From Mytilisepta virgata (Eukaryota > Mollusca > Bivalvia > Mytilida > Mytilidae): DNA of 64,000 bases. Where the stretch lies: positions 34,424,230-34,488,229 of the forward strand of contig CM051516.1 of the NCBI GenBank assembly GCA_028015205.1, written 5' to 3'. Below, piece after piece: positions 1 to 64,000 of the stretch. Below the pieces are notes generated by a model. The model saw nothing but the letters and a program-made list of their open reading frames with translations. It had not been told where the DNA came from and did no database searches. Each line of letters begins with the position of its first letter. Positions within the stretch are counted from its first letter, which is position 1. The translations under genes and the position numbers were made by a program.

Positions 1-1460
1 ATTTTAATAATCTTCATCGTGTCGATTGTTTTGCATCGATTTCTGAATTAACAGTAAAAATATATTATTTTAGTACATGTTCTCTATATCTGAAATCAGA
101 AGTTTGTCACATTCATTAAAGTCCAGAAAACTGAAAAACAATTTATTTAATGATTATTTTCAATTTTTTAATAGAATATACGACATTTCTTGGTTTGAAG
201 CAGTTAATGCTTCATATACCAGGGTACTATAAAGTCTGACCAGTCAAATTGTTTGTTAAATATCAAGTTAAATTTGTCTTATAGTGGTAATACCTCAAAC
301 ATGCCTGCTTATCTCTTAACTAATTCTTTCAAAGCCAGTACATGGATAAGGTCGGAACAAATTTTTCATCCTTAATTGTCTGTATCTAAATGGATTAATA
401 CATTAACATCAGACAGGAAATATTTCATTGATTCACATCCCCCAAATTTTGAAATTACTCAGCATATTGTCAAAATTTAACAATAACTGTCATGAATAAG
501 AGAGATAAGTGGGTGTGTCAAAGGTGGTTTCATACACCATAAGAGTTCTAAAACAAACTGAAATTTGATTGGATCAGAATTCAGTATAACTAATCAGTAA
601 TATTTTATGATAGTATTTTCATGTATTTTTTTTTCATGAACAATTGTTTCAATAAAGGAATATACAACTGAATATTGTTTGTGTTTGATATTTGGTTAAT
701 TATTTTCATTAAATTCTTATTGCTTAACTGTGAACACTGTAGAAATAATAAGATACAAACTTCTCAAGAAGTTAGTGCAACAAATTTACTGAAAAGCAGT
801 TAATTAGACAATAAAGATATGAAAAGAGCAATAACTCTTACAAAAATCTATCAACCATGAACTCGTTAAAATGTGAGCATGTTAAAATCATGATACCAGA
901 TGTACTAGATGGGCAATATGGGCATGTTCAATTCATCTCCACATATAATACCAAATATGAATAAAATCCACATAAAATTGAATTGACTATCTGCATACAC
1001 AAGCTTTGTTGGTGGATGGACGAACAGACAACAGTATACATGGCACTCTGTGAGTGCAGGTATAAAAACACTAAAGCTGGGGAGAGACATATACATTAAT
1101 ATTCCCTAAACATTATAAGGCGGCAGTGTAATAAAATAACAATTATTTAGGTATCAGGTATTTTATTTTCAAATTGTTTACTTTCAAATGTCAACAACAT
1201 GGTTCACATTAAAATATTTCTTCTATCATATTTTTTTTCCATATATTTAAAGCACTGAACATTTATTTTTATATTTATTATTAAAAGGATGAAAAAACTA
1301 TAACATGAAAAAAAAACCTTCAAAAGGGAATATACACACTTCATAATATTAATAATAAAAATGGGACTTCATCTGGACGGATATTTACATACATAAACAT
1401 ATATAACCCCATGCTCTCAGAAGTCACCAAAACAGCAAAAACAATGCAAATATTTATCTT
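1..1460. other. AT-rich intergenic DNA, no gene seen
   Basis: Short open frames occur here but none has coding character, a recognisable domain or convincing splice borders. I see no RNA gene. Confidence 0.6.
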
Positions 1461-1636
1461 ATATATGATGAGTCAAACCCGTGTATAAAGGGCATCTAAG
1501 GTATGAGAAAGAACTGTTGTTTATACAAATGTTTATTTTGTAGGCTTTGTTCTTGATTGGGACATATTCACTGTGTCCTTTATAGGCAGTGATTTGCTAT
1601 ACAGAGGTGCCCTTTAAAGCAGGTTTGATTATATAA
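1461..1636. mobile_element. Foldback (MITE-like) element
   Basis: The arms are imperfect inverted repeats: TCAAACCCGTGTATAAAGGG at 1473 pairs with the stretch ending GGTTTGA at 1628 (CCCTTTAAAGCAGGTTTGA). The outer flanks also pair loosely (TATATGATGAG against ATTATATA). There is no coding capacity. This is the usual form of a non-autonomous DNA element; the exact ends and target duplication are not clear. Confidence 0.55.
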
Positions 1637-2727
1637 CAAGATTTAAAATATATTTGAAAAAAGTAAATATAATTATCACATCTGATATAAATATAGAAAT
1701 TTACAAAATTACATAAAATTAAAATTCTACAAAATCACAAACTTAACAGTTAATGGTGTATCACAAATTAGTTTATAAATACTGCTAAATAAAAAAATAT
1801 AATATTTGTATAAATAGATCTTTATTAAAATGACTTAAATTAACAATAAAATCAAAACAGCTATGGTTAATATGGTGAAGTCATATTCATGGTTGACTAA
1901 AACTCACAAAATTATCAATACCCACTGAAATGGCAAGTTCTGAGCCTGAAATTGAAAATTCTGTTTACATGGACCATGAGAAACAAATTTAGGAACTACT
2001 TACCATATATGGAAAGATGTAAACAATTATTATTTTGCATATTAAGTTATCTGCCCTTTTACCATATATGGTTAACTTACGGCGATGTTTCTTATGTAAA
2101 CAAGAATCGACATACTTTCATAGACCATAGTTAACCTTTACTCTACATTCTTTTATTATTTGTTAAACCTTTTGATATTGTGAATTAATTACATACCCTG
2201 TTTGACTACTTAAACAATGAAATTATCAGGAATAATTTCTTATTTTAATGTAAAACATTTTAATACATGTTTTGTGTAAAATTGCAATATTAAATGAATC
2301 AAATGTATACGTAATTTCATGTGTAATTTAGTTAAATTCAATGTGATTTCTAAGAAAAAATTGGAACAGCTACAGACTTAAAACATACAATAAAAGTTTT
2401 TTAGTAACAATTAATTGGTTTAAGCATGTCACCTGCTGTTTTCAAAAGTTTTCTCTCACAGTCGAAATGAAATAATGAGAGAAATGTATTATTCACAGAA
2501 TCATCACTTAAGCCATTGGTTGGACTGAACTAAATGTTACCATGGCAACAAGTTTTCAAAAAGCAAAATTACATATCAAAGAGCAACTTAGAATATAACA
2601 ATTTTCATAAGAGTAGAATTATAAATACATTTCACACAAAAACACGGACACATTTCACAGAAGAATTACCCGAGACAGAATAAAAAATATAATTAGATAT
2701 ACTAAAACAAGTGTGGACCCTAAAAGA

Positions 2728-4094
2728 TGTCTCGCCTGTCCGCGCTTGACCCAGAATAACATGCACTATCAAAGACCATGCTATCATTTGCCTACCATTA
2801 TGGTACATTTGAAACAGACATGCGAAAGCTGTTATGTGATTACTTGAGCAATTAATTAATTGAGGTCAAGGACAAAAGCCATATGTCAGAAACTGACCTC
2901 ATCAAAAAACCTTAATATGGTCACTGGACCGTGAATTGAGGTCAAGGACAAAAGGCATATATATATCCCCTGTCCACGCTTTATCCTAAAGCTTATATGA
3001 CCAATAATACAGTAACTTCTATAGCTATAGTATATTGTCATAATTGCTTAAAACAATATTTTTAAAATCTTACTGTGCATTGCCAAGAACCATACCGGTC
3101 TATCAATTGCTATTGTCTGACTAATCCTGTTTGTCTATCCCCTAATTAAAACATTAGTGATCAATCTGAAAATATGAGGTGGGCAAGTTCTTATATATAT
3201 GGCGAGTCTAGATATTGCAGTTGCTGAAAAATGGACTGTAAAAGAAAAAAATTGACAAAGTCACTGAACCATGAAATTGAGGTCAAGGACACATGACAGG
3301 TGTCAGACTGGCATGTACCCATATAGATCTAGCTATAGACCATATCTGATGAATCTAGTCATTGCACTTGCTGAAATATAAACTTTTGAGGAAAAAATTG
3401 ACAAAGTCACTGAACCATGAAATTGAGGTCAAGGGCACATGAAAGGTGTCAGACTGGCATGTACCCATACAGATCTTGCTATAAGCCATGTATGATGAGT
3501 CTATTCATTGTAGTTGCAGAAAAATGGACTTTAGAAGAAAAAATTGACAAAGTCACTGAGCTGTGAAATTGAGGTCAAGGACACATGACAGGTGTCAGAC
3601 TCCCATGTACCCATATAGATCTTACTATATACCAAATATGATGACTCTAAACATTACAGTTACTAAGAAAGGGACTTGAATGTAAAACTATGTCGCAGAT
3701 TTTCGAAGTTCACTGAACCGTGCAATTGAGGTCAAGGACAAATGACAGGTGTCAGACTGGCATGTACCCATATAGATCTCACTGTAGACCAAATATAATA
3801 ACTCTAGGTATTATAGTTTCTGAGAAAAGGATTTGAATGTAAAACTATGTCGCAATGTTTATGTGGGTATTGAACCATGAAAAAAAGGTCAAGGTCATCT
3901 AAAAATGTGCTGCTGAAAAGGTCATCACTTCATGCACCTGTGGACCAAAGATGAACATTGTAAGTATTATACTTTAAAAGTTATTAAGGTTTTACAAAAA
4001 GTTAACGCCGTCGCCGTCGCCGTCGCCTTCGCCGTCGCCGCCGGATTGCTATACCTATGTCTCGCTTCCAGCGACTTTCGTCGCAGGCGAGACA
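2728..4094 (+). mobile_element. Hairpin-ended element with internal tandem array (copy A)
   Basis: The left end TGTCTCGCCTG (2728-2738) is the perfect inverse of the right end CAGGCGAGACA (4084-4094). Just inside the right end lies a nested hairpin: GTCTCGC/GCGAGAC outside, GCGAC/GTCGC inside. It is preceded by a GC-rich run of GCCGTC repeats at about 4004-4043. The interior holds about six diverged copies of a 142-155 bp unit marked by gaggtcaagg (near 2937, 3282, 3424, 3573, 3728 and 3884). A core of tandem repeats between structured ends matches the pearl/Helentron-type non-autonomous elements known from bivalves; that assignment is inference. Confidence 0.65.
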
Positions 4095-4216
4095 ACTAGA
4101 AATACAAAATTGCACACTTTATAATGGGATATATCTTAATGAAATAACACTCATAATTTCAGATGTAATGGTATTGTTATAATGGAAATTTAATGTGATT
4201 TGTCATATGTTACTAT

Positions 4217-4447
4217 AAGGTATCTGGACCATCCGATTCTTCCAAATGTCACAGATGTTCCATACAAAGTAATAACATTGACCTCAGTAATTATTGGCAA
4301 ACTTCGGAATTGCAATGGATGCCGCATACAAACAACGAAGTGTGATTCAACTTGAGAAACAAATATCTTTAAACTTTATGTTAATTTTATTTTTGTACAC
4401 AAAGAAATATAATTGACGGCCATTATCTATGATGGTCCAGATACCTT
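4217..4447. mobile_element. Short inverted-repeat element (MITE)
   Basis: A perfect 17-bp terminal inverted repeat, AAGGTATCTGGACCATC (4217-4233) and its inverse at 4431-4447, bounds a 231-bp non-coding element. A diverged relative of its interior lies at about 13308-13490 (shared stretches around attcttccaaatg, cggcaaa and acaaacaa.gaagtg). Confidence 0.7.
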
Positions 4448-5097
4448 GACTGAAATACAAACTAGTTCAGAGAAAATTTACATAATACATTAGCTAACTT
4501 TATTTTCTGGTTTTTGCAGGATTAATTTAATACAGCAGTTCAAATTAGCCATTTTGAAATTTGAAAATATCATTTCAATATTTCATACCTGTAAATTTTC
4601 AGAAAATCTTATACCAAAAAGATATAACATATAAGAAAACAATGATATATCTGAATACATATTCGAATCATTTTAAACTGAAAAGATTTTTTATGGACTG
4701 ATTAGTTAAGATTGTTCAACAGTTAAGGATAGTAAGATCTCCGTGATTCTAAGAATAAATACTAAACTGAATTGACTTCCTTAATACTTCTTTCTATCAG
4801 TCAAATGAAAAGTGTTTGTAAAATATACCACTATTTGTCATACTAAGTTTAAAGATAGCAGTATATCTCATGACAGTTCAATATCATATTGCTTCAATTT
4901 GCAGTTTCTTTTATAGTGCAGTAACATGCACTGCAAAACTACTAATATTACTTCTGGAATTAAGATTTTGATCTTTTGATCTGAAATTTTGCAACCCACA
5001 AAAAGTCATCTTAAGTATTACATGTATCATATTTTATATCGTAAACAATTCATATTTATAACATATTACATTATACTTCTTTTGAAACATTTTGTTT

Positions 5098-5103
5098 TTT
5101 ATT
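5098..5103 (-). promoter_or_regulatory. Poly(A) signal of the SAXO4-like gene
   Basis: AATAAA on the minus strand starts only seven bases after the stop codon (5111-5113). The next AT-rich stretch towards lower coordinates would give a very short 3' UTR. It is the nearest canonical signal, but longer 3' UTRs cannot be excluded. Confidence 0.5.
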
Positions 5104-5110
5104 GTCCACA

Positions 5111-8100
5111 TTAGGCAAAGATAGGAACACTTCTGTGAATCTTGGCATCATGTGTGTGGTCATCGTAGAATACATCACGAGCCTTTATACTCCTGTAATA
5201 TAAAAAGCACAATGTTTTGCCATTTCAGAAAGCCTTTATACTCCAGCAACATAAAATATATATAAAACATATACCATTTGGTCATTACATAATGAACCTT
5301 TTTTCCTCCTACAATATAAAATATACCAGCTACATACATGTATGAGAAAGAACAGATCTGGAGTCAAATGTCATTAAGACAACAATGGATTGTCTCTGAG
5401 TTGAACAAACCAAAAATAAATATCTGGTGGTCACCAGAGAACCTTCAGTGAGTGGAAAGCCCGAACCATCATGTACAGAATATGTCCAAAACCTTAATTC
5501 TCCTGAAATTCAGATAAACAATATACTTCATACTACATTGAAACTTATAAATTTGAGTTTGAATTTTACCTTGATACATAAGGTTCAAGCCTTCTAAGTG
5601 TTGCTGTTGAGTTGATATCGTCTCCATGCGAGTGAACTGATGTGCTCTTTGTAAATCCATCTGGTTTCTGTTGCTGGACTTCACCACGTGTGTGCCCTTC
5701 ACGGTCCTTACCATAAGGAGTTGGATCTGGTCCAAATCTAAAAATAACAAATAGTATCATTATTTATAAAATAATAAAATATTATTAAAATTAATGATTA
5801 GAAAATTTTTGCACATTGAGAATCAGTTGTAGAATTAACTCCCTTTACTTAGGTCACCATTCTCTAATTAGGATTTAGAAGATTTTATTTTCACTAAAGG
5901 CCTCTCATGAGGAATGATAGTACATTTTACAAATAAACAAACTGAATAAAATTCAGTGCATGAACACACACATATCTATATATATATACAACAAGTATAC
6001 AAAAAATCATCCAAGAAGACCAAATTACTTTGCACTTTTACAATGAGACAAAATTTAAACCATTTAACAAGAATATATTTTTCTCACTAATGAGACAGCC
6101 CAGTACCTATTTTTACCCATGTGAGATATCCTTGTCTTTCCCATGGGTGAGATAAGAATTTCACGCTTGTTTTCCCGGAAAATTTCATGGTTCCAACAAT
6201 CGTGATTATTTACTGTTTGAGCGATATTTAACAAAAAGTTTGAGTTTTTATTAGTCTTACCTATTCCATATTGTCCATATTGTTTTATATTTAAAGGCTT
6301 CACTCATCGGTGGCTTGAATTATTCAAAATACATCCAATACACAAAAGCACATGCACATCACACACAAAATGTACATAACGCACTACTTTCATGGGGAGA
6401 TAACTCTGTTTGTTTACGTCATCTGACACACTTGCTTGAGTAAATATTAGTGAGAAAAAGGATCAAAACACCAGTGTTAAAGCGCAAGACAGAAAAATGT
6501 CAGAACCCGCGTGAAAGATTTCCATTGGTCTCCAACTCGGCGGAGCCTCGTTGGAGACCAGAAATCGTTCCCTTGGGTGTCTGAGATTTTTCCGTCTTGC
6601 ACTTTCACCGGTGTTAGATCCTTATAGTCTTAACAATTGTCTTTATTAAAATTTACAGAATTTTTAACATAAATTGAAACTTCATTTGCACACAAATACC
6701 CCTTTTCTTTGAAAATTGTGAATTATCTCCCTTCTTCAAACTTGTTATAGGGAGATAATTCAAGGAATATTTCTCATGACTTATTTTCTAATAATGTTTA
6801 TAGTATAACTAATCTAGAAAAGTGAATACCTAAACCTCTACAACGAGTAACCAAACAACACATTAATTCACGAATGAGCACAGTGCACGAGTGAATTATT
6901 AGTGTTTTTCGGTCACGAGTTGTAGATCTTCGGTATTTGTAACGTCACTTCCTAGAGTGATATATTACTTTTGAATTCACTGGGTGAATTATCGGATTTG
7001 ATTTCACTCGGAAAACCCGGTATTTCACTTCACTCAATGTAATAAATACTATATTTTTTTTATAGTTGTTAATCTGAATATTTGCATATTTAAAATTTAT
7101 GCAGAGATTGACAATTCGTTAAATGTGAATGTGAATTTACTACAGGGATTTTTCATAATAATATGAAAGACTTAAGTAAAATACCAACAAAACCATTTAT
7201 CCCTTTTTCTAATGTTGCTAACCTTGTCATATAATGGGTTATAAATCTTCTGTTATCCTCATTAACGGCTACAAATCTATCATTATTTTCACTGTATCCA
7301 GACAATTCTTGTTTTCCAACATCTGTTCTTTCTAATCTGTCTGCTTCATTCTTACTAGGTCTCTGTTGACCTTGGAATATATCTTTGGTTATACTGGAAC
7401 CAAATTATTTAATATATAATAGCAATAAAATTGTTCATTAACCATGTAACATTTTAAATAAACCTGTCAAAAAAATTCAACTAAGAACATGTAATAAAAG
7501 TCCATGCTTTTTACATAATAACATTAGCAGCTTTTAGGCTTGTTCATAAATTAATTGTTTATTTACTTTTCAACAAGACACAACAATATACAAATTAAAT
7601 GTTTCTTTTTATAATTAAATACTTTAGGATTAGATTATCAAAAATTATTGGTAATTACCTAGAATGGTTGTTAGGATGTGTCATATTTAGATAATCTGCT
7701 GGATCTGATTTCTTAGTTCTCTGTAATCTGAGGTTTGGTATATCGTCTGCTCTGTCATAAGCCTACAGAAAATATATTATAAAACATACCCTGTTAACAT
7801 GTAATATAATTTTAAAATTCTTATTCAGTAATAGGGGTATTGTATAAATCTGTGACATAGTATTTTTACCATTATTCCTCTTTGAATTGGTACATGTACA
7901 AATTTTTCAAGACAAACTTAAATTAAACTGGCCTGGAAACGGTTATTTTTAAAAATTTCAAAATATATCTTAAAATAGTTTAGCAAGGGCAGAGACAGCA
8001 AAATATTTGTTAATTCTTATAACATGCCTAGTCAACTATAGCTTAAAGCAGTCTAATTATCATACTAATTCTGCTGCATTACATATGAAATTTGACAAAT

Positions 8101-11100
8101 TCAGACCTGATTTTCAAAACTGTGGAAAAAAAGAGCTGAGTTGATGCTTCTGCAGCCATTTTACTATGTATTATAAAGGAATCATAAGGGACAAATACTG
8201 ACTTTAACAAGAGGCTCCCAAGAGCCTGAATCTCTCACCTGTTATATTTTGTGTACCGGTAGATCTTGCATCAATGATTATTTTTGCTATTTAATGTATA
8301 CCGTCGCAATTTTCTCCTTAATATTGAACTGTACAGCTAAAATATAGAATCCTGAACCCAAATAGATATGGTTGCTAGGGACTTTTTCGTCGGTTGCTAT
8401 GGACTTTTTCAATGACCTTGACCCTTGACCTTTCTTTTTTTCTTGTGCAGGTCAGTTATAAAGTCCTTAACCCAAATATAAATGGAGGCTAGGGACATTT
8501 TCATTGGTTGCTATGGAATTTTTCAATGACCTTGATGCTCCAATTTACTTGTACAGCTACCATTTAATTTATTTCAAGTAATGCCCTCAAAATCTGTGTC
8601 AATGTCGGACCAATATTTTCTGTAAATAATCTTTCAAGGGCAAAAACTCCTATAAGGGGTCAATTGACGATTTTGGTCATGTTGACTTATTCGTATATCT
8701 TACTTTGCTGAACATTTTTTCTGTTTACAGTTTGTCTTATCTATAATAATATTCAAGCTAATAACCTAAAACTGCAAAATTTCCTTAAAATTTACAATTC
8801 AGGGGCAATAACCCAACTAAGGGTTGACCGATTCGTCTGAAAATTTCACAACAGGTAGATCTTGACCTGATGAACATTTTTACATGTCAGTTTTGCTCCA
8901 AATACTTTAGTTTTTGAGATATAAGCCAAAAACTCCAGTTTACCCCCTATGTTCTATTTTTAGCCATGGTGGCCATGTTTCTTGACGGACAAGAAAATAA
9001 AACATAAACTTTATTCTAGATACCCTAAGGATCATTCAGTCTAAGTATGACTGTAATTGGTTCAGCTGTTTCAGATGAGAAGATCTTTGAAAAAGTTTAC
9101 GATGGACGACAGACAGATGACAGATGCCAAGTGATGGCAAAAGCTCACGTCCTTTTAGGACAGGTGTGCTAAAAAGTAGAATTCCATTTGGAAAAATTTC
9201 AGGTCTGCAAATTATATACTCAAAAATAATCTAAGCAAAAAATCTGGGATGCCAAAACATTTATCCAAATATCAAAGAACATGATTTAAATAATGTTGTA
9301 TCTACCTTTCATACGATAAAAACCAAGGAGCCAATTCAAACCTTATAAATTTGTTTACTAAAAATATCATTCCACTTACATCAATAGGATTTCTATGCAC
9401 ATATAGTGGTTTTGCTTTTTCCCTTGTAAACCCTGTTCCTCTCTCAGATCCTGGAGCTAGGTTTGGAAATGGTTCGGCACCCTATAATGCACAATTTAAA
9501 TATACAATTTCAAATCTAGAACTCAATACTTTAAATATTCAATGAAAAATTTGTACTCAATCAGTAAAGATATCATTTTGTGTCAGAAAAAAGGAATACA
9601 AAATCCAACAAAAAAATACAAGAGACAGAATTAAGAAATTTTTTAAGTTATATCTGTTGCATATTGTTATCATGACAGTAATTTTTTAATTCAAAAATTA
9701 TAATGGAGTTCTTATAATATGTATAACAATCTTGTCTTTTTAACTGAAATACTGGAACATGTCATGTGATTACAATATGGATTTAATTTGAAAATCATAT
9801 GAATGTCTTCACAGAATATATATAATTATACATCAATCCATCTTGTTTATTATACACATACTGCCTTCAGTTGAGGGTGGTATGTCAGATTACCACACAA
9901 TGGCAAAATATCACCCGTGATGTAATTGAGGGTGACATTTTGTTTTGAGTGTAGTAATCTCAGCTGGAATACCATCCTCAACTGAAGGCAGTATGTGTTA
10001 AATTATACTGAATGCCAATTATCTCCTCATACGGAGGGGGTAAAACTCAATTCTGGTACGGAGGATGATATCCAGGGGAGAGTGTCGTATTCTCCCATGT
10101 GGTTTTCCTGTCGCTAAGGAGGAAATACCACCCGTCGTCAAGAGGGGTAGTGCCTAGTTCCAGATGGATTGAAATACCACATCTCGGTCAACCAATGAGA
10201 AATCAAGTTTTGCATAAAGTATAATATTTTCATATATTTATTTCATCACTGTGTAAGCATAGAATTATGTAGATATTCTATGAACTTATTTCTACGGAAA
10301 ACTCTTCCATCTGTTTTTAATGAATCCGTTTTTGACAGAAAAATTGTGAGGCAGTGAAAAAACATTTCTTCTTATTAGTCACAATGTGTGTACCTTATGA
10401 TCACATATCAGGCCAATTAAAACTTATAGATTTTCATCCCAACACACCCATCAAAATATTTTTATTTTCAGTAAATTACAATAGATACAGAATTTTGTAC
10501 AAGTTCATTCTGGAAAAACAAATGGAAATTTGTCTTTTTGGTGCATTTCCTGTTGTAAGTTTTTGCTTTTGGCATTGAAAATTAGACTTGTTTGTAGCAT
10601 AAAAGTCAAATCCTCCCACCCTCCCTATTTTATCTTGGTAATGGTAGATAGTTTAACTGGCCAAATCCAGAAACATTGGTATCCAAGTTCATTTCACACT
10701 AGTAAATCTGCAATCCATTTACTGGGAAATGTATTTTTTTTTAACCTATTTCTACAAATGACATATATTTTTCAATTTTAATTCATTCTGTCAATGCTTA
10801 CAAGAAAAACTCTTCTTCAATCTTTACTTAATTGTATGCTAATCAAACACTTACATTTGGGTACTCTGATCGGAGATAATCAGTCTTCATTATACTGGTC
10901 CCAGTCGGTCTTATTGTGTGCCATCTCTAATTAAATTAAAACACAAGACGTTGTAACTAGATTCTACACAAATTGATGGAAGAATTTCAAAAATTGTTTC
11001 TCTGAACAGTGTCATAACAAGTCATTACAATCATTAATGATAATCTTTCTTAATACTTCAAGATGCGCAATTTTTTTTTTTTATACAAAAATGCTAAAGA

Positions 11101-14100
11101 GGGAAGTTTGCTTTTTTCATATGCATAAAAAAATACCACATTTTCTTAGGATACTCTGAAAAACTTTAATGGAACATATTGAAATAAAAGCAAAAACATA
11201 TTATTTATGGAAAATATTTTCCAATTGTATCTTTTGCTCTATTCCGATTTCTTAAAAATTTTTATTTTTTAAACAATTTTAATAATTTAACAGGTAATAA
11301 TTATGAAGGCAATTTTGAGAATTATTATTTTCAGTAATATAGAATATTACATTTCATACAATAGAATTGGTAAATATGGAACATGTAGCTCAGCTAGTTC
11401 AGCATATCCTTCATTTGCCAAGTATACTATTACTTACTGGACGGTCATTTTTATGTGGGTCATTAGGATAAAATGTAACTGGCTCTACATTATATGCATG
11501 AGTGAATCCAGTTCCTTCTGGTTGTCCTACTGTCTTCATTGAAACATCCACTGAAATAAAAATCCACAATATTAGTAAATAAATAAAATATAGATATGCC
11601 TGTCATAAAGATGTGATAAAATAAGAAACAAGTGTTGTTCGGTGTACCACTTATAAAATTTTAGTGAGTGATCTTATGTGATCAATTTCATAAATAAAAA
11701 ATTAACACATTTAGAGACAAAAAATTGTGTGTATTTGACTAGTTTATTACACATATAATAAGCATTTTGTTTTTTCGTATAGTGTGTTTCAGTCTAACTT
11801 AATTTGTTTTTTCCTATTTTGTGTTTCAGTCTAACTTTTTCTCTATAGTATATGCAGAAGTTCTCTCCAATTAGCAGGTATTTATTTCTTCTCTTTAATA
11901 CAAACTTGCGATTTATCAGTTAACTTCTGCTTATACCCCAAACATGCTTATTAGAAATGCATACTCAAGTACATGTAAATTTTTTCTCAGACAGAAGCAT
12001 CCAGCTTTTGTGTTTCTAATTACAAACAATTACCAGCTTTAAGGAGAGACAACTCTTGCATATGTGATAATAAATTGTTAGAAACAAAAAAATGAAATAA
12101 GTACAGAATAGTTCCCATTATCAGGACCTTGTAATTTAAAACAAATAAATTTCAATCATTCCATACGATCTTTTTAATACCAATTCATTCAACCCAAAAA
12201 AATTCCATCCAGTCTGAACATGCACTGCATAAGTGATAACTCAAAGGAATGTACATATGTACATGCATTCATAAAATTTCAGACAAATTGCAAGAAAATA
12301 TGATATCCATGCAAACAAACCATTCCAGACAAATAATCACAATTAAATATCATACAGGAATTACTAATAAAAGAAATGTGTAGAAAATAAATTATGAGGA
12401 TAATTAACTTAAAAAAAAATAAACATAATTAGTAAACTATATCTAATTATATATTTTCATATTAGTAAATAAATAATATATATAATAAAAAGTAAAATTA
12501 TTGAAAAATTGAATACGTTGAAAATGCTTATGGCAATTTTAAAATATACAAAATCTCATCAATTTTCCCTTAAACCAAGCTTAGATACAAAACTAGTCTA
12601 TGTAATATTTCTTTAGTAGTATGAAGCATGTTCCTGTGATTAAATTAAGAAAAAAAAAACTATTACAAAATTATTTTTTTCTGCTACAGGTAAGAGATCT
12701 ATTTCCCATTCTACAAGTCCACAAAGAAAGTTGACAAAGACTTTAAATTTCTCCAGTCTCCAAGCTAAATTGTCTTTACAGAGATAAAACATTTCTTCAG
12801 AAACATGTATATTAAAATTATGATGAACGTTACACGGACCTTATTTTAGGGCTATATGATTCAACCACTTCATTTTCTTTATTTTAAATGAAAATTAATT
12901 GTTTTACAGATAATTTCATGTTTTTCAGAATTATAAGCATTATTTAATGTATCTGAATTAAAAATGCGTAAGGGTTCCAAAAAACCCAGTGTCTTGCCTG
13001 ATTTCGCTCTTGTCTATGTTTTCAGTGTAATAGTTGATTGTACATAATTTTAATGTAATGTAATGTTAATTGCGAGAAAAACTAAGTCCATTTATAAGTA
13101 AAATACGGAAAATGGAAAAAAAATTATTTACAAAATTTTCCTCTGGATACTATCTTTAGATCATGAACAAGCTGCTGTCCAAGTTTGGTAGAAATCCAGG
13201 ATGGTTTAAGAAAGTTATTAATGTTTAAAAAACTTTAACCACAGAGTGAATGTAAATGTTGACGTCACCAAAGGAATGTAAGATTGCTAAAAGTCAAAGG
13301 CTCAATAAAATGACACCACGATTCTTCCAAATGACTTGCATGTTTCATACAACGTAATGGCAATGACAACAGTAATTATCGGCAAATTTCAGAAACGCAA
13401 TATATCTAATTTATTTTCATGGACACCACATACAAACAATGAAGTGTTTTTTTCAACTTGACAGAAATATCTACATTATTATTACAGTAAAAAATCTTTT
13501 TCCAACGGACTACACTAAAAAACCTACATATAACTACAAATTTTCCTGTAAAAGTCTATGATAATATTATGAAGATACAGAGAATTATAGGAGTATCCAT
13601 TCTATACAGAGTCATGCACTACAATATAATAATTTACCATGCATCTGTCTCAATAAATCCTCTGTAAAAAATTTGCAGTATTACTGAAAGCATATGCAGG
13701 TAAACACCACATTATATATTTTTGATGATCATGAAATTTCCTTTTTTGTCTTATTAAAAGATCCTAAGAGCCTGCCTCATTCACCTGCCACCTTTACTAA
13801 AGCAGGGCTAAGTGTTTGGCTAGAGCAGCCCTATTTATTGGTGGAGGGTGTTAACTGATCTGATCAACATTTGAAAGAGGACCACTGCTACAAAGTTTGG
13901 TTATTACTGGGTCAATGGTTTCAGACAATGTTTTTAAAACATTATTGAATGTCTTGGTCAGCTAAAAATAAAAGTCCCTACAACCTGATGCAATTCTTTG
14001 TGTAGCTCTGAAAATTAATGTCATATTCAGAAGGAACCAGGTAGGTTATTCCCTCTAATTAGAACCCTTACACAATTTTCTTTTACAGGAGAAGTGAAAT

Positions 14101-17100
14101 TTTACTGAAACAAGACTGCAGGAAGAATTAGTTGATTTATCTCATATTACTGAATTAGTTGATCTATATCATATTACTGAATATGGATACGGTAATTATT
14201 TTTATCACAGAATTAGGAGATTGTTCATTTATTCAGGTAAATATATGCAATACCATTCTCAAATCAAAAACTGACAAGGGTTACTCTACAATCAGATAGT
14301 TATTTCCATTAAATCAGTACAGTATTATGTTTTGTCCAGATTGTATGAGATAACCATTGGTTGACACTATATAATACCTACTTCTGTCAGGTTGGTCTCC
14401 TTTATATCTTTGAGTTGTTTCTGATGTCATGTACTTTGGACCCTGCAAAATTTAAATAACACAGATATACTTCTACTATCATACAGGCCTTTGCTGCAGG
14501 TAACCAGATCATTAAAACTGAAAGTTAATTTGATACCATACTGAAAGTGAGACAATATATTTATATCTTCTGCATGAGAAAAATTCTGAGCTCTTTTTAT
14601 TAAAAAAAAATATATTTTTGATAATTTTTCCATGTTACATCCATTACAAAAACTTGTGATGTTTAGCAAGATGAAATTTGTGTCCATTGACATTGAGAAG
14701 GGGAGTGTTAACTTATAGGATGGCACACACATATTACAGTACACATAAAGGAAAAAATATTCATTTTCAATGTATGTGAACTAAGAATAATTTGTCTTTA
14801 ATATGCCAGTGATTTTACTTGGTCCAAATGGGGTTCTGTTAAGATAGGTTTTACTGATTACTATTCCATTCAAAATGTATGTATACAGTCTTGTTTGTTT
14901 TTCTATGGAAAAAAAATTCGTAAGGGTTCCGCGGAACCCAGTGTCTCGCCTACTTTTGATGTTGTCTATATTTTCAGTGTGATAGGTGAATGCACATAAT
15001 AGATTTGCAGTTAATGAAATAAAACATTTGAAATGTATGAAAAAAGATTTTGTTGTAAAAAATTAATATAGTATGCAATTATATATATATAGATTTATAA
15101 ATGAGTAGAAACATAAATTTATTGAATGAACAAATGTTAAAGAAGACAAATTTTAAAGTGCTTAATGATCTATTTAATGATCTTATTAAAATTTTAAAAA
15201 CTTTAACCACAGAGTGAATGTAATGTTTCCTGGCAGAAAAACTAAGTCCATTTATAAGTAAAATACGGAAAATTTTTTTTTTTTTTTACTAAATTTACTT
15301 CTGGATACTATATTATGATCATAAACAAGCTTCTGTCCAAGTTTGGTACAAATCCAGGATAGTTTAAGAAAGTTATTAAAATTTTGAAAACTTTAACCAC
15401 AGAATGAATGTAATGTTTCCTGGCAGAAAAAACTAAGTCCATTTATAAGTAATATACAGAAAAACTGGAATTTTTATTTTACAAAATTTACTTCTGGATA
15501 CTATCTTATGATCATAAACAAGCTTCTGTCCAAGTTTGGTACAAATCCAGGATATTTTAAGAAAGTTATTAAAATTTTAAAAACTTTAACCACAGAGTGA
15601 ATGTAATGTTTCCTGGCAGAAAAACTAAGTCCATTTATAAGTAAAATACGGAAAAACTGGAATTTTTTTTTTACAAAATTTCCTTCTGGATACTATCTTA
15701 TGATCATAAACAAGCCTCTGTCCAAGTTTGGTAGAAATCCAGGATAGTTTAAGAAAGTTATTAAAATTTCAAAAACTTTAACCACAGGGTGAATATTTGT
15801 GGACGCCGCCGCCGCCGCCGCCGCCGACGACGGAATGTAGGATCGCTATGTCTCGCTTTTTCGACAAAAGTCGAAGGCTCGACAAAAATCAGCAATCACC
15901 TTCCAAAACTTGTCAATGTTCATTCATACTGTGTAATAGCACAGCCGCTTTAACCTTAAAATTCAGTTTTAACCTGTCATAACCCTTAGAAAATATTTAT
16001 AATGCATACAATGCATAAAATATATAAACACTGTCTTAAAATATCAAACATCTTTATTATTCACTATTAAATAGTAATGAATACTTGGGACTCCTCATAA
16101 ATATTACTGTTTATAATGTAAAATACATCTTTTATTTTGGCAAAGCATGTATATTATATGATACATACAAATATTGCCATTCAGAAAACAGACACATGCA
16201 AGTAAAAGACGGGTGAAAATAATTCAGATTTAGAACTAACACACAAGACAAATAGAAAGCAACAAAAATGTAATGTTAGTAACATATCCGGAAAAACTGA
16301 CTAACTAGAAATTCAACTAAACCTCCACCTCACCTAAATCCTTCAATGTAAAAATCAATATATTAAACTGGCATTTGTATACCTAAAATCTTTCAGTAAA
16401 TTTATTTTAATGTAACATACTGTATTAATGTGTGTAATGAATTAATCTATAGAATGTCCAGCAAGAGATGTTATTAAATGCAATAATGAAGCCTTTCATT
16501 ACAGATCTGCCCTGTTACACACACACAAACACACAATAAACTTACATATCCTTGATTTTCTAATTCTACGGGATCTTTTGCACGTATTTTATGCAATAGA
16601 GGTTTAGCTTTGGGTAATATATTAGCTGGTGCCGAAGCAGCTCTAGTATCTATAAATACCCCTTTTACCTACAATAACAGAACATGCAAAAGTAACATGC
16701 TAATGTGCAATAAAATAAAATTTGTGCAATAAGTATAATGCTTGTGCAAAATTAATCTAAGAGGTGCATATTAAAATTGAACTTTTAAGTATATGTACAC
16801 AATGTACGTCATGCATTATAGAAGTTCAGCTAGAGTATTAAACTTTCCTTAAAGACAGAAAGTGCTAATTTAAAGCTAAAAATCTACAACAAATAAATTA
16901 TGATAATATCAGAGTAAATTAAAAGCTTTCCTTATCACAAAGGGTAACTTTTCCTTTTTGAAGTACCATTATATTTATATACTGGTAGTTGTGATTTTCC
17001 ACAGTGAATTTCAAAGTTTCAACAAATTTTCAAAATATCAGCTTGAATGTAAGTGTAAGTGTAAAATACATCAATACAAAATACAATAACTGCTGCAAAA

Positions 17101-18515
17101 GGGAATGATGATTTCCCTATCACCTTGGCATCAATATTTTTTTACAGCTGAGTTATTATAGCAACCAACACTTTCCAGAACAATAAAGTATTTGTATTCA
17201 AAAGATCAATTTTTTTTAGGAATATGTCAGACAGACTTTAAAATAACAATGAAAACAGATTTTTCCGATATAAAGACATACACATGATATTTTTTCTCAT
17301 AGGGGAAATAACATATATGAACACAATTGCAATGTATTAATTTGAAGAAAAAAATACTTTTTACTCCATAAAGCAACAGATCATATCATCTGATATCTAT
17401 AATATGTATATAACTACTATAAAAAATAAGAAAGCATGCATTAGGTTTGTTTAAGCTAGAAAGATTTACTTCTGCATCCTTGGGGAATGTGATGGGGCTC
17501 TGTCGTACAAATCCTGAACCAACTTGGTGTACATTCCCAGGTAATGGTTCCCTACCACTGTTTTCTCTGTAAGGCTGAAAGGCTAGTTCTGTCACAGTGT
17601 GATAATTCTTAGAACAAATATCTCTACAAAACAAAACAAAGAAATTATGCAGTGTAACATCATGGACAAAATTAATTATCATGACCTCAATACCATTATG
17701 GTTTAAAAAGTAAGTCTGCATTTTAAATTTATCATTTTGAATTTCTTATACATGTGGTAAAGATACTGTTATATCTCAAATATTAAGAAAGGATATGTTC
17801 ATAAATCCTTGACAATCTGTGCATCAATGGAAGAAAAGTTGAGAAAAGAACTTTTTTTCCGTTCTTCATCTTACAGTCTCAATGACACTTTCAACACAGA
17901 TAGATCTTGTACCTAAATGTATATTCAGGAAGACCCACAGCACTGGTAAGATCATATGCTACATACATATTGTATGTAATTGAAAGACGAATCTACAAAA
18001 TTCTCTTATTTCTGGATAATTTAATTTTCTTTGATTAATAGGATAGTGATATTTATCAATACTTTTAACATCAATCTTACATGTATAAACAAGTATTAAT
18101 TAGAGACATAAGTCAGTTATCCCCTTTAACCAAGCTAACCAGGGGAAATAATTATAATTGTCTCCCTTTCTTCCACAGAATAAAAAATAGACTATTTTAT
18201 TATCTCCCCTGGATTACATGTTGATAATTGACTAATGTCTCTTATTATATGACAATAATAAATATTATCCTTCAGTATGTCTTACGCTAGTGTTGGGTTG
18301 TCCAACTGATCGAGACGTTGACTATAATAAACTGCTGGACGGAAATTAGAATAATATCCAGTTCCTGTGTGTCTCCCAGTGCGAGGTTTAAACTTCTCGT
18401 GATATCTGCCATAGGTTGTTGAATTCTGAGTTATATAGAATTTCATCATATTAATGTCTGGTCCTTGACTGGCTTTAATGTGGACATTTCTACTGCCTTG
18501 TGGTAAAGGACCCAT
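5111..18515 (-). CDS. SAXO4: Stabilizer of axonemal microtubules 4-like protein (PPP1R32 family), 11 coding exons
   Basis: Coding exons in transcript order are 18286-18515, 17470-17623, 16546-16668, 14382-14442, 11438-11550, 10855-10926, 9380-9481, 7659-7762, 7223-7393, 5570-5737 and 5111-5192. All introns are GT-AG and phases match at every junction, giving 459 residues (the human protein is about 425). Residues 24-75 (MKFYITQ, FKPRTGRHTGTGYYSNFRP, LDQLDNP) and 386-433 (KDREGHTRGE to LRRLEPYVS) closely follow vertebrate PPP1R32/SAXO4. A GxGF/Y motif recurs at 51, 112, 202, 266, 351 and 403, each within a roughly 35-60 residue block, which suggests a repeat-built filament-binding protein. The family is linked to cilia and sperm axonemes. 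No signal peptide or membrane segment is seen. An acceptor at 18524, nine bases before the ATG, implies a non-coding first exon upstream. The gene is divergent from RPF2. Confidence 0.93.
6458..6623. mobile_element. Foldback element in SAXO4 intron
   Basis: The element is palindromic almost end to end. The arms AAGGATC and GCAAGAC.GAAAAAT.TCAGA recur in inverse at the right end, and the centre has TGGTCTCCAAC against GTTGGAGACCA. There is no open frame of interest. It lies in the intron between the exons at 7223-7393 and 5570-5737. Confidence 0.6.
6837..6926. repeat. Short foldback in SAXO4 intron
   Basis: Inverted arms TCTACAACGAGTAACC and GGTCACGAGTTGTAGA differ at one position. A second inner pair is AATTCAC/GTGAATT. 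A full transcript could form a long stem here. Confidence 0.5.
8206..9174 (-). mobile_element. agctcacctg-type repeat element, minus orientation
   Basis: The start carries the palindrome AGAGGCTCCCAAGAGCCT. The end reads as the inverse of the 'cacttggc...agctcacctg' head seen at 42549 and 46276 (ccaagtgatggcaaaagctcac). The interior has the same phrases as the 46-50 kb copies, such as aaaatctgt and aataacccaactaagg. No protein-coding capacity is seen. It lies in the SAXO4 intron between the exons at 9380-9481 and 7659-7762. Confidence 0.55.
9855..9997. mobile_element. Foldback element in SAXO4 intron
   Basis: CACATACTGCCTTCAGTTGA at 9855 pairs with its exact inverse ending at 9997. The pairing continues imperfectly inwards (GGGTGGTAT / ATACCATCC, AGATTAC / GTAATCT). 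It is 143 bp long and non-coding. Confidence 0.65.
12990..13304 (+). mobile_element. Hairpin-ended element, short copy (copy B)
   Basis: It begins TGTCTTGCCTG, one base off the TGTCTCGCC head of copies A and C. Upstream is the same cgtaagggttcc...aaccca lead-in as copy C. The body has a single copy of the unit tandemly repeated in copy C (ctttaaccacagagtgaatg, aagtccatttataagtaaaatacgg). The right end is degraded (agtcaaaggctca). Confidence 0.5.
13308..13490. repeat. Diverged relative of the 4217-4447 element
   Basis: The stretch shares ordered phrases with 4217-4447 (cgattcttccaaatg, ttcatacaacgtaat, cagtaattatcggcaaa, acaaacaatgaagtg), but no intact terminal inverted repeat remains. Confidence 0.4.
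14924..15884 (+). mobile_element. Hairpin-ended element with three 190-bp units (copy C)
   Basis: A 16-bp palindrome GGGTTCCGCGGAACCC (14924-14939) precedes the TGTCTCGCCT head at 14942. Inside, ctttaaccacag recurs at 15201, 15391, 15584 and 15776, a period of 190-193 bp. A GCC-repeat block at about 15804-15828 precedes the end hairpin TTCGAC/GTCGAA within tctcgct...ggctcgaca (15849-15884). The architecture matches copy A but the core unit is different. It lies in the SAXO4 intron between the exons at 16546-16668 and 14382-14442. Confidence 0.6.
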
Positions 18516-18524
18516 TTTTCAGAT

Positions 18525-19935
18525 CTGAAATGAAGATAAATCTAACTTATAGTCAGTTTGTAATTAAGTATGTTTTGGTCATATGATACCTGTTTCAGAT
18601 ATCTGTATGAAAAAAAATTCAATCAGGTCATGGAAGAACAAGTATCAAGACTGAAGACAAGTTCTAATCACAATTAGTATTATCATGTTCACTTCACCTT
18701 TTTGCAATGCTAACTTTGCATATTCTGAAATTAATTCCCCATTAAATTATTCTAATAAAGATATTATAAAAGATAATTTTCTTGTAAATGTCATTTATCA
18801 TATGGTTTTATCTGATCTGTTATATCTTGGTACAACATTTCTACTTTTTTTCCCTTGCTAACAAAATCATACCTGAGAAAAGTTTACCTTAGTGTGTTTT
18901 CGGATTAAATATGTAGTTGTTAACTTGTACATGAATAAAACATGCATGTATGCTATAATTGAGATCTGTAATCTCCATGCACGTTAACAGCACCAATAGA
19001 CAGCATTGTCTAATAGCCATAGTCATTCTTAGAATTCAGTAGTGACAAGAATTTTTTCACAGGTTGGTATTATGTCATAGACATAGTATGATAAAGTAAC
19101 TGTTTCGAAACCTTAATTCATGGAATGGTTCTTTGGCAATAACGTCAATATGATGCATGATAAAATATAGTATAGTTATAGTATAATTTTTTGTTGCTTA
19201 ATTAAACTTGAGTCATACATGAAATTTTATTTTTGCTGTTAAAAGCTGTATTTTTATAGCTCAAATAACAAACTAATTGAGGAATTTTCTACAGAAAAAT
19301 AAATGCAAATACATGTATTAAAAATATGATAGGGCTAACTCAGGGTCACTAAGATTTGTAAGACTATTATTTTAAATCTTTTCATGTACTTCATGCTGAT
19401 TTGGTGATATTTAGGAAATTAAAAATCTGACCAGAAGAGTTAACTTTCTTTTATATTGAAAATTCTGTAGGAAAATGCTTTTGTTTCTTTGGAGAATATA
19501 GCTGAACAAAATCAGGTTAAGTATAATTGATCTTTGTTATGAGTGAGCTATTTGTATCTGTAAGCCAATAAAATGTCAAACTGATTATAATTAAGGTACT
19601 CAAATTAGGAAAAATCTATTACAAGGACCAAGGTTTAATTTGCACACAATAGATGAAATCCATCTTAAATACATTTCTAAATTTGATAAAAAACGAAAAT
19701 AAAAATCTGACAATAAGTTGATGCATTTTTTATAAATAAAAAAACACTAAAGATTGTTTTTATTTAACATGTTTAATGTATAGTCTGTTATTAGAGGGGT
19801 TACCAGCAATAGATGTATTGTAAGTACAACATAGTTCCAATTGACCTAATGACTTTGTAGAACAGTACTGTTACTTTATTGTGGGGTCAAAAACTAAGGG
19901 TATTTCTATGAACTTCAGTAATGGCAAACAGTACT
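18525..19935. other. Non-coding DNA upstream of the SAXO4 ATG
   Basis: This is probably the first intron of the SAXO4-like gene, because an acceptor TTTCAG precedes the first coding exon. No coding exon, RNA gene or clear repeat is seen. Confidence 0.45.
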
Positions 19936-20199
19936 GGCCTAGTTCGATCTGTCTACTATAGTTTGGTAGGTTTTGGACTACTTGAACAAAGATTTGATCG
20001 GAATAAGGATTAACCAATCAACTCCATCAAGAGAATACTTGGTGACGTCACAATTCTACCATAGTTCTACCATTTTAAATCGTGGGTAGATGTTTAGTTG
20101 ACCAGACATGCGCAGCAAAACAAAATTAAATGACCACACATGAGCAGAAAAACCTTTTAGTTAAACTTTAGTAACTTTGGTTAATGATCGAACTAGGCC
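19936..20199. mobile_element. Inverted-repeat element (MITE)
   Basis: A perfect 14-bp terminal inverted repeat, GGCCTAGTTCGATC (19936-19949) and GATCGAACTAGGCC (20186-20199), bounds 264 bp of non-coding DNA. Flanking bases include cagtact on the left and actgtc on the right. Confidence 0.6.
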
Positions 20200-20829
20200 A
20201 CTGTCAACTTTGGTAAACTGTGAAATAAGCCCAATCTATCATGACTAGCTGGCTACATTATATACCCTATCAATATTTTTTTCTATCAATCTAAATTTAA
20301 AGGCCAATTTAATCATTGTTTATAAAGAACAAATTCTGACAGCTGAGGAAGTGCGAAATTTCATTAAAATTTGAAGGAAAAAACTATAGAAATGGCAAGT
20401 AGTGAGATTGGGTACCTCAGGCAAGATATTCAAGTATTCCCAACCATGTCAGCCAGCTATTTTTCTGACTTGGCCGCCCACTGAGAAAAATAGCTCCAGA
20501 CACAGAATCCCAAAAGGGATTAATTTTTGCCATAGGTGGGCATACTCCAAAGAATTTTGTTGTGGCCAAAGTAATTGAAATTTTAGTGATAAAAAATAAT
20601 CATTAGGACAAACGCTTCATGAAATTAAAAATGAATAAGGATTTCAAATCACAAGAAGTGTTCCCAACAGACCACGAGATGGGCGGACGCAATGTCCCAA
20701 ACTTCATTTATTTGCATTGCAAAGCCAAGGAAATATCCCCATCAAAAATGTTTTTATCGCATTTTATTCATGTTATAGCAATAATTTTATGATATATTTA
20801 TCATCAGATCATTAAACACTTAAACTTAC

Positions 20830-21065
20830 GATATTTTATTGCTGGTAATTCTGTTGAGTATGTAAACAATGAGAACAATGTAATTGAACCAGAATTGTAC
20901 AGCAAAGCTTCGTGGTTGCCTGTGACAACTCCAAAATGTGCACATATGAACACGATAACGTATGACGTAGACATCGTAAAAAAGGGGAGATAAATCCAAC
21001 CAAAACAGGACTTCTCGGTACATTATGCACTCGTCCTTTTAATTTTCGGCATATTATATATCGAA
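20830..21065 (-). promoter_or_regulatory. Possible non-coding first exon and promoter of SAXO4-like gene
   Basis: On the minus strand a strong donor, ATC|GTAAGT, sits at 20830/20829, upstream of the acceptor at 18524. A TATATATA stretch near 21089-21096 lies about 30 bases upstream of a plausible start of such an exon. No transcript evidence is available, so the extent is a guess. Open frames across it show no recognisable protein. Confidence 0.25.
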
Positions 21066-22489
21066 ACGACAAATCAGTGGGAAAGCCTATATATAGGAAA
21101 AACGTTACTCAATACTTTTATACTTTTTTTGTATAATGTATAATGTATAATTTACTTTGTAAATTAAATATTGCCATAAATATTGACAACAATGTTCACA
21201 GATTGAAGATAAACACATTACGAGTATTTTGGCAGTTAAAAGGAATCATTCTCAGTTAACCTCTATTTTTGTTTTTATTTTCAACACATTAATTGACGAG
21301 GGTTTTGTAAAAAACAAAGACATTTTAAAAATTAATAAACTAGATGGATTTCAACTAAAATTTTACATTTGGCAAAATCTGCCACAGCAGTGACTGTTTT
21401 ATCCCAGCTTTTTATACGTGTATATAATAAAAAGTTTTTTTTAGAAACAAATGTATTTAATAATATTTAATAATGTATGTATAGAATCTCATGAAAAAAT
21501 GTATTTAACATTTTGAGTTTCTAAGAAAGCCTAAATGCGGCGTTTGATAACATGAAATCAGCTAACCAAGATATCCACCAAACAAATCTTCTTTTAACGA
21601 CCATACATAACACACTTTAAAATCTTATTGTTCGAAACCACAGAGGCAACTGGAACTTAATTGGGCAGTTATGATCCTTATACATGTTATATATAGATGG
21701 TCATTCAGAACAGACTGAGAGCCCTGGTCCTTTCTCATACCTTGACCAACGCTGTCCAGATGCATGGTTTCCACACCTGAACTTACTTAAACACAGGACT
21801 CACGTAGACAATTCATCTAAAAATCTATCCTGAATCAGCCGAGCAAAAGCGAACCGAACTTGGCACCTATTATAAAGACTGTCAACTATTAAAGATGGCC
21901 ACCGATGCCTAGCATAGACCTGATGGAAAGAATCATTTCATAAGTCTTCTATTGTGAAACTTGATCGAGTTTAAACAAATTTTGGTAGTTTTTTACAAGT
22001 AGAGGATCCAATAGCTACAAATTGTCCCTTGAATCCAATCACCAGCCAAGACGATTTTCAGTTATAACTTCTTTTAATTTGGCGGTTGATTGGTAAACTG
22101 AATCCATGTGAGTGATACACGAGATACGAAATATTTATTTGTTCTAACACATTTACAATAAATGGTCATGACACATAAACAATAAAATACAATATAAAGA
22201 AAATAATAGGTTGTAATGAAATCGTTCATTATAAAAGCATTATTGCCAGGAGATCTGCTTATTTTATTATATCTATTATAATACAATCTTAGTATTATCA
22301 TTTGTTTTTATAGTATACATTTCTTTATATAATTAACAAAAGCTTTAAGTGTAATTAAGAGCTCCTATTCACAATGATTCAAGAGGATAGCTATAGGTTA
22401 CGCCGGCTCTATTATTAAATCATGTAAATCTAAATTTTAGTGCAATGTTTTAATTTTTGATTTAATTCATTCCGAAATATATTGGAAAA

Positions 22490-23306
22490 CATTCAGAGTT
22501 TCATATTCTACAGGATGCTTTTCGATGCTGTAAAAAACTTCATCTGTCTAACAAACCAACTTGGTATTCATCAGTTGAAAAAATATTTAAAGTATTAAAA
22601 ATTGATACTCATAGAGAATACAGATTTAATAAGTCGTTAAAAAAACTTATAGATAAGAAATATCTCAATGATTGGAAAAATGTAGCGATAATTTTAAAGG
22701 TGGTAAACTTACGACTTATATTTTCTTAAAAGTAATGTTACATTTGAAAAATATTTGATTTTGTTGAAGAAATTTGAATATAGAAAAGCATTCTGTAAGT
22801 TTCATGAATCTTCACATCCGGGCTTCACATAAACTTTTGATAGGAATAGGTCGTTACAAAACTGAATAATAGTCAGAAATGAAAGAAAGTGTAAAAATTG
22901 TTCCATTGGGGAGGTTGAAGACGAAGAACATTTTCTAACCAGGTGTGAAAAGATACTAATACGAGGAAAGAACTATTTCATTTATATCATTAAAAGCCCC
23001 TCCCTTCACAAAACTATCAGATAGACAAAAATTATATTATATTCTCATTTGTGAGGATTAAACTCTGTTGGCAGATTTTACATGTTAATATATGCCATGA
23101 GTTTATATTTTAGATAATCGTGGTTTATTTATTTATAGTGAATGTTTTAATTCTGTCATGTAACTGCAGTTGTCTACAATTTTCTGTCAATCAAGTTAGT
23201 TCTTCCCTCTTCAATGTTTTTTTTTGTTACTCTGTTATTTATTACCCCTTAGTGGGCTCGTTAATTGGTTAATAAACATGATCTTATCTTATCTTATATT
23301 GTAGAT
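22490..23306 (+). pseudogene. Decayed 3' end of a non-LTR retrotransposon (LINE)
   Basis: A frameshifted frame reads a LINE C-terminal region: HKLLIGIGRY, then after a break RKCKNCSIGEVEDEEHFL followed by TRCEK, giving a C-x2-C...H-x4-C knuckle at about 22890-22950. The insertion ends in a short ATCTT tandem tail (near 23281-23300), typical of LINE 3' ends. Several stops and frameshifts show it is dead, and the 5' part is missing. The clade cannot be told from this fragment. Confidence 0.6.
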
Positions 23307-23705
23307 CGGGCATTACAGAAAAAAAAATCTCATCTTCAAGTTGTCAGGTATTACAAAAGGCATGCTTTTGTCATGCTAGCTTTCAATTGTGTCGAGTTCC
23401 ATATATGCCGAGATGTCCCATTCTGGAGGTAACCAATCTGGATCTGACTAAAAACTAAAAGTACAAAATTAACTGTTGTCTCTTTTCTGAGAACTGGCGA
23501 ATAAAACTATCCATATACTTTTGTGCTAATTAATTATTGTTAAACGAAGTAATTAAAAATATATTTGAGTAAAACGCACTCGTTTTTGGTTCAATATGAA
23601 AATCGGAAAATAATCAAGTCTGTCCCGTTTGATTGTTGTTTTTAGAAATACACGTGCACACGACGAAAACAAAATCTGCCAAAAGTTCGAACTTCAGCTG
23701 GTATA

Positions 23706-26700
23706 ATGGTTATGCAAAGAGTAGTGTAAGTCCATAAAGAAAACAGATGAGAATATTTTCTTTTCCATTGTATTCATATATTTCATATGACCTTCTTTTT
23801 CTTCTTGTAAATCTAGCCCTCCACTATCTTGAGATTGAGAATCACTGGTAGTGGTATTCACTGGGAACTAATTCACTTTTTGACGGTTGAGATTTCACTA
23901 TCAAGCTAACCAGTTCATTGTTTTATATTTAATGTAATTGTTTATTTAATTCATAAACGATATAACACATACTATGTGATACATAGTCTTGACTTAGTAT
24001 AATTTCAGACACTACTTGAACCCATCACCAGCAGTTTCATAATCTCTCAAGGTTCAGGGTTCTCACTAAGAATTTTTCACTCAACCTTTTTCAGAATGGT
24101 GAGTATATTAGCGCGTCCAGAACGCATATACGCACCTTATCGAGAACCCTGCTAGGTTATATAATCAGTTCCCACTGTAGGTAAGAGGTCGTTTCGTCCC
24201 AAAACCAGTCCTACCCACCATCTATCCGTCCCAAAGTCGTTCCGTCAAGTCGATCCGACCCACAATTATATATATAATATATATAAATATACAAACTTTG
24301 ACAGAGAAATACACCTTAGGGTTGAAATCTGAAGCCTTTGCAATGACGTTGTGTAGCCATCATATTATAGCACGATGACATCAAGATGGGATCACGGTGT
24401 CGGCGAAGACAGCTGAATTTGAGTAGCTCAAATGTTTCATATTTGGGACAGGACGATGTCAGTCTATTTTTTCCGTAATTTGAGAAATCACGAGCCATGG
24501 TAAAAAAGTCTCCTTCCGCACAGTAAAATGTACCTCTTTCATGCTCTCCATGTAGAATAAAAATTTTCTTGGTTTTATTTATTTAATCCTTTCAATATTT
24601 CTATGTCAAATGCCTCAGGTAAATACACTTTTAAATCAACACTAGTTATTCAGTTATAATGGTTGGTTTTGTTACAGTAGGTCCATATATCGTGGTGCAA
24701 TTATATTGTTTTTTATGGACTTCTTTCGTATCCCTCAGGTCAAAGTTCATTGCAGGTCTTGAGCCATTTGTCATGGTAACATAGACATATAAAAGGCCAG
24801 CCTCAGAGCATCTTCCTCTGTCATTCCTGAGCAACTCTACAGAGCAGAGGGGTGTGTAACTCCCAAAGCTTCATTCACAATTAATCACAATTCAATTCCT
24901 GCAGAATGACATAGACATCGTGTGGCAGTTGTGTGGCCTTTGTGTGTCTTGTGGGTAAACTTATTAATAAAGATTTACAGCTTTTTGTTGCCTTCATGCG
25001 TGGTTTGGGTGCTACCGTATGACCTTCTGTAGGCATCATACTGGATTCGGCCATTGATTGGCTTTGACCATGTTTGGGGGCATCTTCGCGCGAAATTCAT
25101 AATTCCATATTCATATGGCCATCTGGTGTCAATTTTGGGACAGTGTGACGCCTGCATAAGTGATGAGGGCTTAAAGAAATGGAGCCCTTAATTTTAGCAG
25201 TATAGATATATATATTATCTTACCTGGGCAAAACATTACTTGTTACACAATGTACATCCCCCTTTTTTCCTATGTCTCCTCCTTTTCTCTCCTACACCCT
25301 ACCTTCATTATCAAATATATTTTTATTTTTCATTTTATGAAAGAAATAAACACCATATCACAATATTACAGAAGAAAATCAGGTCTTCCAAATCTTGTCG
25401 ACACAGTACAAGAGAGATTTGCAACTCAATCATTCCTTCCTGTGGAATCCCATCTTAACACTTTGATGTTCTTTCCATATGACTATCATATAATCTGTGT
25501 TGATTTTTTGCTACAACAACGGTCTATCTTTCATACACAGGAATATACTGGGGTATGTGATTTACACTTGTTTCCATCTTCATCAGCATTTAATCCATTA
25601 GCTAAGATGGAAGTTGTTATAATTGCAAGCAAGATATTATAATTCTGATATATAATATTCTCTTGAACTGTCAATTCAGTAAATTGGCACCAAGAAAAAT
25701 ACTTGGTAAATTCATTTGATTGTTGCATGACTTCAGATGTCTTCAAAAATAGGAGTTTTTTTGGCAATGAAAAATTAAGAGAAATTACAGAATGTTAACA
25801 TTCACATTGAATATTGGCAAAATAATTAACAGAACAAACAAATATGTGTAGTACAGAGACATAACGAAAGAAAATAAGAAATAGCAAACTTAAAAGAATT
25901 AGAATAAGATGGTGAAAAAAACTGAAGGACCAACAAAGCAGGAGTGACTTTAGGTGCTTGAAGGATAAGTATGTCTTGAATCATTTATTATTGTTTTTTA
26001 TTTATTTAATTTTTTTTCACTTTTGGGAAAGACCATTTTCCTAATACATGTACACACCTAAAAATTATAGAATCAAATATAATGGTTGGTTATTGGTTAT
26101 TGGTTGTTCTGTACTCCCTATACAGAGCCTGAGGTTTTAGTGACTAGTGATCTCTTAAATGGTTTAATTTGTTTATGTTGTGTAAATGTATTTCACTCAT
26201 TTTTTTTAAAATTAATGAATCGTTTTAATTTTTATACATAACTTTAGAAAACCAAAGACACAGAAAGGAAAGAGATTTTTGGAGAGCAGAGATGCTAGAA
26301 TTACAGAAAACACAAAATCTGCCATGTTTATCAAAGGTGGAAATACCAGTTTGACAGTAACTCAGATTTTAAAAGAATTGGTGAGTTTCTAAAGTTTTGA
26401 AATATTTGATTTGGGTATATTACAAACCATAGAACTCTGTTCACTTAAATATATAAAATAAAAATGGAGTTCTGGTTACATGTATAGCTTAGTTCAAGTA
26501 ATTAAATAAAATTCTGATCAAATGGAATGGAATGGAGGTACAGAGATTTATTTAGGATCTTGGAATACTCGAGATTTGATTAGAAATTTTTGTTAAATGA
26601 CTAGAGAGCACACATTTTATTAAAGAATCAGAAACCCAAGATGTCTATGGGAAAAAAAGTAGGAAGGAGAGGTAATTTCATTTTTCCCATTTAATCCTTA

Positions 26701-29700
26701 AGACTAAAAGAAGGCTGTTATCTGCCTTTGATTAACAGTTGTCTGATCAATGATTCCTTATGGTGAGTTAGTAAGAGCAGATTATTTGCAGTATTGTATT
26801 GATTTAACACACAAAAATGTATATCACTAGTAAATTTAAAAGGAATATCATTTTCACCCAAGCTTAGTACTTCATTCACATAGAAAATTACACAGATTAT
26901 TATATGGATAAAAACAAGAAAAGATGGATCATATCAGTAATGAATATTCTAAATTACGCCTTTATTTATCTGATATTTTAAGGACTGTATTGAATCAACA
27001 TAGATTAACCTTAGTCATTACAAAAGTTTGTTCACAGATAATAGTACTGTAATAGTTCACCATCAGTAGAAATTACTGGTTTATATATTGTACCAAAAAT
27101 TTTTTTTTAAAGTACACTATCTCCTGACAATGTCTAATCATCTTGTTTTGTTTACAGTATATGCTGAAAAAACCAGATGCTGTGATGTATAAAAGGTAAA
27201 TATTGTTATACAGTTCCAGTTTCACCAGATTTGGAGAAGTGGGAGATATAGTCTCCTAGCTGGCCTGGTCTCCTTGTCATATACCTGAAGCACAGTGAAA
27301 GAGAAACTAAATCTTTAATTATCAGAAAATTTTCTCTCTGACTAGTATATTCAGATAAAAGTGACAACTTTTCTCATTTTCTCCCTGTTTCTCTCAGTGC
27401 TTCTAAAAATATCAAGCTGGGTAAGCCTTGCATGCAATTAGTTCTCCATTATTATGTGAATTATCTGTGAACTGAACTCAGCACCAACACTTATTATGGG
27501 ATGATGACGGAATGACTAATATAAAGATAGGATACGGTGAATTGTTTATATCTATTGACATAAGTTCCCTTTTGTTTTGGAGTTATGGGACTTTATTCAT
27601 AAAAAAGGGGGTATTTTCCAGTTTTTGGACTCTTACTCAAAAATGCTTTGAGCAATTTTCATGAAACTTAGGTGAATTGTATTTATTTTATTTATTTGTA
27701 TTTATTGACACAAGTTCCTTTTCGATTTTTATAAATTTCCGGTTTTAGGTTTTGGAGTTGAGTGACTTTATTCATAAAAAAGGGTGGGTTTTTCCAGTTT
27801 TCGGACAATAACTTAAAAACGCTTTGATAAATTTTCGTGAAACTTTGGTGACTTGTTTATATCTATTTACGTAAGATCCCTTTTGTTTTTTTTATAAATT
27901 TCCTATATGACATATCAGAGTTATGGAACTTTATTTGCTGAAAAATCGTTGAAAACTGTCAATTTTCACATTTTGGATGGTTATGGAATTTTATTCGTTC
28001 AGATTTCAGAGTTATGGAACTTTGTTCATTAAAAAGGGGGAATTTTTCACATGTCACTCTATCTTAAGAACGCATTTTCAGATTTACTTCAGACTTTACA
28101 CATACAGTTGTGTGTTGTGATAGTCTATTAAAGGTCTTTATACTTTTTTATGAAATTTCGATTTTCTGCTCCAGAGTGGGATGTGACTTGTTCATCAAAA
28201 TTAAGGAACAAAATCAAAGGGTCTATATGTTAATTGGTAAAAATTAATTTTCTGTGCTCATTGCACATCTGATTATTAAAGCATGACACCCTAAATCCCT
28301 AAATATTTTTGATTGACCTAAATGGAGTGTCCTGTTGTTTTGTCATGACAAAACATTTATGTCTGTCAGATTATCTTATTGTTTATTTTGTAGGAAAAAT
28401 ATTCTTAGACCATTTGAAGATGAAACACCAATAGTAAGTATTGGGAAATTGTGTCAGATTATTTATGAATATAGTCTGTTGTGAAAGTATTGATATGATT
28501 TATTTAAAAAATCAAAGGTAATTTCCAAGCAATAGATGTATTATTTTAAACACAACCAAATTTTAGGCCAATTTTTTTAATAACTTTCCTACAGAGCAAG
28601 TTCCTAAGATGTATAAAAAGGTAATTTTTGTCTTAAATTCCAAAAAAATAATGATAAAATAGCAATCCATCAAATTTTATCCTGATAGAAAATGTAACAG
28701 TCATTGGAAAAAAGTGAAGGCATAAGTTAATTCAGATAAATTGTTTTTTTTCCTAGGAATTTTTCTCAAAGAAAACAGATTCATCTTTATTTATGTTTGG
28801 ATGCCATTCAAAGAAAAGACCTGACAACTTAATATTAGGTATAGTATAAACATCATTAGACTTTATTCTGTTCTGTTTGTAGTTGGTCTTGGTGGCAAAC
28901 TGGTTGAGGTAGTTTATCTTAACTAGTAATGACCAGTATGAGATAACGTCAAATCCTAACTAGTAATGACCAGTATGAGATGATGTCAAACCCTAACTAG
29001 TGACCAGGTTTGCTTGACTGTGAGATAAATTTACAAAGATGGACAGTTTTTTATCCAAGATTGATATTTTTTCTAGGTAATCAATCATCCACCAGTACAA
29101 AAATGACAGTCACAATATATCCAGTTGTGCTAAAGTAACCCAAAGCGAAAACAAACTGTTCTATATGTTACCATATGCCAGACTTCAGTTTATTTGAAAT
29201 AGATTATCTCCCTTTATAGTTATAGAGACTTGTCATTCTATTAAAAAAGGCTCAAGTAGGATATAGGGAAAAGTAGTTTTATATATATTCCCCTATACAA
29301 TTTGTAAAATGTACAGTGGACAATTTTATAATTAAAATTCATAACATTAAATAAAAAGTCATTGCAAACAATAAATTTTAATATGTACAGTTGGTTTATA
29401 AAAATGGATGTAACTCTTTGATATCCTGTAGCAACTGAAAATATACATCCCCATTTTCATGCCCGAAACGATATCTGTACATGAATTCATCAATGATGAT
29501 GGGAAGTTTATCGTGACCAATGCCCTTCATTTTCTTTATCCGAAGTTTTGCTAGTCCCCACAATCCCTCTATTGTGTTCGTACAACATCCACTCTCCGAT
29601 TTGAATTCCTTGGAATGGTTAACAGTGTCATGTGTGTATCCAGCGTCCGTCAATGTAAAGTACGCACCCCATTTGTCTGAGTAAATCGTTGACCCCTTGG

Positions 29701-32700
29701 AAATGTAGCTTGTGATAATCGGTATTAAAGTGTCTTTGTCCCGTTTATCTACAATGTGAAAAAATGCGTTTCTAGTGCTCCTTTCCACAGCTCCAAATAC
29801 CCAGGTTGTTTGGTGACCTTTTCCACGGTGGTATTTTCTTTTTTTCCCAAAAAGACTCTCGTCTATTTCAATGATGTTTCCCGAAACATCTCCATTCAAG
29901 ACACAAGGTGACTTAATAAGTTTTCTTGTACATAAATCCCGTAGAATTCCGAACCATTCAATGACAGTTGTGTGGCTAATTTGTGGTAAAAACTTTTCAC
30001 ATTCATAAATCTGCATGTCAAGTCCGAAGAAATATACAAGTAGGGTTATCGTTGTCAATTTAAGTCTTGATCCCTGTAAATATAAGGGGAGAAATCTTTT
30101 TCATATACCATTTATACCAGTCCAGAGGAGGATGGACGTTTGCACACTGATACCAGTAATTGCATAACCTATACATAATATTATAATATCCTCAGATGGC
30201 GAACTTAATAAACATAAGGATACGCTTTATTCAATTGTATGGCTTTTTATTGACACTTTTTTTATTTTTTTTTCTTTTATCTCTGTTTGTTGCTGATTAT
30301 TATATATGTATACATTGTATCTGGATTACGAATCACATGCTATATTACTGTGTTATGTCCAATAAAATTTGAATAATGTGTTAAATTGCCGAGCGGAAAA
30401 CAATATCACGTAAAATCTTCAATGTTTTGTCATCATACAAACTAAAACTTCACACTCATTGTGCAGCGAAACAACATATTAAACTGATGTTGAAAGACTG
30501 TATATATCTTGGACATAGATTTTCTAATTGTTAAATACCGGTACATATTTACAACATTATTATTTAACAGTCTTCGGTATTTTATTTTGTTTCTTCTCAT
30601 TACCGATAAGAATAGTTTTACCGACAATATCGAACTTGACGTTTCCGAGAAATTTGATAAAAAGTAAGTGTGACGGACGGATGGGTTCGAATCTCGTCGT
30701 TGGTATTATTGATGTGCTGTCCTGCCTTTCTGTTACATGTTTAGTCCTTGATATAAGTAAGTAGTGTGCAAAATATCCTGTAGATAGGACTTGACGTTCC
30801 CGAGAAATTTGATAAAAAGTAAGTGTGACGGAAGGATGGGTTCGAATCTCGTCGTCGGTATTATTGATGTGCTGTCCTTCCCCTCTGTTACATTTGGCGC
30901 CCAACGGAATAATTCACGGTTTGAGTCTCTGTGTTAGAGTTCATCAGCAGAGTGCTGACTCTTGAAGAGGAGGGGGGGGTTGACAGAGCGACCTAGTTGC
31001 GTTGTTGCTTTCCAGTCGTTCCGTCCCCAAGTAGTTCCGGCCCAAGTCGTTCCGTTCCAAAGTAGATCAGGCCTAATTTTAAAAGGTTTACCGACATAGT
31101 GATGAAAGTTGCAGATGTTTTTTTTTTTTTTTTTTTTTTGCCGACATTAGCTTGTATTTTCGTAATTGTGCCGCTAAGATCAACAGACATTGTTCTGTAT
31201 TGTTCCGTAATTAGGAGTGTAGAAAATTATGACTACGGAAGTAATTCAGGTGTAAGCCAAATAATTAAATCATGTGCTTCTAATTATAAATAACAACGGT
31301 TAGTTGTTTTTATTAACAAGAAGCCAGTTCTGTTGAACCAACGCACTTCTGCGTGTCCACATAATTTTACCATTGCAAATCGTCGGAACCATCACTGTTC
31401 CGCGTGACTATCGCACCTCCGAGTAGGTCGATGTTAATTCCTCGACTCTGATATTATTTCAAACGTTGTAATATGTGGGTAAAAATATATGTAGGAAAAA
31501 ATTAACATACTTGGAATAAAGATCCATCTCTGATGCTTCGTTTTGAATAGCACTGGTTGCATCGGTAAATTTCTCCGTCACTGCTGTCCTTTTTCGGCAC
31601 CAATTTCATTTCTATGTTGCAAATCTTGCACGTTGCTGTACTTCGTAGAAGCCCATGTTCCCTCAAGTATGCAATGCACCCACTTTCAGTTGCTAAAATG
31701 GCACAGATGGTAAGAATTCCGGGGCCTTTTGGTTTCTTTTGTATTTCGTTGGTTTCCATGTTTTGTCTGAAACGTCGGGAAAAGATGCGCAACGTGACGT
31801 CGACAAATGTCGCGATACAAATTGTGACGTTACACAATAACGGACAGCGGACCTCCGTCGACGATGGCAGCGAGGAGATTTTCCGAGTCGGACGTTTTTA
31901 ATCTATACAGAACTGCATTCCGTATTAAGATTGATTGGGAGAACATTTTAGAAGAAAATGTACACCAATTCCTGGATGTCTACGAAAGGTCAACCAACTG
32001 TTTGAAGAATATGGTGATACCTACCCTGTTTGCTTTGACTTCTTCAATGTGTGGACCCAAGACGAGAGTTAAATCTTCTGCTGGATTTTCAACGGTTTTG
32101 AACTCATACATTTTCTCAGTATGTGACCCTGGCGGTGGTAAATCGCTTACGTATGAACGTGTTATGGAGCCTGTATTAGAATCATTTCACATGAAGACGG
32201 GAAAACGTTTGAACATGGAAAACTACACCACAGCCGGGATCCAAAATCATCAAGTGGATAACAAAGGAATGGGGCTTATTACTAGTGATGAAGGAAATAG
32301 GTTTCTATCATCAGTGCATGCAAAACAACTTAAAGGGGAATCTGAAAGTGCCTTGCTGTGCAAGATGTGGAACGGTAAGGGGGATTTCTCCAATCTTGCT
32401 AGAGGAACTCGCGGCTTCACTGAGACGTCCATGTCAATACTGTTATTGATACAACCACAGCCGTTACTAAACGAACTCCAAAATTTCACTGAAAATGATG
32501 GCTTCTTGGATAGATTTTTGTTTTTTGTCTGTAAACCAAAAATGTATCAGTCCAATGAATTAAGAGAGAATTACGCCGTGATGGAGACTTACAAAATTAG
32601 AGATTTCATCACTGTGTTTGACAAGATGTACGAAGTTCACACCAAAGAGCAGCTGATATACACCCTGGATGAGGAAGCTCAAGAAGAGTATGACAGGGTA

Positions 32701-35700
32701 GTGGATGGGTATGCAGAGCATATCAGTAACAGATATAATTCAGGTAATGTCCAAAAATTTATTTCAATACATAAAACTTGAGAAAAAAAAACTTTCTACA
32801 ATCCTGTATTTTGCATGGTGGTGCTCCATATTAAAGGAGTGTAAATGCTAATATACCGCGCTGTGTGTATATATCCTGTATAGGAAAACCTCCATACAAC
32901 GTAATGTTTAAGCATAAAAAATAACATAAACTGTTAGTCTTCTGACTACTGCCACGCCTCACAATTAATATAAAAGTAACAATAAATTCGGATGTATGAG
33001 GGGTCCTTCTAAAAAGAGCCCGAGACCGGATTTAGAGCCCGAGCAGTATAAATAAATCAATGTTTACTTTTTCTTCAAATTGCCACATTTTTATTGACTC
33101 TGTGTGTGATTAAAATTTAAATATCATATTTCGATAAATATATTAATTTTGTATCAAAATAAGACCTAAATATTAATTTTGCATGACAATTAAAGGTCAT
33201 TAAAGGCTCGGGCAAATTTTTAGTCCGGGACGCTAAGTACCAGCTCGGGCGCTTTTTTTGTGGAACCGTGTATACAGGGGTCTGTGGTTTATGGTTAAAT
33301 CGGCCTGCTTTTGGGGTTGTATCGGACTACTAGGAAACGCCATAGAGGTTTTTTCTGACATTTAAAAAGGGGGGGGGGGGGGGTCACAAGCCATTTCCAA
33401 AAGCAACGACCACCACCAATGCGACTCTTACACCTGGGGTCTTATACCCAGTCATAGTTTTCAAGGAAATCTAGGATAATTAAACTACGAAAGATGTTTG
33501 ATTACTTTATATTGTACCAATAAAATAACTAATGGATGCATCCAAAGAATTATGACGGATTATTTTATTAAAGCTTATATAAATAATTGCATCCTGGCAG
33601 GGACTGTATATACTAGTATATATTGTCCCTGATCCTGGCAACCGATTCACTGAAAGTCATAAGGGCTACGACCGCTCGTAACTTCTTAACAAACTACATG
33701 TATATAAAGTAAGCGTAGTTGTAGTACTGACGATCTTTAGTGAAATGGTCGTCAGAGTCTTAAATGTCTCTAAGTTATCTTTTGTCAGACTAACACAATA
33801 TAATTAAAATTTATTATAAACCTTGAACTTTTTGACATTCAAGATTAGGAGATCTCTACACTGTTCTCTAAGAAATGGACGGAAATCGTTCATTCATTCT
33901 TCGGACAGTTGATCCAATTTTAACAGGCGTGAAGCTACGTAAGGCTATATACTAGGCTATAACCTGGTCTCAAATTTGGTAAGAATGGGTGGCATGATAT
34001 ATTTCTAAATCTAAATGTCAATCTATAGATTTTGCCATGTCAATTCCAGTGATAATAGACGATGCATTTTATCTTCGCCAAAAAAAAATCATTTCCGAAA
34101 AAAAAATCTCCGCTAATAAAAATATATCATCTACGCGAGAAAAATCTTTCCTCTCAGCGAATGCATTATATTTCAACTTCGCGAATGAAATTATTTCACT
34201 TCAAATACTAGAACGTATATAAGGACGTGATTACATTTTGATAGTGAAATAATTGGTATCCTTTAAGTTAATATGTGATCAAACACACAGTTTGAAGAAT
34301 TGCATATGGGATCGATAATATGAAATTGTGGAAAACTGACTTTGAAACATTTTAAAGCATCTGCCGTAGCATATGCATTGTGATTGATGTTGCTAGAACT
34401 TCACGTTTAGGCCATTAATAACACTAACACTTTTTATCTGATTTCCCCCCATTTTTATCGCCCAAAGGGAGCAAAATAGGTATCTTCAGTTAATCTAGTT
34501 GACTACATATGGCAAAATTGGTAAATTTGCGGAGATGATACATGCTTTTAGTTTTTTGATTCGCTGATATTATTTAAATATAAAACATTGGGAAAGATGA
34601 AATATGACCAGTATTAAAAAGTAGTGGAGATGAAATGCATCCATACTAGAGTATAATTAAAATATACTGTCTTGAAATTTTGTGCGGTTGAATTGTGTAA
34701 TGATTAGGCCATTTGATTTCTAATTTGATAGATGATGAAGAAGATAAGGAGAATGTAAATCCGACACAGACTGAAAACTTGCATATGACATCGAGTAAAG
34801 ACACTATTCACATACTACGGTTGGCAGCACTACTTCACATCATCAACATGTACATTGGAAACAAATTGGAGGAGACCGAAACTTATTCAACCATCATTAG
34901 AAAAGAGACTGTTAAAAGAGCTCAGATGTTGTACAATTGCCTAAAGCAGCAGAAATCTGTGTTTGTACAGGTATGTTTTTTTAACTTACGGTTAATGCTA
35001 AAAAATTAGGCCAAATAACGGTAATTTTTCAGCCTTTACGATAAATTTGACATTTGTTCTATACAATATTAAAAAAAAACGGAAATGGTAGTAAATGTCA
35101 AGGAGACAACCACCTATCTCCAAAGTTTCCGCTCGAGAAAAAATACATCTAGAGGTCGCCACATGATATGTAACAATTGGGAAATTTCCTCCATGTAGCA
35201 AGCTCTAAATTAGTTTTTTTTACGATTGACGATATATTGTTTCTTCAAATGACGATAACGATACAAATTGCGGTAATTTCACAACTAACCCTAACATTTG
35301 TTTTGACGGTTAACGGTAAAATTTTACTCGATTTGACGTTAACGATAGACGAAAAGAGGCGTTTGACGCTTGACGATAAAGGGCATTCCTACCATTACTT
35401 AAGTGTGGGGTCCTCACTGTTCATTGAAGATCTTACGGTGGCTTTGGGTTATTGTTTTGTTCACCACCTTGGGGTCGTTGTATCTTTAACACACTCCCCG
35501 TTTCCCGGATTTTTTTTCTATTTTTTACTTAATGCTACATAGTAACTCAAATCCCGATATTATATGATTATTATAACAATCATATTTTGTAATGTTTTTT
35601 AGGCTCTGATGAACAGTACACAGAGGCTAGAGAGCGGAAGAATGGTGAAAGTTAAACCTTTCAGGAATAAAGTTCTCAGATGTGTTTGCCAATATGAAGG

Positions 35701-38700
35701 ACCAGTAGTCCCAGTCCGAGATATATATAGACATATTAAGAAAGCTGTTTGTAATGATGTGAAAAGTAAGTTTGATAGTTTTGGAGTGTCTGTCAGTGTT
35801 GATGATATTGAAGATCAAATTATAGAAAACCTGACTGTACATGTAAATCAGAAGTCTGCCTTACACTTTACCTAATTATATCAGTAGATGCATGGGAATC
35901 GATGTAATACGCAATTGTTCGTTGTAATTCGCAGTATGCTGGTATTTACTATTCACAGCTTTCTGATCGTCAGGAACTAAATTTGCATTAGCGTAAGGTT
36001 GTTTTTGAACACACGAAAAATTGTGTGCCCAAAATGTATAAATTAATACAGAGAGTGAATTGTTTGAATTATTTCTTTATGTTGTTTAATATTTTTGGTA
36101 GGAATTTCAATGCATATTGATTTAAATCGCTATTTCTTGGATTCTAGACATTTTTGTTTTAATTTGTGCGTAATTGATTCAGACAAATTGTTCGTTGTAA
36201 TTCGCAGTATGCTGGTATTTACCATTCACAGCTTTCTGATCGTCAGGAGCTAAATTTGCAATAGCGTAAGGTTGTTTTTCAACACACGAAAAATTTTGTG
36301 CCCAAAATGTATAAATTAATACAGAGAGTGCATTGTTTGAATTATTACTTCATGTTGTTTAATATTTTGGGTAGGGATTTCAATGCATATTGATTTAAAT
36401 CGCTGTTTCTTGGATTATAGAAATTTTTGTTTGAATTTATGCGTAATTGATTCTGAAAAATTGTTAGATTTGATTTCCGAGTTGAATTATTTTGTGTTTG
36501 TCTAATCTATCCACTAAAATTAATATTAAAAAAAAAAGTAAAAAAAAAAGATAAGCACAGTACTTATCATCAGAAACACTAAAATAATTTGTAAATTTCA
36601 GTTGAACTTGAAAGATTGCAGAATGAGGGCTTTGGCAGAATGCATTCAGCTGTGGTTGGAAAAGCCAAAAGAGATGTCTTCTTCAAAGAAATACCGTCAT
36701 CACTGGGAGACAACAGCGCCTATATTAAAGCTGCTGAAGTAAGCCTCCAAGAGTACAATCAGAAGTTCCAAGTACCGCCAAAAGATGACTTTCTGAAAGC
36801 TGTATTGCCAAATCATCACCAATTTGAGAGATTTGAGGAGAACATGATTATTTAATGTAACAATATTCACAGTTTCCGCATGATGTAATTGTATTATGTT
36901 TGTTTAAATGAAAAATGTGTGTGATATGGCTATTATCATGATTATAATGTTTTGAATTAGTGGGTCCACTCAGTTTTCGATACGGTAGAATTTTTAAATA
37001 TATGTTTGAAAAACAAGGTCGATTTGCTTCATGATTTGTATAAGTATATTAAATACCCTAATTTTTTTAACAATGTGTATTTTTGGTCTATGTCAATTTT
37101 TTCTATAGTTCTAAAAAGTCCTTAAATAAATTGTTAGCAGAAAGTTCCAACTTGCTGTAAATAATATATAATGTATCCAAAATTCACAAATGCAGGTACA
37201 TGTACCATGATCGAACATACCATCATCAAAATTTGAATTATATTGTTTTTATAACGGCATTCAAGGTCTCATGAGTTTATTATAATTTTTTCCACTGTGA
37301 AATAAATTTTGTTATTTCTTTTATGGCGAAAGATTTATTACTTTTGCATGTGTAAATGTAATAATTAATTTGAATGTCATAATAAAACAGTAAATCTTAA
37401 TTGATTGTTTGTAGAGCGCTTGAGGAGTACATGTATTCTATTGTACCCAGAAATTCATGAATAATCATCAAATGAAAACTGAATAATTATTCATAAAATA
37501 TTCAAAATGTCATATGGAACACGTTCATGAAATTTAAAAATTCTGGGACATTTCATTAACCAAAAATATTCATAATCTATATTAATTATTGATTTTTTTT
37601 CTCATGAATACTCATAAACTTCAATCATTCACGAATATTCATGGATTTACAAAAAATTTTTAAAAAATATGTGATATTTAACTGCCATCTTGTACTGGCC
37701 ATGACACTAGTGCTGATAGAACATTATTTCTGCTTCGGTATATCTGGAAACTCATTGAATATGAAAATAATAAACTATGCGTGTTCATGAATTCTAACTG
37801 GCATCACATTCAATGATATGAAGTGAATGTACATGTGAGAAAAATGCACACAAATCCAAGTATGTATATGTACATGTAAAAACTAAAGTTTATCAAGGAC
37901 AGGACTTTTAGTCATGTCTTCATCTTGATGTCACCTGACAAGCTTTCCACCCATAAACAGGTTCAACCACACCGCTGACATTTGTTAGTGCCGGTACCAA
38001 GTCCGGCTATCCTGTTCTCCTATTAGTTATTTATGTTTGTATCTTGTCTTCCTTTCGTGTTGGTTTGAGTTGCGCTTGCTTGGTGGGTGATGTTTGGTTT
38101 GTGGTTCTCGTCATTGTGAGTGTTTTCTGTTATCTCGTTTTTGTAACACTATGGACCGAATCAAAATGTCGACCGTGTCAACCTGTCGACCGTGTCAACT
38201 TGTCGACACTGTCAACCCTATGGACATGATCAAACTGTCGACCCCGTCAACCTGTCGACCCCGTCAACCTGTCGACCCTGTCAACCTGTCTACACTGTAA
38301 ACCCTATCGCCAGAATCATACTGTCGACGTTGTCAACCTTGTCAACCTGTAGACCCTGTCAACCCTTGTGGAAACTTGTAAACCATCTTTTATCATCTTT
38401 ATTTTGACCGAATCAAAATGTCGACCATGTCAACATGTTGACCGTGTCAACTTGTCGACACTGTCAACCCTATGGACATGATCAAACTGTCGACCCTGTC
38501 AACCTGTCGACTCCGTCAACCTGACGACCCTGTCAACCTGTCAACACTGTAAACCCTATGGACAGAATCATACAGTCGACGTAGTCAACCTTGTCAACCT
38601 GTCGACCCTGTCAACCCTTGTGGAAACTTGTAAACCGATTTACAACTGTATGCATCCGAGGAGGGAACTATATTCCCCTATACAATACTTGAACCTTAAA

Positions 38701-41700
38701 AAAGTCTTCCCTTGTAAATATCATCTACAGTTCAGTTCTCTGACAAAAATTTTCTTTTGTTATGTGTTTTTAATTGTATTCCCTGATACATTCAGATATC
38801 TGTTACTTTTTTAGGTTGTCTCCCTTTTATAGATATCAACAGTATGGTTACAAGATTTTTATAAGTACTGGGACAAAAATGTCTTTAAATTATATGTGGA
38901 AAGCAGTCTTAATGTTAAATTGTCTACATTAAAGATGTCAAATCATTAACTGATAGAAAGAAATAAAAACAAAAAACATACACAGGGAAAGTCCTTGAGA
39001 CAAAAACCAAGAAAAAGAATTCTAAAAATGGGGCCCACACTGCATAACAAACTTATCAGCAACATATTAAAATGTCAATGAAATTTAACCAAAGTGTGTG
39101 AAATAAAAACTATAATTTTAGAGAGTTCTGTGTTGTTTGTATAAAAAAGTCTGTAACAATAGAATGTATTCATAAGTTAACATTTGATTGAAATAAAACC
39201 CACGGATAGGAAATTCACATCTAATAGATTTTAATACAAAGTTAGAGAATTCTCATCTTATAGATTTAAATACAAAGTTAGATCTCTTATAAATTGCTTT
39301 CCCAGTATGACTAATGAATTGATTGTGCCTATTGTGTTAAATTTTACATTTTGTTTGTGTCCCCAGGTGGTTTGCCCTGGTAGATATTAGATATGGATAA
39401 TATTACATTATGAACTACAGTATAACCCCCTAAAAGATTCAGTAATATGACATTTAATTTTCTTTCTTTTAAGTTATTAGATTCAATTGTTGTTACTGTT
39501 TCAACCCCCATTAATATTATGAAAAAAAATCTTCCTAATAGACAAAGAAAAAACGGTCTAGAACATCATAAGTTGTCTCCCTTGATGAATTGATTAGATT
39601 ATCTACCCTGAGAAACAATGATTACTGTCTCATTTTCCAGGCTGATTGTTTGACTTCCATGTATTGGATGTGATAGAACTTGGTGTTGACAAATTATCTC
39701 TATTTTCCAGGCAGATTGTTTGACTTCCATGAAATGGATATGATAGAACTTGGTGCTGACAAATTTTCTCTATTTTCCAGGCAGGTTGTTTGACTGCCAT
39801 GTACTAGATATGATAGAACTTTGTGTAGACAAAATTTTCTCTATTTTCCAGGCAGATTGTTTGACTTCCATATGTTGAATATGATAGAACTTGGTGTAGA
39901 CAAAATTATCTCTATTTTCCAGGCAGATTGTTTGACTTCCATGTACTAGATATGATAGAACTTGGTGTTGAGAAATTTCAGTCCATGGCAGATATTGAGG
40001 TATGCTGTACAATACAGTTTTAGCTGTTAGTTTTTCTATATAAATGTAGTATCTCATTTCTTTAATGTGGCACCTTTAAAGGTCAATACAAATCTTTTAA
40101 ATGACCAATACAAACATTGTAGAATTCAGAGAATTTGAATAGTGGTTGACCACTGGGGGCTGTCCCTTATCATAGTCATAAATTATTGTTAAAATTTAAC
40201 GTCATTTTTCATATCTATTGTTTACTTTGTCTCACCCTTCCATCCACCACTGAAAAAATATATGAGTTTAAATAAGAGGAAGAGAGATTATGAATATCAG
40301 AGAAGGGTTTTAGTAGTTAGTTGTAACCTTTAAACCGGACCTGTTTACAACCATGATTTTGGTGTAGTTTCTATTAATTTTGACCCTCAAATTACGCTTT
40401 ACGGAAATTGCAGGAAATGACATTTTGTATTAAAATTTTTTTTGGGGACACCCCCTCTGCCCTGCAAAATTCAGACAACAGAAAATACTAAATATTGAAA
40501 ACTATACTTTCTAAAGATAGAAACTACATTACTAGCTTTAAGGGGGTAAACTGGTTTGCTTTATGCTTTTGCATCCTAAATGTTCCCATGGTATTATTCT
40601 TTGTCTCATATTTTCTGGTGATGCTAGTAACTTTATGATTTTAGGGTCCTAAATGTTCTCATGGTACCAAGCCTTGTTTAATATTTTCTGGTGATGCATT
40701 TGAGCAAGACTTGGAACATAAAAGGTTAAAGAATCTATTTATAGGTAAGTAATAAGTTTTTAGGATATTGTGTAATAATGTTCTGTCCAGAACTGTAATA
40801 CTTTTGTTTATAAACAGGAATTAATGTAATATTTTTTTAAATTGAAATATGAAAATTGGAACAGAGTGAACAGAAAAGAAAATCGAAACCACAAATCACT
40901 TTATAGTGTTAAATCTTATATTAATATCAGATATTGTAATAAAAATTACAAGAATTACCAACCATTAAATTTTTGCACTTTTAAAGAAATCTCATATACT
41001 GTCAGATGAGTACAAGAGATTTTATTATAAAAGTGAAATTTATTTTTGAAAATAAGTGTCAAAGAATAAGAAGCTACATTTTCATCTAGTTTTATATAAT
41101 AAAATCTGAAAATTAATAGGCCTTATGAATATACCCACCAACAGCGGTCGAAACGTGCGGGTAGTGCGCCCCTTGACAGGGATCCTACCTAGGCAGACAG
41201 GAGGTTGGCCTTCATTTTCATTGCGCCTGTAGGTTTCGTATTCAACCCCATGACTCACGCACATGTTAGACTCCTTGGACGGGTCAGGTGGAGGATTGCA
41301 ATAAACCTTATCATGCCATCTTTGCATAGCTACATTTGACATCACAGTAATGAATGTTAAGATTCCCTGGGGGGGGGGGGGGGGTAATGCTGAATCACAA
41401 ACAAACTACAATTTTCCTAAAAATTAGATAATGGTTTGATATTAACTCTCATTATTTAATTTAGATTTATTAAAAAACTCACCAGAGGCAATTTAAATAA
41501 ATCAAGTTGATATCAAGCGATATCTAATTCTCACTCATTGTGAAACCTATAAATATCACATGTGTTGTATATTTCCATTACACAATAACAAGTACAAAGC
41601 CATAATTATAAAACAGGGGAGGTAACCATCATTGGAATATTATCAGATATGTTTTTATTTTAGATTTTTTCCGAGGACCAGTTATAAAGAATATACGCCT

Positions 41701-44700
41701 GGCAGGGTTAGAACATGTCATCAGTATAACTGCAGTTCATGGCAAGATTCTCTTCAGAAGTTACAAGTAAGTCACAAGATGACATTATAACAGAAATTAA
41801 TTCAAATATTTCAAATAGATATTGTGTAATTGACAGTGTAACATTAGAGCATAATAAAATTTAGAAAATCCCCAGCTGCACATTTGACAAATTATACCAA
41901 CAAACTATTCTAATTGGGTTTGTCTGTACTTACCAGATATTCATGTTATATGAAGATTTTATGACCTGTCACATGATTAAAGTTTTCTAAAATCATAGAC
42001 AAAAAAAGATGTATTCAGCAGAGAGTTCTTTAATATTGACTTGTAATAGGTTACTGTTGAAGAATTTCAATTTAAATTGATCTTGTCCCTTTCTCTGTAG
42101 AATATTGTTGAAAAAGTCAGGCAGTCGAACACCAAGAATAGAACTGGCAGAGATGGGTCCTTCATTAGATTTAGTGATCAGAAGAACAAAGCTGGCATCA
42201 GATGACTTGTATAAAAAGGCACTGAAGGTGCCCAAAGAAGCAAAGGTAAGGGGACTAAGTTAGCAATTCCCATTTTCATTTCCTGAGTTGCAACAAAGTT
42301 GCACTCAGCTATTACTTTGATGAAAGTTATGGAGGTGGGTATCCAAAATTTGTTTCTTGATGATATCTTTAGTTTTCCTTAACCCATTGAAATTAAATTA
42401 TGATATGTTGTTAAACTATATGAGACTATGAAGTCTATTGATTTTGGGTCAATCGGGGTATAGTTTTAAAAACTAAATTTTTTTAACTCAGAAATCACAT
42501 TATGTTGCAACTTGAACTTCGCTATTGCATCGATGATACCCATTACATTTTTAGCTCACCTGGCCTAAAGGGTCATGTGAGCTTTTGTCGTCACTTGGCG
42601 TCTGTCATCTCTCTGTAAACTTTTACATTTTGATCTTCTCCTCTGAAACCCCTAAGCCAAATGAACTAAACTTTGGTATGAAGCATCTATGTAAGGACCT
42701 TAATAAAGTTTACATATTTGGTCCCGGTTGGACAGCTAATATCGCTGCCATGATCAATTATTTCTGATTGGACAAACTTTAAAAGTCTTCTCCTCTGAAA
42801 CGGCATAGCTAAATGAACTGAAACTTGGTATGAAGCATCTGTTGAATGACTTTTATAAAGTTTGCATATATTTCGTCCTGGTTGGACAGCTAATATGGCC
42901 ACCATGACGAATTCTAATTTCTGATTGGTCAAAATTTTAAAAATTTTCTTTTCTGAAACCACAAAGCCAAATGAACTGTAACTTATAATATTCACTTATG
43001 ATTTGTCAGGGCCAATTTAATTTTTGATTTACAGTCATTTCACTTGACAGGATGTTGTTTCATTGATATTTACCCCATACCCCATATCTGTTCTTTTTCA
43101 TATTCAGTTTTTTCCTTTGGAAACCATATTAATTCTGTATTTTGTTCATCATTACAAATTATTTGCTGTATGTACCTGTCCTTATTGTTAAGCTATTTTT
43201 CAAAATATTTTGATTGCGTAGCTATCTTTGTAATACATGTACTAGAATTCCAGGATCCCAGGGAGGGAGAGGAAATATCATATATACACCTATGCAAATT
43301 CATACCTCTAGTTACTTCATATTTTCTAAAATCAGTTCTGAGCTGGTGATATGATCCCCCAGCAACAGTATCGACTTACCAATTCAAATTCTGTGATATC
43401 AATTTTGATGCGCAAGATGTGCACATTTCATTGATTTACGACTCTTCATATGTATTTACACCTTTTGCTCCTTTTGATAAAATCTTTTATTGTTGCATTA
43501 TCTCCCTTTAATTTTTTTTAGTGTAGCTATGTTGAATATATATTGTCATTATGTATTATATTGTGTATTCATATAATTTTTTGGTTACATAAACAACAAA
43601 ATGGGTAACAGGAAAGATCAACAATGACATACCAATTAAAAAAAGCAACCCATCTGACAGAACTCCAGACAAAGCACAACATCAAAGAGCACAAAAAACA
43701 AACATAAACACAACAGAGAGTTAGGATAGTCTGACTTGGTACAGATACTGAACAGTAATGGGGTTAAACCGGTTTTATGGGTACCCAAACTTCCACCTTT
43801 TCGATTCTGACACTCTGGTGTATAAAACACACTATAAAAACCAATACAGTGTGTTGACCCACAAGGTGACCACTTTGCTAGAACTGCAAAATTTGACTTG
43901 ATGGTACATAATTTAGATAGAAAAGTCAGAATACAACTGTAAAACTAGCTATGGCTCTCATAGCTGCAGATCGTATGTACACATGCACATTTTTTTGTGT
44001 TTTATTGAAAATTTGTGCTTTTGGGGATACCAAATTGTCAGTTGTGGAATTTTTAGTACCATGATAATAATAATACAATGCAGTAAGACATCATATAAAA
44101 TTTATATTCCACTGAATTTGGTTCTTAGATCTCTTTTATTTCAGTAACATTTATTGTTCTGAAGATTAAACAATACACTATATTTATTCCTTATTTCCCC
44201 AATTCTTTTTATCTCAAAATGTCTGTTATTTCAATGAATGTTGATAATTAGAGTCATCTGCATCTAAAATTTACGTTTCCACTTAAACAAAAAAAAAATA
44301 CAATAATTTGCTCCCACTGAAATGTATCATATTCACAGTAAATAAATATTAGCTGCTTCTCCACTAAGCACAGGGCATTTAATATTAATAGTCAGAATAA
44401 GATGACACGGTGAGATGACATGTCTGCTAGCATTAGGTGGGAGTCACTGTATATCACATCAAAATGTTCTCATCCTTATTTGAATGTAATAAATGCTACC
44501 CGACATTAACCAATAAATAATCAATCAAAAATGTTTCTTTTTAAATTTTAGGCAAAAAAGAAGAAAAATATTTCCCAGGATGCATTTGGTAGTAAGTTAG
44601 GAAGAATACACATGACAAAACAGGACTTAGGTAAACTACAGACACGTAAAATGAAAGGACTTAAAAAAAGGCCAGCTACGGAGACAGATTCACCTAGTAG

Positions 44701-44725
44701 TCCTAAAAAAATAAAGGAATCATAA
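23706..44725 (+). CDS. RPF2: Ribosome production factor 2 homolog (Brix domain), 10 exons
   Basis: Exons are 23706-23725, 26248-26380, 27158-27195, 28394-28433, 28757-28838, 39923-39999, 40645-40744, 41664-41766, 42101-42245 and 44552-44725. All borders are GT-AG and phases close, giving 303 residues (human 306). Landmarks match the family: KPKTQKGKRFLE (8-19), RPFED (69-73), FMFG.HSKKRPDNL (90-103), FHVLDMIELG (109-118), FFRGP (165-169), RTPRIELAEMGPSLDL (208-223) and the basic tail RKMKGLKKRP (278-287). RPF2 works with RRS1 to bring the 5S RNP (5S rRNA, uL18, uL5) to pre-60S particles in the nucleolus. The first coding exon holds only MVMQRVV; the in-frame second ATG at 23712 is an alternative start. 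Intron 5 (28839-39922) is swollen to 11 kb by transposon genes. Confidence 0.96.
24187..24272. repeat. Degenerate gtcgttccgtccca repeats
   Basis: About five diverged copies of a short phrase (ggtcgtttcgtcccaaa, tatccgtcccaaa, gtcgttccgtca, gtcgatccgaccca) lie in RPF2 intron 1. The same phrase recurs at 31010-31080. Confidence 0.5.
24316..25166 (-). other. Coding-like antisense stretch in RPF2 intron 1
   Basis: Three separate open frames lie on the minus strand. The rightmost (25157-24975) is preceded by a good acceptor (TTATGCAG) and reads ASHCPKIDTRWPYEYG, then NFARRCPQTW, and ends at a stop at 24975. Its amino-acid make-up and base composition look more coding than the surroundings. The others start MARDFSNYGKN (24498) and MTNGSRPAMNFDL (near 24775). 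I do not recognise them. They may be exons of a nested gene or remains of one. Confidence 0.25.
27480..28210 (+). repeat. Diverged tandem repeat in RPF2 intron 3
   Basis: The phrase ggagttatgg.actttattcat.aaaaaggg recurs near 27577, 27750, 27915 and 28005, with ggtga.ttgtttatatctatt between copies. The units are about 90-175 bp and strongly diverged. No coding capacity is seen. Confidence 0.5.
28912..29010 (+). repeat. Short tandem repeat, about 44-bp unit
   Basis: taactagtaatgaccagtat with gagat(a/g)a(c/t)gtcaaa.cc follows itself twice and then breaks off at aactagtgaccagg. It lies at the start of RPF2 intron 5. Confidence 0.6.
29396..31759 (-). CDS. Merlin-type (IS1595/ISXO2-like) DDE transposase, 2 exons
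   Basis: Exon 1 is 31511-31759 and exon 2 is 29396-30073. The donor CAA|GTATGT joins the acceptor TTACAG|GGA in phase 0, giving 308 residues. An N-terminal zinc ribbon (C44, C47, C67, C70; CKIC...CNQC) is followed by the IS1595-family DDE core: EIDES (D154) with FGKKRKYHRG, TTWVFG, YSDKWGAY (D216), VNHSKEF and NTIEGLW (E252). All three catalytic residues are present. Eukaryotic members of this superfamily are called Merlin and move by cut-and-paste, with 8-9 bp target duplications. The start chosen is METNE (31759); an in-frame ATG at 31837 would add 26 residues and come closer to the ATPase gene. It lies antisense inside RPF2 intron 5 and is divergent from the ATPase gene. The intron holds an LTR-like fragment. 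No terminal inverted repeats were identified. Confidence 0.88.
30632..30906 (+). mobile_element. LTR-retrotransposon remnant with primer-binding-site motif
   Basis: A block of about 107 bp (cttgacgtt.ccgagaaat ... ctgttaca) occurs twice, 155 bp apart. The second copy ends CTCTGTTACA and is followed after two T bases by TGGCGCCCAACG (30895-30906). That 12-mer equals the first 12 bases of the classic tRNA-Lys primer-binding site, and LTRs end in CA, so this looks like the 3' edge of an LTR with its leader. No gag or pol frame follows, so it is a fragment at most. Confidence 0.4.
31010..31080. repeat. Degenerate gtcgttccgtccc repeats
   Basis: Four copies of the phrase cca(a)gt(c/a)gttccg(t/g) lie in the transposase intron, matching the set at 24187-24272. 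They are probably traces of one repeat family. Confidence 0.45.
31760..31863. promoter_or_regulatory. Shared 104-bp divergent start region of transposase and ATPase genes
   Basis: The two start codons face away from each other across 104 bases. The stretch is richer in CG than its surroundings (acgtcgac, gtcgcgatac, gtcgacg) and holds two gtgacgtt/aacgtgacgt motifs in opposite directions (about 31791-31800 and 31820-31834). With so little space, any promoter elements must be shared or overlap the coding ends. This is inference from spacing. Confidence 0.5.
31864..36855 (+). CDS. DUF3987-like P-loop ATPase (primase-helicase-like), 4 exons
   Basis: Exons are 31864-32743, 34732-34970, 35603-35765 and 36602-36855. 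GT-AG borders and phases (1, 0, 1) close to 511 residues. The order of motifs follows DUF3987 proteins: Walker A DPGGGKS (88-94), Walker B-like GLITSDEGN (137-145), sensor-like SILLLIQPQP (191-200), arginine-finger candidate DGFLDRFLF (212-220, R217), and LRLAALLH (322-329) in exon 2. The C-terminal part (about 385-470) has a helical pattern that could be a winged helix. Known DUF3987 proteins sit in phages, plasmids and integrative elements and are thought to act as replication ATPases. Here the gene starts 104 bp from a Merlin transposase gene and is probably its travelling partner. Intron 3 holds a 273-bp tandem duplication. The family call rests on motifs alone. Confidence 0.78.
33369..33383 (+). 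repeat. Homopolymer run of 15 G
   Basis: An uninterrupted G run lies in intron 1 of the ATPase gene. A similar 16-G run is at 41369-41384 in RPF2 intron 7. Length is unreliable in assemblies. Confidence 0.7.
35020..35400. repeat. Degenerate acggtaa/gacgata-rich stretch in ATPase intron 2
   Basis: Short phrases (acggtaa, tgacgat, ttaacg) recur many times without fixed period. It is likely an old simple-repeat-derived insertion. Open frames across it lack coding character. Confidence 0.35.
35914..36462 (+). repeat. 273-bp tandem duplication in ATPase intron 3
   Basis: attgttcgttgtaattcgca starts at 35914 and again at 36187. The two copies run in parallel for their whole length (tttctgatcgtcagga, gcccaaaatgtataaatta, caatgcatattgatttaaat) with only scattered differences, so the duplication is fairly recent. 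Confidence 0.75.
37446..37548. repeat. attcatgaata-rich foldback
   Basis: CCCAGAAATTCATGAATA at the left pairs imperfectly with ttcatgaaatttaaaAATTCTGGG at the right. Further attcatga motifs continue to about 37650. Confidence 0.35.
38150..38640 (+). repeat. gtcgaccctgtcaacc minisatellite with two higher-order copies
   Basis: An 18-bp unit, ctgtcgaccctgtcaacc, is repeated with variants. The whole pattern (gaccgaatcaaaatgtcgac ... cttgtggaaacttgtaaacc) occurs twice, starting at about 38154 and 38406, so the larger period is about 252 bp. Because 18 is a multiple of three, several frames stay open across it; I take these as by-products. It lies in RPF2 intron 5. Confidence 0.75.
39631..39922 (+). 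repeat. Four tandem copies of the RPF2 exon 6 acceptor and exon start
   Basis: A 70-71 bp unit comprising the pyrimidine tract, AG and the first 45-50 bases of exon 6 is repeated upstream of the true exon. AG dinucleotides end at 39640, 39710, 39780, 39851 and, for the real site, 39922. Each decoy keeps attttccag followed by GC and a slightly diverged exon (gattgtttgact.ccat). None continues to the exon 6 donor. Using the nearest decoy adds 71 bases and runs into TAG within exon 6. The copy at 39640 meets TGA at once. Confidence 0.9.
40559..40697 (+). repeat. Duplicated 5' part of RPF2 exon 7
   Basis: ctttatg.tttt..(g/t)cctaaatgtt and attttctggtgatgc occur at 40559-40624 and again at 40631-40697, a 72-bp shift. 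The second copy contains the real acceptor (ttttag|GGT, exon from 40645). The first has ttttgcatcc in place of the acceptor AG, so it is no longer a splice site. Confidence 0.8.
41082..41345 (-). other. Coding-like antisense open frame in RPF2 intron 7
   Basis: An 87-residue frame reads MMSNVAMQRWHDKVYCNPPP, then CVSHGVEYETYRRNENEGQP. It has a higher GC content and more balanced residue use than other short frames nearby. A possible donor CTAG|GTAGGA follows QPPVCL. I do not recognise the protein. It could be an exon of an antisense nested gene, or chance. Confidence 0.25.
42549..43030 (+). mobile_element. agctcacctg-type element, truncated copy
   Basis: The head agctcacctggcctaaaggg with tcatgtgagc (a hairpin) and cacttggcgtctgtc match the 46276 copy. 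Two internal units follow (cttctcctctgaaac ... ttggacagctaatat). The tail with the aggctc palindrome is absent. It lies in RPF2 intron 9. Confidence 0.55.
43560..43870. repeat. Probable dispersed repeat in RPF2 intron 9
   Basis: The stretch ccagacaaagcacaacatca, then gagcacaaaaaacaaacata, with ggggttaaaccggttttatg and gacactctggtgta has the style of a bivalve dispersed repeat, but there is no second copy in this window to prove it. Confidence 0.3.
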
Positions 44726-46275
44726 AAATATATTACTTTGTTGATTATTTAATCTAAATTGTAATCATTGTGTAATCGTTGTATAAAAATGACAGAATGT
44801 GGGGGTGTTTTTAAGGAGACGACAATAAGGGCATTTGCTGTAAACCACTACAAATACTATCAAATAAGTCTACCTGAAGAAAAGATATACAATTTCTGAA
44901 GAAAAATAGTGAGATTTCTGAAGAAAAAATATCATATTTCTGCAGGAAATGCACAAGATTTCTTAAGATGTGTGCATTTCTCAAGGAAAATGTGAAATTT
45001 CTGACAAAAAGTAGGATTTCTGTAGTAGATCAAAGGTCCAAGTTGGGAGTGGATGTTTGTGAAATCATAACACCAGAGCTGTAGATAATATTTTGGTTAA
45101 AATTTTATTTTACCCCTATTTTGAAGTTAAATTCTGAAATTTCATTTTACAGGGTTACCCGTGATAATAAAACTCAATGCATAAATGATCAAATAAATTT
45201 AATTATTATATGACCATCTTTTTTGTATTCTCTGATTGGCTGAGAAATGTCTAAAAGGTTTTGAGCACTGATGATAGTAACTGAGAAGTATCTAAATTTA
45301 GTGCAAGAACTCCGCTTGCAAGGTTATAGGATTAAAATAGATCATGATCGGTCAAGTGGAATGTGATAATGACTGATTTGTTCTTAAAATAGAAAGTGAA
45401 AGTACAATTTTCCCATTCATGTAATAAAACAATTACCGATTATGTAATAGGTTGCTATTGGGATTAATCAACCCTTGAAAATGAGTATTCACCTTGCCTA
45501 AAGGCTCGGTAAATATTAACATTTTCTGGGGTTGATAAATCCCGATAGCAACCTATTTCAAAAACAGTTAATACCTACTTTACAGAGCTAATTTGTATTT
45601 TCTACTCAACAGAACTAATATCTCCACTTCCAGCTGCATTGAGCCCATTAAAAAGAGGCAATAAATCATTCTTTTGATGTGTACTTGTTTGAGTGGTGTT
45701 GGATGTTTGTTCATATTATCCAGGAAGGTGAAGAAAAATAGAACTATAATATAGTTGTTCGGTGTGAAAAATCCTAATATTTTGTAAACTTCATCCACGT
45801 TCGTTCCTAAAAACCCCTGACGTCACACATTCATATGTTGCGGGTCGGAAGTGAACGATTTTCATTGGTTCTTCTAAAGGTCAAAAGGGAAGCCATTTGC
45901 ATCGTAGGTAGAATTTTCTAGGTCACACACCAGACAGCGATATGTTTGACCCACAAAATATGAATATGTGATGTCAGGGGTTAGTAGGAAGAACTTGGAT
46001 ACAAAAACCTGACTTGGGAGGATGGTAAACTTGAGTACATGTCAAGTATTTTCTGCCTTGAGAACTTGTGTACATTTGTCAATCACTTAGCTATTTGATA
46101 AATATGCAGGCAAGGGTAACAGAAAACACTCAAATGGTGTAAAAAAATATTGAAACTTATAACCATGACTGACATGAGATTTAAGGAGTAGTGCAAAATG
46201 TAGTGAAAAGTATCCATATTGGTACATGTGCCAGTTTTTCTAGAATTGTATTTTAATAATTTTAATAATTCTGGT
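44726..46275. other. Intergenic DNA downstream of RPF2
   Basis: The first AATAAA downstream of the RPF2 stop that I can see is at 45166-45171, with another at 45192-45197. A third, at 44710-44715, overlaps the end of the coding region. A foldback is listed separately at 45446-45557. No gene is seen. Confidence 0.5.
45446..45557. mobile_element. Foldback element
   Basis: AATAGGTTGCTATTGGGATT pairs with the stretch ending AATCCCGATAGCAACCTATT (one mismatch), followed inwards by AATCAACCC/GGGTTGAT. The centre is itself palindromic (TTGCC.taaa.GGCTCGG). It is about 112 bp long. Confidence 0.65.
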
Positions 46276-49200
46276 TTTTAGCTCACCTGACCCGAAGGGT
46301 CATGTGAGCTATTGCCATCACTTGGCGTCCGTCGTCCGTCCGTCCGTCGTCCGTCCGTCCGTCCGTCGTCCGTTAACTTTTTCAAACGTTAACTCCTCCA
46401 ACACCATAAGTCCAACTGCAACCAAACTTGGTACAGTTATTAATTGGTATGGGTGCTACAAATCTATTGTTTGGATTTTTGATTCGTATAAAAACATGGC
46501 CGTCATGGCTAAAAATAGAACATAGGGGTAAATCGCAGTTTTTTGCAAATAAGTCAGAAACGGTCACAGATATCAAAATTCTGGCATAGGGTAAAAGTGT
46601 TCAGCACCTCAAGATCTACCTGCCCTGAAATTTTGAAGAAGATCCAACGACCCATGTAGGAGTTATTGCCCTTTTTTTGACATTTTTGGCTTTTTTTATG
46701 TTATTATTTCAAAAATCTTCTCCTCTGAAACTACTGAATGGATTTGGATAAAACTTAGCATGATTGTTCCTTAGGGTATCCTGCACAAAGTTTATGCTTC
46801 GATTTTTGATCCGTCAAAAAACATGGCCACTGTTGCTAAAAATAGAACATAGGGGTCAAACAACAGTTTTTTTATGTTATTATTTCAAAAATCTCCTCCT
46901 CTGAAACTACTGAATGGATTTGGATAAAACTTAGCATGATTGTTCCTTAGGGTATCCTGCACAAAGTTTATGCTTCGATTTTTGATCCGTCGAAAAACAT
47001 GGCCACTGTTGCTAAAAATAGAACATAGGGGTAAATCGCAGTTTTTTGCAAATAAGTCAGAAACGGTCACAGATATCAAAATTCTGGCATAGGGTAAAAG
47101 TGTTCAGCACCTCAAGATCTACCTGCCCTGAAATTTTGAAGAAGATCCAACGACCCATGTAGGAGTTATTGCCCTTTTTCTGCATTTTTTCCAAATTTTG
47201 CACTTTTTAATTTCAAAAATCTTCTTCTCTGAAACTACTATTCAAAATAAAATGAAAGTTGGTAAGATTGATCCTTAGGGTATCCTGCACAAACTTTATG
47301 CTTCGATTTTTGATCCGTCGAAAAACATGGCCACTGTTACTAAAAATAGAACATAGGGGTCAAACAACAGTTTTTCGCAAATATCCTAAAAAATCATTAG
47401 GTTAGGGCAAATTCTGCAGGTTGAAAGTGTTCAGCATGATGAGAGCTACCTGTGTGCTGATGTTCGTGAAAATCTGTCAACTGATGTTAGAGTTATTTCC
47501 CTTTTTTGACATTTTTGGCTTTTTTTTATGTTATTGTTTCAAAAATCTTCTTCTCTGAAACTACTATTCAAAATGAAATGAAACTTGGTAAGATTGTTCC
47601 TTAGGGTATCCTGCAAAAAGTCAATGCTTGGATTTTTGATTGGTCGAAAAACGTGTCCGCCCTTACTAAAAATAGAACATAGGGGTCAAAATGCTGTTTT
47701 TTGCTATTTTTTCCTGAATTATAGAAAGAAAATGAAGATGAAAGCTACTTTCAAGGTAAACATGGTATCCCGAGTTGAATGGTGATGATGAAAGTTTGTT
47801 TTGGAGGGCCATTTTTAAAATGGCTGCCATTTTCCCCGCCATTTTTTACTTGATTTGATTACCTCCCTTACACTGCTTGTAAATTATGTATAAAGAAATG
47901 TAGATTGTCTTGGGGTTACTATTAATTAATATTAATTTTAGCCATATATGTCATTTTCTATTTTAAGATTTTTATGATGTATTTAAATGGGTAATTATGT
48001 TTGCAAACTTGATGAGAAATTTGAATAGGGATTATGACCATATCTTGAGGGAAAGAATTTTTTTTTGGAAAAAGGGAAGGGGGGTGAAAAAAAATTTAGG
48101 GGGGTAAATAAGAAATTGTGGGGGGGGACAATTTAAATGGACATGCATGTCAGCACTCCAACCAGGACTACCACCATCAGGGAACATATTTTAACATTAA
48201 ACCTTATGAAAAATAAATCAACCCTGAACAATTGAACCAATTGCAACAAACTTGGTCAAATAGTTGATTAATTGTCCAATGAAAACCAGACTCCAGGTGA
48301 GCGATACAGGCTCTGGTGAGCCTCTTGTTTTTATGTTATTATTTCAAAAATCTTCTCCTCTGAAACTACTGAATGGATTTGGATAAAACTTAGCATGATT
48401 GTTCCTTAGGATATCCTGCACAAAGTTTATGCTTCGATTTTTGATCCATCGAAAAACATGGCCACTGTTACTAAAAATAGAACATAGGGGTCAAACAACA
48501 GTTTTTCGCAAGTATCTAAAAAATCATTAGGTTAAGGCAAACTCTGGCAGGTTGAAAGTGTTCAGCATGATGAGAGCTACCTGAGTGCTGATTTTCTTGA
48601 AAATCTGTATACTGATGTTAGAGTTATTGCCCTTTTTTGACATTTTTGGCTTTTTTTTTATGTTATTATTTAAAAAATCTTCTCCTCTGAAACTACTGAA
48701 TGGATTTGGATAAAACTTAGCATGATTGTTCCTTAGGGTATCCTGCACAAAGTTTATGCTTCGATTTTTGATCCATCGAAAAACATGGCCACTGTTACTA
48801 AAAATAGAACATAGGGGTCAAACAACAGTTTTTCGCAAATATCTCAAAAATCATTAGGTTACGACAAATTCTGCAGGTTGAAAGTGTTCAGCATGATGAG
48901 AGCTACCTGCGTGCTGATTTTTGTGAAAATCTGTCAACTGATGTTAGAGTTATTGCCCTTTTTTGACATTTTTGGCTTTTTTTTATGTTATTATTTCAAA
49001 AATCTTCTTCTCTAAAACTACTATTCAAAATCAAATGAAACTTGGTAAGATTGTTCCTTAGGGTATTCGGCAAAAAGTTAATGCTTGGATTTTTGATTGG
49101 TCAAAAAACATGTCCGCCCTTACTAAAAATAGAACATAGGGGTCAAAATGCTGTTTTTTGCTATTCTTTCCTGAATTATAGAAATAAAATGAAGATGAAA

Positions 49201-49895
49201 GCTACTTTCAAGGCAAACATGGTATCCCGAGTTGAATGGTGATGATGAAAGTTTGTTTTGGACGGCCATTTTTAAAATGGCTGCCATTTTCCCGCCATTT
49301 TTTACACTTGCTCGGATTTCAACAATATTTGGTTTTTAAAGTAAACATGGTATCCTTAGTGAATGGTGATGATGAGAATGTTGTATAACAATGATTAAAC
49401 TTCATAATATGTGAGCTTTTAATTGCCATCACTTGGTGTCTGTCATAATCGTTGTTAACAAATTTTCAAACATCTTCTCCTCTGAAACTACTTGGGGGAA
49501 TTTGATGAAACTTAGCATGATTGTTCCTGCAATATTTTCTTTTCAAGTACAGTAAAAAGCCTTAACCCACAATTTTTACATAACTTCTGTCAAACATTTT
49601 AAAAATGAAGACAACATATAGACCAAAAGATTTATACTTGTATTTGAAGATTAATTAAAGCTTGTATTTTGTATTATGAATCATCAGATTGACCATGACT
49701 GTATCTTAATCAAGCGTAGGGAGAACTCATGCCCATTTCTTTCCAGAGGTTCTTAAAGGTTTTTAAAGGTATTTTCAGCATTTTACGTGACCTTTAATAC
49801 TCAGTTTAGTTTACAACAAACATTAATATATTAATTTAGTTTATAGTGCATTGTTTGCCAGGTGAGCGATTCAGGCTCTTGAGAGCCTCTTGTTT
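46276..49895 (+). mobile_element. Composite agctcacctg-type element with internal repeats
   Basis: The head hairpin GCTCACCTGACCC-gaa-GGGTCATGTGAGC is followed by a tccgtcg simple repeat (46326-46373). Internal units of several hundred bases recur (cttctcctctgaaactactg, atccttagggtatcctgc, aaaaatagaacataggggt). A tail with gtgagcgatacaggctctgg occurs at 48298-48330, and a second tail with the palindrome AGGCTCTTGAGAGCCT at 49873-49888. This implies two elements joined head-to-tail or an internally duplicated one. Short open frames inside repeat each other and are not credible genes. Confidence 0.6.
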
Positions 49896-49907
49896 CCAGT
49901 ACTGTTT

Positions 49908-50165
49908 TTTTAATACAATTCTTGTTATACTAGCATTGTAATTGCTACAATTCTGGTATTTCCAGAATTGTAAATATCTTTTTACAATTCTGGTAAATAT
50001 ATGTATACCAGAATTGTTGACAATTCTGGAATTCCAGAATTGTACCAGGATACAATGCTGGAAATACTAGAATTGTCTTGCACAATTCTGGTATTTCCAG
50101 AATTGTTGAGAACAATTCTGGAATGAATTTTTCTACCAGCATTGCACAATTCTGGTTTTACCAGA
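49908..50165. repeat. Cluster of acaattctgg/ccagaattgt hairpins
   Basis: The 10-base arms ACAATTCTGG and CCAGAATTGT occur about a dozen times in about 250 bp, mostly as adjacent inverted pairs with 3-6 base loops (e.g. tatt). Each pair would form a 10-bp stem, and arms from different pairs can also pair with each other. Confidence 0.75.
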
Positions 50166-50359
50166 ATCTAGTTCTTATTCTCCACTTTATCCCATGTGCC
50201 GAATCAAAAGGTCATATCGTTTTCAAATGAACATCAGGTCGTACATTTTCGTACATACATTTTTGTGAATTCTACTCCCCAGGAATATGTATGTGAAAGG
50301 AAAGCACTACATAAATTTAAAAATCGGATACATTTCTTTATGCACCGTTTTAATTTATT

Positions 50360-52975
50360 GTCGAGCCTGCGACTTTAGTCGCAGAAAGCTCGACATAGGG
50401 ATAGTGGTCCGGCGACGGCGGCGTTAACTAACTTCTTAAAAGCTTTATATTTTAGAAGGTGGAAGACCTGGATGCTTTATACTTTGTATATAGATGCCTT
50501 ATGTTACGAAGTTTCCGTCTGTCATATGTACATTGTCCTTGGCCTCATTTTCATGGTTCAGTGACTACTTGAAAGAAAAAGTTAACATTTTTTGTAATGT
50601 TAATTTCTCTCTTATTATGAGTAATAGGATAACTATATATGGTATGTGCGTACCTTACAAGGTCCTCATCCCCGTCAGACAGTTTTCAATTGACCTCGAC
50701 CCCATTTCAAGGATCAGTGAACAAGGTTAAGTTTTGGTGGTCAAGTCCATATCTCAGATACTATAAGCAATAGGTCTAGTATATTTGGTGTATGGAAGGA
50801 TTTTAAGGTGTACATGTCCAACTGGCAGGTGTCATCTGACCTTGACCTCATTTTCGTGGTTCAGTAGTTATAGTTATGTTTTTGTGTTTTGGCCTGTTTT
50901 TCGAATACTGCATGCAATAGGTCTACTATATTTGGTGTATGGAAGGATTTTAAGGTGTACATGTCCAACTGGCAGGTGTCACCTGACCTTGACCTCATTT
51001 TCGTGGTTCAGTAGTTATAGTTATGTTTTTGTGTTTTGGCCTTTTTTTCGAATACTATGCAATAGGTCTACTATATTTGGTGTATGGAAGGATTTTAAGG
51101 TGTACATGTATAGCTGGAAGGTGTCATCTGACCTTGACCTCATTTTCGTGGTTCAGTAGTTATAGTTATGTTTTTGTGTTTTGGTCTATTTTGAATACTG
51201 TATGCAATATGTCTACTATATTTGGTGTATGGAAGGATTTTAAGGTGTACATGTCCATCTGGCAGGTGTCATCTGACCTTGACCTCATTTTTGTGGTTCA
51301 GTAGTTATAGTTATGTTTTTGTGTTTTGGCCTGTTTTTCGAATACTGCATGCAATAGGTCTACTATATTTGGTGTATGGAAGGATTTTAAGGTGTACATG
51401 TCCAACTGGCAGGTGTCACCTGAACTTGACCTCATTTTCGTGGTTCAGTAGTTATAGTTATGTTTTTGTGTTTTGGCCTTTTTTTCGAATACTGTATGCA
51501 ATAGGTCTACTATATTTGGTGTATGGAAGGATTTTAAGGTGTACATGTCCAGCTGGCAGGTGTCATCTGACCTTGACCTCATTTTCGTGGTTCAGTAGTT
51601 ATAGTTATGTTTTTGTGTTTTGGCCTGTTTTTCGAATACTGCATGCAATAGGTCTACTATATTTGGTGTATGGAAGGATTTTAAGGTGTACATGTCCAAC
51701 TGGCAGGTGTCACCTGACCTTGACCTCATTTTCGTGGTTCAGTAGTTATAGTTATGTTTTTGTGTTTTGGCCTTTTTTTCGAATACTGTATGCAATAGGT
51801 CTACTATATTTGGTGTATGGAAGGATTTTAAGGTGTACATGTATAGCTGGAAGGTGTCATCTGACCTTGACCTCATTTTCGTGGTTCAGTAGTTATAGTT
51901 ATGTTTTTGTGTTTTGGTCTATTTTGAATACTGTATGCAATATGTCTACTATATTTGGTGTATGGAAGGATTTTAAGGTGTACATGTCCATCTGGCAGGT
52001 GTCATCTGACCTTGACCTCATTTTTGTGGTTCAGTAGTTATAGTTATGTTTTTGTGTTTTGGCCTGTTTTTCGAATACTGCATGCAATAGGTCTACTATA
52101 TTTGGTGTATGGAAGGATTTTAAGGTGTACATGTCCAACTGGCAGGTGTCACCTGAACTTGACCTCATTTTCGTGGTTCAGTAGTTATAGTTATGTTTTT
52201 GTGTTTTGGCCTTTTTTTCGAATACTGTATGCAATAGGTCTACTATATTTGGTGTATGGAAGGATTTTAAGGTGTACATGTCCAGCTGGCAGGTGTCATC
52301 TGACCTTGACCTCATTTTCGTGGTTCAGTAGTTATAGTTATGTTTTTGTGTTTTGGCCTGTTTTTCGAATACTGCATGCAATAGGTCTACTCTATTTGGT
52401 GTAGGAAGGATTTTAAGGTGTACATGTCCAGCTGGCAGGTGTCATCTGACCTTGACCTCATTTTCGTGGTTCAGTAGTTATAGTTATGTTTTTGTGTTTT
52501 GGCCTGTTTTTCGAATACTGCATGCAATAGGTCTACTCTATTTGGTGTAGGAAGGATTTTAAGGTGTACATGTCCAACTGGCAGGTGTCATCTGACCTTG
52601 ACCTCATTTTCGTGGTTCAGTAGTTATAGTTATGTTTTTGTGTTTTGGTCTATTTTAAATACTGTATGCAATAGGTCTACTATATTTGGTGTATGGAAGG
52701 ATTTTAAGGTGTACATGTCCATCTGGCAGGTGTCATCTGACCTTGACCTCATTTTCGTGGTTCAGTAGTTATAGTTATGTTTTTGTGTTTTGGCCTGTTT
52801 TTCGAATACTGCATGCAATAGGTCTACTATATTTGGTGTATGGAAGGATTTTAAGGTGTACATGTCCAGCTGGCAGGTGTCATCTGACCTTGACCTCATT
52901 GTCATGGTTCAGTGGTTATAGTCCAGTTTTTGTGTTTTGGCCTGTTTTTCGAATACTATATGCAATATGTCTGAT
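50360..52975 (-). mobile_element. Hairpin-ended element with about 15 copies of a 147-bp unit (copy D)
   Basis: The left edge has the nested hairpin GTCGAGC...GCTCGAC enclosing CTGCGACT-tt-AGTCGCAG (50360-50394), then cggcgacggcgg. This is the inverse of the right end of copy A. The core unit is marked by ggaaggattttaaggtgtac at about 50794, 50941, 51086, 51232, 51378 and on to 52843. It is the inverse of the copy A core (tgacctcattttc against gaaattgaggtca). The block starting at 51222 is repeated at 51955, a 733-bp (five-unit) duplication. No TGTCTCGCC end is found at the right, so the element is truncated or fades near 52975. Confidence 0.7.
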
Positions 52976-53959
52976 AGCATTTACTTTCATTAGAAATACA
53001 CGACACGAGACATTTTTGTGTGTCCACTCTTGTTTACATTTTTACTCGTCTTATCTGGAGCTCTGGTGCTATCCATATACCCAGAATTCACGTTTTTAGT
53101 CAAACGTTCCGGTACATTTTTTATGTTTTTATTCAGGTACAATTCCCCCCAAAATTCTGCTCTTTTATTTTCAAAAATCAATCGTTTAATTGCAGTTTAT
53201 TGACCTCAAAATTGCAATAGAAAAGGGCTCCATGGTTGCCATTATCAATTATAGTGTTATCCTTTTCGTGTTGGATCAAAATCCAGGAAAAAGCTTTTTT
53301 GAAAGAGAATGAGATCCGATGTCAGATTGACTCCAGAAACATTTTTCAAAGAATTGACATTATCAGTAAGACAAAGCTCCTTTCCGTATTTTGACAAGAT
53401 AAATTATTGGTTGAGAATGTAATTACAATGTAAAAATATTTATTGACGTTCCTGAACTTTTTGTCTAGCATATTTATTAGTTCAAAAATCAGAATTTTTT
53501 TTAAAAAATATTTTGCACTGTTAATCTGAAGCGTGAGATAAAATCGATACATGTGCACGTACATTTTAACTTTATTGCAGACCCCCACTCCAGTTGCATC
53601 TATATATTATCAAATTTTAAATTAATGTTATTAACTTTTCAAAAGATTTTATGATTTGTTACATTCCAAGGTATAATTACAAACCGTAAAATTACTAACA
53701 ATTTATATACAGTGTTCCAAACGGTGATTAACCCCGTTAGAACCACTTACTTGATCAAAATTTACAGCCAAGTACATTTAAATATCACGAGCTTTTAAGA
53801 TTTTGACAGAGATTTTTGTATTTTAACTGCACAAACCTTTTATACATTGTACTTTTTATATTTGACTAGATGTATTTTGGGTTCGTGTATATAGGAACTC
53901 AATCAGCCAAGTTACACATACCAAGTGAGTGAGTTCGAGATATTGGGGTCTTCTTGGTG

Positions 53960-53983
53960 CTGGGACTAATATATTAGTCCCAG
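53960..53983. repeat. Perfect 24-bp palindrome
   Basis: CTGGGACTAATA is followed directly by its exact inverse. No function can be read from the surroundings. Confidence 0.8.
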
Positions 53984-54062
53984 TTGTTGGTGAATATTGA
54001 AATCCTGATCGATTTGATGCAGACTAGGCACCACGTGTCATTCTATGATATATATATTCTCT

Positions 54063-54129
54063 GATACTGACTTTTCAGCCTTATTAGGGACGAGCTCGCA
54101 GTGAGAGTCAAAGTAACAAAGTCAGTATC
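54063..54129. repeat. 12-bp inverted repeat with 43-base spacer
   Basis: GATACTGACTTT (54063-54074) and AAAGTCAGTATC (54118-54129) are exact inverses. The spacer contains cgagctcg and gagagtc. Confidence 0.6.
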
Positions 54130-54387
54130 GGATAACTTTATTATTCTTTTTATCGATAATATTTAACAACTTTGTATAGAACTGAACTTTGAAGATACAA
54201 GAAAGCAACTTTTTGTGATGTAACTCCAATTTATGAATTATTCATTAAATGCATATGCACTTAGAAAAATCATTCTATGCAAAACTTTGAAACTTGACTT
54301 ATCTGTGCCATTCCACAATACATGATCAAAGGAAATTCACACTACTAGTATTTACCGATAAAAGGGAATCAACGTTGATTTTATTTG

Positions 54388-55299
54388 CACGTAAATATGG
54401 CAAACCGTTTTACTATATTCTAACTTCAAGATGTCTAATAAACTTTATAATATATCTCATATATTTTGTAAGATATCTTATAAAGTTTATAAAATATCTT
54501 ATTGTGTCGCCTGCGGAATGCATGGTCGACACAGGGATCACTTTCTGTCGTCTTGCGTCGGCACACTTTTCTTCTATCCTCAACAACTCGTAAACCGCTC
54601 AAAGGAATATGATGAAACTTTCTCTGTGCATTAACTTTAATGCACAGGTGTGCATATATATTTCATTTTTAGAAAATTTTAAATTTTTGTTTTGTAAAAA
54701 TGGACATTTTTACAAAAAAGGGGGGATGGGTCAAAACTTCTATCCTCAACTACTCCATAACCGCTCTGAAAAGGAATTTGACGAAACTTTCTCTGTGCAT
54801 TAACCTTAATGCACAGGTGTGCATATATATTTCATTTTTAGAAAATTTTAAATTTTTATTTTGTAAAAATTGACATTTTTGCCAAAAAAAAGGGTGGTGT
54901 CAACACTTCTATCCTCAACTACTCCATATCCGCTCAAAGGAATTTGATGAAACTTTACTGAATGCAAAGGTGTGCATATATATTTCATTTTTGGAAAATT
55001 TTAATATCTTTTGAAAAAATTAATGTCCGCAGACGACACATGTCTTTCTTGGAAGACTCGCACATTTTATATTATATGAGATATCTTATAAACTATATAA
55101 GATATTTTATAAAATATATGAGATATATAAAACTATTTATAAGATATCTTAAATACTTTATGTGTTATCTTATATACTTTATAAGATATCTTATAAAGTA
55201 TAAGATATCTTATAAAAACTAGATTATATAAGATATCTTATTTATTATATGAGATATCTTGAAGTTAGAATAAATAGTAAAACGGCTTGCCATACGTGA
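54388..55299. mobile_element. Inverted-repeat element hosting a nested element
   Basis: The arms TATGGCAA(A/G)CCGTTTTACT and TTCTAACTTCAAGAT recur in inverse at 55252-55294, with small indels, and CACGTA flanks both. Inside are many ataagatatcttat palindromes on both sides of a second element (54505-55038). The palindromic sequence is split by the inner insertion, so the outer element is older. Confidence 0.6.
54505..55038 (+). mobile_element. Nested hairpin-ended element with three 167-bp units
   Basis: The ends TGTCGCCTGCGG (54505-54516) and CCGCAGACGACA (55027-55038) are inverse with one mismatch. Next to the left end, gtgtcg...cgacac forms a hairpin followed by agggatcac, as in copy D (agggatagtgg). 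cttctatcctcaac recurs at 54571, 54737 and 54906. The layout matches the copy A/C/D family with another core unit. Confidence 0.6.
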
Positions 55300-57267
55300 C
55301 CATTCCTGGGCAATATCTTGTTGACCTTAAAGAAAGAGTGGGTCATTATGGCCGGTAAAAATGAAAATGTACAAGAGACGGTAATTTATCGCACATTACA
55401 TGGTAACCGTTGTACTTGATTATCAACAAAATATTGATATTCTGACAGCTAAGTAATCAAGCATGCATTGTTCTCAGACGATTAATGATGCAATTACTAT
55501 ACATTAAAAAATTAAACTGCAGGGGCATTTACAATTTTAATTTTCATTTAAAGATCATTTATATTTTGTATTTTGTCCTTGGTATTTAGCTAATAAATGC
55601 ATTGTTTGAATATTTTAAATGCCACTGATGTGTTTTTCAAAGCAATATTAAATCTAATTCTATATAATAGTGTGTGAAAGTCTTTTATTGTCTCACCAAG
55701 TCTCAAAAGGAAATTACATTTATATATGTATATGCAAGATACCCCACCATTCGCCTTTGACAGGCGTTGAATTGGAAATAGATAAAAAATTCAAATGAAC
55801 TATTTATCATCACAATTAAACTTATCATAAAATCAGCTAGCTAGACCATTACTATAGACTACAATACATTGTTCAAAAGGACAATTTCCAACTGGAATAA
55901 AAATATAATTGGAACACATCCAACGATAATGATAATGTTTGATTTTAAATGAAGGCAATTAGAATAATGATGAACAAGATCTGACAAATGTAATTTGCGA
56001 ACAAATAAGTATTATCTATATTGTATTTGTATATAAGCAACTTACAACGTAAACTTTATAAATCAGAAGCTTCTTGGTTGCAACAGTTCATGCAAGAATT
56101 AACGGTGAAGCATATAAGTAACAATACACTTTTTCAAGGCATTATGCTAACAGGCTCAATACCACGTGTTGGGTGTAAAGTGATACACTTCCTTGAAAAA
56201 AATGTACAACATATTCAAAATATAACATGAAAGTGTGTCGAACCAACATTTTACAACGAGATGGAAATTTAGCTAAAGGCTTAGGTTAAAACAGGTGCTA
56301 GCGCTGGGCCGTCATGGCATGAAAATGTCTGCTTTTCGTAGCCTTCACACAACGATTAACATAACTCAAAAACACAGAGAAATTGCTCTTTCCACTCAAG
56401 GCTCAATATTTTGGGTTAAGTCAATCCTAGTGTGAACATGATGTGGGTTAACTCGCATTTCCCCGAGTTAATCTGGAATTACCTTTTTGGAAAGAGTTCC
56501 ATGGCACCCCAGCTGTGTATATCTTAGATGGAATAAGCATATAAGTGTACTTATTGGGTGCCAATTGGAACTCTTGCCCTCACGTTCTTCAAGCTACAAG
56601 TGTGGATTTTGTGCTAAGAATTTATACACCAGTCTTGTACCCTTTCTTATCCACTAGAGACCACATGTGCAAGACACGTTTTTTACACATAACATAATGT
56701 TTATTTATCCAGAGAACGGGCTCAGTATGGGTCAAGGAGTAACAGTGTAACATAACATTGAAGAGGAAAGGAACTACTTGATATATACTCACAAAAACAC
56801 GTATACAATGTAGCGCCTGTGCTAAGGACTCTTATATAAACATTACACAAACAATATCAGATATACTATATTATTAAAATATATTTATTTTTCTATATAC
56901 AAACTTTACTCTGTATATTCTACTTAGAAGATTAATCTGTCAATCTCTGGTTCTGAATATACAATACACACTCGCCTTATGGAAAGATTTAATGAATTCC
57001 TATGTAATGTTTCCATGTTATCAATTTTAGCTAGAGTATGTGAAGTTTAGTAACTTGTCCGTTAAAATTCTGGAATATAAGAAAAATCTCCTTTTGTAAT
57101 TTCCCACTAAATATGCATTTATTCATACTCTTTTAATTATCAATAAGAAACAAAAGCACCAAAGATAGTTAATTCCTTTACTTCCATGTGTATTAGAACT
57201 ATCCAATGAACACAAAATCTTTTAAGCTTTAACTAGTTTTCTTTGTGTCTCATAATTCCAAGCCATA
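55300..57267. other. Intergenic DNA, no gene recognised
   Basis: A 69-residue frame at 56021-56230 has no recognisable feature. TTTATT at 57118-57123 (AATAAA on the minus strand) may be the poly(A) signal of the next gene. Confidence 0.5.
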
Positions 57268-58221
57268 CTACTGATTTTCTTCCTCTACCTCTATATTTTG
57301 TTCTGTAGAGTTGGGTGGAGGTGAACTATACAGTTTTGTCACATGTTCAGATTTCTCTGTTTTATTATTTTCGTTTGGTAATTTGACATTTTTCGGAAGT
57401 CTGGTTGTACTTCTGTTCGTACTTTTTGTACTACTGGTTAGTGTACTGTCGAGACCTTGGTTGCGATTTCCAAGGTTTACCCGGGAAGCAGAAATAGAAT
57501 CCACATGATTCTCCGTAAGAAATCCAGTGTCAATGTGTGGTAAAACAAGCGGAGCTAGGGTATCCATCCGAGGCGTGTAATGTTCCATCTGTACGGTTCC
57601 ATTTATTCGTTGTGTTTGCATTAACCTTGCTTTAAGGAGGGAGTCACTACTGGCATAAACAGGATTATGTTTACGTAAAAAGGCAGGAGAGAAATCTTTC
57701 CTCGGTGGTCTGTCAAACTGAATTGGGGGTTTCACAAAGTCAAATTTTCCTTGATTTTTTATCACACGTCTTGCTGGAAAATGTTTATACGCCTTCTCGT
57801 AAACCCCAGGTGTAGAACTTGCCGGCGATAGACTACGGGGGTCAACTTCATCTGCCGTTCCTACGTAAGTTTTCTGTCGTTTATTCATGACGTTGGTAGA
57901 ATAAAATGTTAGTTCTTTAGTTTTATTCTCCGAAGGAGCCAGGTTGCATTTTGCAGATAGTTTGGACGACATGTCGGATACCTCCTGTTCACGACACCGC
58001 TGGTTCATTTCCGATAAAATTTGTTGTTGTTTTCCTAACCTCCTTTTTTCAAAACTGTGAGACAACTCCATTATAGCGACTTTATCCGGAGTTGGTAATC
58101 TGTTCCGTGTATCTCGATAATGAACTAATGTTTTCAAGTGTTCTCGTGTCGGGTCTCTTAAAAACGATGGCGCAGGTTCTACGGCCGCCTCTAATAGCGT
58201 GTGCGATTGAAATAATCTCAT
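57268..58221 (-). CDS. Unrecognised 317-residue protein, single exon
   Basis: This is the longest uninterrupted frame outside repeats. It starts MRLFQSHTLLEAAVEPAPSF and ends VEEENQ. It is hydrophilic and basic, rich in Ser, Thr, Asn and Pro. Residues 46-75 (KVAIMELSHSFEKRRLGKQQ and on) are likely helical or coiled-coil, and the last 60 residues (SSTKSTNRSTTRLPKN to the end) are low-complexity and probably disordered. There is no signal peptide, membrane segment or known domain. Its GC content is above that of the flanks, and no rival frame fits. A candidate AATAAA lies about 145 bases past the stop (57118-57123). It could be intronless or the only coding exon of a longer transcript. I do not know its function. 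Confidence 0.7.
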   Translation of the reverse strand: MRLFQSHTLLEAAVEPAPSFLRDPTREHLKTLVHYRDTRNRLPTPDKVAIMELSHSFEKRRLGKQQQILSEMNQRCREQEVSDMSSKLSAKCNLAPSENKTKELTFYSTNVMNKRQKTYVGTADEVDPRSLSPASSTPGVYEKAYKHFPARRVIKNQGKFDFVKPPIQFDRPPRKDFSPAFLRKHNPVYASSDSLLKARLMQTQRINGTVQMEHYTPRMDTLAPLVLPHIDTGFLTENHVDSISASRVNLGNRNQGLDSTLTSSTKSTNRSTTRLPKNVKLPNENNKTEKSEHVTKLYSSPPPNSTEQNIEVEEENQ

Positions 58222-59486
58222 TTTGAAGAATTAATGAAGTAGTCATCAACTCCAAATTAAAATCTTTTACTTGCTAATAAAAGCTACTACAAATATAACA
58301 TCTTTCACAAATAGTCTTCAGTGTGATTTCCAAATTCCATCGTTCAAAAGATCTCCGTACTGTTAAGGAGTAAGTCCACAAATAATCCACAATAAAATTA
58401 ACATTCAATAAAAATATAATCCAAACATTCAGATATTTTAATTTCTCGGACGTAATCTGGCAGATTTAACAACACCCGTTAAATCTATGCTGAATTGTAT
58501 TATCACAAACATATTTAAAAAATTCTTTTATTTCAAGTAGTCTGTCAAACTGGTATTAATCTTAAAGTACCGTTGATTTGTGTTCATATACCGTGTACGG
58601 TGTCGTATTTCAAATTATTTTATTATTTAAAACTCGCCGTGTACACTAACACAAGCCATGTTCCTTAACTGTAATTGGCTACATTTTGAATTATTAAAAT
58701 ACGTAATCTTTGTAAAGGTAATTTATTAACTTAAAATTCCTCTAAGAAATCAATAAGGGATATGCGTTTTAATTAAGATACAATATCCAATTGTGTTTTG
58801 AATTAAAAAGTTTTTAGTTTGGTATTGTAATCAGATAATGTTATATAGATATGTCTTTACACTTTTCATTAACTTTAATTGTTCTATAATGGATTTTATC
58901 GATTTCCTAACATAACCAGTCAATACAATTTATTGGAAATTTGACAGGTGCTTTCCAACTAATTGAGTTCGTGTTCTTCATAAACGTGACCATCCACAAA
59001 CCCATTGTATTATTTCAGTCAAATTTATACGAAAACAACAAATACATATATAAAGTACAGTAAAATATTTAATTGATTTGTTATACGATTTCACGGAAGA
59101 TAGAGCCTTTTGAAGTTTTAAACAATAGTTAGAGATTCTATATGAAATGCTTGAAAACTAATATGACTCCGGACTGTCACTGATAAGTTATATGAATTAA
59201 ACTGTTCCCAAATAAAAAGAAAAAATGACCCGACAGTACACTCGTGTAAAATCGGTATGTATGTCAACCGTATATATACTATTGAATAGTCCGTCTGCCA
59301 CTGTGTGTCGACGGTACAAATTAATATCTATCTACCGGAGTGGCTCAAAACTATACAAAAACAGTCTGTCAAGATTACCTATATGTCCAATCAGTCTACT
59401 GAAGTACTGTTGTGAGTTACCAGTTCATACAGTCAGTTTACATGTGTTATATTTCCCATTTTGTAAATTATAAATTTGAAAATGTA
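58222..59486. other. Intergenic DNA upstream of the 57-58 kb gene
   Basis: No gene is seen. From about 59225 onward, very diverged relatives of the next repeat block appear (gtccgtctgccactgtgtgt, cagtctactgaagtactgtt). Confidence 0.45.
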
Positions 59487-59866
59487 TCAAGAGTACCTAT
59501 GTAAAGTCAGTCTGTTACTGTTTTTCAACAAAACCTATGTGCAGTCATGCAGTCTATCACTGTTTTTCAACAGTACCTCTGTACAGTCAGTCTACCACAG
59601 TGTTTCATCAGTACCTATGTACAGTCAGTCTATCACTGTTTTTCAACAGAACTTATGTACAGTCAGTCTAACACAGTTTCATCAGTACCTATGTACAGTC
59701 AATCTATCACTCTTCTTCAACAGTACCTATGTACTGTTAGTCCATCATAGTGTTTCAACAGAACATCTGTACATATGTTTTTTAACAGAACTTATGTACA
59801 GTCAGTCTAAAACAGTGTGTCATCAGTACTTATGTACAGTCAGTCTGCCACTATGTCAACAGTACA
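59487..59866 (+). repeat. 39-bp tandem repeat block
   Basis: acctatgtacagtcagtcta followed by tcactgtttttcaacagt recurs about ten times with spacing 36-42 bases (59493, 59533, 59575, 59611, 59650, 59686 and on). Since 39 is a multiple of three, long frames are open across it; I regard them as by-products. The unit is related to the 55-bp satellite downstream. Confidence 0.75.
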
Positions 59867-59875
59867 TATATATTT

Positions 59876-59996
59876 ATTTTATTAAAGTCTCACCACTTGT
59901 AATAACATTTAAAATTACACAATATACAATTTTAATACATAAAACACATACAAGTGCCATTCTATCACAAGAATTATGAGAGACTTTATTAAAACC
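59876..59996. mobile_element. Foldback insertion between the two repeat blocks
   Basis: TTTATTAAAGTCTC at the left and GAGACTTTATTAAA at the right are exact inverses, with cacttgt/acaagtg further in. It interrupts what may once have been continuous repeat DNA. Confidence 0.5.
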
Positions 59997-60210
59997 TTAT
60001 AAAACCAAAATAATTACCATTTTCAACAAGTTCAAATGGATTTATCAAGTTAAAACATATAAAATAAAATGATAAGATTAACATTATTCATGAATATAAA
60101 AAAGTATTTCTTCTGCTCAAAATATTAAAGCAGGTTTTGGCAACCTTATAATAACATTCTTCTGACTGAAACAGAAATATGAACTTTTGTTCATCAGATA
60201 AACCATCAAG

Positions 60211-63200
60211 TACATATAATTGTCATCAATACCTATGCAGAGTAAGTCTGCCACTATGTCAACAGTACATATAATTGTCATCAATACCTATGAAGAGTAA
60301 GTCTACCACTATGTCAACAGTACATATAATTGTCAACAATACCTATGTAGAGTACGTCTACCACTATGTCAACAGTACATATAATTGTCATCAATATCTA
60401 TGTAGAGTACGTCTGCCACTATGTCAACAGTACATATAATTGTCATCAATACCTATGTACAGTAAGTCTACCACTATGTCAACAGTACATATAATTGTCA
60501 TCAATACCTATGTAGAGTACGTCTACCACTATGTCAACAGTACATATAATTGTCATCAATACCTATGTAGAGTACGTCTGCCACTATGTCAACAGTACAT
60601 ATAATTGTCATCAATAACTATGTACGCTAAGTCTACCACTATGTCAACAGTACATATAATTGTCATCAATACCTATGTAGAGTATGTCTGCCACTATGTC
60701 AACAGTACATATAATTGTCATCAATACCTATGTAGTGTACGTCTACCACTATGTGAACGGTACATATAATTGTCATCAATAACTGTGTACGGTAAGTCTA
60801 CCACTATGTCAACAGTACATATAATTGTCATCAATACCTATGTATAGTAAGTCTACCACTATGTCAACAGTACATATAATTGTCATCAATACCTATTTAG
60901 AGTAAGTCTACCACTATGTCAACAGTACATATAATTGTCATCAATAACTATGTACGGTAAGTCTACCACTATGTCAACAGTACATATAATTGTCATCAAT
61001 ACCTATGAAGAGTAAGTCTACCACTATGTCAACAGTACATATAATTGTCATCAATACCTATGTAGAGTAAGTCTACCACTATGTCAACAGTACATATAAT
61101 TGTCATCAATACCTATGTAGAGTACGTCTACCACTATGTCAACAGTACATATAATTGTCATCAATACCTATGTAGAGTACGTCTACCACTATGTCAACAG
61201 TACATATAATTGTCATCAATACCTATGTAGAGTACGTCTACCACTATGTCAACAGTACATATAATTGTCATCAATACCTATGTAGAGTACGTCTACCACT
61301 ATGTCAACAGTACATATAATTGTCATCAATAACTATGTACGCTAAGTCTACCACTATGTCAACAGTACATATAATTGTCATCAATACCTATGTAGAGTAT
61401 GTCTGCCACTATGTCAACAGTACATATAATTGTCATCAATACCTATGTAGAGTAAGTCTACCACTATGTCAACAGTACATATAATTGTAATCAATACCTA
61501 TGTATAGTAAGTCTACCACTATGTCAACAGTACATATAATTGTCATCAATACCTATGTAGAGTAAGTCTACCACTATGTCAACAGTACATATAATTGTCA
61601 TCAATACCTATGTAGAGTACGTCTACCACTATGTCAACAGTACATATAATTGTCATCAATACCTATGTATAGTAAGTCTACCACTATGTCAACAGTACAT
61701 ATAATTGTCATCAATACCTATGTAGAGTACGTCTACCACTATGTCAACAGTACATATAATTGTCATCAATACCTATGTAGAGTACGTCTGCCACTATGTC
61801 AACAGTACATATAATTGTCATCAATAACTATGTAGGCTAAGTCTACCACTATGTCAACAGTACATATAATTGTCATCAATACCTATGTAGAGTATGTCTG
61901 CCACTATGTCAACAGTACATATAATTGTCATCAATACCTATGTAGTGTACGTCTACCACTATGTGAACGGTACATATAATTGTCATCAATAACTGTGTAC
62001 GGTAGGTCTACCACTATGTCAACAGTACATATAATTGTCATCAATACCTATGTATAGTAAGTCTACCACTATGTCAACAGTACATATAATTGTCATCAAT
62101 ACCTATGTATAGTAAGTCTACCACTATGTCAACAGTACATATAATTGTCATCAATAACTATGTACGGTAAGTCTACCACTATGTCAACAGTACATATAAT
62201 TGTCATCAATACCTATGTAGAGTACGTCTACCACTATGTCAACAGTACATACAATTGTCATCAATACCTATGTAGAGTACGTCTACCACTATGTCAACAG
62301 TACATATAATTGTCATCAATACCTATGTAGAGTACGTCTACCACTATGTCAACAGTACATATAATTGTCATCAATACCCATGTAGAGTACGTCTACCACT
62401 ATGTCAACAGTACATATAATTGTCATCAATACCTATGTAGAGTACGTCTACCACTATGTCAACAGTACATATAATTGTCATCAATACCTATGTAGAGTAC
62501 GTCTACCACTATGTCAACAGTACATATAATTGTCATCAATAACTATGTACGCTAAGTCTACCACTATGTCAACAGTACATATAATTGTCATCAATACGTA
62601 TGTAGAGTATTTCTGCCACTATGTCAACAGTACATATAATTGTCATCAATACCTATGTAGAGTAAGTCTACCACTATGTCAACAGTACATATAATTGTAA
62701 TCAATACCTATGTATAGTAAGTCTACCACTATGTCAACAGTACATATAATTGTCATCAATACCTATGTAGAGTAAGTCTACCACTATGTCAACAGTACAT
62801 ATAATTGTCATCAATACCTATGTAGAGTACGTCTACCACTATGTCAACAGTACATATAATTGTCATCAATACCTATGTATAGTAAGTCTACCACTATGTC
62901 AACAGTACATATAATTGTCATCAATACCTATGTAGAGTACGTCTACCACTATGTCAACGGTACATATAATTGTCATCAATACCTATGTAGAGTAAGTCTA
63001 CCACTATGTCAACAGTACATATAATTGTCATCAATACCTATGTAGTGTACGTCTACCACTATGTGAACGGTACATATAATTGTCATCAATACCTATGTAC
63101 GGTAAGTCTACCACTATGTCAACAGTACATATAATTGTCATCAATACCTATGTAGAGTATGTCTACCACTATGTCAACAGTACATATAATTGTCATCAAT

Positions 63201-64000
63201 ACCTATGTAGAGTACGTCTACCACTATGTCAACAGTACATATAATTGTCATCAATACCTATGTAGAGTACGTCTACCACTATGTCAACTACATATAATTG
63301 TCATCAATACCTATGTAGAGTAAGTCTACCACTATGTCAACAGTACATATAATTGTCATCAATGCCTATGTAGAGTATGTCTGCCACTATGTCAACAGTA
63401 CATATAATTGTCATCAATACCTATGTAGAGTACGTCTACCACTATGTCAACAGTACATACAATTGTCATCAATACCTATGTAGAGTACGTCTACCACTAT
63501 GTCAACAGTACATATAATTGTCATCAATACCTATGTAGAGTACGTTTACCACTATGTCAACAGTACATATAATTGTCATCAATACCTATGTAGAGTACGT
63601 CTACCACTATGTCAACAGTACATATAATTGTCATCAATACCTATGTAGAGTACGTCTACCACTATGTCAACAGTACATATAATTGTCATCAATAACTATG
63701 TACGCTAAGTCTACCACTATGTCAACAGTACATATAATTGTCATCAATACCTATGTAGAGTATGTCTGCCACTATGTCAACAGTACATATAATTGTCATC
63801 AATACCTATGTAGAGTAAGTCTACCACTATGTCAACAGTACATATAATTGTCATCAATACCTATGTAGAGTACGTCTACCACTATGTCAACAGTACATAT
63901 AATTGTCATCAATACCTATGAAGAGTAAGTCTACCACTATGTCAACAGTACATATAATTGTCATCAATACCTATGTAGAGTTAGTCTACCACTATGTCAA
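60211..64000 (+). repeat. 55-bp satellite array, running off the window
   Basis: The unit acctatgtagagtacgtcta - ccactatgtcaacagtacat - ataattgtcatcaat is repeated about 69 times with few changes. Diagnostic variants recur at fixed distances: atgtgaacgg at 60751 and 61961 (1,210 bp), then 63061 (1,100 bp), and ataattgtaa at 61481 and 62691 (1,210 bp). So blocks of 22 units have been copied. One unit near 63287 lacks two bases. There are no unique spacers. Confidence 0.95.

Follow-up and report, generated by a model that had tools for sequence, protein, structure and literature searches.

Merlin transposons are usually described with a single gene, the transposase, and in Tn7, Mu and IS21 an ATPase partner (TnsC, MuB and IstB, respectively) is encoded beside the DDE transposase. 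Members of the IS1595 family are likewise presented with a single transposase gene, and the parts of PMC8101967 drawn on here mention no second ORF, ATPase, helicase or accessory gene. Three curated bivalve Merlins average 1,635 bp (excerpt of PMC10294476). Among eukaryotic transposons, a RecQ helicase is encoded by the Kolobok elements KolobokH of fungi and Kolobok-1_CCri of a rhodophyte, its gene lying on the complementary strand in Kolobok-1_CCri (PMC9587614, in part). DUF3987 domains, situated between primase and winged-helix domains, are predicted helicases of mobile-element replication (excerpt of PMC5862659), and the literature on them that we found deals with bacteria and archaea and with the phages and mobile elements of both.

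Here we describe a 9.4-kb Merlin (IS1595-type) transposon located at 29249-38695 of a 64,000-nucleotide stretch of the Mytilisepta virgata genome (the window), in which the genes for a DDE transposase and for a DUF3987 ATPase stand head to head. It belongs to a lineage of two-gene Merlin elements: family A comprises 9 loci on six contigs, the window copy among them, and two further families (B and C; 4 loci) keep the same gene pair at 47-57% protein identity. The lineage resembles described Merlin and IS1595 elements in its PF12762 DDE domain, N-terminal zinc ribbon, GG termini, 8-bp target duplications and internal tandem repeats (PMC8101967, in the parts used). It differs from the usual one-gene form in that a second gene adjoins the transposase in 13 of 13 loci, and from the curated bivalve Merlins in this gene and in an element size of 6.8-13.9 kb (against the mean excerpted from PMC10294476).

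Like the Kolobok elements, these are eukaryotic DDE transposons with an extra nucleic-acid enzyme (PMC9587614, as excerpted), but Kolobok has a transposase of another superfamily, while that of the window matches IS1595 models, and its enzyme is RecQ rather than a DUF3987 P-loop ATPase. With the DUF3987 proteins of bacterial and archaeal mobile elements the window ATPase shares the Pfam family, the P-loop motifs and a C-terminal region past the ATPase core; those proteins are, however, primase-fused in the excerpts of PMC5862659, whereas the window gene is split by introns, adjoins an animal DDE transposase and has no primase that we noticed. A Merlin paired with DUF3987 was not found in the open-licence literature, where absence is not proof. 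Transposons with an accessory helicase are already known from some Kolobok lineages.

Structure and Termini of the Element

The features of the window element are collected in Table 1.

Table 1. Features of the two-gene Merlin element, in positions of the window.
Feature	Position	Strand	Details
Left target site duplication	29241..29248	.	8 bp, TTAAAAAA; same as 38696-38703
Left terminus	29249..29281	+	Starts GGCTCAAGTAGGATATAGGG; from TCAAG on common to 8/8 other family-A copies fetched; 29281 is the last base in common with one other family-A copy
Left-arm junction	29282..29298	.	Window copy without ~3.1 kb of left arm found in 8 other copies
Transposase exon 2	29396..30073	-	PF12762 DDE domain; D154, D216, E252
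Transposase-intron point	31293..31297	.	8 other copies carry ~1.1 kb extra
Transposase exon 1	31511..31759	-	CxxC...CxxC zinc ribbon; C44, C47, C67, C70
Divergent intergenic region	31760..31863	.	104 bp; holds two GTCGAC sites
DUF3987 ATPase exon 1	31864..32743	+	Walker A, Walker B, IQP, candidate arginine finger
DUF3987 ATPase exon 2	34732..34970	+	LRLAALLH motif
DUF3987 ATPase exon 3	35603..35765	+	Putative winged helix, by look
DUF3987 ATPase exon 4	36602..36855	+	Stop at 36855
Right subterminal array	38167..38555	+	17-bp unit TGTCGACCCTGTCAACC, 22 copies; irregular copies to ~38618
Right terminus	38675..38695	-	Inward reading GGTTCAAGTATTGTATAGGGG
Right target site duplication	38696..38703	.	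8 bp, TTAAAAAA; same as 29241..29248

A preliminary description of this DNA, which had foreseen that aligned copies would define the ends, gave the element an extent of 29396..36855. This proved too narrow: family-A copies, among which the left terminus is shared by 8 of 8 others, place the ends at GG termini enclosed by a perfect 8-bp target duplication. The other family-A copies fetched (8/8) measure 13.4-13.9 kb each, the window copy being shorter by the sequence beside its left end and in its transposase intron (Table 1).

Both ends start with GG(C/T/A)TCAA in the window copy and in families B and C, and the last 2-3 terminal bases are absent at one or both ends in 5 of 9 family-A copies. 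Against a Merlin criterion of 24-462 bp, the terminal inverted repeats measure 33 bp at 85% identity in family B, about 32 bp (28/32) in family C once the flanking duplication is removed from a 42-bp match, and just ~20 bp (16/20) in family A. Merlin target duplications span 8 or 9 bp; here, exact ones of 8 bp flank 4 of 9 copies in family A, 2 of 2 in family C and 0 of 2 in family B, where one copy has a 7/8 match; over all 13 loci, six are exact (the window included), one matches at 7/8 and six are without. The six exact duplications look A+T-rich (G or C at 11 of 48 bases) and have no shared motif discernible by eye.

Inverted arrays of short repeats, with units of 8-17 bp, occupy both ends of the full-length copies examined from all three families. 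A full-length copy also carries the 17-bp unit of the window's right array, inverted, in its left arm; the left array is gone from the window copy. We considered whether such arrays are a signature of the ATPase, and ruled this out because one of four ATPase-less Merlin loci examined (L024) also bears them. Beyond the terminal array, the window element has GTCGAC only at the two sites of the divergent intergenic region; autoregulation through such sites was rejected, as they occur there in family A only and the counterpart units of families B and C are missing from their intergenic regions. An Rfam scan of the window returned no match. One full-length copy was inspected for further genes in its left arm: the frames of at least 80 aa there are the transposase and short repeat or intron frames, with no obvious third gene.

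The Transposase and the DUF3987 ATPase

The two transposase exons join in frame to encode 308 aa. The exon-2 frame matches PF12762 (E 2.3e-25) and the IS1595 model NF033547 (E 4.8e-29), and the intact IS1595/Merlin transposase of the preliminary description was confirmed, with the zinc ribbon present and the three acidic residues exactly as it had placed them. Its spacing for the opposite-strand genes was also right, the start codons lying exactly 104 bp apart.

The neighboring gene comprises four exons with GT/AG introns and encodes 511 aa. Its assignment to DUF3987, first proposed from the order of motifs, held in a profile search against PF13148 (101.7 bits, E 6.4e-29; curated cut-off 27 bits), and three relatives (P0001, P0002 and P0015) likewise exceed that cut-off. 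The four-exon layout was found again in one family-B and one family-C copy. Across all 23 aligned sequences there is no exception at the Walker A Lys, Walker B Glu, IQP-motif Gln or candidate arginine finger, and the Walker B Asp is present in at least 90% of them.

Among phage protein families, the window ATPase matches phrog_2373, annotated as a DNA helicase in PHROGs (E 1.6e-13), as do two of its relatives (4.3e-11 and 8.8e-15), and it also aligns with two phage primase profiles over their later part (3.6e-6 and 4.2e-5). A sequence search of the PDB gave no credible relative, with one chance-level match (E 0.95), and PADLOC gave no match for P0001. Two database entries from Mytilus edulis that are named 'RAD54' match the transposon ATPase. 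We rejected an origin as a virus or provirus: no relative was found in IMG/VR contigs (0 of 26 pattern matches confirmed) or in contigs of bacterial and archaeal genomes (0 of 12), and the left arm, inspected in one full-length copy, has no obvious third gene.

Distribution of the Gene Pair

The main aligned pieces of the eight other family-A copies agree with the window to at least 99%, and both genes are present in each copy. Genome-wide, a single-sequence query, by which very divergent ATPases could be missed, yielded 13 stop-free matches to ATPase exon 1, all of them on the opposite strand from, head to head with, and 1.3-3.1 kb from, a PF12762 match. Six further places have decayed or partial ATPase sequence with no PF12762 match nearby: the stop-ridden C8, with most of exon 1, and five partial ones. 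The data show termini, target duplications, a recent spread in multiple copies, and a gene pair that is fixed in three families of the genome.

The preliminary description regarded the ATPase as a travelling partner of the transposase, and the 13 of 13 paired loci support this. Neither observation that it had named as contrary turned up: all nine loci of the window family and the four of related families are paired, so the transposase does not occur in these families without its neighbor, and the ATPase is a multi-copy gene whose 13 stop-free exons all lie beside a Merlin transposase rather than a fixed single-copy host gene. Of 127 PF12762 matches in the genome, 114 have no ATPase beside them in the single-sequence ATPase search. 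A sample of ten of these reaches no more than 50% identity with any of the three paired families and therefore represents other families; since 114 of 127 Merlin matches are without the ATPase, Merlin transposition as such seems not to need it.

In public data, 11 of 45 ATPase clusters match a transposase cluster in the exact bp size of the longest contig, among the 120 transposase clusters listed of 784; at 60 shifted offsets, chance gave 0-4 such matches (mean 1.0). One named pair is from Mytilus coruscus (96,958 bp). This indicates that the pairing is present in other animals too.

Selection and Comparison of the Two Genes

Between families, ATPase exon 1 has a pN of 0.33-0.35 and a pS of 0.78-0.82, against 0.73 and 0.76 for shuffled codons, and transposase exon 2 a pN of 0.25-0.28 and a pS of 0.84-0.88. 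Synonymous sites are saturated between the three families, and the codon comparisons show purifying selection acting on both genes. Distances among the ATPases agree only weakly with those among the transposases: in Mantel tests, r is 0.32 for 13 pairs (p 0.011) and 0.16 for all 14 (p 0.11), the added pair being on a 907-bp contig that could not hold both genes. Some genes may therefore have been swapped, or some pairs wrongly assigned. By the count of changes, ATPase labels are no more clustered on the transposase tree than in shuffles (13 changes against a mean of 13.5; 199 of 500 shuffles as low).

Possible Roles of the ATPase

Because both genes stand head to head at all 13 stop-free places, the predicted helicase likely helps the element move. 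It might do so through target choice, strand handling or replication-coupled transposition, as the preliminary description conjectured; what is published on DUF3987 points toward a replication-type helicase (excerpt of PMC5862659). On balance we lean toward a Merlin lineage with a head-to-head DDE transposase and DUF3987 ATPase in which the latter, a predicted helicase, would work on the repeat-rich ends during cutting or copying. The zinc ribbon of the transposase would bind the termini and its DDE domain would make the 8-bp staggered joins; the ATPase may assemble as a ring, dock through its C-terminal part on the subterminal arrays, and open DNA or translocate along it. Such action could allow an unusually long Merlin (6.8-13.9 kb) to pair its ends and finish transfer or repair, and with so little sequence between the divergent genes (104 bp in the window) both proteins would stay co-expressed.

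An unlikely, though credible, alternative is that the ATPase regulates target selection or the transpososome in the manner of TnsC, MuB and IstB, coating target DNA and recruiting or activating the transposase without unwinding. Helper ATPases are usually encoded beside their DDE transposase, and the layout observed here is typical of them; the Walker A Lys, Walker B Glu and candidate arginine finger, invariant in the 23 aligned sequences, are also in keeping with such a regulator. The ATPase families are different, however: Pfam-A scans of the window ATPase and three relatives returned DUF3987 and no TnsC/MuB/IstB-type helper family. Moreover, DUF3987 is predicted to replace known helicases in primase fusions (PMC5862659, in part), and the six exact target duplications offer no motif by eye, even if they look A+T-rich.

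That the ATPase rides along as cargo, a passenger that is selfish or manipulates the host and has no part in movement, is distinctly improbable. A carrier can retain a passenger if both are selected, and most other Merlin matches in the genome do without the ATPase; yet the divergent layout is kept in three families despite synonymous saturation, no stop-free main exon was found apart from a Merlin transposase in the genome-wide single-sequence search, and the closest annotated functions, DNA helicase and primase, are unlikely ones for cargo.

The arrays at both ends could also be regarded as iteron-like. That the ATPase reads them as an origin, driving copy-out or replicative transposition, seems to us rather unlikely; if true, this Merlin lineage would be a eukaryotic counterpart of bacterial replicon-type mobile elements. 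Very unlikely is an origin-binding replicative helicase for which the 8-17-bp arrays are iterons, the element being copied out by self-driven replication. The inverted arrays in full-length copies of the three families and the close likeness of the family-A copies are consistent with it, as is the association of winged-helix DUF3987 proteins with mobile-element replication (excerpt of PMC5862659), but we noticed no gene for a primase or polymerase among the frames of at least 80 aa in the one full-length left arm inspected, the ATPase-less L024 has arrays too, and no circle junction was seen. A head-to-tail junction with a 4-bp spacer in family B was rejected as a circle junction; upstream of it lies a 1.36-kb fragment of a right end, next to a local tandem array, and the junction is better explained by a truncated neighboring copy.

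Finally, unrelated neighbors, for instance an insertion beside a host ATPase gene followed by segmental duplication, can be rejected almost with certainty because target duplications enclose both genes and the flanks do not match: duplication could explain the five of nine family-A copies without a target duplication, but with one copy as query the similarity to seven full-length copies ends at the same termini, which the window copy shares, exact duplications lie outside both genes at 6 of 13 loci, and the pairing is found in three families and, judged by the size of the longest contigs, in other species.

Implications

The 'RAD54' entries of M. edulis suggest that some automatic annotations are wrong. 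A eukaryotic Merlin lineage stably holds an ATPase of a predicted-helicase family, in a pairing that outlasts synonymous saturation across three families of one genome, and DUF3987 thereby gains a eukaryotic setting in which its function is testable.

The transposase and ATPase genes

Re-splicing bore out both genes at the places where the preliminary description had put them: a transposase of 308 aa with four zinc-ribbon cysteines and an intact catalytic triad (D154, D216, E252), and, with the two start codons 104 bp apart, a divergent ATPase gene whose four exons have GT/AG borders and encode 511 aa. The assignment to DUF3987, made from motif order, is upheld by a profile match at E 6.4e-29. 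Across all 23 aligned sequences, namely the window exon 1 and 22 of 24 relatives (P0005 and P0019 left out), four residues never vary: the lysine of Walker A, the glutamate of Walker B, the IQP glutamine and the candidate arginine finger. The four-exon layout recurs in one family-B and one family-C copy of the same genome. Four relatives from public protein clusters (P0001, P0148, P0150 and P0152), which are 515-561 aa long and lie on 2-3 kb contigs, have open frames covering 91-100% of the length of P0001, whose alignment spans 99% of the window protein; such long frames on such contigs fit spliced transcripts. Two GTCGAC sites lie in the divergent promoter and, the terminal array aside, the window element has no others; families B and C do not show this pattern.

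Features of the window, and of related loci fetched from the same genome
Feature	Position	Description
Element	29249-38695	Flanked on both sides by TTAAAAAA
Left-arm deletion junction	29282-29298	ATATTCCCCTATACAAT, the letters of the inner right terminus
Transposase exons	31511-31759, 29396-30073 (-)	
Transposase intron repeats	30629-30893	Two 110-bp direct repeats containing GGGTTCGAATC, which we take to be tRNA B-box-like; possibly a SINE
GTCGAC sites	31799-31804, 31857-31862	In the 104-bp divergent promoter
ATPase exon 1	31864-32743 (+)	Main exon
Tandem array	50767-52972	147-bp unit, 15 units, 95% match, long open frames kept; one frame gave only sub-threshold matches in Pfam
Satellite	60209-64000	55-bp unit, at least 69 units, reaching the window end
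CTAACC stretch	L029:3838-4862	About 1 kb of degenerate telomere-like repeats (about 175 units) in the left arm of a full-length family-A copy; falls in the part absent from the window copy
Right-end fragment	L018:1-973 with L041:8212-8601	1.36 kb, 4 bp upstream of the left end of a family-B element and identical to that element's own right end; a 146-bp tandem array adjoins

Gene linkage in the genome

With 150 of 154 candidates scored, the transposase DDE profile PF12762 matches the genome 127 times; the ATPase protein, as a single query, has 58 exon-level matches. All 13 stop-free matches to ATPase exon 1 lie head to head with an opposite-strand PF12762 match, 1.3-3.1 kb away, which establishes the gene pairing and agrees with the earlier proposal that the ATPase is a travelling partner. 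Nine of these loci belong to family A and two each to families B and C, with transposases 55-63% identical between families. Some of the 13 are not fully intact: B1 (L017) has an altered P-loop and Walker B, L014 (family A) a break near the ATPase start, and L011 (family A) a shortened exon-3 match. Six further ATPase places have no nearby PF12762 match: a truncated family-A copy lacking exon 1 on contig C14, a stop-ridden match to most of exon 1 and three additional partial pieces on C8, and one partial piece on C10.

From the other 114 PF12762 matches we sampled ten, the nine next best by score and the twelfth. Within the matched part these share 38-50% identity with the paired families, and none of the ten has an ATPase match beside it; therefore, the pairing is the mark of one lineage inside Merlin, not of Merlin as a whole.

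In comparisons between families, pN is 0.33-0.35 and pS 0.78-0.82 for ATPase exon 1, and pN is 0.25-0.28 and pS 0.84-0.88 for transposase exon 2; shuffled ATPase codons gave pN 0.73 and pS 0.76. With synonymous sites saturated and the protein kept in both cases, the two genes are under long-lasting selection.

Relatives in other species

A first search found 24 ATPase relatives, and a profile search raised the total to 45; named sources are Mytilus edulis, M. californianus, M. coruscus, Mercenaria mercenaria and the nemertean Tubulanus polymorphus. Two M. edulis relatives (P0002, P0019) are named RAD54 in public databases; as they match the DUF3987 transposon ATPase, they seem to have been misannotated.

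For 11 of the 45 ATPase clusters, the longest contig equals exactly, in bp, that of a transposase cluster among the 120 listed of 784 found, against a chance level of 0-4 (mean 1.0; 60 shifted offsets); all 11 partners fall among the first 45 listed. One pair, at 907 bp, could not accommodate the two genes and probably reflects chance. Equal size is an indirect sign of linkage, which neither proves the same contig nor gives gene orientation. The transposase tree has 123 rows, after removal of 3 of the 120 listed sequences for being under 150 aa in length. Its 14 ATPase-linked rows all fall in one of two groups, the first of 13 rows with support 99 and the second of 29 with support 87; the remaining 81 rows contain none. 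The label is no more clustered than in shuffles (13 changes against a mean of 13.5; 199 of 500 as low), in a count that treats every unlinked row as lacking the ATPase, many rows coming from short contigs. ATPase distances correlate weakly with transposase distances: r is 0.32 (p 0.011) over 13 pairs and 0.16 (p 0.11) over 14.

Termini and subterminal arrays

Alignment of the window copy with eight fetched family-A copies gave shared termini reading GG(C/T)TCAAGTA...TATAGGG inward from both sides. The eight other copies measure 13.4-13.9 kb; compared with these, the window copy has a left arm shorter by about 3.1 kb and a transposase intron shorter by about 1.1 kb, despite which both its genes are still open. 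Exact 8-bp target duplications flank 4 of 9 family-A and 2 of 2 family-C copies but 0 of 2 family-B copies, one of which matches at 7 of 8 positions. The other five family-A copies (L009, L010, L012, L013 and L015) have no duplication and fall 2-3 bases (GGC or CC) short of the full terminus on one side or both, stopping at TCAAG or TTGA(A/G); they may represent end-trimmed re-insertion or loss of flanking DNA.

In the full-length copies examined, all three families carry short-repeat arrays near both ends in inverted orientation, with units of 17 bp in family A (TGTCGACCCTGTCAACC) and 8/16 bp in families B (TGTCGATGTGTCAATA) and C (GCAGGTCGGCAAGTCG). Arrays also occur in one of four non-ATPase Merlin loci examined, L024, whose inverted repeat measures 71 bp (97%) and whose arrays are built of a palindromic CAGAATTGTATATATACAATTCTG-like unit. 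Internal tandem repeats are reported in a Merlin survey (PMC8101967). The arrays may be binding sites of the ATPase or the transposase.

Predicted role of the ATPase

DUF3987 domains are described in PMC5862659 as predicted helicases that serve mobile-element replication and are positioned between primase and winged-helix domains. For the window ATPase, the match to phrog_2373 (DNA helicase) has E 1.6e-13; two full-length relatives match this profile as well. Two phage primase profiles match the window ATPase more weakly, in their later part, and a sequence comparison with the PDB gave no credible match. Alternatively, the ATPase could control target choice in the manner of TnsC or MuB, serve self-replication of the element, or be cargo. 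We favor a predicted helicase that would act on the element's ends.

In the open-licence literature we found no paper that treats Merlin and DUF3987 together; the consulted portions of the Merlin survey (PMC8101967) mention no ATPase, helicase, accessory or second ORF, and those of a bivalve transposon study (PMC10294476) no helicase or ATPase. DDE transposons with an accessory helicase are already known, as in Kolobok with RecQ (PMC9587614); the Merlin lineage would resemble it in this combination, with a DUF3987 ATPase in place of RecQ.
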